Source of the DNA: a virus | IMG/VR virus record: IMGVR_UViG_3300036785_001389 | Span: 1 to 45,596 of that record | DNA: 45,596 nucleotides | Strand: one strand, 5' to 3' | Part shown: positions 1 to 45,596 of the stretch, one piece after another | Layout: each line of letters starts with the position of its first letter | Position numbering within the stretch: position 1 is the first letter of the stretch | Notes under the pieces: model-generated | Databases searched by the model: none | Told to the model about the DNA's origin: nothing | The model's input: only the letters and a program-made list of their open reading frames with translations | Position numbers and translations under genes: made by a program

Positions 1-171
1 TTAATCCCATTCTTCATTCAAGGAGACATCTTCAAAACCTGCAGCTAGTGCCTGCTTTTGCTGATTATTGAAAGTCGGCCAAAGAGTCTGCACTTCTTCG
101 CTGACGTAGTTGTGCCAGTTATGCACCCTATTAACTTTATCCCAATCTGGGAATTCCCAGTCGTGTGGCAT
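1..171 (-). CDS. small hypothetical protein distal to the tail fibres
   Basis: Complete 56-residue frame, too short for usual ORF cut-offs. It starts MPHDWEFPDWDKV, is rich in Trp, Asp and Glu, and its stop codon sits exactly at base 1 of the window. The start is set by a good ribosome site (GAAGGA, 6 nt before the ATG at 171). It is the last gene of the tail-fibre group, 24 nt after the previous gene, a place often used for tail-fibre assembly chaperones. I do not recognise the family, so that role is inferred from position only. Confidence 0.6.
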   Translation of the reverse strand: MPHDWEFPDWDKVNRVHNWHNYVSEEVQTLWPTFNNQQKQALAAGFEDVSLNEEWD

Positions 172-195
172 GAATTCCTTCAGATAAATTCCTTA

Positions 196-1116
196 TTATG
201 CGCGGCTTGAAATTAACTGAGCATCAACCGCGCTGGCAACATTCAGGCAACGCACGTTTGCGAGATAGCCATAGCAGCTTTGACCTGTTGGGACTGAAGG
301 GTCTGCTGGGCCCAAATGCCAATATCCCGCGACGCTAGACAGATCAGCCAATGAACCTGTCCCAGACGCACCGGTATGCAATACAACACCATTGCCATAA
401 CCAATAACATTGCCTGCAAGTGGGTCAATAAGTCCGGCGCAAGTTGCAAACGCTGAATATGGGGATTGCGCACCACTGCCAACATCTGAACCAGAAACCG
501 GCGGATTCACGTTTGTGGCGAAATATTGCCACGCTTCATTGAGTGCGCCGCCATTTGTAAGAATAGTGCGCTGCCGTACAAGAGCTTTGTTTGTTGTTGG
601 ATCTGCAAATGCCACAGTCATACCGAGTTGATCTGTACTACTCCTATCTGAAAGCCTTGCACTTACTAAATATGGGATACCTGGAGCCGCCTGGGCTTTA
701 ACTGTCGTGCTTGATTTCAAATAAACACCACCATTCACAAGCACGATAGCCAATGTATTCGGCGTACCGGCCGTGAAAGTCACAACGGGAGAACCAGTTG
801 GTGCGACAGCTAAAGCTGCAAAATCAGGAGAACCAGAGAGCCCATAAAGTTTATCTACCTGGGTTGTGGTTCCGCTCCTAATTTTAACACCAAAGCTTGC
901 CCCCACCCAGGCAGATACTCGATCCCACATACCATTGTTAACAAGGAATGTAATTTCATTTAAAGTCGCCACGGAATCTATAATCGTCCCACCATCTGCG
1001 GTAACGCGCGCCGCATAGGAGTTATATAATGCTGTAGGATTTAAAAATGAAGAACTGATGTTAATCCCTGCCAATGCACCCGCGTATACTCTCTGCGAGT
1101 TAAATAATGCTGTCAT
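196..1116 (-). CDS. tail fibre or receptor-binding type protein
   Basis: 306 residues with no signal peptide or membrane segment. The composition (Ser, Thr, Ala, Gly, Asn and Val) and the many short beta-strand-like stretches are typical of phage fibre or adsorption proteins. Its N-terminus (MTALFNSQRVYAGA) resembles the MDRQTVYAGE start of the fibre gene at 3335-4963. The start has GGAG 7 nt upstream of ATG. It follows the SGNH-type fibre gene by 10 nt and precedes only a 56-residue gene, so it lies at the host-range end of the tail operon. A concanavalin-like fold is possible but I see no diagnostic motif. Confidence 0.6.
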   Translation of the reverse strand: MTALFNSQRVYAGALAGINISSSFLNPTALYNSYAARVTADGGTIIDSVATLNEITFLVNNGMWDRVSAWVGASFGVKIRSGTTTQVDKLYGLSGSPDFAALAVAPTGSPVVTFTAGTPNTLAIVLVNGGVYLKSSTTVKAQAAPGIPYLVSARLSDRSSTDQLGMTVAFADPTTNKALVRQRTILTNGGALNEAWQYFATNVNPPVSGSDVGSGAQSPYSAFATCAGLIDPLAGNVIGYGNGVVLHTGASGTGSLADLSSVAGYWHLGPADPSVPTGQSCYGYLANVRCLNVASAVDAQLISSRA

Positions 1117-1126
1117 GTTAAATCTC

Positions 1127-3283
1127 CTAGATCACAGCTATTTGAGAGACAACGCACGGATTTAGCATGGTGAACGTTGGGTCATATCTACTTACTGTGG
1201 TAGATGTATCGAAAATATTAATCATCGGATAGCTATTAACTCCGTTATCCGTTGAGTTACAACCAAAACTAAAATAATCACCAACAGTTGGGGCAACGTC
1301 AGTCACAAAAGTAAAAACGAAGTTACTGGTTTGGCTGGCAGATACAATATTCGCGCTACCATTTAACAATTTGCAACCAAGATTCGGTGCCATGAGTCCG
1401 CCAACTGATTTTATTTGCAATGGCAATCCGTAGGGCGAACTAAATGTGATATTAAATGTGGTGGCATTTGTCTTTGAAATCGATACTGGCTGAACTGGTG
1501 TGAATTTCGTCCCACTAGGGTTATCTGTTCTATTATAAATAGTCCAGTCTTCGGCTAAACCTTGATACTCGCCAAGAATTAGATACCCTAAATTTATTAG
1601 ATGCAGTTGGTCATAAGGATACAATCTATTGAGATACCACTTTGGCACACTCATAAATGCTTCTGCGCGAGTCTTTGTAAACATCCACTGGTCTATTGCC
1701 ACAGTATAGCCGGACTGTGTTACCCCACTTATAACAGATGTGTTTGTTAAAGACCCCAACTGATCCACGTCAAGCCATGGCAAATATGTTTGTCCAGAAA
1801 TTGCCATCATATCTGATTGGGTATCATTAGCCCATTGAGTCAAATACCCAAGATAAGTGCCAGATGCCAACCCGGTTACATTCGAGTCAGCCTCGCCGTG
1901 GGTAAATCCAATCAATTTACAAATTGGCAATTTACCAATCGAGGTAGCGCGGCTACAAAATGACGTAAATGCTGTGATGCCGTCTATATATACTTGGGTT
2001 CCCTTCGCCAATGAGTTATATGCATAACTAGCATGAGCATCCATACGACTGACTATAATTGGTAGTGTTGTCCCTCTTGATTGGTTTTTAGATAAAATAG
2101 TCACAACAGCAGGAATTTGACAATTATTCCTATTGGCAATTATATATCCATCGCAAAGCGCCCCAAGGGTTGCGTCGGTAACTGGGCCATCTATTGACGC
2201 CCCTCTATCCTTCCCTGCCCCAGAAAACATTAAGCAATTTCCAATCATGGATGCTATTGGTGATATTGTACTGCCATATGCGCCAACTCTAAGCGACTGC
2301 CCCCTACCCGCAAAAAAATCCATAGTCAGAGATGTTGAATTAATTTCACGAATAGACTCTGAGTTATTTACTGCTATTGTCGGTATTAATGCGGTCTTTA
2401 GCGTCCCAGCCATGTTGTATGTAAATGATATTCCTGTCGTAGTGACGTTTTGGGCGCTGACAACTGGGAAATAAGACCACAGGGGGGTTGTTGATAGTTG
2501 ACTAGAATATAAGGCATTTTTCCCAGTTCCATCTGGCCTTAATAGACTGGTGCTAGCCCCTGATATTATATTTGCAATAGTTGTTTGTACAGACGAAGCC
2601 ATCCCAGCAAGCCATAAATACCCATTAGAATCTATAGCTGCGACTGCTGTTTTCCCGTCGCCAGTCAAAAACACATAATGATAACCAGATACTGTTGCTG
2701 ATAGCGAGTTACTATATAAGCAGCTCAAATAACTTTGTACATTCCCATTTACTCCAGGAATGAAAACGCCGCCACCATCATCTACTCCAAGCAGTCCAGC
2801 ATTCCCTGTAATATCAGTTAACAGCATTTGCCAGCCTGTTAAATGACCAGCTCCCGCGACGTTAACAACATTGTTTAATGCAGTAGTTTGCGATGCAAGC
2901 GACGCGACATAGGTTGAACTTGGATAACTTTTACCGGTGGCTGTGGCGGTTCCTGAAACATTCTGATATTGATCAATATAATTATTTGGCAAAGAACTGT
3001 TGACGCCAAAAAGACCATTATTTGGTATTGTTCCTGCTGTAATCGCGACCTGGGCAGCGGACACTGTTAAATATATATTTGATGCAGTACCAGCATTATT
3101 CGCTGCGGATTGTGCTATTTGACTATTTTGAGCAGCTAAATCTGCAGACGCCTGAGCGGATTGTGTATATCCGCTCAATTGGTCAGATGCATCTATTACC
3201 GCTTGGGAAAGATTTTCTTTTGTAGCTAAATCATTAAAATCGGCGGCCTGCGGTATTTGCCCCGTAACAAATGGTAGTGACAT
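1127..3283 (-). CDS. tail fibre/tailspike with SGNH (sialate O-acetylesterase-like) signature
   Basis: 718 residues from the ATG at 3283 (GGAG 6 nt upstream; an in-frame TTG 12 nt earlier is less likely). Residues about 1-90 are Ala/Gln/Ser-rich and probably form a trimeric helical attachment region. From about residue 325 come three spaced motifs of SGNH hydrolases: GRGQS (Ser about 330), FTHGEAD (about 461-466), and DQLHL (Asp about 558, His about 561), in the order expected for blocks I, III and V. That family includes carbohydrate acetylesterases, and phage fibres use them to deacetylate O-antigen or capsule. The enzymatic role is inferred. It sits between two other fibre-type genes and is preceded by a terminator hairpin. 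Confidence 0.7.
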   Translation of the reverse strand: MSLPFVTGQIPQAADFNDLATKENLSQAVIDASDQLSGYTQSAQASADLAAQNSQIAQSAANNAGTASNIYLTVSAAQVAITAGTIPNNGLFGVNSSLPNNYIDQYQNVSGTATATGKSYPSSTYVASLASQTTALNNVVNVAGAGHLTGWQMLLTDITGNAGLLGVDDGGGVFIPGVNGNVQSYLSCLYSNSLSATVSGYHYVFLTGDGKTAVAAIDSNGYLWLAGMASSVQTTIANIISGASTSLLRPDGTGKNALYSSQLSTTPLWSYFPVVSAQNVTTTGISFTYNMAGTLKTALIPTIAVNNSESIREINSTSLTMDFFAGRGQSLRVGAYGSTISPIASMIGNCLMFSGAGKDRGASIDGPVTDATLGALCDGYIIANRNNCQIPAVVTILSKNQSRGTTLPIIVSRMDAHASYAYNSLAKGTQVYIDGITAFTSFCSRATSIGKLPICKLIGFTHGEADSNVTGLASGTYLGYLTQWANDTQSDMMAISGQTYLPWLDVDQLGSLTNTSVISGVTQSGYTVAIDQWMFTKTRAEAFMSVPKWYLNRLYPYDQLHLINLGYLILGEYQGLAEDWTIYNRTDNPSGTKFTPVQPVSISKTNATTFNITFSSPYGLPLQIKSVGGLMAPNLGCKLLNGSANIVSASQTSNFVFTFVTDVAPTVGDYFSFGCNSTDNGVNSYPMINIFDTSTTVSRYDPTFTMLNPCVVSQIAVI

Positions 3284-3294
3284 CTTTATCTCCA

Positions 3295-3320
3295 ATAAAA
3301 AAGGCCGCCATAGCGACCTA
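3295..3320 (-). terminator. intrinsic terminator between tail fibre genes
   Basis: On the minus strand AGGTCGC-TATG-GCGGCCT forms a hairpin followed by TTTTTTATT. The end of the T-run runs directly into ATTGGAG, the ribosome site of the next gene, so terminator and translation signal are fused. Confidence 0.7.
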
Positions 3321-3334
3321 TTTTTTTATTTCTT

Positions 3335-4963
3335 TTACCACTCGATAATTACAACGCCGGCAGCACCGGCACCACCAACAAATGAGGCACCTGAGAACGT
3401 AACGTCATACACGCCGCCGCCGCCGGAGCCATAAGCCATTGGAGGGACGACCCCGCCAGCCGCTGACCGTCCGCCACCGCCAAAATATGAACTTCCGCCG
3501 TACCCAGTTAGCAAGTAAGTGCTTTGCTGACCATCCCCGCCATAGCCACCGTTAATATTTACCGCCCCACCAGTTGCGGTGCCACCTGGGCCGCCAGCAT
3601 AACTGGTTATAGAAGCCTTACTACCACCACTACCGCCTGTAGCACTGCACAACGATCCGAAGCTTGAGCCACCGCCATCGGATCCAGCAGAAGCCCCCGA
3701 GCCACCTGGGCCGCCCGAGCCGACAGTCACTGTGTAGGTCGTTCCTGGCGTTGTCGTATAAACGCCTATAGCCGTACCTCCACCGCCACCACCTGAACCG
3801 GAAAACGATTGAGAGCTGCTACTGGCTTGACACCCGGCACCGCCGCCGCCAGCGCCAGTACAAGTCACTTTAATCTTTGTCACCCCCGCAGGAACGGTGA
3901 AGGTTCCATTGGCGCTAAATACAGAAATTGAAGGGCCAGCTGCGCTAATGGCGCTATTCATCTGCGAAAGATTTACAGCTTGATTTGATGCTGTTGCTGT
4001 GGGTACTTGTAGCTTTCCGCCAGAACTGGCGCGCAGCACAAAGGCGTTTAAGGTGCTATTCCATGAGACCGTTACAAGGCCATTAGCAACAATCTCTCCA
4101 CCCTGAAGAGCTTGTTGTGACTGGGAATATATAGGAGCACTACTAAGCCCATTGACAGATATAGTCGATGTTGTGGTATTCGCTGCTTTTGCTTTGAATG
4201 ATAAAACTAAACCGTCGATTAGCTGAGTTACTGGGGGGCTATAGGACACCGTGTATGCGTTTGCAGAGCCGGTATCGATCGCATAAGTTAATGCGCTATT
4301 CTGTATCCCCGCGACAAGGCCAGATGATGGTAAAAATGGGGCATTTGGGGCCAGTGCGATACTGGTTGATGTAATGGCAGTTTGTCCATTTGCAACTGTA
4401 ATCACCCAAGCACCGACATAACCAGAATCAGGCGTAGGAGTTGATTGCATGCCAGTTGTTGCAGCCACTCCAGTTTTCACTGTGACACTGCATACTCCAG
4501 CTCGTACTGTGTTCTGAGCGGAACCAGAGTTTGCAGGGCCAGACCATGCCACGCTCGGATTTGCAGCATTGTAATATGGCAGCACGGTAGAGCCTGTATC
4601 GACATCTTGATAAATAGCCTGGATCAGATAATTGATACTCTGACCGCTGGTAGTTGGTGCTGTCAGGGTGAATGTTTGTGCATTTAATACTAGACCCTGC
4701 TTTGGAATGCTATGCGTTGTATCTGCTGGCAAGGATGAGTAAGCGGTACTGTCAATGTTCTGTAAACTATAAATAGAACCGGCACCGATGTTAACCACCA
4801 ACGATGCTGGACTTGTTGGAGTGCAATTTAGCCCATGTATCACAATGGCGTTACCTGTTAACAACAGGGATTGTTTAGCCAACGCAATCATTGTATTTTT
4901 GTTTGTATTTAATAAATCTGTTTCTAGTGGTATTTCGCCAGCATATACTGTTTGACGATCCAT
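3335..4963 (-). CDS. tail fibre protein with C-terminal glycine-rich domain
   Basis: 542 residues from ATG 4963 (GGA 8 nt upstream). An in-frame TTG at 4975 would add MEKK but has no ribosome site of its own. Residues about 1-340 are Ser/Thr/Ala-rich with repeated short strands, as in Mu/P2-like fibre shafts. The last 190 residues are a glycine-rich domain (TCTGAGGGGAG, GSGGGGGG and GGYGGDG-type stretches) ending in AGVVIIEW. This domain type occurs at the tips of phage fibres and in prophage tail proteins and probably forms a polyglycine fold with receptor loops. It lies just downstream of the baseplate genes, as expected for the first fibre gene of the operon. Confidence 0.75.
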   Translation of the reverse strand: MDRQTVYAGEIPLETDLLNTNKNTMIALAKQSLLLTGNAIVIHGLNCTPTSPASLVVNIGAGSIYSLQNIDSTAYSSLPADTTHSIPKQGLVLNAQTFTLTAPTTSGQSINYLIQAIYQDVDTGSTVLPYYNAANPSVAWSGPANSGSAQNTVRAGVCSVTVKTGVAATTGMQSTPTPDSGYVGAWVITVANGQTAITSTSIALAPNAPFLPSSGLVAGIQNSALTYAIDTGSANAYTVSYSPPVTQLIDGLVLSFKAKAANTTTSTISVNGLSSAPIYSQSQQALQGGEIVANGLVTVSWNSTLNAFVLRASSGGKLQVPTATASNQAVNLSQMNSAISAAGPSISVFSANGTFTVPAGVTKIKVTCTGAGGGGAGCQASSSSQSFSGSGGGGGGTAIGVYTTTPGTTYTVTVGSGGPGGSGASAGSDGGGSSFGSLCSATGGSGGSKASITSYAGGPGGTATGGAVNINGGYGGDGQQSTYLLTGYGGSSYFGGGGRSAAGGVVPPMAYGSGGGGVYDVTFSGASFVGGAGAAGVVIIEW

Positions 4964-4975
4964 TTTTTTTTCCAA

Positions 4976-5001
4976 TAAAAAAGGCCACCCGAAGGCAGCC
5001 T
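4976..5001 (-). terminator. intrinsic terminator upstream of the first fibre gene
   Basis: Minus strand AGGCTGCC-TTCG-GGTGGCCT with a TTCG loop, followed by TTTTTTATT and then the ribosome site of the fibre gene. Same layout as the hairpin at 3295-3320. Confidence 0.7.
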
Positions 5002-5019
5002 TTGTTGAAATTTGGGCTA

Positions 5020-5745
5020 TTAGTAAATAGTGGAAACGCCCACGGTATAATCTATCCCGATCCTAGTAGGAGGCGTTGGTCTATTGGATTTAATTTTCAC
5101 CCACACCAGCGTCCCCTCGACTTTTACGCTAGCTATAGCTGCGTAAATATCTGCATCAGAAACAAGTCCAGATATCATGTTTAATGAAGAATATTGACCT
5201 TGCGAAGGCACGCCATAACCCGAAGTGGTAGATGTATACCCAGCGATGAACGGAATACCTGTGTTTGGCGCGCGATATGCTGTAACCAAGGCTTGATAGG
5301 GCATTAGCTTTGACCCATATCCTCCCCCTACGGCGTATCCGCATCCATAGCCGTACCCACCGGTATCAGCAGGCCTTTGAGGCTCAAAAATATCAGGGTA
5401 TTCACCAGTTAAATCATAAAGGACTTGGGATATTGAATGACGCGTCCCCCTTTCCCTGAATAGATTAACTATGATCTTGTTCCGATAATTATCGTCGGTT
5501 TGTCCGCTATACCGAAGTAAGGTATCACCGAAAAAATCGGCCGAAATCATATCTAACCAACCATCAGACGCCGTTTTTATTCTTGTCTGCATCTGGGCAT
5601 AAAGATAGAGCGCATAACACCATGCAAGAACTTGTGCGGTGCCAATTAAAATTGCATCGCGTATCGGATTTGAATCACCAAACCAAGTTGGGGGCAGTAA
5701 TGCTTTCAGGCGAGAAAACATGTCATTCTGATCACCAGTTGCCAT
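5020..5745 (-). CDS. baseplate protein, Mu gp48-like
   Basis: 241 residues. Assigned to the Mu gp48-type baseplate group (tail end, contact with fibres) from its place directly after gp47-like and before the fibres, its length, and its N-terminal region (LKALLPPTWF ... ILIGTAQVLAWCYALY), typical of this group. The middle carries a Gly/Tyr-rich loop (GGYGYGCGYAVGGGYG, about 130-145), unusual for a wedge protein and perhaps a flexible contact to the fibre. It starts 2 nt after the stop of the upstream gene with a GGTGGG ribosome site, indicating translational coupling. Confidence 0.75.
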   Translation of the reverse strand: MATGDQNDMFSRLKALLPPTWFGDSNPIRDAILIGTAQVLAWCYALYLYAQMQTRIKTASDGWLDMISADFFGDTLLRYSGQTDDNYRNKIIVNLFRERGTRHSISQVLYDLTGEYPDIFEPQRPADTGGYGYGCGYAVGGGYGSKLMPYQALVTAYRAPNTGIPFIAGYTSTTSGYGVPSQGQYSSLNMISGLVSDADIYAAIASVKVEGTLVWVKIKSNRPTPPTRIGIDYTVGVSTIY

Positions 5746-5747
5746 TT

Positions 5748-6872
5748 TTAGCCCACCGATATTGTGCCAGCACGAATAATCTGTTGCGACGTGGCAGCCA
5801 AATCGGAAGTGGCACCATTCAACAACACAGAACTGACATTTGTTACGAGAGTACTTGCACCATATGCAACGGTCGCGAGTTGCGTATAAGGAAGTAACTG
5901 GCCAAGGGGAAGTTTGTTTATGTAATTCTGGAGCGCCGTGGTTACTATTGCTGCTACTGCACTATGATCTGCACCAACAGCGGTGGTGATAATCATGGTG
6001 ACATTCGCAGTAACCACGCTTGGAGGGAACACGCTAAACGTAATAGTAAATCCACGCACAGCATCAATAGCATTGTAAATAGATGAGATAAAGCCACTAC
6101 TAGGTGAACCAGACCCGTCATCTACCACTGCAAAAAAATATCCGGGGGCTGCCGTACCATATCTATCTTGATTCTCAGTTAGCGTGTAAGTAACGCCACT
6201 TTGAAAGCTTGATATTGCATAGCCTATTGCAGCTTTTGTTGCTTTTGACAGTGATGCTACCCATGCGATAAAGCGAGCCCTAAAGCTGGCGTCAGATTCC
6301 GAATCTGCACCATTTGTTAATGCTGCTGCATTCGTTACTGTATCAACATATTGTATGCTGCCAGTAATCGTAGATATTGTACCGGCAAGAGCATTAGCGG
6401 AACTTCCCGCAATGTTTGCCATGATAGGAACGGTGACACTTGAAATCCCAGCAGCAATAACATACCCGTTATAACTTGCGCTATAAGCGGCATTCGTCGT
6501 ATCAACTATGACCGTATATGATTGCGTACCGTCACTGGTTGAAACTGTAGTCCCTATTAATACGACAGCCTGATACGTGGCAGTGAATCTGGCAAAAGTG
6601 ACTTGTCCTGTAGCCTGCACCGCAGATAGTCGCAGAAACCCATAGTCAGCCATCCAAGAATCTAAATCCGTGCCAGTGCTTGTTGCTGCTCTTGTCGTAG
6701 CCAGCAGGATTACAATTAATTTCTGCAGCCACTGCGCCACGCTGGAATTGCTCTCAACTACCGACCTTAAAAGACTGCCGATGGTTAAATCTACCAAACC
6801 AGCTACAGCTCCCTGGATAAAGGTAACTTGATCGCTAACGAGCTGAGTAAATGATTTTATATTTAGCGCCAT
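5748..6872 (-). CDS. baseplate J-like wedge protein (Mu gp47 / P2 gpJ family)
   Basis: 374 residues. The N-terminus (ALNIKSFTQLVSDQVTF...GSLLRSVVES) and the conserved stretch with ADSESDASFRARF (about 190-202) are hallmarks of the baseplate J/gp47 family, which forms the wedge around the central hub of contractile tails. Length fits the family (about 350-400). It lies between gp46-like and gp48-like genes with 1-2 nt spacing, the Mu order. The ribosome site is weak, consistent with coupling to the upstream gene. Confidence 0.88.
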   Translation of the reverse strand: MALNIKSFTQLVSDQVTFIQGAVAGLVDLTIGSLLRSVVESNSSVAQWLQKLIVILLATTRAATSTGTDLDSWMADYGFLRLSAVQATGQVTFARFTATYQAVVLIGTTVSTSDGTQSYTVIVDTTNAAYSASYNGYVIAAGISSVTVPIMANIAGSSANALAGTISTITGSIQYVDTVTNAAALTNGADSESDASFRARFIAWVASLSKATKAAIGYAISSFQSGVTYTLTENQDRYGTAAPGYFFAVVDDGSGSPSSGFISSIYNAIDAVRGFTITFSVFPPSVVTANVTMIITTAVGADHSAVAAIVTTALQNYINKLPLGQLLPYTQLATVAYGASTLVTNVSSVLLNGATSDLAATSQQIIRAGTISVG

Positions 6873-6873
6873 T

Positions 6874-7257
6874 TTATACCGTCACATCGAAGCTGAGTGT
6901 CACAGGGACGCCGGATGGCGCATCTGTGTAAGTGATGTATGCACTGACGCCATTAGTTAATGGCGTGAGCGTTACTTTCGGTGGGTATTTGGGGTCTTGA
7001 GACACGCATGACTCTAAAAGCATTTGTCCTTTAATTAGCGCCGTCCATTCGCCAACATTAAGACTTTGCCCCACTTTAGAACCCAACCCCGCGCCATAAG
7101 TTGGGTGATAAATATAATCACCAGGATTCGTCATAAGTCGTCGCAATACTCTTTGCTTTCCCATTTCTAATCCTGAAACGGGTCGCAAATCTCCAGCCGG
7201 GGACGTGCCTAGGTCGCCACCGATATAGTGGTAGAGGTCTTGCATCACATAGGTCAT
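6874..7257 (-). CDS. baseplate wedge protein, gp46/gp25-like
   Basis: 127 residues. Small acidic-to-neutral protein with the pattern of the gp46/gp25 wedge family: a central segment with arginines and LMTNPGDYIYHPTYGAGL followed by a C-terminal beta-rich half (VTLTPL...VTLSFDVTV). In other contractile systems this protein connects the hub to the wedge. Position between spike and gp47 agrees. Start has GGTGA 4 nt before ATG. Confidence 0.82.
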   Translation of the reverse strand: MTYVMQDLYHYIGGDLGTSPAGDLRPVSGLEMGKQRVLRRLMTNPGDYIYHPTYGAGLGSKVGQSLNVGEWTALIKGQMLLESCVSQDPKYPPKVTLTPLTNGVSAYITYTDAPSGVPVTLSFDVTV

Positions 7258-7266
7258 AAGTCACCA

Positions 7267-7893
7267 CTAGAGAGGTTGGTTTGGTACTGCAGTGTCCCCA
7301 GAGCCGGTCTGGACGCCACCATGACTGTGTCCGTCATAAACGTCACGGATATGCTGAACGGCACCCTTAGAACCATTCTGATCTTTGATACTGCCAGATA
7401 CCTGTAAATCGCCATTAACCTGCGTGTTGGCATTAATGGTCAGTCCACCGGAAAACGTTGCGGTACCAGTCCCATCACCATTTAGAGCTAAAATCGAACC
7501 CGACTTATCTTGAAAGTCGACCGCGCCGGAGTTCAGTATTTTGATAAATGAGCCAGACTGATGGACAATCCATAATTCACCTGATGGAGGCCCTGGGCAT
7601 CTATCTTCATTATTGTAGAATTGCCCTGAGGCCATTCCTGCCCCAATAAGCCCAGAGTCGAAGTTAATCTCAACCTCTGCTCCAACCATTGGCCCCGCAC
7701 ATAAACCCCAGCCATTCCCAGCCCATTGCGTTGCTAGCGGTATCCAGCCGGTTTCTTCACCGGTCGGCTGCAGCGTGGCTTTAATGCAATATTCCGCCGC
7801 ATCATATCCAGTGATGATCCCCTGCCGCGTTCCAGTAAATCCCGCCTGCGTCTGTGAAGCTCTATTAGCCATGACATTAAGAAGTTGTCTCAT
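7267..7893 (-). CDS. baseplate central spike protein (gpV/gp45-like)
   Basis: 208 residues. N-terminal OB-fold-like region (about 10-110), then a repetitive beta-helix stretch (SGGLTINANTQVNGDLQVSG, about 149-168) and a C-terminal HDGHSHGG-like element read here as YDGHSHGG (about 187-194). In P2 gpV and related spikes the HxH pair binds an iron ion at the needle tip, so membrane piercing is the expected role. ATG 7893 is chosen because AGAGGTAA lies 4 nt upstream; an internal ATG at 7872 has none. The start overlaps the end of the hub gene by 17 nt. Confidence 0.88.
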   Translation of the reverse strand: MRQLLNVMANRASQTQAGFTGTRQGIITGYDAAEYCIKATLQPTGEETGWIPLATQWAGNGWGLCAGPMVGAEVEINFDSGLIGAGMASGQFYNNEDRCPGPPSGELWIVHQSGSFIKILNSGAVDFQDKSGSILALNGDGTGTATFSGGLTINANTQVNGDLQVSGSIKDQNGSKGAVQHIRDVYDGHSHGGVQTGSGDTAVPNQPL

Positions 7894-9004
7894 CGATTAC
7901 CTCTAATGCTGGGCTGTGATTCTTCGCAGTAAATGACATCGCATAACCACCATCCCAACTCATTGAACGGCGCACGTTGTCACAGTAATAAGCCTGATCA
8001 AACGGGCTTTGAGTGCCTTCAATGCGCAGTAATGTTTGCGGGGTAAGAAGATTATCCCCGGCAGTAGAACCTGCGACTTTCATCTCATGCTGAACGATGC
8101 TGTTATAAATCGACTGAGCCAAGGTAGCTGCGGCACCCGGGTCAAGTCCGTTTCTCACGACGCGGTAAACCTGGGTTTTTGCGACTGCATTGCCCGGCGT
8201 TACTGATTTTGCGGTTTTAGGATACGAGGCAACAAACTGTTTGTTTTTCCGCTTTGAGTTCCAGCTGAGGACTTCCACTGTCACGCCCTTTGAGATGGTT
8301 AGGGCCCGGTTAAAATCCAGGTCATCAGACACGTTCGCTTGCGGATATGCCAACAGGCCCGGTGGCTGATACCTGACTACATAATTTGGTGTTTTTGCAG
8401 GGTCGACTGCTGGCTTGAAATATAAATTGTATCCATCGACATAGACCTGATACCCCTCAATGGCTGCAAGCGTGGTTAGCAAGTCCCATTCGCTTTGCTC
8501 GCCGGTAAGATGCGCAGAGTCAATTTGGTAAAACTCTCCATACAATCCCTTGGTAGCCGTGACTACTGGCGTCAGCCCATGCCTGGTTGCGAGCATCGAT
8601 GCGATTTCACTGCTAGTGTAGTTTTTGAAGCTTTCACCTGCAGACTTGGCGTCTATCAACCGTCCTACAAAATCACGGCCGTCAGCAGTTATTTCGAACT
8701 TAGCCGGGGAGAAATGCCAATTATCAATATCGCCGACAATAAGCTGCTTCTCATCCTTACCGGCGATCGTCGTAATGGTTGCGAAAATCTGAACGGTTAT
8801 CGTTGTCTGGTTCGCCCACCAAGTTAGTAACCCCATGCCTTTGGGTAGCGCAGAAACCGCCAAAGTTAAGTTAAATGTTGATGCCCCACGAAAGGAATTA
8901 CTATCAACATCAAACGACACAAAAGGAACCTCAGTTCCATTTAAAAGACAACGCCCGGTTATATGCCGGGCGCTTGGTGTGATAATCGGATTGTTTACGT
9001 CCAT
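7877..9004 (-). CDS. baseplate hub protein, gpD/gp44-like (late control D family)
   Basis: 375 residues. The sequence has the expected hub features: a phage late control gene D / Mu gpP-type N-terminal barrel (VEI-like strands with IVGDIDNWHF at about 90-100) and a middle segment (EQSEWDLLTTLAAIEGY, about 170-186) that is well conserved in these hubs. The ATG at 9004 overlaps the upstream stop as TGATG; a GTG 3 nt earlier is possible. Forms the trimeric hub onto which the spike is threaded. Confidence 0.85.
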   Translation of the reverse strand: MDVNNPIITPSARHITGRCLLNGTEVPFVSFDVDSNSFRGASTFNLTLAVSALPKGMGLLTWWANQTTITVQIFATITTIAGKDEKQLIVGDIDNWHFSPAKFEITADGRDFVGRLIDAKSAGESFKNYTSSEIASMLATRHGLTPVVTATKGLYGEFYQIDSAHLTGEQSEWDLLTTLAAIEGYQVYVDGYNLYFKPAVDPAKTPNYVVRYQPPGLLAYPQANVSDDLDFNRALTISKGVTVEVLSWNSKRKNKQFVASYPKTAKSVTPGNAVAKTQVYRVVRNGLDPGAAATLAQSIYNSIVQHEMKVAGSTAGDNLLTPQTLLRIEGTQSPFDQAYYCDNVRRSMSWDGGYAMSFTAKNHSPALEVIDETTS

Positions 9005-10020
9005 CACTGACTCGCTGTTGTGCTCGTTGCTGCGACGGCTGGATTCGATGGAATGGTCAGCGTATTGATGCCTGTTAGTTGCGGGTCAGATAGTCCGTTA
9101 GCTGAAGCAATGCTTTCCCATAGGGATGGGTCACCATACTGATCTGATGAAACCTGATATAAGTTGCCACCAGAAATTGTGATCGTCCTTACACCGTCCG
9201 CTGTCTGTCCCGATTGCACATTTTTATTCAGCCGACTCAGCACATTGTTAAGCTGATAAAGCGCGGGCAATTTTGTGGATTGGTCAACTTGCGCCAGCAC
9301 GTTATTGATTGTGGTCGAGACTGGATTGCCTGGGATAATTCCGCCCAGCGTGGTTATCTGATTAGCTGCCGACTCTACGGTTAGAATAGTTGAGTGAATG
9401 ACATTTCGAGCCGCGATGATAGGACGAACGACAGTTTGGATAGTATCAACAGTCGCATGGGCAAAATCAGTTACCTGCTTCACCGCACTTTGCACGGTAT
9501 TCACGGCGCTCGTAACATCCGCCACGTTGATTACACTTGATAGGCCAAGAGCGGTACCAACATCGCTATTCACTAAAGCATCAAGCGTACCAGTAAGAGC
9601 ATCTATCGAATTTGGCGTGTCATCGCGAGACACTACAGCCACTTCTATCGAATAGGGCCTGCGGTAGATGAACTCATACACCGGCGTGAAGTTGGTTATA
9701 ACTACCGTGAAGCTGTACTGGTCAAGCGTTAATGCAATCTGCTGACCTGCATCTCTAAGTCGCTCTAAAGCCTGCACGCGGCTTTCTGTCTCTGGCCCGG
9801 TAAAGATACCAGTCCATGTGATCGCGTCATACTCAACACCCAGAACGTCAACAGTACGACGGCCACCTATCATTTGATGGATGACCGTCTTTTGTTTGCC
9901 TGGGATGGCAATCCGCTCTGGAACCTCAAAGTCGAGAAATTCGAAGTCGCCCAATATTAATCGAGTCGAAAACGGATCCATGCCTTGAGCAAAGCTGTTT
10001 AAAAAGCTGAGAAAAGCCAT
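9004..10020 (-). CDS. DNA circularisation N/Mu gpN-like tail protein with LysM-like end
   Basis: 338 residues. The N-terminal 130 residues (e.g. GGRRTVDVLGVEYDAITWTG, about 53-72) match the gpN/DNA-circulation N-terminal family that sits between tape measure and hub in Mu-type tails. The C-terminus (about 285-330, NLYQVSSDQYGDPSLWESIA ... INTLTIPSN) is a LysM-type segment as seen in the tube-initiator/baseplate proteins of contractile systems. GAGGT 5 nt before ATG. Overlaps the next gene by one base. Confidence 0.8.
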   Translation of the reverse strand: MAFLSFLNSFAQGMDPFSTRLILGDFEFLDFEVPERIAIPGKQKTVIHQMIGGRRTVDVLGVEYDAITWTGIFTGPETESRVQALERLRDAGQQIALTLDQYSFTVVITNFTPVYEFIYRRPYSIEVAVVSRDDTPNSIDALTGTLDALVNSDVGTALGLSSVINVADVTSAVNTVQSAVKQVTDFAHATVDTIQTVVRPIIAARNVIHSTILTVESAANQITTLGGIIPGNPVSTTINNVLAQVDQSTKLPALYQLNNVLSRLNKNVQSGQTADGVRTITISGGNLYQVSSDQYGDPSLWESIASANGLSDPQLTGINTLTIPSNPAVAATSTTASQ

Positions 10021-10023
10021 GGA

Positions 10024-12432
10024 TTACCTCGGGAATTGGTTGCTGGTAGCGCCAGGTGACAGCATGAGCATGGTGCTATCAAAACCACTAGTACTGGATG
10101 GTTGCTTAGTCAGTTCCTTAATCCAGTATTTCATGGTGCCTTCGCCAACCTTTTTACCATCAAGAATGCTATTGACGTTTAGCACCACAGGTTGTGAAGC
10201 CTTTGGAGGGACGGCTGGAGCTGGGTATTTTGTTGGGTTTATCAGGCTGCGGTAATCTGCTGCAGCATTTGGGTTAGCAACTGGATTAAACCTCGCGCCT
10301 CCTTTTGATGCTTCTGCAGTAGTTTGCTTAAACGTCTCATCAATCTTGCCATTCTTATACCAGTCGTAAACACTATATGCGGCATAAGCAGTTATGGCGG
10401 TAATAGCCCCCAACACTACCGCCGGAAGCCCTCCGATCGCAGTTGACAATGCTGGTAAATATTTGGCAGTACTAAGAAGCTTAATTCCATCGCCAACCAG
10501 ACCCAGTGGTTTAATGATCGCATCTGCAGCATGCTTCAAAATCCACATTCCACCACTAACCCCCGCCAATCCAACGACAATAGCCATGCTTGAGGTCGCG
10601 AACTTGGTGATGTTAGGGTTGTTTTTGGCAAAATCAGTTACCGTTCTTAGCGTATCCGTCAGCTTTAATACAAATTTTGTGGCCAGGTCTAACAATCCGC
10701 CATCCTTGCCCATTGCTAATTGGAAGTCCTTCCATTTGGCTTCAAAGTCCAAAACTTTACCATTGTATGTCCCGCCGACAGCCGAGGCTGCGGGGTCTAA
10801 TCCTCTGGCTTTTTTGTATGCCTCTTCTGAGTGCTCAATCGTTTTCAATTGCTTGTCGATTAAGTTCAGCATCATGCCGCCGGTGCTACCACCGATCATG
10901 GCGTTTTCACGCTGTATCTCAGCCTCAGTCAATCCACGCTTCTGATATGTCGGCAGCAGAACATTTTTATAAAACTCAGTAGCGCCTTCTTTTGATAACA
11001 TTTCAGCATTAACAAGCGGATTTCCTTTGAACCGCTTAATGCCCCCCATGCTATTAAGCTCTACTTTTGAAGCGTCCCACACACCACTTTCCATCAGGTC
11101 ATGAACAACCTGATTAGGTAGCTTGATGATGCCGTTTAAACGGTTATAGAGGGTTCTGTTTGCAAAGCCAGCAGTGCTACCTTTCATTTCACCAATGATT
11201 GGCTCTAATCTTGCAAATAGTGCTTCATCTGATAGGTTTTGCGCCGAGGTGCCCGCACGTGCCATAAATTGCCGATACTGGCTGAAATCAACGTTACCAC
11301 CGGACGATTGAATTGCTTTAAATCCAGCATTCATTAGATCATTGAAGCGCTCAGCGCTTTTAAGGCCCCCTGCCATTTCAACAAATCGCAGCATGTCCAT
11401 CTGCTTAGCTTCAGCCATTGCTCTTGCATGCGGATCTAACGCCGTCATGGCAAAATTCATCTTCGCCATGACCGGAGCTGCAAGTTTAGCCCCCCTCAGT
11501 TGGTCTTCAAGGGACGATGCGCCAGACTCACGAAACACACCTTGCGCTTCAGTTAAATACAGAAGCATGTCAGAGTTTGAAGCGCCCATGACCTTTGTTG
11601 CCTGGGCGTACTTTTCAGCATCCTTCAGAGCGGCGTCGCCAAGGCCATATTGATTGAATTTTTCAGTGATTGTTTGGTACTTGGCGGCCTCATCAACGAA
11701 TCCTTTCATCACCCTGAAGCCAATATAAGCAGTGGCCATATTTGTAATGGCATCATCACGGCCCGATCGAGGGAAGCCATTATAACCGCCGTTACCGCTG
11801 CCGTTACCGCCATTACCCCAACCACCTGGTGGCACTCCGTTTTTCCAGCCGTTGAATGTATTAAATCCCCCGCTGCCGCCGCCAGATATCGGATGCCCTC
11901 CTAGTGGAATTAGGCCACCACCCCGACCACCACCACCGCCAGAACCACTAAATCCTATACTTCCGCCCGATGAGCCTGCGGCATAACCCAATAGAGCGCC
12001 ACCAACTGGGATGGCTGCCCCATCGAAAGTCCTTCCGCCCAGATATCCGGCTGGCCCTCTATTCTGCATGGGGATGTATTCACCCTCACGCACAGACGAA
12101 GGGCCGACAGCATTATTATTTCTTGTGATCACCTGAAGCGACGTAACAGCAGAGGCCATTGCATTCGTATTCGCTGCCGCAGACTTCATTGCACCGGCAT
12201 AGTCCTTTGCCTGCTTTGTTGCGCCTGACAGTGGCGACTGGCCAGCTTTCGCCATTTTTTTTAGCGCGTCTGTGGCCTGATTGGCAGCTTTTGTGATGTC
12301 ACGGAGATCTTTGGTTATCTGTTGGAAACGTTCATGTAGTGCCAGGGCATCACGGCTAACTGCATACAGTACGCGGCTAATCTGGTCGTTAACAGATAAT
12401 TGTACTGCTACGCGATAGGCTTGAATATCCAT
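10024..12432 (-). CDS. tail tape measure protein
   Basis: 802 residues, the longest protein of the window, in the canonical place between the chaperone genes and gpN. N-terminal about 90 residues are helical and coiled-coil-like, followed by a Gly/Ser/Asn-rich linker (about 130-225) and a long helical body. Hydrophobic segments lie at about 610-690 (SSMAIVVGLAGVSGGMWIL; AVVLGAITAITAYAAY), as in tape measures that enter the host membrane. By the usual rule of about 0.15 nm per residue this predicts a tail near 120 nm, an inference only. AGAGG lies 5 nt before the ATG. Confidence 0.9.
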   Translation of the reverse strand: MDIQAYRVAVQLSVNDQISRVLYAVSRDALALHERFQQITKDLRDITKAANQATDALKKMAKAGQSPLSGATKQAKDYAGAMKSAAANTNAMASAVTSLQVITRNNNAVGPSSVREGEYIPMQNRGPAGYLGGRTFDGAAIPVGGALLGYAAGSSGGSIGFSGSGGGGGRGGGLIPLGGHPISGGGSGGFNTFNGWKNGVPPGGWGNGGNGSGNGGYNGFPRSGRDDAITNMATAYIGFRVMKGFVDEAAKYQTITEKFNQYGLGDAALKDAEKYAQATKVMGASNSDMLLYLTEAQGVFRESGASSLEDQLRGAKLAAPVMAKMNFAMTALDPHARAMAEAKQMDMLRFVEMAGGLKSAERFNDLMNAGFKAIQSSGGNVDFSQYRQFMARAGTSAQNLSDEALFARLEPIIGEMKGSTAGFANRTLYNRLNGIIKLPNQVVHDLMESGVWDASKVELNSMGGIKRFKGNPLVNAEMLSKEGATEFYKNVLLPTYQKRGLTEAEIQRENAMIGGSTGGMMLNLIDKQLKTIEHSEEAYKKARGLDPAASAVGGTYNGKVLDFEAKWKDFQLAMGKDGGLLDLATKFVLKLTDTLRTVTDFAKNNPNITKFATSSMAIVVGLAGVSGGMWILKHAADAIIKPLGLVGDGIKLLSTAKYLPALSTAIGGLPAVVLGAITAITAYAAYSVYDWYKNGKIDETFKQTTAEASKGGARFNPVANPNAAADYRSLINPTKYPAPAVPPKASQPVVLNVNSILDGKKVGEGTMKYWIKELTKQPSSTSGFDSTMLMLSPGATSNQFPR

Positions 12433-12472
12433 GGTTGCCTCTTGTGGTAATCAGCAAGCAGGCTAATTACTA

Positions 12473-13024
12473 TTAGTTTTTGGTTTCATCTGGGGTAAAG
12501 ACAAACCCTGACGTGCGCGGATATGCTTGGAAAATCCACTCTGGCAATGTCATTGCGTGAATGCCATGATCTTTGTGCCGATGGAATTTTTCGTGAAGCA
12601 CAAGCATGTTAGCCATGCTGTCAATGAAGGTTTCAGGCATCAGCGGGTTGAATTTCGCCCAATCAAAACCACGGTATTCCGCTAGCTTGCAGATCGCCCA
12701 CAGAAGAGAGTGCTCAGCCTTATAGGTTTCACCTGTTGGCGCAGGCAAGTCATTCTGCATATCCAGAATAGGCAGTTCGGTGATCGCCCCCGTTGCTACG
12801 CCCTTAACTACAGCCCAATCAACAGCATCGGTAAACGCCCATTCGCAGAATAAATGGTGATATTCAACGCCAGTTTTCATGCCACTGATCGCACATGGCA
12901 GCCCTGCTTTGTGGCCTTTGGATTTTGTCTGACGGAAGGTTAGCGATTCTTTGCGTGGAGGGTGATCTGGGTAAAACACGTCTTCTGTTATCGAATCTTT
13001 CTTTTCGTGCTCGTTTTTGACCAT
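12473..13024 (-). CDS. HNH-like protein lodged between tail chaperones and tape measure
   Basis: 183 residues, soluble. The spacing of conserved polar residues resembles an HNH/His-Me finger: PCAISG (Cys44), EYHHLFC (His56, His57, Cys60), then NMLVLHEKFHRHKDHGIH with Asn139, His144, His148, His150, His153 and His156. The first Cys pair is incomplete, so metal binding or catalysis may differ. HNH proteins inserted in tail operons are often free-standing homing-type or packaging nucleases; here function is unknown. AGGT 5 nt before ATG. It is followed by a 40-nt gap before the tape measure gene. Confidence 0.55.
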   Translation of the reverse strand: MVKNEHEKKDSITEDVFYPDHPPRKESLTFRQTKSKGHKAGLPCAISGMKTGVEYHHLFCEWAFTDAVDWAVVKGVATGAITELPILDMQNDLPAPTGETYKAEHSLLWAICKLAEYRGFDWAKFNPLMPETFIDSMANMLVLHEKFHRHKDHGIHAMTLPEWIFQAYPRTSGFVFTPDETKN

Positions 13025-13044
13025 GATTTACCTGGCTTTGGGCA

Positions 13045-13070
13045 ATAAAAAACCCCGCATGCGCGAGGTT
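13045..13070 (-). terminator. terminator after the secreted-protein gene
   Basis: Minus strand AACCTCGC-gcat-GCGGGGTT followed by TTTTTTATT. Lies directly downstream of the gene at 13095-13457 and isolates it from the next gene. Confidence 0.75.
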
Positions 13071-13094
13071 TATTAATATGGCTTAATGATATTT

Positions 13095-13457
13095 CTACTT
13101 TGCTGGCTCTAGAAAGTTTTGGTATGCATACCAAACATCCCCAGATCGTGGCTCTTTCAACGACACAAACAATCTGCCCTTATCGGCATATCCGGGGATT
13201 GTGTAGTCTTCGTATTTAACGATGGTTAGCGGCTTGGCTGAATACGTTATACATGAGCCATTATTCAGCCCACTCAGGTCAGGGGTTAAGCCATCCCGTA
13301 GACTTTCTGCGATAACTCTCGAATCAACTGCCTTTTCAAGAGTGCGACATACCCAGCCGTTATCTTTTATCTGTACCTTGTCGCCTTGATTAAATTGTGA
13401 AGCCTGAGCAGTCATGGACAAAGTAAGCAAAGCCAAAAAAGCGACAATTGTCTTCAT
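13095..13457 (-). CDS. small exported protein, possible moron
   Basis: 120 residues from the ATG at 13457, chosen because GAGGTG lies 8 nt upstream. It begins MKTIVAFLALLTLSMTAQAS, a clear Sec signal peptide with likely cleavage after AQA, leaving a roughly 100-residue periplasmic protein with two Cys (about 37 and 69 of the precursor) able to form a disulphide. No lipobox. It is the only exported protein inside the virion block, has its own terminator, and a possible promoter upstream on the minus strand (TTGCAT-18-TGATAT near 13480-13510). That makes it a moron candidate, perhaps altering the host envelope or blocking superinfection. Function unknown. Confidence 0.7.
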   Translation of the reverse strand: MKTIVAFLALLTLSMTAQASQFNQGDKVQIKDNGWVCRTLEKAVDSRVIAESLRDGLTPDLSGLNNGSCITYSAKPLTIVKYEDYTIPGYADKGRLFVSLKEPRSGDVWYAYQNFLEPAK

Positions 13458-13520
13458 TGATACGCACCTCATATGAATTATCTGTTGAGGATATCACCGA
13501 AAACAATCAATACAATGCAA

Positions 13521-13958
13521 CTAAATTTTCCTGAACCCGCGCATCAAGCACCTTCCAATTTCCTCACCCAAGAAGTCTAGCTTCTTGACGTAAGCCGGGC
13601 CGATAAACGGACGCGGTGGAATGGTTGATGTGCCCACTTCTTGCCAGAAGCCAATTTCTGATTTGGTGCCAATTATCGCAGCCAGCCCCATAACTTCATG
13701 CTGAATTGTATCACGCAGCTCCCCGCTGCGCAGCAAGGGCTGATCTTCTGAGTATCCATGCCTAGCCCTATCGGCCTTCGTCCCATCAGCAAGAGTCGCC
13801 CATGCGTTAAATGGGCCAACTGCTTGCTGATAAACACCTAATTCATCCTTGGCTTCCTTTTCCACTTCCTGCGCGAACACCTTAACGCCTAGCGCGAGTT
13901 GAAACTCCATCGTCATGGCGGCAGACGCAAAGGCTTTAGCTAATTCATCTAATTCCAT
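13521..13958 (-). CDS. HK97 gp10-like / virion morphogenesis protein
   Basis: 145 residues from ATG 13958 (GGAG 8 nt upstream; an in-frame TTG 3 nt earlier is less likely). Pattern of the gp10/gpG morphogenesis group: a helical N-terminal half, then PLLRSGELRDTI (about 73-84) and TIPPRPFIGPAY (about 111-122), with the RPFIGPA element highly typical. These proteins complete the head-tail joint or tail terminus. Unusually, it lies after the tail chaperones instead of with the connectors. The ATG overlaps the stop of the frameshifted chaperone frame by one base. Confidence 0.6.
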   Translation of the reverse strand: MELDELAKAFASAAMTMEFQLALGVKVFAQEVEKEAKDELGVYQQAVGPFNAWATLADGTKADRARHGYSEDQPLLRSGELRDTIQHEVMGLAAIIGTKSEIGFWQEVGTSTIPPRPFIGPAYVKKLDFLGEEIGRCLMRGFRKI

Positions 13959-14514
13959 CAATCAGTCTCCACCCAGCGCATTCCCGACCAATCAAACTCA
14001 TTGCCTTCAAACTCACTAAACACTACCGACATAGCAAATCGTTCGTGTTCCAGAAGGCTTTCCACCTGAAATACTGCCTTGAATGGAACCCCGTTTTTCA
14101 CAAGCCAGCATCGACTGCGGAAATCGGGGTTCTTGGCTAGTTTTTTGCGGCAGATTCCATCGCGCTATCACCGTCTTGAGCGCGTGGATACATCAAATCA
14201 AGCACAGCTGCCATGCCATCCTTGCCGAGAATAGTCAGCATACCTTCGATCTGTGCTTTCGTTTGTGGCAGCGGGTAAACATCACCATCAATCGACTCAA
14301 CTTTAGCCGCAGGCATTACATAGGCATTCAGATATGCCATATTTACAGATGCTTCTGCACCAATCGCCAGGATGATCCTTGATTCTTCCAGTGGGCCAAG
14401 TTCGCGGATTTTAATCACGCGCCCCTTAGCATCGGTCGCTTCGTCTTTTTTGACTTCTACCACTTTCTCTACTGCTGCTTTTTCACTTGAATCATGTACG
14501 GTTAGCTTTGCCAT
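13958..14514 (-). CDS. long tail assembly chaperone made by -1 frameshift
   Basis: Predicted 185-residue product: residues 1-125 of the 14137-14514 frame, a -1 shift on A-AAA-AAC at 14146-14140, then 60 more residues (LAKNPDFRSR ... MRWVETD) ending at the TGA at 13960-13958. The extra 60-residue frame has no start codon or ribosome site of its own at its beginning, is entered only by the shift, and stops one base into the next gene's ATG. P2 E/E', lambda G/GT and Mu gp41 make long chaperones this way. The long form would coat the tape measure and recruit tube subunits. Confidence 0.75.
14086..14146 (-). promoter_or_regulatory. programmed -1 ribosomal frameshift signal
   Basis: Slippery heptamer AAAAAAC (14146-14140) immediately before the zero-frame stop TAG. 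After a 7-nt spacer comes a perfect 8-bp stem GAACCCCG (14132-14125) / CGGGGTTC (14093-14086). Its 31-nt loop may hold a smaller CAG/CTG hairpin. Heptamer, spacer and stem together match the standard architecture. Confidence 0.8.
14137..14514 (-). CDS. tail assembly chaperone (short form)
   Basis: 125 residues, mostly charged and helical at the N-terminus (AKLTVHDSSEKAAVEKVVEV) with a compact middle section (RELGPLEESRIILAIGAEA). It sits between tail tube and tape measure genes, the universal place for tail chaperones, and ends in a slippery AAAAAAC-TAG. Several connected features (size, site and frameshift) support the call more than sequence similarity does. Start has a GGG-rich weak ribosome site. 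Confidence 0.8.
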   Translation of the reverse strand: MAKLTVHDSSEKAAVEKVVEVKKDEATDAKGRVIKIRELGPLEESRIILAIGAEASVNMAYLNAYVMPAAKVESIDGDVYPLPQTKAQIEGMLTILGKDGMAAVLDLMYPRAQDGDSAMESAAKN

Positions 14515-14548
14515 TATGGGGCCCTATTTTTATCAACTTAATAAGTTA

Positions 14549-14980
14549 TTAGCCAACCTGAATACGGCGGCGTGCTGTCCAGGTCAGGGTCTGGCGAACT
14601 GTCTTATCACCCTCTTTTTTGCCCGGGTCTGAAACGTGGAAATTGACGTTTTGGTAACGCCATACAGAGACGCCGCCATTGGATTCAGTAATGGTTTCGG
14701 TGATTGTGCCGGTACCCAATGGAACCCCACTGTAGTAACTGTCTTCGAAGTTGGCCTGGTAAGCGTCGAGAGTGTCGTCCTGACGCTCAACCTCGATAGT
14801 GCCGCCCCAGTTTTTAGGGATGAGCAGCTCGTCGGTTTGACCGTTTAACGGCGTTACTTCGATGCTGTTCACTTTTGGCTTGGCATCAAAGCTAATCACC
14901 TTGCTAAGGCGCAAAACGCCAAATGATGTGTTTAGGTCGACGGCGATATCACGACCTAATGTGTATCCTTGTTGCGGCAT
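14549..14980 (-). CDS. tail tube protein
   Basis: 143 residues, directly downstream of the sheath gene as in most contractile tails. The fold pattern is that of a tube subunit: alternating short strands, a central acidic loop, and an Arg-rich C-terminal strand (QTLTWTARRRIQVG). Hexameric rings of this protein would form the inner tube through which DNA passes. GGAG 7 nt before the ATG at 14980. Confidence 0.82.
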   Translation of the reverse strand: MPQQGYTLGRDIAVDLNTSFGVLRLSKVISFDAKPKVNSIEVTPLNGQTDELLIPKNWGGTIEVERQDDTLDAYQANFEDSYYSGVPLGTGTITETITESNGGVSVWRYQNVNFHVSDPGKKEGDKTVRQTLTWTARRRIQVG

Positions 14981-14998
14981 GTTAGTGCTCCAGATATG

Positions 14999-15020
14999 AA
15001 AAAACCCGCCGGAGCGGGTT
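14999..15020 (-). terminator. intrinsic terminator between sheath and tube genes
   Basis: Minus strand AACCCGC-tccg-GCGGGTT followed by TTTTTTCAT; strong GC stem with T-run. Probably sets the sheath to tube transcript ratio. Confidence 0.8.
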
Positions 15021-15024
15021 CAAA

Positions 15025-16578
15025 TTAGGCCGGGGAATTCGATACCGTGACGGTAACAGAGCTGCCACCTTCGAGGTTTACGAGGAAGAAGCGCACGACA
15101 GACAGATATTTAACCTGGATATCAGCTTGCATATAACCGAGAGCAACGCGTGAGTCCGGGTTGTTTGCAGCGTTAATCTGCACGCTAAACGCGGGGCCGC
15201 CGTTTACGTCGCCGATCATGCCCTGACCTTGAAGTACGGACAGGAATGCTTCGAGGGTGCTCTTTGTCTCACGGCGCAGATCAACGGTTTGGTTCTGCCC
15301 TACTACGTAGCCAAATGCACCCGCGATGGTCAGCGAGATATAGTTGGTCATACGGGTATAAGTATCGTCGTTCTGCGTCTGATTTGAACTTGCGTTGCGA
15401 CCAGAGCGACAGCCGAAGTAGTTACCGCCCGGACATGGGTTCGTGATGACATCCAGTCGTGCAGAACTCAGTGCGCCGATTTCTGCGATGCTATATGGCT
15501 GATTTGCCAGTTGACGCTGAGTGGCGACCGCATTGCTGATTGGTTTGTTCAGAGTGGAGATATGCGGAGCGCGTGAAGCAATATTTGCTGATTCGAATGT
15601 AGCAGGAGCCAGCATGCGCTTAACGCCGTTTACAGTGTCATTCCAATAAACCCAGTCGCCAACCATGACCTTGATGCGCCAGTCATCCACGCCTGCAGTA
15701 TTCAGCGAGGTTGAGACGGTAGAATAAGTCGCGCCTGCTGGGCCCTGCGTAACAGCAAAGGAGCCTTCTGAATCTGCAAACGTCGCCATAGTTGGCCACT
15801 GAGTGGAATCAGTCAGATCAACCAAGTTCATCACTTGAGAATTGGTTCCGCGCAGTGCGTACATGCCCTTGCGGGTTGTGCTTGTGCCGTCGGTGCCGAC
15901 CAGCACAGAGTCGGTGATTGTAGTGACACCATCAGTTCCGCTAGCCAGAGTATATGACGTCGTTACGTTAGGCGCGGCGGTACCAACACCAACAGTGGCG
16001 ACAACGAGCTGAGAAGGCCCACGCACGCTTGTTTGACCGTTGTTCACTGCGCTAACCAGATTCGCCCAGAATGGCGCGCCGGAGCCTGCAATGTTGTCGA
16101 ACACTTCAGCAAACAGACCAGGGAAGTTGATTGTCAGCTTGAAGGTGTTTAACGCAGTACCAGCCGTGATTTTGGCTTGGATGGTGTTGCCCAATGTGCC
16201 GGTATAGAACGCGGTTAGTGTCACGCCAACAGCTGGCGATGATGCGATATCCATCATCGTTACAGTTGCGGCGACATCAGTCCCATCAGTCACGCGGACG
16301 GCATTGATATTCGCCGCGCCAAGCTGCAAAGCAACAGAGACCGCAGTAGCCAGGTCATATTTACGGACTTGCGCCTGACCCAAATATTGAGCCTGGTCTG
16401 ATGCTGAGCCGATCAAGTATGCACTGTTAACCGGGCCCCATGAGCCAATGCCAACAACGCCATAACCGTCAGTTGCCACGCCGTTGATATAACGTGTTTT
16501 TGGCGGGACGATCTGCACGTACAAATCCGCTGCACTGAGCGCACTTGTATTTAAACTGCCTGCCGAGTAAATGGGCAT
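15025..16578 (-). CDS. tail sheath protein
   Basis: 517 residues, a typical sheath length. N-terminus (ADLYVQIVPPKTRYINGVATD, about 16-36) and the GVVGIGSWGPVN segment are characteristic of the Mu/P2-type sheath family, in which subunits interlock by terminal arms and contract on infection. The C-terminal region (LGYMQADIQVKYLSVVRFFLVNLEGG in two overlapping pieces) matches the conserved core. GGAG 6 nt before ATG. Flanked on both sides by terminators. Confidence 0.93.
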   Translation of the reverse strand: MPIYSAGSLNTSALSAADLYVQIVPPKTRYINGVATDGYGVVGIGSWGPVNSAYLIGSASDQAQYLGQAQVRKYDLATAVSVALQLGAANINAVRVTDGTDVAATVTMMDIASSPAVGVTLTAFYTGTLGNTIQAKITAGTALNTFKLTINFPGLFAEVFDNIAGSGAPFWANLVSAVNNGQTSVRGPSQLVVATVGVGTAAPNVTTSYTLASGTDGVTTITDSVLVGTDGTSTTRKGMYALRGTNSQVMNLVDLTDSTQWPTMATFADSEGSFAVTQGPAGATYSTVSTSLNTAGVDDWRIKVMVGDWVYWNDTVNGVKRMLAPATFESANIASRAPHISTLNKPISNAVATQRQLANQPYSIAEIGALSSARLDVITNPCPGGNYFGCRSGRNASSNQTQNDDTYTRMTNYISLTIAGAFGYVVGQNQTVDLRRETKSTLEAFLSVLQGQGMIGDVNGGPAFSVQINAANNPDSRVALGYMQADIQVKYLSVVRFFLVNLEGGSSVTVTVSNSPA

Positions 16579-16596
16579 TGGCTATCTCCAAAAATG

Positions 16597-16620
16597 AAAA
16601 AAGCCGCTCATTGGCGGCTT
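16597..16620 (-). terminator. intrinsic terminator upstream of the sheath gene
   Basis: Minus strand AAGCCGC-caatga-GCGGCTT followed by TTTTTTCATTTTT, ending just before the sheath ribosome site. Confidence 0.8.
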
Positions 16621-16642
16621 GGATTTTGATGTGGGATTTTTG

Positions 16643-16795
16643 TTACTTGGCGCGTCTGATCACGTAGCAAAGATTTTCTTCACTTAAAGCAGCGATAACT
16701 TTTGCATCGTCAATAACGTCACCGCGCTTGTAATCGGCGAATGGATGCACAACAACGAGCACATAGCTCATTGCTGCTGGCGCTGAATCAGCCAT
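16643..16795 (-). CDS. 50-residue protein upstream of the sheath gene (DUF2635-like by position)
   Basis: Complete frame below normal size cut-offs: it starts MADSAPAAMSYVLVVVHPF and ends VIRRAK. AGGAG lies 6 nt before the ATG at 16795. Mu-type tails carry a 50-60 residue protein (gp38/DUF2635) just before the sheath gene, and size and site agree, though I cannot establish homology by eye. The Tyr-Lys-Arg-Gly-Asp-Val turn and basic C-terminus suggest a small structural or assembly factor. Confidence 0.65.
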   Translation of the reverse strand: MADSAPAAMSYVLVVVHPFADYKRGDVIDDAKVIAALSEENLCYVIRRAK

Positions 16796-16798
16796 GTT

Positions 16799-17620
16799 TT
16801 ACTCCTGAATGGTATGTGTGTTACCGGATTGGTCGGTGATGTTGAGAATTGGCGCAACGACTTGTGGTGCGCTTATGATTTGTGTTGTTGCGTATTCGAC
16901 GGAGTAAACAACATCACGCCGGTAGAGAGTGTTGAACTTTTGCTTATCGTCAGTCTGGTAAGTGCGGCAATAGCGCACAATGCCATGGGATTGGTCTGTG
17001 AATACTGAATCGCTGGTTTCTGATAGCAGGATATCGACTGCGCCGCCGAGCATATCTCTCAACGCTGGAGTGGGCGCCCAGACACAAATTTGGAACTCTT
17101 TTTCCTGCCGTTTTAACTCTCTTGCCGCAGAACCGATCGCCCCCACCCTTGCAACGATTTCCCTTGCAGATGGAACGGTCAGAACGTGCCCTGCGCTTGT
17201 CGCCCCGGAAATGGCTGTAGCGTATCCAGTCGCGATGCTCGTAAGTGTGTCGGTAGACTGCACTGGATGGTGATAGCCGACGCCATTAATGAGCAGGTAC
17301 AGGTTTTGCGGGACAGTTATTGTCCCTGCAAACGTCACTGTCTGACCTGAAACGGTAGCCGTTATAGTCGGCGTGCCGGGGTCGATTATGTAATATGGCC
17401 TGCCGAGCGAAGTCGGTTTTTTGCGTTCAGTGGCGAGTGGATAAACCGAGATATCTACGTTCCCCGCCTTTAGCTGCGCTTCAAGCTCGTTCGGGAGAGG
17501 CCAGCCCGGATAAACTCGAATATTCACACCAGCAATGCTGGATTGGGATGTTCCATTAGGATAAACGGCAGCGGCGATGGTGCCAGTCAGGTAGTTCATC
17601 ACATCTGATAGATCAGCCAT
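16799..17620 (-). CDS. head-tail joining / tail terminator-like protein with inserted beta domain
   Basis: 273 residues. The first 65 and last about 110 residues (RELKRQEKEFQICVWAP ... VDILLSETSDSV) have the pattern of tail terminator or neck proteins (Mu gpK position). Between them, about 75-150, lies a beta-rich insert (ITATVSGQTVTFAGTI ... VPQNLYLLINGVGYHH) that looks like a small decoration domain. It is coupled to the upstream gene (1-nt gap, TGATATG) and followed 3 nt later by the 50-residue gene. Assignment rests on position and overall pattern. Confidence 0.6.
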   Translation of the reverse strand: MADLSDVMNYLTGTIAAAVYPNGTSQSSIAGVNIRVYPGWPLPNELEAQLKAGNVDISVYPLATERKKPTSLGRPYYIIDPGTPTITATVSGQTVTFAGTITVPQNLYLLINGVGYHHPVQSTDTLTSIATGYATAISGATSAGHVLTVPSAREIVARVGAIGSAARELKRQEKEFQICVWAPTPALRDMLGGAVDILLSETSDSVFTDQSHGIVRYCRTYQTDDKQKFNTLYRRDVVYSVEYATTQIISAPQVVAPILNITDQSGNTHTIQE

Positions 17621-17621
17621 A

Positions 17622-18266
17622 TCACACCGTCGCTTGCATACAGGTCATGCGCCAACCCAAATCGGTAAGCTCAGCGCCGGAAATTATCATTCGGCGGCCA
17701 AGGTCATCGACAATGACGTCGCTAGTCTGAAGAGTTACACCTGGGAAATAAGGCACCAAAACAGCCCACCACGGTGTCTTAACGTCACCCGGTAGATTCG
17801 TCTCGTTCTTCTCACCCTTCGAGCCTTGGAGGACGCTGGCAGGCCACGATTGCATTAGCATGACCTCATTCCCTTGCGTGTCTCCACTGTAAGGAAGTGC
17901 GCCAACACTCAACCCAATTTGCGGCCGCAATATTGAAATGGTGCGATTGCAGTCGACCATGTAAATAGGAAGCAACTGCTGGAGTGCGGCTACAAATAAC
18001 GTTCCCTCGATGCCTACGATGTAATCACCAACCTGAAGTTGTGATCCGTCTGCAACGGCATACCACGTCGCCTTCCCATACATGTTGGGACGAGAATATT
18101 GCGGGTCATTAGCGTTAAGACTAACCGGCATATCAGCCAGTCGATTCCCAGATGCCAATGGATTGATCGCCGATAATGGCCTGAAATGCTGATAAGGCGT
18201 GCCAATTTTTGTTGCGGCTTTCGCATAACCTTTGTAGACAAGGGTGTTTAACTTTGTTCCGTTCAT
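17622..18266 (-). CDS. head-tail connector/neck protein
   Basis: 214 residues with no recognised motif. Beta-rich with PSY-type turns (GKATWYAVADGSQLQVGDYIVG, about 64-85 in two pieces), suggesting a stopper or neck ring. GGGGGTG 2 nt before the ATG; 1-nt gap to the following gene. Lies in a four-gene string between coat and sheath, where head completion, neck and tail terminator proteins are encoded. Confidence 0.55.
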   Translation of the reverse strand: MNGTKLNTLVYKGYAKAATKIGTPYQHFRPLSAINPLASGNRLADMPVSLNANDPQYSRPNMYGKATWYAVADGSQLQVGDYIVGIEGTLFVAALQQLLPIYMVDCNRTISILRPQIGLSVGALPYSGDTQGNEVMLMQSWPASVLQGSKGEKNETNLPGDVKTPWWAVLVPYFPGVTLQTSDVIVDDLGRRMIISGAELTDLGWRMTCMQATV

Positions 18267-18267
18267 G

Positions 18268-18660
18268 TCACCCCCTGACTATTTGACTGCCACCAACACC
18301 TAGCGCAGGGCCAGGAGGAATGCCGATAAATCCGCACATCTCCCGACGCCACAAGTTGTAGAGCTTCATGCGGTCTGATACTTCGTTTTTATTGTGGTAC
18401 CAGACTGCGGCCTGATCAGTGTCCAGGTTGTCGCTGGAATCAGTAACAGCCACTTCTAACGTGCTAATTTTTGAAAGGTAACTAAGAAGCGTCACCTCTT
18501 CCTCAGGTCTGAGTGAAGTTAGTCGGTGTTGCAGTGTTTGCCAGGTACCAGGAGATACCCAGCCATAAGCGAAATCGCGGCTACTGTCAGCAATTGAATC
18601 GCCAAGCATTGGATAGCCAGCGTAACGTCTGACGTCTGATAATTGCTGATTGGTAAGCAT
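18268..18660 (-). CDS. head completion / adaptor protein
   Basis: 130 residues from the ATG at 18660, which overlaps the upstream stop as TAATG and has GGAG 9 nt upstream. A longer version from 18678 (MAGERV) is possible. Helical, starting LTNQQLSDVRRYAGYP and containing RPEEEVTLLSYLSKI and NLWRREMCGF, the pattern of the four- to five-helix adaptor proteins that dock under the portal. Its C-terminus GPALGVGG is Gly/Pro-rich. Confidence 0.6.
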   Translation of the reverse strand: MLTNQQLSDVRRYAGYPMLGDSIADSSRDFAYGWVSPGTWQTLQHRLTSLRPEEEVTLLSYLSKISTLEVAVTDSSDNLDTDQAAVWYHNKNEVSDRMKLYNLWRREMCGFIGIPPGPALGVGGSQIVRG

Positions 18661-18827
18661 TACTCGCTCTCCTGCCATCCACCACTGTAATAGTTTTTCA
18701 CTTCATCCGGATGAACCAACGCAGTGTGTGGCTCTGGATATTCTTCCGGATCTCGCATCATGGTAACCAGCTGAACCTCATCGGCGTTATCCGTTGCGTC
18801 GGTGACTTCTTTTTTTGGCCGAGCCAT
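18660..18827 (-). CDS. 55-residue structural-region protein
   Basis: Complete small frame: starts MARPKKEVTDATDN, ends GWQESE. Very acidic except for a basic N-terminus. AGGA lies about 9 nt before the ATG. Its TAA overlaps the next gene's ATG. Similar short acidic proteins are common just after coat genes, but I do not recognise the family. Confidence 0.65.
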   Translation of the reverse strand: MARPKKEVTDATDNADEVQLVTMMRDPEEYPEPHTALVHPDEVKNYYSGGWQESE

Positions 18828-18873
18828 AAGTGATCCTTTTAAAACAGCCGCCAGTTTCCCAGCGGCTTATCTA

Positions 18874-19998
18874 TCAACCCAACAACATGGCGGTGTGTGC
18901 AGGTTTGATGTTTTGGCAGCCCCATGCGGCAGCAATTTCGTAGCGAACGCGACGATATTGTTTGTACATGGAAACCTCGAACGCCATACCGGTGCGTGGG
19001 TCTTGCAGCATGATACGGTCATCAGCCATATCGCCCTCTTCAGGCAGCGCTGGCGCGCGGGTTGCCAGAACGATCGCTGAGCGGCTGAATGCAAAGTTCG
19101 CAGTAAACGCGCTTGCGACGGTGATGGTCGAGCCAGAGGTAACCGCAGCACGCAGACCAGGAGCGCCGATTGTGAATGAGCCGCCTGACAGCGCAGTGGT
19201 GACTACGTACTTGAAGTTACCAATGGTAACCACATCGCCAGCAACGATTGTGCCGGTACCGGTTTGTGCTGGGATGGTGGTTACGCCTGCAGCCAGTGCG
19301 CCGTTAGTTACATAGCTTGCGCCGGTGCCAGGTGTGTGCAATGCAACACCGGCAGATTCACGCAGGGTGAAGCCGTGCAGTTCGAGCAGAGTACCCTGAG
19401 CACGCAATGCGATAGTGCCCGCTTCGTTCGCCTTGGTTAACTGAGCCAGAGTACGCAGTGAGGCACCAGAAGTGGTGTCGATAACACACTGCAGGTCACT
19501 CATTGGCGCACCGTTATCCGCCAGGATTTTGCGAACCTGAGCAGTGTCGCCCAGATTGGTAGCGAACGGAGTGGTGCCAGCAGTACCGGAAGCGCGTGAG
19601 GACAGATACGCCAAGTTACCCAGATCAACTTCGATTTCGTTAACCAGAGTTCGCATAGCCTGAGAAATCTGATCACGACGAATGTTTGCATAGCCAGGGC
19701 CGGTGTTAACCCCTTTCTGCTCTTCACCAGTCCAGCGGAACGGAACCATGCGGGACTTGGTGATGGTGAATGGGGTGTTACCAATTGACTGATCGCCGTC
19801 ATCAGGTGGCAACTGGCCAGGTGAGACGTTTTCAGCAGCGGATGCTGGGGTGATCGGAATGCGGATTGCTTGGTTCAGCGCAGCGCGTTCTGCAGAAGCA
19901 TCCAAAGTAACGGATGGAATAAAGCCGGACAGTTCGCGAGAAACGATGTCGAGCGACTCGTACAGGTCGGGCACCAGGCTGGTTAAGGTGTTAGCCAT
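18874..19998 (-). CDS. major capsid protein (P22 coat-like family)
   Basis: 374 residues. N-terminus MANTLTSLVPDLYESLDIVSRELSGF and the succession ENVSPG / ITKSRMVPFRWTGEEQ (about 56-96) are typical of P22-type coats, which fold as HK97 with an inserted beta-barrel. The segment about 240-300 (TIPAQTGTGTIVAGDVVTIG, then FKYVV) fits that inserted domain. An adjacent scaffold and no protease gene also fit the P22 scheme, where coat is not cleaved. AGGA precedes the ATG by 10 nt. Confidence 0.85.
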   Translation of the reverse strand: MANTLTSLVPDLYESLDIVSRELSGFIPSVTLDASAERAALNQAIRIPITPASAAENVSPGQLPPDDGDQSIGNTPFTITKSRMVPFRWTGEEQKGVNTGPGYANIRRDQISQAMRTLVNEIEVDLGNLAYLSSRASGTAGTTPFATNLGDTAQVRKILADNGAPMSDLQCVIDTTSGASLRTLAQLTKANEAGTIALRAQGTLLELHGFTLRESAGVALHTPGTGASYVTNGALAAGVTTIPAQTGTGTIVAGDVVTIGNFKYVVTTALSGGSFTIGAPGLRAAVTSGSTITVASAFTANFAFSRSAIVLATRAPALPEEGDMADDRIMLQDPRTGMAFEVSMYKQYRRVRYEIAAAWGCQNIKPAHTAMLLG

Positions 19999-20013
19999 TT
20001 AAATAATTTCCTA

Positions 20014-20769
20014 TTAATCGATGATTTGTCCGCCAGCCTTCACATGCTCCATCTGCTGTGCAGCAGGGAGAGATTCGAACTTGGCGCGAGGAATTGATTT
20101 GCTACCACCGCCATTGCCGCCACCACCGCCAGAACCACCGCCAGAAGCGTCGGAACCTTTGAGGATTTTGTCTTTGTATGGGTAGCTTTCGACGAGAATT
20201 TCGAGTGCCTCATCAAACTTGGCGACTTCGCCAGGATTGCTGCGGCTGAAGAGTTTGTTACCGGCCTTGTCGTATGCGACGACCTGCTCACCTTCGAGTT
20301 TGAAGGCGTCACCGAACCGTGCTTGAACGAAGTCGGCTGGAATAGCCAGTTTCTCGTTAATGAATTGAGAGCGAGCGAAACTACCGCCGACCTTCTCATT
20401 AACCAAAGCAGCCCGCAGTGCATCGCGCTCTTTCAGGACAGGCGCATATTTATCTTCAATGGCCTTGATAGCTTCTTGGCGAACCTTGTCTACTTCACCG
20501 GCATCCACCAGTTTTTTTGCGTCGAGATTTTTCAGGACGTCGAGTGCTTTAAGTGCCTCTTTAGCGTCAGTGATGCCCTCAAATGCTTTCAGCCCAGTCT
20601 CGGCACTTTCTGCGCGTTCGCGGTGTGCTTTTGCCTCACCATTCAACCGAGAAATTGTCGCAACCGTACCAACCGCATCAAAGGCGATCTCCTTGCCATC
20701 GTCATGCACATAGACAGGCTTACCATCAGTTACCACTACGTGGCCGTTCTCATCGAGTTTGAGTTTCAT
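20014..20769 (-). CDS. capsid scaffolding protein
   Basis: 251 residues, highly charged, with long helical heptad stretches (about 35-125) and a Gly-rich linker (about 212-230) before a short basic C-terminal helix (SIPRAKFESLPAAQQMEHV). A coiled-coil body with a small C-terminal coat-binding helix is the usual scaffold design. Lies between portal and coat, 15 nt ahead of the coat gene. Confidence 0.8.
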   Translation of the reverse strand: MKLKLDENGHVVVTDGKPVYVHDDGKEIAFDAVGTVATISRLNGEAKAHRERAESAETGLKAFEGITDAKEALKALDVLKNLDAKKLVDAGEVDKVRQEAIKAIEDKYAPVLKERDALRAALVNEKVGGSFARSQFINEKLAIPADFVQARFGDAFKLEGEQVVAYDKAGNKLFSRSNPGEVAKFDEALEILVESYPYKDKILKGSDASGGGSGGGGGNGGGSKSIPRAKFESLPAAQQMEHVKAGGQIID

Positions 20770-20840
20770 GCTTGGTCATCCAACCTTGTATTGAGCCATC
20801 CGGCCCGGCGCGCTGCTCTGCATCCGCAGATTTCAGCCAT

Positions 20841-20870
20841 AAAAAAAGCCCCGGTGATTAACCGAGGCTT
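20841..20870 (-). terminator. intrinsic terminator between portal and scaffold
   Basis: Minus strand AAGCCTCGG-ttaatca-CCGGGGCTT followed by TTTTTTTAT. Confidence 0.75.
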
Positions 20871-20888
20871 GGTGTGAATGCTTGCCGG

Positions 20889-22286
20889 CTATCCGACGAG
20901 CGTTGTCTGTGTTTTATCTGGGCGCGGCGGCTGAGACTTGAGTCGCAGCTGTTCCTCTTCCCACTTAATGCCGTCTTTAACGTAGCCACGGCGCTGCAAT
21001 TCGTTGAATAGCGTTTCAGTGGAGATAGCACCGGCAACGTTAGCGTCGAGCAGCAATTGAGCGGAGGCTTCGGCCAGAGATGTGGCACCGAAGTCGTTGA
21101 AGATAGTCACATGACCGCCCTTCGATTCCTTAATCCACTCAGCTGTCAGTTGGAGGGCCTGATCGACAGCGTCCTCCATATCTTGAACGATTCGCTGCAA
21201 TGCGCAGGTTCCTGCCTCATCCTCTGCCATGGTCTGAGCAACAGTAACGCGGCCCGGCTTAATGACGAGCAGCTCAGCGCCGATTTGACGCATCTTATCT
21301 TCAAGGTCTAACAGGTCATTGCGCCCTGCTTCGATAGCCTTACCGGAGTGCTCTACGTACTTCAGATCGGCCTCGGCGTTGTTTGAGGTGATTGCCGATG
21401 CCGTACCAACAGTTATTGATTCGTCATCCAGGTTTCTACCAAACAGGATGGGCACCCTGGCAACATGCAAAATGGTCTGCTGATCGCTCTTTGATTGCCA
21501 ATGTTCGACATTCATGTAGGCAAGCTCGACCAAAGGTGGTGACGAGCGCATGAATCCTTTCCGGTTACCGTATACTGGAACGAATGGGATTTTCTGCAGT
21601 GTGGTTACGCCTTCGTCGTGAAGAACCCATTTTGTTTCGCCGGTCGTCTCGTCTTTTTTCTGCCGGTAAGTGCGCCATTTGCCGATATCCAGCACACGAA
21701 CTTGTTCGACCATTACTTCGTTAAACTCTGTGCTTTTCTCTTCGTCTGTCACACATTCAAGGAATCGAAGCTGTGTGAATGTCTCGCGGCCATTTACCCG
21801 CTGAGACTTGTAGTCGAGCAAACTGTCAGCGCAGATTTTTACCCAGTACGGACGCACACCAGATGCCTTTTCTTCGGCAACAGTTTTGGGCCCACTGACT
21901 GGCGGATAGTCAACAAGCAGGCCACAGATGCCGTACCCCATCGCCTCCTCACAAACATCTGCCAGGAAGCTGTGTAGGTTAGTACCCTGCATGTCGATGT
22001 CTTCGAAGAATCCCTGGATGCGTGCGGGCACATCCTCCGCCCACGTTACGGGACGGGAAAATGGCTTACCACTCAGCACATCAACCGTGCGCGGGAATGC
22101 CGGGAACAATGTCGCGGTATCCAGGCGCTTTTTGTAATAACCACCGTCTTCGTTTGGCCACTGAGGTAGATATGCTTTGCCAGCCTCTCTCATTTCTTCT
22201 GTGCCGCCCAACAGGGCAGTAATCATCGGCCAGCATTCGGCGATGGCCTCGATTTTTGCTGACCTTTTGCGAACGTCATCAGTCAT
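20889..22286 (-). CDS. portal protein (DUF4055 family)
   Basis: 465 residues. The N-terminal part (GGTEEMREAGKAYLPQWPNEDGG at about 28-50 in overlapping pieces, YYKKRLDTATLFPAFPRTVDVLSGKPF to about 77) is diagnostic for DUF4055 portals. Central stretch includes KIPFVPVYGNR and a helical stem region; the C-terminus is charged (EEEQLRLKSQPPRPDK). Portals form the dodecameric DNA entry ring. Position directly after TerL is canonical. GGAC precedes the ATG by 7 nt. Confidence 0.85.
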   Translation of the reverse strand: MTDDVRKRSAKIEAIAECWPMITALLGGTEEMREAGKAYLPQWPNEDGGYYKKRLDTATLFPAFPRTVDVLSGKPFSRPVTWAEDVPARIQGFFEDIDMQGTNLHSFLADVCEEAMGYGICGLLVDYPPVSGPKTVAEEKASGVRPYWVKICADSLLDYKSQRVNGRETFTQLRFLECVTDEEKSTEFNEVMVEQVRVLDIGKWRTYRQKKDETTGETKWVLHDEGVTTLQKIPFVPVYGNRKGFMRSSPPLVELAYMNVEHWQSKSDQQTILHVARVPILFGRNLDDESITVGTASAITSNNAEADLKYVEHSGKAIEAGRNDLLDLEDKMRQIGAELLVIKPGRVTVAQTMAEDEAGTCALQRIVQDMEDAVDQALQLTAEWIKESKGGHVTIFNDFGATSLAEASAQLLLDANVAGAISTETLFNELQRRGYVKDGIKWEEEQLRLKSQPPRPDKTQTTLVG

Positions 22287-22298
22287 TTTTATGTCCAG

Positions 22299-23546
22299 TT
22301 ATGCAGAGAATGGTCTAACTTTTGTTGTTTTGCGGGTAATTAATGGCGCAAGGGCGTAGCGGGTTGCGTCCATGAAGTGGTTATTGGCATCTACGATATC
22401 AGCCAAAACATCACCGGTAAGGCGATCCGTTTTGTAGCTGTACATCCTGGCCTCTTTCAGCCACTTCTTGCAGCTTGGATGAATAATGATTTCTTTGTAG
22501 CTTCTTAGGTGGGCTATGCCATCCTCAACGCTACCTTTCCACTTCTCCACGCCAGTGATGCGCGGCAGACTCGATCGCTGACCTTGTCCATTCGATTTGA
22601 CGTGGCTGATTGTCTCTGGTCTTGCAGAGTCAGCTCTGATTGCATACTTCTCTATCTCTGGGAGGGCCCTTATCATGAAATCTGCAATGTCGTCGTTCTC
22701 TAACCCAACCTTGCCAGCTTCGCGTTCAATCCAGAGCCTATTGTCATGAACCCAGCATTTAACGCCCGCAGTCGGGTCTTGGCTAAAGCCCCAGTCGATA
22801 CCGAAGTACGGGCCATTCCAGCCAGACTCAGGGGTAAACTCGGCAACACGATATTTGCCAGCCAAAATCTGCGCCTCACTGTTTTCGCGATAAGCGCCAT
22901 CCCAAATCCACGCATAGGTTTGGTCATCAAGCCGAGCTTGGTCGTTAGTGCGTTCCAGATCGAGCACATCAGGAAACCATGGGTTGTCCGTGTAATTCAG
23001 CTCAACTATTTTTGAGCCTTCAGGCGCATGCTTTCTGAACCGGTCATCTGTAGGGCTGCCGTCTTTCTCTGGGTTCCATGTAACCCAAACTTCAGACCCA
23101 TCTTCGCGCACAGTTGGGAGCAACTTAATCCAGGCGGTTTCACTCACCGTCTCGGCTTCATCAACCCAAGCTATCAGCACGCGAGCCTTTGACTTGATGC
23201 TATCAAGGTTATGACGAAGGCCCGAGAATGCATACCAAACACGACGATTCTTAGTTCTTATGAACTTCTCGCCGATGTCAAAATAATCATCTAGCCAGGG
23301 AACTGAGCGGATCGCCTGTTTTATCTCCTCCATTGAGGAGTCTTCCAAGCTGTTCATGTACTCGCGCGCACCAAGAATCACGCCGGATATGCCAGCCTCT
23401 GCAAACATAAATGCCCTAACGGCACTCATCAATGCAAAGCTGCGTGTCTTAGCGGAGCCTCGACCACCGAAAGAACCGCGGTAACGAGCATCGCCAGTGA
23501 ATACAGGGATAAGTTTTGGAGGTAATTCAATCTGCGCTGTCGTCAT
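22299..23546 (-). CDS. terL: terminase large subunit
   Basis: 415 residues from the ATG at 23546; a longer frame from 23621 is an extension over the small-subunit gene without a ribosome site. N-terminal ATPase: Walker A GGRGSAKT (about 27-34), Walker B VLIAWVDEAE (about 120-129), a TWNPE coupling motif. C-terminal RNase H-like nuclease with GIDWGF (Asp about 248), IRADSARPE and HFMDATRYAL acidic residues. Cuts and pumps DNA at the portal. Overlaps terS by 20 nt. Confidence 0.95.
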   Translation of the reverse strand: MTTAQIELPPKLIPVFTGDARYRGSFGGRGSAKTRSFALMSAVRAFMFAEAGISGVILGAREYMNSLEDSSMEEIKQAIRSVPWLDDYFDIGEKFIRTKNRRVWYAFSGLRHNLDSIKSKARVLIAWVDEAETVSETAWIKLLPTVREDGSEVWVTWNPEKDGSPTDDRFRKHAPEGSKIVELNYTDNPWFPDVLDLERTNDQARLDDQTYAWIWDGAYRENSEAQILAGKYRVAEFTPESGWNGPYFGIDWGFSQDPTAGVKCWVHDNRLWIEREAGKVGLENDDIADFMIRALPEIEKYAIRADSARPETISHVKSNGQGQRSSLPRITGVEKWKGSVEDGIAHLRSYKEIIIHPSCKKWLKEARMYSYKTDRLTGDVLADIVDANNHFMDATRYALAPLITRKTTKVRPFSA

Positions 23547-23976
23547 TTTTATCACCCGGGGCGACAAGCTGAATTGTGGTTGGCTTTGTTGCCATGCTGC
23601 CATCGGAGGACTTGTGATCAATCTCCTGACTTAGCTTCTCGCCATACTTTTTAGGGTTCATGCGGGAAAGGGCCCATTTACGCGTGTCGACCCTTAGCCT
23701 AGCTTTTGACACAGCGGCGGCATCTTCTTTGACCTCATCTGCAATGTCGAACATTTCTTCGAATATTGCATCAGCGCGCGTTTCAGTAGCCACCCTGTAT
23801 TGGTCGCGAAACTGTTCATGCTCAGCCAGCCAGCGAAAGACAGTTGCCTTGTTTGGCATTTCTGGTCTTTCGCAAACTTTACGCAAACTTTCACCATCAG
23901 CTAGCAATGCGCAGATATCGCTCGCCACCTCTGGTAGGTAATCAGAAGGGCGGCCCGTTTTCTTTTTGGTCGCCAT
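23527..23976 (-). CDS. terS: terminase small subunit
   Basis: 149 residues. N-terminal HTH (SDYLPEVASDICALLADGES ... TVFRWLAEHEQF, about 12-57), then a helical oligomerisation part (ADAIFEEMFDIADEV) and KYGEKLSQEIDHKSSDG, the conserved tail of this type of TerS. Recognises the packaging site and activates TerL. AGGAA 7 nt before ATG. First gene of the virion block. Confidence 0.93.
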   Translation of the reverse strand: MATKKKTGRPSDYLPEVASDICALLADGESLRKVCERPEMPNKATVFRWLAEHEQFRDQYRVATETRADAIFEEMFDIADEVKEDAAAVSKARLRVDTRKWALSRMNPKKYGEKLSQEIDHKSSDGSMATKPTTIQLVAPGDKNDDSAD

Positions 23977-24067
23977 TTAGAACTTCCTGCTAGTTTTGAA
24001 AATACAGAGCCGGTGATAGCTGTCACCCATACTCGCTGAATTAGAATTTTGTGTTGTTTGGTGCGGG

Positions 24068-24454
24068 CTATTTGCTTATGTGCGGGATAAATGCGCTAAA
24101 CAACTTATCGAGGAGATAGCAGTACGTCTCACTTGATAGAGCCGCGTCTGTAGGTACGCCCACGTCACGGCATACATAAAATGCTATGTGTCCACACTCA
24201 TGAACCAGCGTAGTTGCATCTCCATCAAATACACCTAGGAGATACAAAAGCTTACCAGTTTCTTCATTGTGAAAGGTTTGTGTGCAGCCTAACAATCCAA
24301 ATAGGTCGGCAGTACCAGCATTTATAGATGCATAAGCCTGCTGCCATTGTTCTTTGGTCGTGCATAGATGCACGTGGGCATTCTGGAATAGCGGGATCTG
24401 GCAGTTGTGTAGCTTTGGCCACTTGTGCTTTTTCTTCTTAGCCACGGTCACCAT
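24068..24454 (-). CDS. HExxH-type metallopeptidase-like protein
   Basis: 128 residues, basic N-terminus (AKKKKHKWPK). HECGH at 85-89, in the context LVHECGHIAFYV, is a zincin zinc-binding pair with the catalytic Glu, and the upstream strand/turn (YLLGVFDGDATT) agrees with a minimal zincin core. A third zinc ligand is not certain. No signal peptide, so it would act in the cytoplasm. Its ribosome site is poor. It lies first in the accessory group between terminase and lysis genes; target unknown. Confidence 0.55.
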   Translation of the reverse strand: MVTVAKKKKHKWPKLHNCQIPLFQNAHVHLCTTKEQWQQAYASINAGTADLFGLLGCTQTFHNEETGKLLYLLGVFDGDATTLVHECGHIAFYVCRDVGVPTDAALSSETYCYLLDKLFSAFIPHISK

Positions 24455-24489
24455 CCATTACTTGCTCAAAATGGCTTGTTACAGGCAAT

Positions 24490-24514
24490 AAAAAAGGCCG
24501 CCTGAGCGACCCTT
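24490..24514 (-). terminator. intrinsic terminator
   Basis: Minus strand AAGGGTCGC-tcag-GCGGCCTT then TTTTTATT. It overlaps the stop of the 61-residue gene by one base. Confidence 0.65.
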
Positions 24515-24699
24515 TATTTATCTCTATCGATTAACTGTAACTCGAACTCTATGATGCTCTTTGGCTCAGTCTTGTATTCCCATCGCTGCTTGGTGACTAG
24601 CCAGTATTTGTAGACCACCAACTGCTCATCACCATCATTTATCTCAGCGACAAGATGGCGTTTTGCGCCTAACGAGTGCCATGAAGATGGAATGGTCAT
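24514..24699 (-). CDS. 61-residue hypothetical protein
   Basis: Starts MTIPSSWHSLGAKRH, with AGGA 7 nt before ATG. Alternating charged and hydrophobic residues (LVVYKYWLVTK) suggest a small beta sheet. Unrecognised. Followed at once by a terminator, 13 nt after the upstream gene. Confidence 0.6.
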   Translation of the reverse strand: MTIPSSWHSLGAKRHLVAEINDGDEQLVVYKYWLVTKQRWEYKTEPKSIIEFELQLIDRDK

Positions 24700-24712
24700 G
24701 GGCTATTCCTCA

Positions 24713-24955
24713 TCATTTATCCAGATAGTGGTATTCGTAATGCTGGAACCTTCCATTCTGCCAAATTTCTTTCAACTTATAGGTTGAAATATCTATAGCA
24801 CCGTTTGGGGCTAGGCCGCCATCAATAGGGGTTTCCAAGAGCTGCATTGGAGGGATCAGGTTATAGAACGGCAGAGGCAATGGGGGGAATTCTCCAGTCG
24901 TTGGAGCGTCTTTTATTTCACCGTCGTATGGGCCGCCGATCATGATTACATTCAT
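24713..24955 (-). CDS. 80-residue hypothetical protein
   Basis: Start at ATG 24955, where GAGG lies 5 nt upstream. Begins MNVIMIGGPYDGE, a beta-turn opening common to small phage proteins of unknown role; Pro-rich middle (PPLPLPFYNLIPP), aromatic end (YEYHYLDK). No membrane segment. Between it and the next gene upstream lies a hairpin of AAAGCCA/TGGCTTT near 25057-25080. Confidence 0.6.
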   Translation of the reverse strand: MNVIMIGGPYDGEIKDAPTTGEFPPLPLPFYNLIPPMQLLETPIDGGLAPNGAIDISTYKLKEIWQNGRFQHYEYHYLDK

Positions 24956-25092
24956 AACAACCTCGTCGTAGTTGCTCGTCAAGGAATCCGTGGCAGGCGG
25001 TGACGATTCCGCTTTTCGGGAGCTACCCTAGCCACAGATAGATTGTACATTATCAAAGCCACTCGATTGAATGGCTTTTGTAATGTGAGCGG

Positions 25093-25365
25093 TCATCCAG
25101 CAACTTTTTGCCATTCGATATTTGTGACTATTGGGGAGCCATCCCAAGCACCTATCAACTCCCAGTCTGCCGACATTCTGTCTTCGATGGTAAAAGAGTA
25201 AGTCGTAGCTAAATCATCAATAATTAGGTAGCACGCCAAATCTTTTACTGAGATGAGATGGCATCCTTCTGGCCAGTCTGTGCGTCTCGCCTTGGCTTTC
25301 TTATTTTTAGTAAGCAGATCAAGGAACACCGAAAATTCCTGCTGCGAACGAGGAGAAATTATCAT
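25093..25365 (-). CDS. DUF2829/Tad2-like small protein
   Basis: 90 residues from ATG 25365 (GAGGTG 3 nt upstream; a longer version from 25404 lacks a ribosome site). Shows the layout of DUF2829: N-terminal helix FSVFLDLL, basic KAKARRTDWPEG with a conserved Arg and Trp, then a strand (CHLISV) and the terminal MSADWELIG that matches the ADDWE-type motif of the family. DUF2829 includes Tad2, which sequesters Thoeris signalling nucleotides; family membership is moderate and the anti-defence role is inference. Site in a late accessory group is unusual for an early inhibitor. Confidence 0.5.
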   Translation of the reverse strand: MIISPRSQQEFSVFLDLLTKNKKAKARRTDWPEGCHLISVKDLACYLIIDDLATTYSFTIEDRMSADWELIGAWDGSPIVTNIEWQKVAG

Positions 25366-25533
25366 GAGCACCTCTGATTGATTGGTGTCGCAATTTGCTG
25401 CCACGGCTTGCGACCGCCGCTATGACCGAAGTAACGGCGGGGCATTCGTCGTTTTACAATCTATCTGCACTCGATGCTTGAGAAGGTTGCATGTCATAGC
25501 TAACAGATAGCGTTCTAGTGACGGCGCGGCACA

Positions 25534-25758
25534 TTAGTGAATGGTGTTGGTGTATTCGATTGGTGACTCGAGGTGATCTAATCCGTTAACAGGTGGGCTG
25601 ACGATTCCATAAACTAAAATGTCGCCCTCTTCATCCATCCAGACGCTTTCTACTTTCAAAACGCAGTCCAAATCTAACTTTTCAACTCGGATGCCAAGCT
25701 TGGTACCTATGAGTGGGTGATTTTCGATTTCACGGTCGGTGTACTCGTATTCATCCAT
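25534..25758 (-). CDS. 74-residue acidic hypothetical protein
   Basis: Start ATG 25758 with GGAGG 6 nt upstream. Acidic, mostly beta (CVLKVESVWMDEEGDILVYG). I do not recognise the family. It stands alone between non-coding gaps (25405-25533 contains nothing I can assign) and lies 16 nt after the phosphoesterase gene. Confidence 0.55.
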   Translation of the reverse strand: MDEYEYTDREIENHPLIGTKLGIRVEKLDLDCVLKVESVWMDEEGDILVYGIVSPPVNGLDHLESPIEYTNTIH

Positions 25759-25774
25759 AGGCACCTCCAGGAGG

Positions 25775-26902
25775 TTATTTCAGCATGTCTGGTGAGATGG
25801 TGAGGCGTGAAACCTCTCCGTACTCGGATGAGTAGGTGATGACAGATGCGCTGCGGCCGGACATGTAACCGCCCTGGCTGCTGTATGCGTCTTTAGCGGC
25901 TAACGTGCGGTGTTGCTCAGTAATCATCATGTTGCTCTCTTTGAGCTTGGCATGGTGAAGGTGACCGCAGTGGGCATAGGAGAATTTGGTGCGACCGAAC
26001 ACTTCGCGGAACTTGGCAACGAATACTTGCTCCATCCGATCAAAGTTGGCCCGGTGTGCGTGATGGAAGAATAAGCTTGTTTTGCCGAACTCCACGCACT
26101 GGTAACTGTCTGCGCTTGTGTCCACTTCCATGCGGGGCTCATTGCTGTATAGGGTGGCGAACATTTCTCGCAGCCATACGCTTGAAGCGATGTCGTGGTT
26201 ACCGGTAGCAATTACCAGTCGCAGTTTTGTGTGTTTCTGCAGAAGCATGTTGCACACGGTATTGATGATGCGGATGGCTACGCGCACCACTTTATGAAAT
26301 CGACTGTCAGCGTCAAGGATGTGACCACTTGTTGGCGTCTTGGCTTCCATACCGTCAAAGTGCAATGTGTCGCCCAGCAGGCATAACACTGCTTCACTTG
26401 AATTAGGGGCCAGTGCGATAGCGGCATTAAACCACTTCATTAGCAGTCGTTCTGCTATTTTAATATCCCAATCGTCCCCAGACTCGTCTTCATCGGCCAG
26501 CATACCGAGATGGTAGTCGCTGATGATGTAAGTGTTGAGCAGGTGCTGATCTGCAATTTCTGGTGCCGTCGTCGGCTTCACCTTTGGCAGGTCTTCTGCC
26601 AGGGCTTTCGCAGCAATCTGCATCAACTCAAACTGGCGCTCGGCGTCAATTGAGGATTTAACCCACTGAGTAGATTTCTTTCCGTCTTTACCGTAAAGCG
26701 TCGACACACCACGAACTTTAAACCCATCTGGCACCATATGAACCATGTCGTGCTCGGGGCTAAAGCCTTTCTTGGCGAAGGCTGCTTTCCGCTCCTGCAC
26801 TCTGCGCACATGGACGCTATATTTTCGGGCGATTTGGCTTGACGTCATCCCAGCAGAAAGTTCAGCTTTTAGCTGCTCATCGGTTATTTTTTGCTTAGCC
26901 AT
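25775..26902 (-). CDS. calcineurin-like metallophosphoesterase with N-terminal HTH
   Basis: 375 residues. N-terminal helix-turn-helix (about 5-40, LSAGMTSSQIARKYSVHVRR) resembles a resolvase-type HTH. From about 125 the phosphoesterase motifs follow in order: DYHLG (Asp129, His131), GDTLHFDG (177-184), GNHD (234-237), HHAH (280-283) and GHLHH (313-317), all metal ligands present. So it should be active on a phosphodiester or phosphomonoester. GAGAG is 7 nt upstream. Such proteins occur in many phages and prophages; substrate unknown. The HTH suggests it may act on DNA. Confidence 0.85.
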   Translation of the reverse strand: MAKQKITDEQLKAELSAGMTSSQIARKYSVHVRRVQERKAAFAKKGFSPEHDMVHMVPDGFKVRGVSTLYGKDGKKSTQWVKSSIDAERQFELMQIAAKALAEDLPKVKPTTAPEIADQHLLNTYIISDYHLGMLADEDESGDDWDIKIAERLLMKWFNAAIALAPNSSEAVLCLLGDTLHFDGMEAKTPTSGHILDADSRFHKVVRVAIRIINTVCNMLLQKHTKLRLVIATGNHDIASSVWLREMFATLYSNEPRMEVDTSADSYQCVEFGKTSLFFHHAHRANFDRMEQVFVAKFREVFGRTKFSYAHCGHLHHAKLKESNMMITEQHRTLAAKDAYSSQGGYMSGRSASVITYSSEYGEVSRLTISPDMLK

Positions 26903-26922
26903 GATTATCTCTCGGAGGGTGA

Positions 26923-27060
26923 TTATCTGAATGGTGCGCAGTAGTCGCGATGCTTCACAGCATGGCTAAACCACTTGCTGTAGTCACAGCCATTAAGACT
27001 ATGGATCACCTCTCTCTGGGGTAATGCAGAGGTTGTGGGGTCGGTACTGATTTCCGACAT
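26923..27060 (-). CDS. possible 45-residue protein
   Basis: Frame from ATG 27060 begins MSEISTDPTTSALPQ and ends HRDYCAPFR, with two Cys and several aromatic residues in NGCDYSKWFSHAVKHRDYC. Composition is protein-like and it lies just ahead of the phosphoesterase gene. The ribosome site is weak (GGTG, 4 nt), and other frames across this stretch are also open, so the call is uncertain. Confidence 0.35.
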   Translation of the reverse strand: MSEISTDPTTSALPQREVIHSLNGCDYSKWFSHAVKHRDYCAPFR

Positions 27061-27311
27061 GAGGCACCAAGTCCCCCATCCTTTCAGGGGGGCAGTTAAG
27101 CACGCAGTATCTAAGCAGCGCATCAGCCTGCGCATTCACCACAACAAAATGAACACTCGACGCATATCATCTGACCCGCGACAGGTAGCTCCGGCTTTGG
27201 AATATTCATATTGTTGCGTGCTCCGTTTCGTGGAGCTGACGGTCAGGTAGCTTAGCTCTGACACCGATGTGGGATTTACTAAGGAGATAGTCCCGTTGTT
27301 ACCCACTTCGT
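27061..27311. other. 250 bases without a confident gene
   Basis: On the minus strand a 28-codon Cys-rich frame (MNIPKPELPVAGQMICVEC...) and an overlapping frame with FVVVNAQADALLRYC can be read, but neither has a convincing ribosome site. One copy of a 32-bp repeat lies at 27118-27149. Its other copy encodes the same VVVNAQADA string at 29.9 kb. Probably a remnant of a moved Ash/Icd-type gene or a regulatory RNA locus. Confidence 0.3.
27118..27149. repeat. 32-bp direct repeat, copy 1
   Basis: Begins GCGCATCAGCCTGCG and ends CACCACAACAAAA. Identical over 32 bases to 29885-29916, 2.77 kb away, with the same orientation and with unrelated flanks. Confidence 0.85.
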
Positions 27312-27359
27312 TTACTCGCTATAGGGTGTAAATTGGTGATTACGCCCTATAGGGTGTAA
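27310..27359. promoter_or_regulatory. two tandem palindromic operator-like sites
   Basis: CTATAGGGTGTAA occurs at 27319-27331 and 27347-27359, 28 bp apart. Each is the right half of a near-palindrome: TTTACTCG-CTATAG-GGTGTAAA (27311-27332) and TTACGCCC-TATA-GGGTGTAA (27340-27359). They lie 14 bp downstream (in minus transcription) of the gene at 27373-27594 and ahead of the accessory genes. The binding protein is not identified. Confidence 0.45.
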
Positions 27360-27372
27360 TAGCCTGGAACAA

Positions 27373-27594
27373 TCACAGCAACCCTTTAACTTTGGCTACT
27401 AGGTCATCCCATACGCCTTCGACGTCATGACCAAGGGAAACGAGTTCGTCTTTCAGCTTGGCGAGAAAGCTTTCAGTGTCGACTACATCGGCCTTGGCTT
27501 CTGCTACGACAGGAGCCACTGCGGCAACAGCATCAGCTACTACGGGTGCTGCAGCTGCGACATCAGCAATTACAGTTTTGATATCTTCTGACAT
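27373..27594 (-). CDS. 73-residue helical Ala/Val-rich protein
   Basis: Start ATG 27594 (GAGGAttt upstream); a longer frame has no ribosome site. MSEDIKTVIADVAAAAP is followed by the repeat APVVADAVAAVAPVVAEA and then an amphipathic helix (SFLAKLKDELVSLGHDVEGV). It is acidic and predicted fully helical, with no signal peptide. Found directly after the spanin genes; it could be a lysis accessory or a small coiled-coil structural protein. Not recognised. Confidence 0.6.
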   Translation of the reverse strand: MSEDIKTVIADVAAAAPVVADAVAAVAPVVAEAKADVVDTESFLAKLKDELVSLGHDVEGVWDDLVAKVKGLL

Positions 27595-27699
27595 GATAAA
27601 TCCTCGAAATGGCTTTGATAGTGCCCGCATATGGGATAGCTGCGGGCTTACTAATGACCGCTCATACTCTTCTCTTTCGCACCACATGGGATGCCCTTT

Positions 27700-28224
27700 T
27701 TATTGTTTTGAGTTGAAGATGAGCTGGTCTGCACGTTCTTTGTCTTGGAAGTATTTCAGTTTTGCTTGGTCGCTGAGGATTCCGGCGCGGATATCGAGAA
27801 CGTTTGATCCAGTAACTGGATCGAGTTCGACGGTGGTTCCATCACCCACGCTGCTGCTGGCTGCGGTTTTGGACACGACACCGGCATTAACTGGACACTT
27901 GGCTTTGACGCGCAACTTGAGAGCGCCAGACTTAACAGCCCGCTGCAGATTATCGTTTTCAGCTTTGGCATTTTTCAGATCACCCTGGTATTTGGCATCT
28001 AAAGCTGCATATTGCTGCTCTAATGCCTGTTGTTTAGTCAGAGCGTCCGTTGCCTGTTTTGCTGCAGCATCACTGATGGCTTTCATCTCTTGCGTGTGAG
28101 CAAGGTTGATAGCTTCAACGTCTTTGCTCCAGCGCAATCCTTCTACATACCAGCCAAGGCCAAATGCGACGAGCAAGAGAGCCAGCTTCCAGTATGTTTT
28201 AATCATTTCCCATACGGCGATCAT
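27700..28224 (-). CDS. Rz: Rz-type inner-membrane spanin
   Basis: 174 residues from ATG 28224, which overlaps the upstream TGA (ATGA). One N-terminal membrane anchor (WKLALLLVAFGLGWYV, about 11-26), then a long periplasmic coiled coil (about 35-115, Ala/Gln/Lys-rich). This is the i-spanin layout: it joins Rz1 across the periplasm to fuse inner and outer membranes at lysis. The Rz1 gene is entirely inside it in another frame. Last of the lysis cassette. Confidence 0.85.
   Translation of the reverse strand: MIAVWEMIKTYWKLALLLVAFGLGWYVEGLRWSKDVEAINLAHTQEMKAISDAAAKQATDALTKQQALEQQYAALDAKYQGDLKNAKAENDNLQRAVKSGALKLRVKAKCPVNAGVVSKTAASSSVGDGTTVELDPVTGSNVLDIRAGILSDQAKLKYFQDKERADQLIFNSKQ
27756..27971 (-). 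CDS. Rz1: Rz1-type outer-membrane lipoprotein, nested in Rz
   Basis: 71 residues. Signal peptide with lipobox: MPKLKTIICSGLLSLALSSC, lipidated Cys20 expected after LALSS. Mature part is short and Pro-rich (VSCPKPQPAAAW). GGTG about 9 nt upstream of the ATG. Lies wholly within the Rz gene in another reading frame, the nested type of spanin pair. Partner of the Rz protein. Confidence 0.82.
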   Translation of the reverse strand: MPKLKTIICSGLLSLALSSCASKPSVQLMPVSCPKPQPAAAWVMEPPSNSIQLLDQTFSISAPESSATKQN

Positions 28225-28436
28225 TGTGGTTTGTCCGTTGATGGCTGATCTACTAATCGACCAGCAATACCTGCCAGAGCAACCACGGCAATAACCCAAG
28301 GCATGTAACGCTCTGGGATATATTGTTTAATGACGTCACCGTATGTGGCCCAACCAAAACTGATGGCACTTGCTAATGCCAGCGCTTGAACAGAAAAGTA
28401 TTTCCACGCTTTTCGCCAATCATCTACGAGTTTCAT
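28221..28436 (-). CDS. small membrane protein of the lysis cassette (DUF7940-type, holin-like)
   Basis: 71 residues. N-terminal amphipathic MKLVDDWRKAWKYFSVQAL, then a hydrophobic hairpin (LALASAISFGWATYG, and WVIAVVALAGIAGRLVDQ). Two membrane segments and this exact type of beginning and end (DW..AWK..S, GRLVDQ) match a known family of lysis-region membrane proteins. Overlaps the lysozyme stop by ATGA. Could be holin or antiholin; the cassette has two other candidates. Confidence 0.7.
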   Translation of the reverse strand: MKLVDDWRKAWKYFSVQALALASAISFGWATYGDVIKQYIPERYMPWVIAVVALAGIAGRLVDQPSTDKPQ

Positions 28437-28873
28437 TGAAGGAATAACTCCCGCTCAGCAGTGCGACGATTAACTAGGCCAGTAAGAATTTTACCGCCTG
28501 CTCTGCACCACTTTAGAAACTCATCAGCGGCACCCTTCTTATTGCCTGCGTTGAGCATCTTTAATAGGGTTGAGCCTTTAAGTGACCCAAGGCCAAGGTT
28601 GTATGTAAAACTCACTAGCGCGTCGAATTGGTTCTGATTGATTGGCACAGTAACGAGTTTTGATACCCCGTCAGCAAATGGCTTCACACCTTCACGTAAA
28701 AGACTCTCTGCAGTTTCTTGTGTGACGACCATTCCCGCCTCAACCTTGCGGCCGTTGACTGGATGCGTCCAACCATAAGCGATCGTCCACACTCCAACTG
28801 AATCCTGGTATGCCTTAAGCTTGCATCCTTCAAACCGTTTAATCAGCGCGATGCCAACAGGACTGATGTTCAT
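28433..28873 (-). CDS. endolysin, GH24 lysozyme
   Basis: 146 residues, a normal size for this T4/R21-type family. Catalytic triad visible: RFEG (Glu15), then YQDSVGVWTIAYGWT (Asp24, Thr30). No N-terminal signal-anchor is evident (MNISPVGIALIKRFEG), so it needs a holin for release. It cuts the glycan chain of peptidoglycan between GlcNAc and MurNAc. AGGGG 5 nt before the ATG. Sits between the two holin-like genes and the third membrane gene. Confidence 0.92.
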   Translation of the reverse strand: MNISPVGIALIKRFEGCKLKAYQDSVGVWTIAYGWTHPVNGRKVEAGMVVTQETAESLLREGVKPFADGVSKLVTVPINQNQFDALVSFTYNLGLGSLKGSTLLKMLNAGNKKGAADEFLKWCRAGGKILTGLVNRRTAERELFLQ

Positions 28874-28875
28874 AA

Positions 28876-29136
28876 CTACCCCTTCAGCTTGGTGCTGATA
28901 AAACGAGTGAGGATGTAACGGATGAAGCCGATACCCAGCAGGCCAATAACTAAGCTGCCGACAGCCGAGTAAGTGGAATCGATTTTGAGTAGTGATAACC
29001 AGTCATCAATCCAGTACGACAGAAGCGCACACCCGATAATGTCCGGTATGAATTTTTTATAGCCGCTGCCTTGATAGATACTTCGAGACAGAGCCATTAG
29101 CCCGGAAATGATGGCGAAGATGATTCGATTGTTCAT
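28876..29136 (-). CDS. holin-like membrane protein
   Basis: 86 residues with three hydrophobic stretches (IIFAIISGLMALS; FIPDIIGCALLSYWI; VGSLVIGLLGIGFIRYIL) and a basic C-terminus TRFISTKLKG, the design of class I holins of the LydA type. Overlaps the upstream gene by ATGA and is followed 2 nt later by the lysozyme gene. Probably the pore-forming partner or the antiholin of the next gene upstream. Confidence 0.7.
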   Translation of the reverse strand: MNNRIIFAIISGLMALSRSIYQGSGYKKFIPDIIGCALLSYWIDDWLSLLKIDSTYSAVGSLVIGLLGIGFIRYILTRFISTKLKG

Positions 29137-29393
29137 TGCTTCGGCGGCATCGTTACGGCTTTGCCACTCATCACAGCTTGTTCGTATAGCTCAAGCGCCC
29201 GGCGATATTCTCGGGCCTGTCTTCGCTGGTAATAAACGTTTGTGATGTATGTCGCGATACCGAGCAAGACACCGATCACAACCGCTATCCGGTTCCAGTC
29301 GAGGCTGGCAAGCCATGTTCCGAACTTTCCAAGGGCTATTAGCACAATTGATAACCAGTAAGAAAGTTGAGTTGTTTTTTCCTGCATCGTCAT
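29133..29393 (-). CDS. holin-like membrane protein (HP1/S-type)
   Basis: 86 residues with two hydrophobic segments (SYWLSIVLIALGKFG and IAVVIGVLLGIATYITNVYY) and a charged C-terminal tail (QRRQAREYRRALELYEQ). The pattern with VYYQRRQAR after the second segment is typical of phage holins of the HP1 family. First gene of the lysis cassette. ATG at 29393 or 29387; GGGG upstream of the former. Confidence 0.72.
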   Translation of the reverse strand: MTMQEKTTQLSYWLSIVLIALGKFGTWLASLDWNRIAVVIGVLLGIATYITNVYYQRRQAREYRRALELYEQAVMSGKAVTMPPKQ

Positions 29394-29756
29394 TCGCTTA
29401 GCCCCAGAAGGCGCTGCCGATCAAGCTTTTAGCTTGTTCTAGTTGTGGTTGTTGTAAGCAGCGACTATGTTGATCCAGTCCGCGCGGACGGGCTGGGCCT
29501 TGGTTCTGCTCATGATGAGAGTCATGGGCGGGATGACCGGTAACAGGTGAGACTGTTATTGGTCGCCCATCTTCACGATTTGGTTAGCCGTCACGCCGTA
29601 GTCACTCGGAGACAATGAGGGTGTTTGCAGTGATTGACTGATATTGGCGGACGGCTAAATAGGATAAGCATCAGACGCAGAAATGCGCCCCACGGCGGCG
29701 GTGGCGGTGGCGGTGGGTAGGAATGCCGAAGGTGTCGGCGTGGGATAGATGCTTAT
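29394..29756. other. 360 bases without a confident gene
   Basis: I see no gene with a proper start. A short minus frame beginning MSRTKAQPVRADW (about 25 codons) ends just before the lysis cassette and is not convincing. There is a GGCGGT-type simple repeat at about 29694-29720 and a small hairpin CAAGCT-ttt-AGCTTG near 29427. Confidence 0.4.
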
Positions 29757-30035
29757 TTAAAAAGGGTTGCGGTGGCCGGTGCTAATCTCCGGCACAGTGA
29801 ATTCCGATATTTTGACAATCTTTCGATTGGACAGGCCTCGGGCTTCGTCACCGCCTCGGATTTCCATCACACGAGAAGCACGTCGCGCATCAGCCTGCGC
29901 ATTCACCACAACAAAAAGAGCGCTAAGGTTTCCAGCTTTTGCGCTTGGCTCGCCCACTCCCAAAACACTCTTTCTTGTTGTGTGCTTGTCTATCCAAGCT
30001 GTCGCAGCTTTTAACCGGATTATCCGTGCCTGCAC
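29757..30035 (-). CDS. Ash/Icd-like short frame, uncertain
   Basis: Frame of up to 92 codons (GTG start 30035 without clear ribosome site). The part SALFVVVNAQADARRASRV-MEIRGGDEARGLSNRK (about 38-73) recurs in enterobacterial prophages, where it is annotated as hypothetical or Ash-family protein. It lies right after the proposed late terminator, and its VVVNAQADA stretch is the 32-bp repeat. It may be a real small protein or the coding shadow of a conserved RNA. Confidence 0.3.
   Translation of the reverse strand: MQARIIRLKAATAWIDKHTTRKSVLGVGEPSAKAGNLSALFVVVNAQADARRASRVMEIRGGDEARGLSNRKIVKISEFTVPEISTGHRNPF
29885..29916. repeat. 32-bp direct repeat, copy 2
   Basis: Identical to 27118-27149. 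On the minus strand both copies encode VVVNAQADA in open frames. Confidence 0.85.
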
Positions 30036-30087
30036 ACGAACTCAACGCATCACCGTTTACGCCAGTCTTTCCCGGTGTCATTTACGG

Positions 30088-30117
30088 AAAAGCCCCGGCG
30101 TTTATAGCCAGGGCTTG
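30088..30117 (-). terminator. terminator at the end of the late leader
   Basis: Minus strand AAGCCCTGGC-tataaac-GCCGGGGCTT, 10 pairs with one wobble, then TTTTCC. Lies about 260 nt after the proposed late start, where lambda-like phages carry tR'. Confidence 0.65.
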
Positions 30118-30356
30118 AATAGGAATGCACGCGTCAATGTGCATTTGATTGCTAGTGTCACCTAGCTTATTACGCGTGGAGGTTACCCAACCGGTACACG
30201 TATATGTTCGACATATTCGTGCAGACCTCTCAGCCTGCTTGGTTGGAGTACCAGTCTTAGCGACGAAGTTACCAACTAGGCGGAATCAGCGTTCAAGGTG
30301 CCGCCCACTTAACCCTGAATCACCGCTCTTCGCTTTACGCTCCCGAGCATATAGCA

Positions 30357-30384
30357 AATATACACTTCCAAAACTCAAAATCAA
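30357..30384 (-). promoter_or_regulatory. candidate late promoter
   Basis: Minus strand TTGATT (30384-30379), 16-nt spacer, TATATT (30362-30357), just downstream of the Q-like gene. The 240-nt region between it and the terminator at 30088-30117 has no gene and several small hairpins. Order (Q-like gene, promoter, leader, terminator, lysis genes) is that of pR'. Not proven. Confidence 0.4.
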
Positions 30385-30406
30385 TCTTTATTTGTACATG
30401 TCTGCA

Positions 30407-31009
30407 TTATGCAGCTAATTTATCGCTTTTTGTCGACACGTTAGCAGCCAACTTTGCATGCATCACTTCGTTGAACAGTTCCCGGCACCATCGTATCCGG
30501 TCAATGCATTGCTTTTCAGTTAACCCCGGCGCGTAAACACGACGGAGATAGTTTGCAATACTTTGCATGTCTTCTCGGTCACAATAATACTTAATTGCTA
30601 CCGCGCGGATCGGACTGGACTGACTGAACGCTTCGCAGATTACACCGTCGATATATTTGCCCTCTTCCCCTTCTTTGGCGAGACGCAGGATATGAGCAAA
30701 TGAGCTTTTCGGGTTGATGATTTCCTTAGCCTTCAAGAACAGTTCGGTTCCGCGATAGCCTGCTTCATAAAGATGTTCTACAGTGCGAATGATCTTAGCG
30801 CCGCTGTTGTCGTCCCAATCGGTAGATATCATCAGGCGACCAATGACCCCACAGGCTGATGCTGGCGCAGTGTTGCCACCGGCATATTCACCCCACATGT
30901 GAAGAACGGAGCGGATCCACCTGTCCTGTACCGGCGTCAGCTTCTTGGATTTACCCAAGTAGCTTTTGCGCTGGGCATTGGCCAGTTGCTGCCAGACGTT
31001 TAGCTTCAT
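30407..31009 (-). CDS. DUF1133-like protein, late antiterminator Q candidate
   Basis: 200 residues from ATG 31009 (GGGGAG 6 nt upstream). Contains KKLTPVQDRWIRSVLHMWGEYAGG (about 21-44 in overlapping pieces), VIGRLMISTDW, and a C-terminal HTH-like part (SIANYLRRVYAPGLTEKQCIDRI, about 155-177), the pattern of phage DUF1133 proteins. Such proteins sit where Q sits, after the nin region and before the late promoter. Q function is inferred from place, size and the downstream promoter-leader-terminator. It overlaps ninH by 4 nt (ATGA). Confidence 0.6.
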   Translation of the reverse strand: MKLNVWQQLANAQRKSYLGKSKKLTPVQDRWIRSVLHMWGEYAGGNTAPASACGVIGRLMISTDWDDNSGAKIIRTVEHLYEAGYRGTELFLKAKEIINPKSSFAHILRLAKEGEEGKYIDGVICEAFSQSSPIRAVAIKYYCDREDMQSIANYLRRVYAPGLTEKQCIDRIRWCRELFNEVMHAKLAANVSTKSDKLAA

Positions 31010-31191
31010 GCTCTGCTCCCCTTCTGCTTTGTCTTGGTCATAAGGATTCCGTTTACAATGCAATGGAATTCAGCTTTGAAGTCTCTGGCGTAGTTAGCCA
31101 CTGTCTGGCGCTGACATTGCAGCTTCCGGGCAACTTCAGACATGTTTCCTCGGGTGGTTACTAGCAGGTCTGGGATTGTTTGGATTATCAC
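31006..31191 (-). CDS. ninH: NinH-like HTH protein
   Basis: 61 residues from a GTG start (GGAGG 5 nt upstream). IIQTIPDLLVTTRGNMSEVA-RKLQCQRQTVANYARD aligns closely by eye with lambda NinH (TIPDMLVEAYGNQTEVARRL), including IVNGILM near the end. Homeodomain-like HTH, relative of Fis in some analyses; role in the nin region not settled. Overlaps ninG by GTGA. Confidence 0.85.
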   Translation of the reverse strand: MIIQTIPDLLVTTRGNMSEVARKLQCQRQTVANYARDFKAEFHCIVNGILMTKTKQKGSRA

Positions 31192-31811
31192 GCTGCCTCC
31201 AGTTGTCTCTTGCGCAGTTTTTCATAGTGCTTCGCCCGGCGCGTGAATATGGATTTCACCCGCTGCAGGTAAGCGATGTCGAATTTCCGTGGGGTGTTAT
31301 CGTGTTCGATTCGTTCAACGCGGAAGGCGCTAATCTTCTCGATGAGGTTTATACGATAGGGGATCAGGTTTCCTGATAAGTCTCGGTTGCAATGGACGCA
31401 CCCAGCGTGGTTGTTGAATACGTTGAAGCGCAAATGTGGGGCTGCTCCCCTGGAACGATAATGACTAGCGTCAACTGCGCCGCCACGAACGCCGTAGTTA
31501 AGTGGCCTGCCGCAGGCTATGCATGGCTTCCCATAGTCGCGCCAAAATACAAACCGATTTACCGCTGCCTGAGCCTCTCTGTTCCATTCTGATTTTGTCT
31601 TTAACCTTTCCCTTCTCTGCCGCAGTTCATCGCGCTGTAGACGCTCCTGCTTGCGTTTTTCGCGCATAGCAATCTCTTCATCACGCTTCTTGTTGAAGGC
31701 AATGGCGCATTTGTAGTTGTGACAGACTTTTTGAAGTGAGGATCGGGGAAGGTATTCGGCATTGCAGATTGGGCAGGTCTTTGGCTTCGGCGGCTTAATG
31801 CCTTTAGCCAT
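31188..31811 (-). CDS. ninG: NinG/Rap recombination endonuclease
   Basis: 207 residues. N-terminal CPICNAEYLPRSSLQKVCHN zinc-binding part (about 13-32), a long basic coiled coil (EIAMREKRKQERLQRDELRQ), then CIACGRPL ... DASHYRSRGAAPHLRFN ... CVHCNRDLSGN, the HNH-like core of Rap. In lambda Rap resolves Holliday junctions and D-loops during Red recombination, which fits with recT and exo at the other end. Length and order match lambda. Confidence 0.93.
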   Translation of the reverse strand: MAKGIKPPKPKTCPICNAEYLPRSSLQKVCHNYKCAIAFNKKRDEEIAMREKRKQERLQRDELRQRRERLKTKSEWNREAQAAVNRFVFWRDYGKPCIACGRPLNYGVRGGAVDASHYRSRGAAPHLRFNVFNNHAGCVHCNRDLSGNLIPYRINLIEKISAFRVERIEHDNTPRKFDIAYLQRVKSIFTRRAKHYEKLRKRQLEAA

Positions 31812-32004
31812 TGCGACTCCGACGAACGAAGTGGTTAACGTCCCATATCCAAAATTTTATTAACATTGCATCGTAGCTAGGTAAGCTTCTATATAACTCA
31901 AAATCCTCATCAATCAATCTCATCCTTATTTTATATACCCATAGGTTTCTGATCATCATTAGGAAGCAGCACGTCAAAATAATATAAAGAATAATCTCAA
32001 TCAT
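31804..32004 (-). CDS. 66-residue membrane protein
   Basis: ATG 32004 has GGAGG 6 nt upstream (an earlier ATG at 32010 sits too close to it). One N-terminal hydrophobic segment IEIILYIILTCCFLMMI, then a basic cytoplasmic part with KFWIWDVNHFVRRSRNG. Overlaps ninG and the upstream zinc-finger gene. Function unknown; AT-rich compared with neighbours (many ATA and TTA codons), suggesting recent acquisition. Confidence 0.6.
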   Translation of the reverse strand: MIEIILYIILTCCFLMMIRNLWVYKIRMRLIDEDFELYRSLPSYDAMLIKFWIWDVNHFVRRSRNG

Positions 32005-32122
32005 CTTCATCCTCCGCGTTCCCCAGGGTTTCGTCTGCTCGGCGGTCTATCTCATCGTTGCACTGCTGGCAGATGTAGGTTTCTGTATCAGGCAGTTCTT
32101 TGTTGCAGCTGCAGCACTTCAT
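31997..32122 (-). CDS. 41-residue zinc-ribbon protein
   Basis: Starts MKCCSCNKELPDTETYICQQ; CxxC-14-CxxC spacing (CSC N, CQQC) makes a zinc ribbon, followed by an acidic tail (NAEDEDD). The start overlaps the upstream stop by ATGA. Small zinc proteins of this kind are common in nin regions. Function unknown. Confidence 0.6.
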   Translation of the reverse strand: MKCCSCNKELPDTETYICQQCNDEIDRRADETLGNAEDEDD

Positions 32123-32301
32123 AGATACGTCCATATGGCATAAATGATGATTGCTGGAACCCATGCGGTGATGAACCAAGCAGCAAACCATGCACCAAGA
32201 AATGTCCAAAAATCAGCACGGCGGAATGACTCAAGACCTACGACTAATTTGAGTAGAAAAAAGAACATGCCTGTAAGCCATACACTTAGTACGATCGTCA
32301 T
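32119..32301 (-). CDS. 60-residue two-segment membrane protein
   Basis: Start ATG 32301 with GAGGTG 6 nt upstream. Hydrophobic segments TIVLSVWLTGMFFFLLKLVV and TFLGAWFAAWFITAWVPAII. No known family seen. Part of a chain of ATGA-overlapping small genes (31.8-33.0 kb). Confidence 0.6.
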   Translation of the reverse strand: MTIVLSVWLTGMFFFLLKLVVGLESFRRADFWTFLGAWFAAWFITAWVPAIIIYAIWTYL

Positions 32302-32477
32302 TTCACGCACCTCATTAGGAGATAAAGAACGGCATTACCCGGCCATGCGAGGCTGAGTAACAGGTTTTTGATAATGGTCAGGGATGGTGAGCCTTTGGTG
32401 TAGCTCTCGTAGAACCGACCTGCGATGAAGATATAAGCTGCGAATACTGCTAACAGGATGAAAAATAATATGCTCAT
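32298..32477 (-). CDS. 59-residue membrane protein
   Basis: Start ATG 32477 with GAGGT 5 nt upstream. SILFFILLAVFAAYIFIAG is a single strong membrane segment, followed by a basic loop and a second weaker one (NLLLSLAWPGNAVLYLLM). Overlaps its neighbours by ATGA at both ends. Unrecognised. Confidence 0.6.
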   Translation of the reverse strand: MSILFFILLAVFAAYIFIAGRFYESYTKGSPSLTIIKNLLLSLAWPGNAVLYLLMRCVK

Positions 32478-32665
32478 TGTAACCTCATCATTTTCAGCAC
32501 TGCGCTCCCTCTCGGGTAGATTTTCCGCATCAGCTTTAACCGGTTGGCTCTTAATGAGTTTCGATGCTGCTGATTTGGTCTGTTTTTGATATTGCTGGCC
32601 TGCCTGTAATGGTGTGCATCCATCTCCCGCTTGTATGCCGTAAATAGGTCTGACAAAAGCGTCAT
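32474..32665 (-). CDS. 63-residue basic protein
   Basis: Start ATG 32665 with GGAG 6 nt upstream. MTLLSDLFTAYKREMDAHHY followed by an Arg/Asn/Lys-rich second half (NSLRANRLKLMRKIYPRG). Very basic, soluble, likely binds nucleic acid. Overlaps both neighbours by ATGA. Unrecognised. Confidence 0.6.
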   Translation of the reverse strand: MTLLSDLFTAYKREMDAHHYRQASNIKNRPNQQHRNSLRANRLKLMRKIYPRGSAVLKMMRLQ

Positions 32666-33027
32666 GCTGCGCTCCGGGTGATTTGGTGAGCAACTTTCCT
32701 TAGCAACAAATCCATGCGATAGACTTGACTGACCTTCCGGTAACAATCCAGTGACGGATGTCCAGTCAGCGATTTCACATAAACTATTCCGCGCTCTTTG
32801 GCATAGGTGTTCGGCCTATGAGCCACGCGCATTGTTGTCGTGCCATTTTTCAAATGGATTTGATATGCCAGCCCGACCTCTTTTAGAAGCCCAAGTCTGG
32901 TCGCCTTGCTCGAAATGGACGACTGAGAACGACCCATCTCAATGGCGAGGTTTTTGGTTTCTGCTTTGGGATAGTTGACTGTGAGGAATTCGATTTCAGG
33001 GGATGTCCAATCTTTACTTTTGGCCAT
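32662..33027 (-). CDS. Myb/SANT-like HTH protein
   Basis: 121 residues from ATG 33027 (AGGTGG 6 nt upstream). DWTSPEIEFLTVNYPKAETK-NLAIEMGRSQSSISSKATRL (about 6-45) has the W...E...L...Y pattern of the phage/plasmid SANT-like HTH. Remainder is basic. Such proteins cluster in nin and recombination regions. The same domain type occurs again at 44.0-45.4 kb. Confidence 0.65.
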   Translation of the reverse strand: MAKSKDWTSPEIEFLTVNYPKAETKNLAIEMGRSQSSISSKATRLGLLKEVGLAYQIHLKNGTTTMRVAHRPNTYAKERGIVYVKSLTGHPSLDCYRKVSQVYRMDLLLRKVAHQITRSAA

Positions 33028-33028
33028 G

Positions 33029-33472
33029 TTAAGCCACCTTTGGTTTGTCGCCATACCGAGATGCCCACTCGATAGCAAGCCGTGATTCATCGCTGAATTG
33101 CACTCCATGCTCAGCACCAAATGCGTTGATAAGCTCGATTAGGTCGCGCATTTCGCCAACTCTCATCTTGCTTGTTGATTGCCCAAGGACGACAAAGCCG
33201 CCGTCTATGCCAGGAACCGTCACCTGCTTCTTCAGTGCGGCACTAAAAACATGCTTCCAGCTCTCAGAATCCATTTTTCTGCCATACCAAACGACCTGTT
33301 CGCTGATGTCGCGCAGGGTTGCCCAAAGCTTGGCGTTTTGGTCAAGGCTTCTGGTTGGCTCTTGGATGGTTACTGCGAGTGGTTTTTCTGGATTTAGCGG
33401 GAGACTGTCGATGTGGGTTTTCAGGTTCTGGCGTATCTGTGGGCTTCTTAGGTAGAAGACCTGTTTGTCCAT
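33029..33472 (-). CDS. ninB: NinB (Orf) recombination mediator
   Basis: 147 residues, the length of lambda NinB/Orf. Starts MDKQVFYLRSPQIRQNLKTHI and contains PLAVTIQEPTRSLDQNAKLW (about 31-50), the family signature. Orf binds single-stranded DNA/SSB and can replace RecFOR functions in Red recombination. Linked with NinG and, in the left operon, RecT and exonuclease. No gap to its neighbours (1 nt). Confidence 0.92.
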   Translation of the reverse strand: MDKQVFYLRSPQIRQNLKTHIDSLPLNPEKPLAVTIQEPTRSLDQNAKLWATLRDISEQVVWYGRKMDSESWKHVFSAALKKQVTVPGIDGGFVVLGQSTSKMRVGEMRDLIELINAFGAEHGVQFSDESRLAIEWASRYGDKPKVA

Positions 33473-33473
33473 T

Positions 33474-33686
33474 TCACACCTCGTTTATTTCAAGGCATCT
33501 GGTGATTAAGTTGTCCATTTTCTTCTCTGCCCTGTCACCATGAATAACTGCTCTGACTTTCTCCTTGAGATGGTATTGTTTTCGGAATTGTGGGTAGGCA
33601 GCAAAAAGATCAATGACAGCCTGCTCAGCGTGCATCCTTGCCCCATAACACATCATCACGCGTGCAAATGTCGATTCAACGCTCAT
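33474..33686 (-). CDS. 70-residue hypothetical protein
   Basis: GGAG 7 nt before ATG 33686. MSVESTFARVMMCYGARMHA and a basic C-terminal helix (EKVRAVIHGDRAEKKMDNLI). Soluble, helical. Unrecognised; 1-nt gaps on both sides suggest coupled translation in the nin operon. Confidence 0.6.
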   Translation of the reverse strand: MSVESTFARVMMCYGARMHAEQAVIDLFAAYPQFRKQYHLKEKVRAVIHGDRAEKKMDNLITRCLEINEV

Positions 33687-33687
33687 A

Positions 33688-34026
33688 TCACTTCTCCGGT
33701 TTCGGTGCTGCCGCTATCATGGCAGCCCAACACAACTTGGCACGGTGCGCGGCTTGCTGGCACCCACTCATTTCCTTGTAAGCCTTCCATTCGTTTTTAT
33801 CGCTGAAAAACTTATCTGGCTCTGACTCAAAGCCATCGATAACCATAGACTCAGTTGGCTCGATTGGGACTAGCTTCCAACCATCCGGGATTGCCAGAGA
33901 GTTCGCGGCTTCCTGTTCGTGTATGTGCTTCCACATCAGTAGCGCCAGCTCCCGTACTTTGTCTTTGCCGAGTGAGTGAATGGCAGCAATAAGTTCGCCG
34001 GTTTCGTTTTTGTCCATAGGTTTCAA
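33688..34026 (-). CDS. 112-residue hypothetical protein
   Basis: TTG start at 34026 favoured: GAGGTG lies 5 nt before it and it overlaps the upstream TGA. An ATG at 34017 (MDKNETGE) is 14 nt from that ribosome site. The C-terminal half (DGFESEPDKFFSDKNEWKAY ... AKLCWAAMIAA) looks like the 'subject to small-fold' phage proteins common in nin regions with PxxW and AMIAAAP ends. Function unknown. Confidence 0.6.
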   Translation of the reverse strand: MKPMDKNETGELIAAIHSLGKDKVRELALLMWKHIHEQEAANSLAIPDGWKLVPIEPTESMVIDGFESEPDKFFSDKNEWKAYKEMSGCQQAAHRAKLCWAAMIAAAPKPEK

Positions 34027-34190
34027 GGTTTCACCTCACATTCCCGATAATCTTCAAGCGCATTGGCAATAAGCTGTATAGGGTCATGTTCTTGTCCGAT
34101 GATTTCGTAAATTGATTCTTCACTTGGCATTAATTCACCATCACCAAAATACCAAGCCAGTGCTTTCATGATTTCTTCGTATGCTGTCAT
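34023..34190 (-). CDS. 55-residue acidic protein
   Basis: Complete short frame: MTAYEEIMKALAWYFGDGEL to RECEVKP. ATGA overlap with the upstream gene and TTGA overlap with the next one; GGGG 8 nt before ATG. Acidic and helical. Unrecognised. Confidence 0.6.
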   Translation of the reverse strand: MTAYEEIMKALAWYFGDGELMPSEESIYEIIGQEHDPIQLIANALEDYRECEVKP

Positions 34191-34498
34191 ATCTTTTCCC
34201 CTTTGATTGATAGGCCGATAGAGCGGATGACCTTGATAGTCTCTTCGATTCCGTCATCGACTCCGGCTGCATAATCACCCATGTAGCCTAAATCGAGAGC
34301 CTCGCGAGTTGTCAGGCTCTTTGGTGGCTCAACCACGATGCTTGATCGACTGGCCTGCCATGATTCCCAAGCAGTCCATGTACCAATGCATATGTATTGC
34401 CCAGTCCTCCTGTCACGGTCTAGATTTACCATCACTCCAATGAATTTTTTCCTCCAATCCTCAAACTGCTTCCGGCTAGCTTCGTGTAGCTTATCCAT
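34187..34498 (-). CDS. 103-residue hypothetical protein
   Basis: Start ATG 34498 (GGAGGTT 4 nt upstream). Begins MDKLHEASRKQFEDWRKKF and has WTAWESWQASR (about 40-50), a pattern seen in many small phage proteins near replication genes. Function unknown. It begins 2 nt after the helicase stop. Confidence 0.62.
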   Translation of the reverse strand: MDKLHEASRKQFEDWRKKFIGVMVNLDRDRRTGQYICIGTWTAWESWQASRSSIVVEPPKSLTTREALDLGYMGDYAAGVDDGIEETIKVIRSIGLSIKGEKI

Positions 34499-34500
34499 GG

Positions 34501-35847
34501 TTAACCTCCACGCCATGACTTATTGTCGGTGGGTTTGTTAGTGTTTTCCGCGTAACGCTTCGCCGCATCTATCTGATCGATATTGACGAAGTGCCCTTTG
34601 CTCCAGCCCATGTAAAAGGTTTTTGGTTGACCTGAACGATATTTTCCGATGATTATTTCCGCCATGCCTTTCAGATCACTATTTTCGTTATAAATCTCAT
34701 CCCGATAAGGGAAAATGATAACGTCAGCATCCTGCTCGATAGCACCGGACTCACGAAGATCACCCATTGTCGGTCGTTTTTCAGCGCGAGATTCTAGGTT
34801 TCTGTTGAGCTGAGAGAGGAGAAGAACCGGGACCTTGTTGCGTAGGCAGAACTGCTTTAGCTTGCGTGTAATTTCTGCAATGGCCAAATCAGGCCGCTCG
34901 GCTTTCGGTTTGGGGATAAGTTGCAAATAATCAATCGCCAAGAAGCTAAGTCCATCATCATCCATGTTCATTCTCTCTGCATGGGAAATGATTTCATCAA
35001 CCGTGAACGATCCGTCTAGAACGAAGTTTTTTTCGTCCATCAATGTGCCGGTAGCCGCTGTAATCCGAGTGTAATGCTCTTGAATCATGTCTATGGGGTT
35101 GCGAAGAGTCCCAATAGCAAGCCCGGCGCGATCAGCAACGTGACGCTCCACAACTTGCATGTCAGACATCTCCATCGAGATAAACAGCCCTTTGCCCTTT
35201 TGCCTTCCGATTGAGTTGGCGATGTTTATGGTAAGTTCTGTTTTACCCATACCTGGACGACCGGCAATTATGATCAGATCGGTCCTGTCAAATCCGCCGT
35301 ACTCATCGTCCATCGGTGCAATACCCGTTTTCAGATAAAGCCCCGACTCGGAACCTTGCATCCTCTTTTCAAGCACCTGCATGTAATCATCAATCATGTC
35401 ACCTACGCGACGCGGCAACTTATCGTTAGTTTCAAACTGAAGCTTAGAAAGCACCCCGGAAACTTCCGCCAAACGCTCACCAAGGTCATGAGTGGACGCG
35501 CCCCGGAGCAAATCAACCGCCTTTAGCAATTCAGCCTCTCCACGCCTAAGCATCCAACATTGGCGGACACGCTTAGCCCAAGCCTTGATGTTTGCGTCAG
35601 AACGGCAGCGAGCAGCCACTTCTAGTACGAAGTTTTTCGTTTCTTCTGGAACGCTGTTCTGTACCGTAAACATGTCCGTTGGCTCTGCTTTACTCAGAAG
35701 CGCCACAATCACCGTATACATTCGGCGCAGGTGGAAATTTTCAAATGCTTCGGCAGGAAGCTTCCCGGCAATATCCCGACAGTCAACGTGATCCCCTTTC
35801 AGAATCATCGAGCCTACAAGCAACTCCTCAAATTCGTAGCTTTCCAT
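34501..35847 (-). CDS. replicative DnaB-type helicase
   Basis: 448 residues, like P22 gp12. N-terminal domain (MESYEFEELLVGSMILKGDH ...), linker, then RecA-fold: Walker A GRPGMGKT (about 192-199), Walker B LAIDYLQLIP (about 300-309), LLLSQLNR and GAIEQDADVIIF. Unwinds DNA at the phage origin, so this phage brings its own helicase and does not need host DnaB through a P-type loader. AGGAGGAG precedes the ATG and overlaps the end of the O-like gene. Confidence 0.95.
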   Translation of the reverse strand: MESYEFEELLVGSMILKGDHVDCRDIAGKLPAEAFENFHLRRMYTVIVALLSKAEPTDMFTVQNSVPEETKNFVLEVAARCRSDANIKAWAKRVRQCWMLRRGEAELLKAVDLLRGASTHDLGERLAEVSGVLSKLQFETNDKLPRRVGDMIDDYMQVLEKRMQGSESGLYLKTGIAPMDDEYGGFDRTDLIIIAGRPGMGKTELTINIANSIGRQKGKGLFISMEMSDMQVVERHVADRAGLAIGTLRNPIDMIQEHYTRITAATGTLMDEKNFVLDGSFTVDEIISHAERMNMDDDGLSFLAIDYLQLIPKPKAERPDLAIAEITRKLKQFCLRNKVPVLLLSQLNRNLESRAEKRPTMGDLRESGAIEQDADVIIFPYRDEIYNENSDLKGMAEIIIGKYRSGQPKTFYMGWSKGHFVNIDQIDAAKRYAENTNKPTDNKSWRGG

Positions 35848-35848
35848 G

Positions 35849-36703
35849 TCACTCCTCCTGGCTAATTACTTGATCGATGATCCGCTGGGTCAGCGCGGTA
35901 CTTATGCCGTATTTTTTCCCGGCAGGATTGTCGCCCATGGCGTACGCAGACGGTGAATAACCGAATTCGATGTAGCCGTTGATGAAGGTGTCAATGTCGA
36001 CCGGAGTCCGCTTGGTCTGCTTGCAGTGCAAGAGGTGCGATTCATAAAGCCGCTTTACACCCTTCTCGGTGGTTATGCTGATGCTGGTCATTTTGGGTAG
36101 GCCGTGTTTCTTGGCTTTGCAGTTCCAAGTATTCTGGAAACGCTCATGATCGAACGTAAATTTTGATGAGGCCGGTTTTTTTGGTTTTGCTTTTCCCTGC
36201 TCGAGCAAACTCCCCTCTGGGGATTTAGGGGTAGTTTCTTTTTTCTTTTGTATATTGTCTTTTGTGGTTAGCAACTTCTGCAAAGGTCCGTTAGCAACTT
36301 CTGCTAAGGTTTTCTTAGCAGGTTTAGATAATGTTTTGCAGAATCCGTTATTCTTTGTTTTCCACTCGGAAATATTGGTGTTCATACCAACCCTTCTGCC
36401 TTCCTGAATGAAAACATTTTTGTTGATAAGCAAGTTCTTAGCTGTTGAACAGTGGGTCAAATGCTTGCCTATCATCTGCTCTAATTGTTCATTGCTGATC
36501 CAGTCCATTTTTTTGCTGTAGCCGTATGTCTTTCTCCAAACAGCGAGAACCACACACATCTCCGTTTCGCTTAATCCAGCCGCCATAACAGCGTCTAGCA
36601 GCTCGTTGGCTAAACGACTATAACCATCCTCGAGTTGAGCCACGCGTTGCTCCACGACTTCTGGAGAAGTCCTGACGAGTGTTAAGTGTCTAGCGGCGGT
36701 CAT
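35849..36703 (-). CDS. replication initiator, O-like
   Basis: 284 residues. N-terminal winged-helix part (about 15-110: GYSRLANELLDAVMAAGLSE ... VVLAVWRKTYGYSKK) is the phage O/gp18 initiator domain. The middle (about 115-175) is low-complexity Lys/Pro/Ser and is encoded by the iteron DNA described separately. C-terminal part (FQNTWNCKAKKHGLPKM ... ) should recruit the helicase encoded immediately downstream. Overlaps the 54-residue gene upstream. GGTGAA 5 nt before ATG. Confidence 0.88.
   Translation of the reverse strand: MTAARHLTLVRTSPEVVEQRVAQLEDGYSRLANELLDAVMAAGLSETEMCVVLAVWRKTYGYSKKMDWISNEQLEQMIGKHLTHCSTAKNLLINKNVFIQEGRRVGMNTNISEWKTKNNGFCKTLSKPAKKTLAEVANGPLQKLLTTKDNIQKKKETTPKSPEGSLLEQGKAKPKKPASSKFTFDHERFQNTWNCKAKKHGLPKMTSISITTEKGVKRLYESHLLHCKQTKRTPVDIDTFINGYIEFGYSPSAYAMGDNPAGKKYGISTALTQRIIDQVISQEE
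36220..36335. other. candidate origin of replication inside the O-like gene
   Basis: Two strong 23-bp iterons, GTTAGCAACTTCTGC(A/T)AAGG at 36267 and 36290, plus a degenerate third at about 36313. Each holds an inverted repeat TTAGCA-acttc-TGC(T/A)AA. Directly beside them is an AT-rich, pyrimidine-strand-biased tract (36230-36263). Same arrangement as lambda ori within O. Confidence 0.6.
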
Positions 36704-36854
36704 CTTTCTTCACCCCTGCTTTAGCCAGTCTGAAAACACCAATCAGCCTTTCGGCAAATGGCTTATTGCATGCTGCTGTGTAGACCAGCCCGTCAGGTGA
36801 ATCCGGATGCTGCCGTTCCTCTTCTTGCTTGTAATTTCTGCGTTTTCGAGACAT
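36690..36854 (-). CDS. 54-residue basic protein between cII and O
   Basis: Complete short frame MSRKRRNYKQEEERQHPDSP to KKDDRR. Highly basic ends, no Cys pair. GGAG 6 nt before ATG 36854. It overlaps the O-like gene start by 14 nt. Likely nucleic acid-binding; unrecognised. Confidence 0.65.
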   Translation of the reverse strand: MSRKRRNYKQEEERQHPDSPDGLVYTAACNKPFAERLIGVFRLAKAGVKKDDRR

Positions 36855-36888
36855 AATTACTCCTGTGAATTGATCCAGTCATTCGCAC

Positions 36889-37170
36889 TTAGGCCTCGAA
36901 GCTGTTGACGCAGCTCGGGGCTTTTTCATTAGGTGCCAACACAGCAGCAACCCGCCGCGCTAGCTCCGCCATTTCGCTATCAGCAACCTCATAGTTCAGG
37001 ATTGCTAACGCCATGCTCATGGTCTCCAGCATTCCCGATTTCCACCGGCTTACCTGGGACTCATGTACGCCCATTGCATCAGCGAATTTGCGCTGACCCA
37101 TTACGGCGATCTTGTTCAGCAATGAGGAGTGAATCTTCATAGCTGTCTTGCGTGTGTTTGCAGTTTCCAT
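36889..37170 (-). CDS. cII: CII transcription activator
   Basis: 93 residues. ALxxxSxLLNKIAVMGQRKFADAMGVHESQVSRWKSG is close to lambda CII (SALLNKIAMLGTEKTAEAVG, VDKSQISRWK), with the LLNKIA and QVSRWK parts identical or nearly so, and the C-terminal tetramer region (MALAILNYEV, LARRVAAVL) also conserved. Activates PRE, whose TTGC-N6-TTGC site lies at its own start. AAGGAAG before the ATG. Confidence 0.93.
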   Translation of the reverse strand: METANTRKTAMKIHSSLLNKIAVMGQRKFADAMGVHESQVSRWKSGMLETMSMALAILNYEVADSEMAELARRVAAVLAPNEKAPSCVNSFEA

Positions 37171-37177
37171 GCGTAAT
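37148..37177 (+). promoter_or_regulatory. PRE, CII-activated promoter for cI
   Basis: TTGCGTGTGTTTGC at 37148-37161 is a perfect TTGC-N6-TTGC CII site, followed by a TAATAC-like -10 at about 37174-37179. The block is nearly the same as lambda PRE (TTGCGTTTGTTTGC). It points toward cI and is antisense to the cII start and cro. Confidence 0.85.
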
Positions 37178-37236
37178 ACTTCCTTTGTGAATTAATAGTC
37201 TGGTGATCAACCCATAACGGTTAATCACTTGGTTAT

Positions 37237-37276
37237 GCCCCACACTGGCGGAGCTGGTCAGGGATGTTAAAGAGCG
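37237..37276 (-). promoter_or_regulatory. nutR: boxA and boxB
   Basis: Minus strand boxA CGCTCTTTAACA (37276-37265), 10-nt spacer, then hairpin GCTCC-GCCAGTGT-GGGGC (37254-37237, one wobble). The 8-nt loop is identical to that of nutL. Lies between cro and cII as in lambda. Confidence 0.8.
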
Positions 37277-37283
37277 GTGGTGC

Positions 37284-37514
37284 TTATGCTGCTTCTTCCG
37301 GATGCGGGAAAAGCTGCGGCAAATCAGGGCGGATCTCGTGGGCCTTAACTTCACCGGAGGTAGCCAGAACAATGGCGCTTACGTTCTCTGGAGACACTCG
37401 CTTTTTGTTGTGAAGCCAGCACCAAACATTCGGCTGGCTAACTCCAACGCACTCAGCGAGCTTCTTTTGGCTACCAAGTAAAGAAATGGCCTTGTTAATA
37501 GCTTTGTTGACCAT
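37284..37514 (-). CDS. cro: Cro-like repressor (YdaS/DicC type)
   Basis: 76 residues. MVNKAINKAISLLGSQKKLA-ECVGVSQPNVWCWLHNKKRVSPE is the typical Cro/YdaS HTH (about 2-44), with VSPENVSAIVLATSGEVKAH and a Pro-rich end. First gene of the PR transcript. AAGGA before the ATG lies inside operator OR closest to cro. Expected to bind the OR and OL sites and favour lytic growth. Confidence 0.88.
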   Translation of the reverse strand: MVNKAINKAISLLGSQKKLAECVGVSQPNVWCWLHNKKRVSPENVSAIVLATSGEVKAHEIRPDLPQLFPHPEEAA

Positions 37515-37518
37515 GTTT

Positions 37519-37587
37519 TATATCCTTGGGTTTACTCACCAAGAATAATAACCCTGAGTCAACACAAAAGCAATACCCTAGGATATT
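37519..37587. promoter_or_regulatory. OR region with PR
   Basis: Three operator-like 16-mers: TATATCCTTGGGTTTA (37519-37534), AATAACCCTGAGTCAA (37547-37562), AATACCCTAGGATATT (37572-37587). They fit a consensus around ATACCCwwGGnTAT. PR on the minus strand: TTGCTT (37573-37568), 17 nt, TATTAT (37550-37545), so two operators cover it. PRM must lie here on the plus strand but I cannot fix its boxes. Confidence 0.75.
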
Positions 37588-37622
37588 TGACGATGCATAA
37601 CCACGGTTATATGTTCGAGACC

Positions 37623-38243
37623 ATGAACATAGATACCCTTTCAGAAAGATTAAAGTTAGCCATGGAGGAAGGCGGTTTTACGCAGGCGTCGCTTGCGGAA
37701 GCTGCCGGGATTGCTCAGCCTAGCGTTTGGAAAATAACTTCAGGAAAGACTCAAACATCCTCAAAGGTTGTTGAGCTTGCTACAGTTTTAGGCGTTAGGC
37801 CTGAATGGTTAGCCAAAGGAGTTGGTCCAATGCGCGAAGGAAAGCAGTCAGATCGAGATGGCCTCGCTGTTGACCCTGCTACCAAGCTGCCAGGTGTCTT
37901 TGTCGTTCCCTTCTGGGATGACGAGGTTAGGACTAATAATGTCGCCATCATCCCTGACACAGTAAAATCCGATCACTGCCGAGCATATAGGCTGCGGCAC
38001 GATAGCGGATATCCAGAAGTTCCTGAATCGTCTGTCATTGTGGTGGATACCCAGGAGCAACCCGGGAACAATGATTTTGTTTATGCCGCTGTAGGTAATT
38101 CTCATTCGGTTTATCGATTCATGCCCGGAGGCTCTGCAGGATATTTGATATCAAGCAATGAAAGACTCCCCGTCATACCCGTGGGTGATAACGCAAGTAT
38201 CATAGGTGTGGTGGTATACATTTCAAGAACGCTCAAACGATAA
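37623..38243 (+). CDS. cI: CI repressor with degenerate S24 domain
   Basis: 206 residues from ATG 37623. Upstream in-frame ATGs at 37593 and 37611 are alternatives and no ribosome site is strong. N-terminal HTH (FTQASLAEAAGIAQPSVWKI, about 19-38). C-terminal S24-like domain has the nucleophile in RHDSGYPEVP (Ser128) and VIVVDTQ after it. But the place of the catalytic lysine holds Tyr164 (SVYRFMPGG versus VKRL in LexA) and there is no lysine between 115 and 205. The expected Ala-Gly cleavage point is Pro90-Gly91 (LPGVF). Spacings 38 and 36 match active family members. RecA-stimulated self-cleavage therefore looks impossible. Confidence 0.9.
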   Translation: MNIDTLSERLKLAMEEGGFTQASLAEAAGIAQPSVWKITSGKTQTSSKVVELATVLGVRPEWLAKGVGPMREGKQSDRDGLAVDPATKLPGVFVVPFWDDEVRTNNVAIIPDTVKSDHCRAYRLRHDSGYPEVPESSVIVVDTQEQPGNNDFVYAAVGNSHSVYRFMPGGSAGYLISSNERLPVIPVGDNASIIGVVVYISRTLKR

Positions 38244-38329
38244 ACAGTTAACCTTTTCCCAAGGCCTCTATTTCTAATAGGGGCCTCTTCATACTTCCCT
38301 GGCCCCACCCTGATGAAAGTCGCAATCAT
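38111..38329 (-). CDS. possible LexA-controlled small protein antisense to the cI end
   Basis: 72-codon frame opening MIATFIRVGPGKYEEAPIRN, with GAGGTG 4 nt before ATG 38329, the best ribosome site of this otherwise empty interval. A near-perfect LexA box lies about 50 bp upstream in this direction. The last 44 codons run antisense to cI, and the hairpin at 38262-38286 lies inside it, both of which weaken the case. It would be well placed to encode an SOS-induced antirepressor. Not recognised. Confidence 0.35.
   Translation of the reverse strand: MIATFIRVGPGKYEEAPIRNRGLGKRLTVYRLSVLEMYTTTPMILALSPTGMTGSLSLLDIKYPAEPPGMNR
38262..38286 (+). terminator. hairpin after cI
   Basis: AGGCCTCTAT-ttcta-ATAGGGGCCT, near-perfect, 18 bp after the cI stop, but with only CTTC after it instead of a long T-run. 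Weak or factor-assisted terminator. Confidence 0.45.
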
Positions 38330-38376
38330 GCGACACCTCACATTAATTAATTGATATAGTTATATAATTTTTATAT

Positions 38377-38396
38377 TACTGTGTTTATATACAGTC
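38377..38396. promoter_or_regulatory. LexA (SOS) box
   Basis: TACTGTGTTTATATACAGTC: CTGT-N8-ACAG core complete, 17 of 20 positions agree with the enterobacterial consensus TACTG(TA)5CAGTA. It overlaps weak promoter sequences on both strands (TTACTG-17-TATACT on plus; TATAAT or TGTATA on minus). The region 38287-38504 has no confident gene and is very AT-rich. Confidence 0.75.
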
Positions 38397-38504
38397 ATTA
38401 TACTGTATACGTCACAAAGAAAAGATCAACCTTCCATTCAAATTATTTAGCTAATAGCTAAAGAATAGCCTAGGGAAATTTATTTTCCTTTGGCTATCAT
38501 CCAC

Positions 38505-38569
38505 ATATACCCAAACCATAAAAAATAATACCCCAAGACATTGCCAATCAATAACCATGGGTATAATAT
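38505..38569. promoter_or_regulatory. PL with OL operators
   Basis: Plus strand TTGCCA (38541-38546), 17 nt, TAATAT (38564-38569). Operator-like 16-mers: ATATACCCAAACCATA (38505-38520), AATACCCCAAGACATT (38527-38542), AATAACCATGGGTATA (38550-38565), same consensus as OR. Two of them cover the promoter boxes. Confidence 0.78.
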
Positions 38570-38614
38570 TCATCTCAACAGCAGGACGCTGAACCGCCAA
38601 AAGGACTCTGGCGC

Positions 38615-38658
38615 CGCTCTTTAACAATCATGGGAATTTCTCCTGCCAGTGTAGGAGA
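38615..38658 (+). promoter_or_regulatory. nutL: boxA and boxB
   Basis: boxA CGCTCTTTAACA (38615-38626), 12-nt spacer, then perfect 6-bp hairpin TCTCCT-GCCAGTGT-AGGAGA (38639-38658). Loop identical to nutR. Confidence 0.85.
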
Positions 38659-38666
38659 CCAAAGCT

Positions 38667-38842
38667 AAGTGGCTTTGGGGTGTGGTGGAACAGGAAATGG
38701 TTCGTAGGCATCGAACAGTTAATGAGTACGACTTCGAAGTCGCTCATAAGCAATGCGATGGTGCTGAGCCTGATCAACTTAGCGAAAAGACCAGCGGATT
38801 TTGTGGTTCGATTCCACATTCACCACACCACCAAAGCCACTT
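38667..38842 (+). ncRNA. large branched leader RNA between nutL and N
   Basis: 5' arm 38667-38690 (AAGTGGCTTTGG-GGTGTGGTGGAA) and 3' arm 38819-38842 are complementary over about 23 bp with two one-base bulges. Inside are four hairpins: 38700-38716 (GTTCG/CGAAC), 38722-38747 (ATGAG..CGACT/AGTCG.CTCAT), 38763-38783 (GCTGAG/CTTAGC), 38802-38818 (TGTGG-TTCGATT-CCACA, like a tRNA T-arm). The outer stem ends 4 nt before the N ribosome site GGAGG, as the RNase III hairpin of the lambda N leader does. Probably controls N translation. Confidence 0.65.
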
Positions 38843-38855
38843 ACTGGAGGTAGTT

Positions 38856-39113
38856 ATGACAACAATCATAGTTAAGCCAGCGAAAGAGAACAGCAAGACA
38901 CGTCGCTATCGCCAGCGTGGTGAAGTGATGGCTAAGCGCCGTGAAGATGCGGAGTTAGCGAAGAAGTTATGCAAAGCCTGGGCGAAGTTAACCCACGTTG
39001 AGTTACCGGTACAGAAAGCGATTTACAGCGGCGCGTGTTGTTTGCCAGAGGTGGCCATGTTCGCGGCCGGGTTCCGCAAAGGCCGCAAAGATGCAACGCA
39101 CATCATCAAGTGA
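38856..39113 (+). CDS. N: N-like early antiterminator
   Basis: 85 residues from ATG 38856 (GGAGGT 5 nt upstream). Arginine-rich RNA-binding motif near the start, ENSKTRRYRQRGEVMAKRRE, resembles P22 N (NAKTRRHERRRKLA) and phage 21 N (AKSRYKARRAELIAERR). The C-terminal LPEVAMFAAGFRKGRK matches LPGVALYAAGHRKSK of P22. First gene of the left operon, preceded by nutL and the structured leader. Binds boxB and modifies RNA polymerase with NusA. Confidence 0.88.
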   Translation: MTTIIVKPAKENSKTRRYRQRGEVMAKRREDAELAKKLCKAWAKLTHVELPVQKAIYSGACCLPEVAMFAAGFRKGRKDATHIIK

Positions 39114-39115
39114 GG

Positions 39116-39616
39116 CTATCTGCCCCTTAGGGATGGCACTTGCTGATAAACCATTGGTGGGACTTCACCCATTTTGTAATCACTTTTACACCGAAGGCAT
39201 GAATGAACAAAATAACCGCCCATGGAATGCTTCTCCGTACTTGGCTGCAGTACAGATATTACCGAGTTTTGATAACAATTTGTGCAAAGGTAATGCTCTG
39301 GAATGTTTTCTTCGGCAGGAAGCTTACTGACATAAACAAATGCTCCAGAAGCCATTTTATGCGGAGAGTAACGCTTAGACTGGGCATTAAAACTATCCCT
39401 ATCAGCTTTTTCCTTCTCGAGATTCACTATCTTCTCTCTGTAATAGTTGATGAGCTCTTCAAGATTTATATTTTGCATTTGAAGCGTAGATAACCTGTCT
39501 CTTAGGTCAAAAGTAGCCTGCTGGATTTCAGCGTCTGATTTTGCGTCTTGAATAACTTTAACAAGACTAAAGGCCTCTTTTAGTGCTGCCAGGGATGCGC
39601 CAATTTCAGCGATCAT
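39116..39616 (-). CDS. coiled-coil zinc-ribbon protein in the sieB-like slot
   Basis: 166 residues from ATG 39616 (AGAGAG 8 nt upstream; a GTG at 39625 is less likely). Two parts: N-terminal helices and coiled coil (about 1-75, with LSTLQMQNINLEELINYYRE) and a C-terminal zinc ribbon, CTNC ... CLRC (about 108-142). Transcribed against the PL operon, tail to tail with N (2-nt gap), and served by its own promoter. Phage P22 keeps sieB in this same place and orientation. A superinfection exclusion or lysogenic-conversion role is inferred from location. Confidence 0.6.
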   Translation of the reverse strand: MIAEIGASLAALKEAFSLVKVIQDAKSDAEIQQATFDLRDRLSTLQMQNINLEELINYYREKIVNLEKEKADRDSFNAQSKRYSPHKMASGAFVYVSKLPAEENIPEHYLCTNCYQNSVISVLQPSTEKHSMGGYFVHSCLRCKSDYKMGEVPPMVYQQVPSLRGR

Positions 39617-39651
39617 ATCAATCACTCTCTAACTGTAGGGGTGATTGAAGT

Positions 39652-39680
39652 TTATCCGATTTCTCGCTGTAGGGGTACAA
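39652..39680 (-). promoter_or_regulatory. candidate promoter for the zinc-ribbon gene
   Basis: Minus strand TTGTAC (39680-39675), 17 nt, GGATAA (39657-39652), 36 bp before the start codon. CCCCTACAG is repeated twice around it (about 39633-39641 and 39668-39676) and may be an operator. Confidence 0.5.
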
Positions 39681-39781
39681 CGGGAATCCTCGCCGCCTGA
39701 GAGGGTTAAAAAAGCAGGCAACTAATTATATTCATTGCTAATTAACACGGACAGTTGATGTCTGGGGAAAGCGCTAACACA

Positions 39782-39806
39782 AAGCCTCTTCGGAGGCTTT
39801 TCTTTT
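39782..39806 (+). terminator. early left terminator (tL-like)
   Basis: AAGCCTC-TTCG-GAGGCTT followed by TTCTTTT. First strong terminator after N in the left operon, so antitermination by N should be needed to reach recT. Confidence 0.85.
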
Positions 39807-39819
39807 AACTGGAGAGCAG

Positions 39820-39999
39820 ATGAAAACTTTATCTATCGGCATGTCAATTCTCGGCATAGCTGCAGTAATCGGCTGGATTATGAACGTGTGGAAAATCATT
39901 GATACCGGATTCGTTTTGGCTTCATGGGGTGGCCTGCAGGTTGCCAGAGTAATTGGTGTTTTCGTGGCTCCGCTGGGTGCAGTTCTGGGCTGGTTCTAA
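39820..39999 (+). CDS. 59-residue membrane protein
   Basis: GGAGAG 5 nt before ATG 39820. Begins MKTLSIGMSILGIAAVIGWI; two hydrophobic segments with a short loop (NVWKIIDTGF) and a second one VIGVFVAPLGAVLGWF. Unrecognised; one of a set of small early left membrane proteins, the place where lambdoid phages carry Kil and Sie-type functions. Confidence 0.6.
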   Translation: MKTLSIGMSILGIAAVIGWIMNVWKIIDTGFVLASWGGLQVARVIGVFVAPLGAVLGWF

Positions 40000-40019
40000 C
40001 AACTTCTGGAGGGTGCAGT

Positions 40020-40112
40020 ATGCCGTACAACACAAAGATTTGGTTTGGTGTATTAGTCGTCTGCGCCCTCTTCTGGTCGCTGGTTATTATTGGAATGATA
40101 GGAGTGTCGTGA
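40020..40112 (+). CDS. 30-residue single-span membrane peptide
   Basis: MPYNTKIWFGVLVVCALFWS followed by LVIIGMIGVS. GGAGGG 6 nt before ATG 40020. The stop overlaps the next start (TGATG). Very short, but ribosome site, coupling and a clean membrane span support it. Confidence 0.5.
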   Translation: MPYNTKIWFGVLVVCALFWSLVIIGMIGVS

Positions 40113-40336
40113 TGAGCAAAGAAACAGGTGGTCAGGCGTTTCCGCGCCAGCAGTGGGAATACGACGGGCAAAGCAACGTTCTGCAGTACCAAGAGGAAGG
40201 TATGACTTTGCGCGATTACCTCGCCGCGAAAGCCATGCAATCACTCCCGCTATCCATTAGCCACAATGAACAAGAGCTTATTGCACATTCTGCATATGGG
40301 ATGGCCGACGCCATGCTGAAAGCTCGCAATAACTGA
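40112..40336 (+). CDS. 74-residue conserved small phage protein
   Basis: Starts MSKETGGQAFPRQQWEYDGQ and has GMTLRDYLAAKAMQ (about 30-43) and AYGMADAMLKAR at the end. This pattern recurs in many small enterobacterial phage proteins of unknown role. GGAG 8 nt before ATG 40112. Longer upstream extension in frame lacks a ribosome site. Confidence 0.7.
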   Translation: MSKETGGQAFPRQQWEYDGQSNVLQYQEEGMTLRDYLAAKAMQSLPLSISHNEQELIAHSAYGMADAMLKARNN

Positions 40337-40451
40337 CCATCCCAAAGCTCATATCCGTGTGGGCTTGCTGATGTACCAGCAATACGAATACCCCTCTTAT
40401 CATCACTTCGGGCTGCAGAAATGCGGCCCATTTTCTTACTCGGAGAAATAC

Positions 40452-40760
40452 ATGACAAAGTTTCGCGTTTGGCATATCCCTCAAATCCCTATGAAGTCAT
40501 TCAACGTTGAAGTGGAAAGTGTTGAAGAGGGTGTTCGCCTGATGGACACGCTTGCTAATTACGACGCGTTCCAATACGAAAACAACATCAAGCCCGATTA
40601 CTGCAACATGAACGGACTCCAGATGTGGGATGAGTCGCTAACCGAAGAAGATATGCGCGACATGGACTTATCTGATAAGTGGGTCGATTGGTACAACGAT
40701 GATTACGATGATCCGCGTGATTATATCGAAAGCCTCAATGAAGAAACCACAGCCGCCTAG
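40452..40760 (+). CDS. 102-residue strongly acidic early protein
   Basis: GGAG 7 nt before ATG 40452. N-terminal half TKFRVWHIPQIPMKSFNVEV is neutral, then DYCNMNGLQMWDESLTEEDM and WVDWYNDDYDDPRDYIE, with very high Asp, Glu and aromatic content. Acidic early proteins are sometimes DNA mimics blocking restriction or other DNA-binding enzymes, but here that is speculation. Family of small phage proteins in left operons, function unknown. Followed by a strong terminator. Confidence 0.65.
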   Translation: MTKFRVWHIPQIPMKSFNVEVESVEEGVRLMDTLANYDAFQYENNIKPDYCNMNGLQMWDESLTEEDMRDMDLSDKWVDWYNDDYDDPRDYIESLNEETTAA

Positions 40761-40772
40761 AGCGGCTTTTTT
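40751..40772 (+). terminator. second early left terminator
   Basis: AGCCGC-ctaga-GCGGCT followed by TTTTTATT; overlaps the end of the acidic gene. Confidence 0.85.
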
Positions 40773-40841
40773 ATTCCCATCGCTAAGCCAATTTACGAGT
40801 TGGTTCAGCAATGAATACCTATCAATCAAAGGAGAGATGCC

Positions 40842-41843
40842 GTGAGCGAGTCTACCGATTTAACCGTTATCGACATTAAGCCGGAACAAGCACCGGCTCT
40901 ATATATCCCAAACGGTCTTGATGCATACCTGGAACATATCAAGGCAAGCGTCAATGAAGCCCCAGATCTGAGCACAAAGAAGGGTCGCGACCGTGTTGCT
41001 TCCTTGGCAGCACAAGTAAGCCGTAGCAAGACAGCAGTTGAAAAGCCGGGACGTGAGTACCTGAAGCGACTTAAAGAAGCTGTAAAGCCCGCTGAGCAAG
41101 AAATTAAGCGATTCGTTGATGCCTGCGATGATCTACGCGACGAAACTCGACGCCCACTCACCGAATGGGAAGCAGAACAAGAACGTATTGCAGCAGAGAA
41201 AGCCGCTGAAGATGAGCGTTTGCGCATTGAGGCTGAAGAATTGGCGGCGCGTGAAGCGCTGAAAAAGCAATTCGAATCCGATCACGAAATCGCCCTGCTT
41301 CTTAATGAGAATTTTGACCGTGATGCTGCAGAGGCTAGAGCCGAAGCCGAGCGGAAACGCATTGCTCATGAAGAAGAATTAAAACGCCATGCAGCAGAAC
41401 AGGCCCGCGTGGAGGCTGAGCAGAAAGCAAAGGCTGAACTTGAAGCAGCGGCACGGCGTGAAGCCGAAGCGCAGGCAGCAAAAGAGCGCGCAGAACGTGA
41501 AGCCAAAGAGGCAGCAGAATTAGCAGAACGCCAGCGTATCGAAGCGCAACAGAAAGCGGAACGTGAGAAGCAGGAAGCTATCGCCACCGAACAACGCAAA
41601 GCACAGGAAGCAGCTGACAAGGTAAAGCGCGAAGCCGATCAAAAAGAAGCCGCACGACTTGCAGAAGAAAAGCGAATTGCTGATGAAGCAACTAAACGTG
41701 CCGCTGATGTTGAGCATCGCAAGACAGTAAACAACAAAGCCTTGTCGGATTTAATCGCCGCTGGCGTCCCGGAAGACTGCGCCAAGAAATGCATCACTGC
41801 CATAGCTAAAGGCGAAGTTTCAGCCATCCGCATTACCTACTAA
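40842..41843 (+). CDS. long coiled-coil protein of the recombination operon (TolA-like in composition)
   Basis: 333 residues from GTG 40842 (GGAGA 8 nt upstream). Residues about 110-300 are a near-continuous Ala/Glu/Lys/Arg/Gln coiled coil (EAERKRIAHEEELKRHAAEQ and similar). The ends are compact: N-terminal about 100 residues (KKGRDRVASLAAQVSRSKTA) and C-terminal LSDLIAAGVPEDCAKKCITA. Proteins of this type precede recT/exo in many P22- and Rac-like operons and are wrongly named TolA. Role in recombination is likely but unproven. Confidence 0.75.
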   Translation: MSESTDLTVIDIKPEQAPALYIPNGLDAYLEHIKASVNEAPDLSTKKGRDRVASLAAQVSRSKTAVEKPGREYLKRLKEAVKPAEQEIKRFVDACDDLRDETRRPLTEWEAEQERIAAEKAAEDERLRIEAEELAAREALKKQFESDHEIALLLNENFDRDAAEARAEAERKRIAHEEELKRHAAEQARVEAEQKAKAELEAAARREAEAQAAKERAEREAKEAAELAERQRIEAQQKAEREKQEAIATEQRKAQEAADKVKREADQKEAARLAEEKRIADEATKRAADVEHRKTVNNKALSDLIAAGVPEDCAKKCITAIAKGEVSAIRITY

Positions 41844-41864
41844 TCAAATCACAAGGACTAAGCC

Positions 41865-41999
41865 ATGCAATATGCCGTTGCAGGGTGGCCTATTGCTGGC
41901 TGCCAGAACGAATCACTACTCGAAATTATCACTCGCCGGATGCGCGTTATCGGGCGTTGGTTGAAAGACACGTTAAATCAGCCGGGGAATCCTCTATGA
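41865..41999 (+). CDS. 44-residue small conserved protein
   Basis: Complete short frame starting MQYAVAGWPIAGCQNESLLE, ending LNQPGNPL. The AVAGWP, CxxESLLxxITR and LNQPG elements belong to a widespread small protein in enterobacterial lambdoid left operons. AAGGA 9 nt upstream. Its TGA overlaps the next start. Confidence 0.7.
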   Translation: MQYAVAGWPIAGCQNESLLEIITRRMRVIGRWLKDTLNQPGNPL

Positions 42000-42103
42000 A
42001 CCTACCCAGGGCGCTACAACTCTTGGCTCGGTTAGCCATTGAGAAGAACGATGACACCCTATTCCAGCTGGCTAATTCACTTTTCTATCGGGGGATAAAA
42101 TGA
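41996..42103 (+). CDS. 35-residue protein
   Basis: MNLPRALQLLARLAIEKNDD ends with LFYRGIK. ATGA overlap on both sides (with 41865-41999 and 42100-42390). Helical and short; unrecognised. Confidence 0.5.
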   Translation: MNLPRALQLLARLAIEKNDDTLFQLANSLFYRGIK

Positions 42104-42390
42104 ATCCTTTCGCTAATTATGACCGTGCCGACGAGGCGCAGAACGACAAGGCGGCATATCAACAGGCTCGCGACGAATGGATACGCGACAAGGCTGATGA
42201 GCTATCAAAGAAATGGCCTGAGCAGTTGAGTATGTTCGCCAACCCGTTTCTACGCGTCAGTTTGGGCCTCTATGACGACGAATCACAGGATGCCTATGCA
42301 GAGATGGTAGATAAGCTCTGTGTCGCTCAGGCGACAAAGCAAGCCAGTGAGAATGAGTGGATGAACGGAACATTTAGAGAGGTGGCGTGA
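42100..42390 (+). CDS. 96-residue acidic hypothetical protein
   Basis: MNPFANYDRADEAQNDKAAY; helical, acidic, ends FREVA. Overlaps its neighbours by a few bases at both ends, immediately before recT. Possibly an accessory of recombination. Unrecognised. Confidence 0.6.
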   Translation: MNPFANYDRADEAQNDKAAYQQARDEWIRDKADELSKKWPEQLSMFANPFLRVSLGLYDDESQDAYAEMVDKLCVAQATKQASENEWMNGTFREVA

Positions 42391-43322
42391 TGGATTTGGT
42401 GCAGTTTGTTGAGCAGCAAGAAAGTCTGTTCATACCAGCGGTAAGCGATCCGGGCATCAAGTGGGAGCGAGAAAAGCAATTTGCCATCCAAGCGCTGCAA
42501 AAGAACGAAAGCCTTGGAAAGACAGCAAGAGCAAATCCAATTAGCACCCAGAACGCCATCATCAACGTGGCGGCAATTGGCATCTCGCTAAACCCAGCAT
42601 CAAAGCTGGCTTATCTAGTGCCTCGTGATGGCGCTGTGTGCCTTGATATTAGCTACATGGGCCTGATGCATATAGCGCAGCAATCAGGAGCCGTGCAGTG
42701 GTGCCAAGCGCTGGTAGTGCGGAAGAATGACAAGTTCAAACGGACAGCGATTGACCGCGCCCCACTGCACGAATTCAGTGATTTTTCGACCGAAGAAGAG
42801 CGCGGTGAGATTGTGGGTGCCTATTGCGTAGCTAAGACAGCTGAAGGCGACTATCTCACCCATACGATGCCGATTGCTAAAATTTTTGGTATCCGTGACC
42901 GCTCTTCTGGCTGGAAGGCGTATGTAGCTAAGCGCATTAAATCTACACCGTGGGCAACTGACGAAGAGCAGATGATACTTAAGACCGTGGTTAAGCAGGC
43001 AGTTAAATACTGGCCTCGCCGTGATCGCTTGGACGCAGCAATCGACTATGTGAACACGGAGGCCGGTGAAGGAATTAATTTCAATCAGGAGCAATCTCAC
43101 CCCGAGAAGGATGTCACCGGCATTACCCAGGAACAGTCAGATCGCATTAACTCAATCCTTATCTCTGTGGATTCGACATTTGATAGCCTGAAGAAGGCGT
43201 GTCTATCAATGACTGGCCGCAACGTCGAAAGCCAAGCGGATTTGACCTGTGCCGAAGCGGATAAACTCATTTCCAGCTTAGAGCGGAAACTTGCCGCCAA
43301 GGAGACGGCAAATGCTGCATAA
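42390..43322 (+). CDS. recT: RecT single-strand annealing protein
   Basis: 310 residues from ATG 42390 (GAGGTG 5 nt upstream; TGATG with the upstream stop). Conserved RecT core: NAIINVAAIGISLNPASKLA-YLVPRDGAVCLDISYMGLMHIA (about 54-95), WKAYVAKRIKSTPWATDEEQ, QAVKYWPRRDRLDAAIDYVN. C-terminal tail is acidic and variable. Binds single-stranded DNA and anneals it for phage recombination with the adjacent exonuclease. Confidence 0.95.
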   Translation: MDLVQFVEQQESLFIPAVSDPGIKWEREKQFAIQALQKNESLGKTARANPISTQNAIINVAAIGISLNPASKLAYLVPRDGAVCLDISYMGLMHIAQQSGAVQWCQALVVRKNDKFKRTAIDRAPLHEFSDFSTEEERGEIVGAYCVAKTAEGDYLTHTMPIAKIFGIRDRSSGWKAYVAKRIKSTPWATDEEQMILKTVVKQAVKYWPRRDRLDAAIDYVNTEAGEGINFNQEQSHPEKDVTGITQEQSDRINSILISVDSTFDSLKKACLSMTGRNVESQADLTCAEADKLISSLERKLAAKETANAA

Positions 43323-44013
43323 CGACCTAGCATCCGAAAAACTTGGATTTGATGTATCGGCAATATCGCAGGGAAGCGATGAGTGGAAGAAATGCAGACT
43401 GGCATGCATAACAGCATCACGCGTTGGAGACATCCTGACGGAACCGCGCACCAAGGCTGATAAAGAAGCTGGCTTGCTTTCCGGCATGGCAGAAACATAC
43501 ATGATGGAACTGATTGCTGAGGTATGCACCGGCACAATTCCTGATGAGATACCGGCCCGCCCCCTGCTCTGGGGAAAAAAGCATGAAGATGCCGCACGGA
43601 TGCTTTTTGAGTTTGAAAACGATTTAACCATCGATCTACCCCCCATCTACTACAAAGACGAAACCATGCGTTGTGCTTGCTCACCAGATGGCATGTGCAG
43701 CGATGGGAGAGGCCTTGAGCTTAAGTCGCCTTACACCTCATCTCAGTACGTAAGATCTCGCCTTGGCAGCTTGGATGCCGTTAAAAGGGAGTACATGGCA
43801 CAGGTTCAGTATTCCATGTGGGTAACGGGTTGTGATGAGTGGTGGTTCAGCAATTACGACCCGCGCATGAGAAGGGAAAACATGCACTCGATCATCATCT
43901 CAAAAGACAACGAATTCCAGGATGCCTTTGAAACAAAAATCCCAGGATTTATCGCTCGGATGGACGAGGCGCTAGCAATCATGGGATTTGAATTCTTCGA
44001 CCAATGGAGGTGA
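43312..44013 (+). CDS. YqaJ/lambda exonuclease-type 5'-3' exonuclease
   Basis: 233 residues from ATG 43312 (AAGGAG 7 nt upstream; start overlaps recT end). GSDEWKKCRLACITASRVGD is the start of the YqaJ domain. Catalytic PD-(D/E)xK: CSPDGM, then LELKSPYT about 12 residues later (Glu and Lys), and MAQVQYSMWVTG with the conserved Gln. Makes 3' single strands for RecT. Length is near that of lambda exonuclease (226). Confidence 0.93.
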   Translation: MLHNDLASEKLGFDVSAISQGSDEWKKCRLACITASRVGDILTEPRTKADKEAGLLSGMAETYMMELIAEVCTGTIPDEIPARPLLWGKKHEDAARMLFEFENDLTIDLPPIYYKDETMRCACSPDGMCSDGRGLELKSPYTSSQYVRSRLGSLDAVKREYMAQVQYSMWVTGCDEWWFSNYDPRMRRENMHSIIISKDNEFQDAFETKIPGFIARMDEALAIMGFEFFDQWR

Positions 44014-44016
44014 GCC

Positions 44017-44379
44017 ATGGCTGAAAGATGGCAAGAATACGAGAAGGTTTTTCTACGGCAGGCCCCGGTAAATATGGAAATTGAAATCATCGCAAGGAAG
44101 CTGGAGCGAACCGAGGCGGCAATAATTCAGCAAGCCAAGAAAATGAAACTGCGCCGGGTTGGCGATTTTAAATTGAAGTACAACAACCCGAAACGCGTTC
44201 TAAGCAAATGGAGATGCTTAATCAAGCCCTGCGACAGATGGACATCAGAAGAATTATCCCTCTTTAACACCCATTCCAACCAGCAAATATCAGAACTCAC
44301 CGGCAGAAGTGAAGCTAGCATCGGCGACCGTCGACTGCTTGAAAACTTGCGCCGCAATGGCTGGCTAACAAAAAACTAA
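44017..44379 (+). CDS. Myb/SANT-like HTH protein
   Basis: 120 residues, basic. Two HTH-like repeats: about 1-50 (RWQEYEKVFLRQAPVNMEIE, EIIARKLERTEAAIIQQAKK) and about 73-115 (RWTSEELSLFNTHSNQQISE, LTGRSEASIGDR). Starts 3 nt after exo. Resembles the gene at 32662-33027. Likely a DNA-binding accessory to recombination; function unknown. Confidence 0.6.
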   Translation: MAERWQEYEKVFLRQAPVNMEIEIIARKLERTEAAIIQQAKKMKLRRVGDFKLKYNNPKRVLSKWRCLIKPCDRWTSEELSLFNTHSNQQISELTGRSEASIGDRRLLENLRRNGWLTKN

Positions 44380-44397
44380 CTCCATCCGGAGGCAATC

Positions 44398-45411
44398 ATG
44401 AGCACTCACCCTCTCCATGCGAATAACTTTCGTAGAGATGCCATTTCTCGCGGGAACGTGATGACGTCTCCGGGGAAATTAATTTCAGCCATTAAGTTGG
44501 AAAACATCAACCCCCACTCACCACTGGCAAAGCTTGGCTGGACGCACTATCTACCAGCCGACAATCTCCACTCGCCAGATGGTGACTACACATACGTCTA
44601 TCAGCTATTCACAGACAGCTACAGGGTCATTCACACGGTCGTCAGAGAGGATGACTTGCCCTGCAGCAAGCTGATGCCGGGTGAAATCCAATATTTGAAG
44701 CATCTGCTGATAAACATTGGCAAAGACAAACCTGACATGGGTGAGCGCAGATTCAAAGCATCCATGTTCCTGGGTGAGGAGTTGAGTGAAGTTACCACTC
44801 ATTTTGGATTCAACACCGGCATCAAAAAGGCGATCAGTCGCGGCTACCGATTAACGCCTGAGCAGATAGAAGCGCAGCCAAAGCCAGACAATAGCTACTC
44901 AGAGGATGAGGCTAGCTACATCATGAAGAACTGCGAAAGGCTATCAATTGATGCCATAAGCAGCGCGTGTCAAAGGACAAGGCTAGAAATTGGTCGATTC
45001 ATCAACTCCCACAAAAACGACAAAATCCAGGCTCAGATTAAATCTGACATTAAAGCTGGCGACTCAAGTAGTTACACGGATGAAGACATAAAATACATCG
45101 TTGAAAATATAGGGAAAATGCCAACGATAGAAATCGCCAACCACTGCAAAAAGACCAAACAATCAATCATTACATGGGCAAACGCTCACGGATTTTCCAC
45201 TGCGTTCTTTTATACCCCGTGGGGGCCGCGCGACGAGTATCAATTATCCCGATTTTATATTGACGGCGAGCCAATCCACACCATTGCGGAGCTGATGGAG
45301 CGGTCACCGAAACAAATAGCCAGCCGAGTAGCAGTGCTGATAGCCAGTGGCAAATACCCAGATATGAAGCCAAGGCCACGCGGCCGCATTCCAAAAATCA
45401 AACAAGCTTAA
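44398..45411 (+). CDS. protein with three Myb/SANT-like C-terminal repeats
   Basis: 337 residues. The first 150 residues have no pattern I know (LENINPHSPLAKLGWTHYLP, then helices). Then three HTH-like repeats at about 163-205 (YSEDEASYIMKNCERLSIDA), 223-265 (YTDEDIKYIVENIGKMPTIE) and 275-325 (WGPRDEYQLSRFYIDGEPIH), each opening with an aromatic-x-x-x-(D/E) and ending in a recognition-helix-like part. Basic tail KPRPRGRIPKIKQA. GGAGG 8 nt before ATG. Confidence 0.6.
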   Translation: MSTHPLHANNFRRDAISRGNVMTSPGKLISAIKLENINPHSPLAKLGWTHYLPADNLHSPDGDYTYVYQLFTDSYRVIHTVVREDDLPCSKLMPGEIQYLKHLLINIGKDKPDMGERRFKASMFLGEELSEVTTHFGFNTGIKKAISRGYRLTPEQIEAQPKPDNSYSEDEASYIMKNCERLSIDAISSACQRTRLEIGRFINSHKNDKIQAQIKSDIKAGDSSSYTDEDIKYIVENIGKMPTIEIANHCKKTKQSIITWANAHGFSTAFFYTPWGPRDEYQLSRFYIDGEPIHTIAELMERSPKQIASRVAVLIASGKYPDMKPRPRGRIPKIKQA

Positions 45412-45425
45412 CAAGAGGAATTTGT

Positions 45426-45596
45426 ATGTCAGCACGAATTAACGAGGAATTAGCCCCTACATACGAAGCCTTGAAGGCTGAGCGCGATGCGCTGGCTGTG
45501 GAGAATGCGGCGCTGCTGGAAGTTATCGGAGAACTTCGCAGGCAAGCTGTTTATGGTCGGCGCAATTCTCACAACTGCGGCCCATTCCAATACTCG
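45426..45596 (+). CDS. coiled-coil protein, cut by the right edge
   Basis: At least 57 codons from ATG 45426 (AGAGGA 8 nt upstream). MSARINEELAPTYEALKAER and then a helical coiled coil (DALAVENAALLEVIGELRRQ), a pattern of Ead/Ea22-type early left proteins. Incomplete, so no firm call. Confidence 0.6.
   Translation, partial: MSARINEELAPTYEALKAERDALAVENAALLEVIGELRRQAVYGRRNSHNCGPFQYS

Follow-up and report, generated by a model that had tools for sequence, protein, structure and literature searches.

The immunity region of the 45,596-nt viral sequence analysed here (the window) carries a LexA box between the repressor gene cI and the PL promoter, and between this box and cI we find the start of a 72-codon open reading frame (ORF) that runs on the opposite strand into the 3′ end of cI. 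We propose, and consider it probable, that LexA here represses a small antirepressor gene antisense to cI, and that induction by this route replaces the RecA-driven cleavage of CI. The proposal stands directly on the box, the ORF, selection on the protein it encodes, a −35-like element, the joint conservation and partly joint loss of box and ORF, and the restriction of the pair to CI of the non-cleavable type.

How would such a prophage answer DNA damage? In the lysogen, LexA bound to the box at 38377-38396 would shut a leftward promoter (TTGATC at 38429-38424, with its start in or next to the box). Upon DNA damage, RecA would trigger LexA self-cleavage, the leftward transcript would be made, and its translation from the ATG at 38329 would yield a small protein of ~72 residues. 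This protein would inactivate the phage's own CI, predicted to be incapable of self-cleavage, whereupon PL and PR would open and the prophage would be induced. As this gene lies opposite the last 133 nt of cI, the leftward transcript is likely to reduce CI production as well, through convergent transcription or antisense pairing; we regard such interference with the cI mRNA as probably incidental, though it may contribute. In this scheme we infer that LexA binds, where transcription starts, that the ORF is translated and, most of all, that CI is the target. The broader proposition, to which we give about an even chance, is that the gene represents an undescribed family of SOS antirepressors encoded opposite the repressor gene, in which the protein would inactivate CI and the transcript would interfere with cI, a recurrent arrangement that would replace self-cleavage. 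If this is true, one short locus holds a lock on one strand and its LexA-controlled key on the other, and there is a concrete, testable mechanism by which a sizeable group of lambdoid phages with degenerate, non-cleaving CI could respond to DNA damage.

The immunity region and its repressor

The region is organized as a lambdoid switch, with cII, cro, OR-like palindromes, cI, the LexA box, OL/PL, nutL boxA and boxB, and N. Its features are as follows.

36889..37170, minus strand: cII (PF05269, E 1e-30)
37284..37514, minus strand: cro-like gene of the YdaS/Cro type (family match)
37573..37610, unstranded: OR region with two CI/Cro operator-like palindromes, ATACCCTAGGATAT and ATAACCACGGTTAT (sequence)
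37623..38243, plus strand: cI, lysogeny repressor (Pfam HTH_3 and S24-like C-terminal domain; alignment with lambda, 434 and BTP1 CI)
38111..38329, minus strand: 72-codon ORF beginning MIATFIRVGPGKYEEAP, candidate SOS-induced antirepressor (comparison with CI relatives, codon test, frame conservation)
38334..38339, minus strand: Shine-Dalgarno sequence GAGGTG, 4 nt before the ATG of the ORF (sequence)
38377..38396, minus strand: palindromic LexA (SOS) box overlapping the start region of the predicted leftward promoter, kept 3′ of cI in relatives
38397..38407, minus strand: inferred −10 candidates, TACAGT (38407-38402) or TATAAT (38402-38397) (sequence and promoter scoring)
38424..38429, minus strand: TTGATC, −35-like hexamer of the predicted leftward promoter (hexamer conservation across lineages)
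38541..38570, plus strand: PL-like promoter TTGCCA-N17-TAATAT, with an OL-like palindrome, ATAACCATGGGTAT, at 38551
38615..38657, plus strand: nutL-like element with boxA CGCTCTTTAACA (38615) and a boxB hairpin (38640-38657) (sequence)
38856..39113, plus strand: N-like antitermination protein (PF25694, E 3e-9)

For cI, an alternative upstream start is possible at 37587.

The layout of cII, cro, OR, cI, OL, PL, nutL and N is the same as in phages of the lambda, 434 and P22 type, but the CI proteins of those phages are inactivated by RecA-stimulated self-cleavage, which is not predicted for that of the window. The window CI matches PF00717, yet in alignment with the lambda, 434 and P22-type repressors its Ala/Cys-Gly cleavage site is missing, and the catalytic Lys column holds Arg, as it does in many relatives. 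At the catalytic Ser column (Ser149), the window CI has Ser and 38 of 51 relatives have Thr. Lacking the site and the Lys, it falls outside the cleavable S24 repressors (LexA/lambda CI), and we predict from the alignment that it does not undergo RecA-dependent self-cleavage. The initial annotation had described this repressor as looking non-cleavable, and the missing Ala-Gly linker site and the Arg in place of the catalytic Lys bear that out.

The LexA box and the direction of its transcript

The sequence TACTGTGTTTATATACAGTC lies exactly at 38377-38396 and presents the CTGT-N8-ACAG core with three mismatches to the consensus TACTGTATATATATACAGTA. It is the sole site in the window with three or fewer mismatches, and 100 dinucleotide shuffles of the window contained none. 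The bare core occurs twice against 0.62 expected, which taken alone is weak evidence. Scored with a weight matrix based on 19 SOS boxes of E. coli, the site reaches 22.4 bits, where known boxes range from 13.2 to 25.7 bits, and it stands ten bits above the runner-up. As positive controls, the same matrix gives 26.7 bits for phage 186 tum, on the LexA site annotated in that record, 23.4 bits for the Gifsy-1 dinI box, and 21.2 bits for the single strong site in N15. By its sequence the box is real, and LexA binding is predicted; the initial annotation was correct both in giving it the full core with three of 20 positions deviating and in placing it between cI and PL, since cI lies on one side and the PL/OL/nutL/N region on the other. 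The runner-up, a weak LexA-like site of 12.4 bits at 36861-36880, lies between cII and an O-like gene.

In which direction would the LexA-controlled transcript run? In 14 of 20 lineages the leftward side has a TTGA[TC] hexamer at 22-42 nt upstream of the box, against a mean of 1.7 and a maximum of 7 in shuffles; the rightward side has it in none. With a sigma-70 −35 element so placed, LexA on the box would cover the start region of the leftward promoter. On the PL/N side, comparison of related lineages revealed neither a conserved ORF nor a conserved −35 hexamer. The direction left open in the initial annotation is thereby answered at the level of prediction: the conserved ORF and −35-like hexamer point leftward, toward the 3′ end of cI, and away from PL and N. 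The −35/−10 arrangement in the window is atypical; TTGATC is separated by 16 nt from TACAGT and by 21 nt from a perfect TATAAT, either of which may be the −10.

Two readings would deny the box this role. If the transcript instead ran rightward through PL into the N operon, SOS would start early lytic transcription upstream of CI-bound OL. PL does follow the box by ~150 nt in the window, and weak rightward hexamers are present (TTGATA near 38350), but the sequence from box to PL varies between lineages, and the rightward side has the conserved hexamer in 0/20 lineages and no conserved ORF, which leaves this reading very improbable. We also see scarcely any chance that the palindrome is a cI terminator hairpin or a fortuitous match and no LexA site. 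In one relative (L013, 5667-5700) a T-run follows the palindrome, which might there serve as the cI terminator as well, and some Xenorhabdus loci have a longer palindrome; a T-run is, however, absent from the window and most relatives, and what is conserved is the LexA core, with a high score in the matrix and variable flanks.

The antisense ORF and its conservation with the box

The ORF came to light in a comparison of 12 CI relatives, all of which have a LexA box 3′ of cI (12/12), and further lineages were brought in by ORF search and CI profile searches. The initial annotation had foreseen a LexA-repressed transcript but had missed the gene on its leftward side. In the window the ORF starts at 38329, 47 nt from the box, with 38244-38329 unique to it and 38111-38243 antisense to cI. 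Most relatives have G/A-rich ribosome sites at the place of its Shine-Dalgarno sequence. The N-terminal residues approximate the pattern [LFIMY]-x-R-[VTIG]-x-x-G-x-[YF] around a core motif RxxxGxY/F, and no aligned sequence departs from Arg7, Gly11 or Tyr13. An AlphaFold prediction for the ORF with 18 sequences (pLDDT 53) was of too low quality for use and yielded only a short, low-confidence N-terminal β-hairpin.

Is the ORF a gene? The distance from its start to the cI stop codon is 32, 74, 86 or 89 nt according to lineage, and as all of these are 2 mod 3, the indels kept the frame; likewise, the phase of the ORF relative to cI is identical wherever the ORF is present. For the part of the ORF outside cI, we took five lineage groups and counted the substitutions on their minimum spanning trees. 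In the ORF frame, omega (dN/dS) is ~0.54 (p=2e-6), and in the other two frames it is 1.15 and 1.16, so this part evolves as coding sequence in the ORF frame only. Groups B, C and D each reach significance on their own; group A, the window's own, and group E are not (p=0.17 and p=0.14, respectively). Within the overlap, the third codon positions of the ORF and cI coincide. The C-terminal half of the ORF is therefore largely dictated by CI, the conserved and independently informative part is the first ~28 codons, and a search for added synonymous constraint on cI in the overlap, which found none (p=0.59), is uninformative for the same reason.

The box and the ORF are tied to one type of repressor. 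We compared 51 distinct loci encoding CI with the C-terminal domain of the window type and 36 loci encoding CI of the cleavable type, calling a box at ≥13 bits within 320 nt 3′ of cI, a threshold reached in 54 of 4400 shuffled regions (1.2%). A box lies 54-133 nt past cI in 48/51 window-type loci against 2/36 of the cleavable type (p=3e-18). Since the loci share ancestry and hence are not independent, we also give the figures after clustering at 85% identity, which are 20/22 and 2/28 (p=1e-9). Nearly all of the 51 loci encode a minus-strand ORF with R-x-x-x-G-x-[YF] between the box and cI. Many of the 36 cleavable-type repressors have a related N-terminal domain, and the ORF is absent from phages in which that common N-terminal domain belongs to a cleavable CI. 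Across all loci, ORF and box tend to be retained or lost as a pair, with a box in 53 of the 54 loci that have the ORF and in 5 of the 13 that lack it (p=2e-6). Through this combination of box, ORF and tie to CI type, comparison strongly supports the idea, already put forward in the initial annotation, of SOS induction by a LexA-repressed transcript beside a non-cleavable CI. The family is spread over diverse temperate phages of enterobacteria and relatives such as Xenorhabdus.

A further 16 distinct loci, from Xenorhabdus, were fetched after the pattern had been described. All six with the ORF have a box (6/6), against 4/10 of those without the ORF motif (p=0.03); the four ORF-less loci that retain a box score ~15 bits, and the other six have none. 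A CI of the window type is present in 18 of 30 Xenorhabdus genomes, and comparison of the loci indicates that part of this lineage has lost the ORF-box pair, several members by visible decay.

Several individual loci deserve mention, some of them real exceptions to the pattern. In the Xenorhabdus prophages L065, L131, L132 and L195-L203, CI is intact and the ORF and/or the LexA box has decayed, in L198 apparently through a one-base deletion of the box to CTG-N9-CAG. A possible link to the Xenorhabdus xenorhabdicin (tailocin) region was dropped, as the loci inspected adjoin replication-type genes. L019/L086 retains an intact ORF and ribosome site with no recognisable LexA box (best 1.5 bits), and control of the ORF may have changed in that phage. 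Escherichia phage PhiR30_1 has a 20.9-bit LexA-like box 198 nt past a cleavable-type cI, inside an annotated CDS.

What, then, would the protein act upon? The case for CI is circumstantial, drawn from the strict tie of the gene to one CI domain type and from the precedent of the Gifsy prophages; as the overlap with cI would by itself keep both genes together, the association is no proof of this target. We allow a modest chance that the protein hits something else (RecA, LexA, the membrane in the manner of TisB, or host division) and that SOS induction of the phage depends on it only indirectly or does without it. Precedents for such roles exist among small phage or SOS proteins: TisB acts on the membrane, and GIL01 gp7 reportedly acts on LexA. 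Such a target sits poorly with a gene that occurs with a single type of CI C-terminal domain and is missing from phages in which the common N-terminal domain goes with a cleavable CI, a distribution expected of a protein that would replace CI cleavage, though the overlap alone also links the two genes. Alternatively, the leftward SOS transcript might act mainly as RNA, silencing the cI mRNA by convergent transcription or antisense pairing, with the ORF of little importance. In every relative such a transcript necessarily enters cI from its 3′ end, antisense to it, and the overlap is retained throughout. We nevertheless find this unlikely, as coding selection on the part preceding cI, Shine-Dalgarno sites and frame-keeping indels would all be needless for a mechanism of RNA alone, and halting new CI synthesis would leave existing CI in place.

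Related systems and further elements of the region

Small antirepressors under LexA control have precedents. In the Gifsy prophages of Salmonella, such proteins inactivate repressors that are not cleaved, leading to induction (PMC3121763). GfoA, GftA and GfhA of Gifsy-1/2/3 resemble the proposed ORF product in this (PMC3121763). The Gifsy LexA locus, however, lies outside the immunity region as a dinI-antirepressor-irsA operon (PMC3121763), whereas the window ORF is inside it, alone and antisense to cI. For Gifsy-1, the annotated repressor is a short HTH protein (411-nt gene), whereas the window CI retains an S24-like C-terminal domain. With neither similarity to the GfoA/GftA family nor its operon, the window gene stands apart from that family; an ORF profile found no significant similarity in the Gifsy-1 record (best match E=6, at an unrelated place). 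Similarly, in phage 186 a LexA box covers the promoter of tum, whose product is an antirepressor that blocks a non-cleavable CI. Tum has ~146 aa and a DinI-like half and is encoded far from cI, behind gene A, in contrast to 72 codons overlapping cI; the profile had no match in the phage 186 stretch, and with no Pfam match either, the ORF does not group with the Tum/DinI family. Likewise, the N15 antirepressor AntC has been placed in the SOS regulon, but the sole strong LexA box in the N15 stretch examined is far from the repressor gene cB, whereas the window box is beside cI, and the profile found no significant similarity in the N15 record.

As far as sequence alone can tell, the window thus shares with these systems a small phage gene whose promoter has a LexA box and a repressor that escapes RecA-dependent self-cleavage. 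The likeness to the 186 Tum, N15 and Gifsy antirepressors drawn in the initial annotation holds for regulatory logic and fails for sequence, no relationship to their SOS regions being found. In lambda, 434 and BTP1, the region 3′ of cI has no LexA box. Vibrio phages also have small orphan proteins, of the TF-smORF modules and Qtip, by which the phage's own CI is inactivated without proteolysis (PMC10432266, PMC11323111); unlike the window ORF, they answer to a phage transcription factor switch that is SOS-independent, are divergently transcribed, lack LexA control and are not reported antisense to cI.

Both the layout, a LexA-controlled gene antisense to a repressor gene, and the protein family appear to be new. 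A literature search, with limited coverage of subscription papers, returned no description of either. None of 18 ORF members matches Pfam, PHROGs or NCBIfam (0/18), and for the two named phages that have the ORF, Yersinia phage vB_YenM_21.09 and Flyfo siphovirus Tbat2_3, the records leave it unannotated. The family, which adds small proteins absent from the databases and annotations examined, was missed because its members are short and antisense to a known gene, and the opposite strand of other non-cleavable repressors is a place to seek hidden antirepressors. A tblastn search of phage records with the ORF gave a chance hit only, the E. coli complete genomes searched contained no match for the window locus or for a second locus (L107), and the CI of L033 as query retrieved no additional relatives.

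Finally, we note several RNA elements. The N leader (38668-38841) forms a very long hairpin (z −6.3). Its base is conserved (AGTGGCTTTGG...CCAAAGCCACT) and its top variable; in the window copy, a T-arm-like TTCGATT loop adjoins a CACCACACC strand. In L002 the top is entirely different and folds all the same (z −3.8); the lambda N leader has an RNase III hairpin that this one possibly resembles. A lambda cIII thermoregulator RNA (RF01804) is matched above gathering score at 41852-41906, and the int-alpA RNA family (RF02996) at 24974-25038 on the minus strand, in the other half of the phage.
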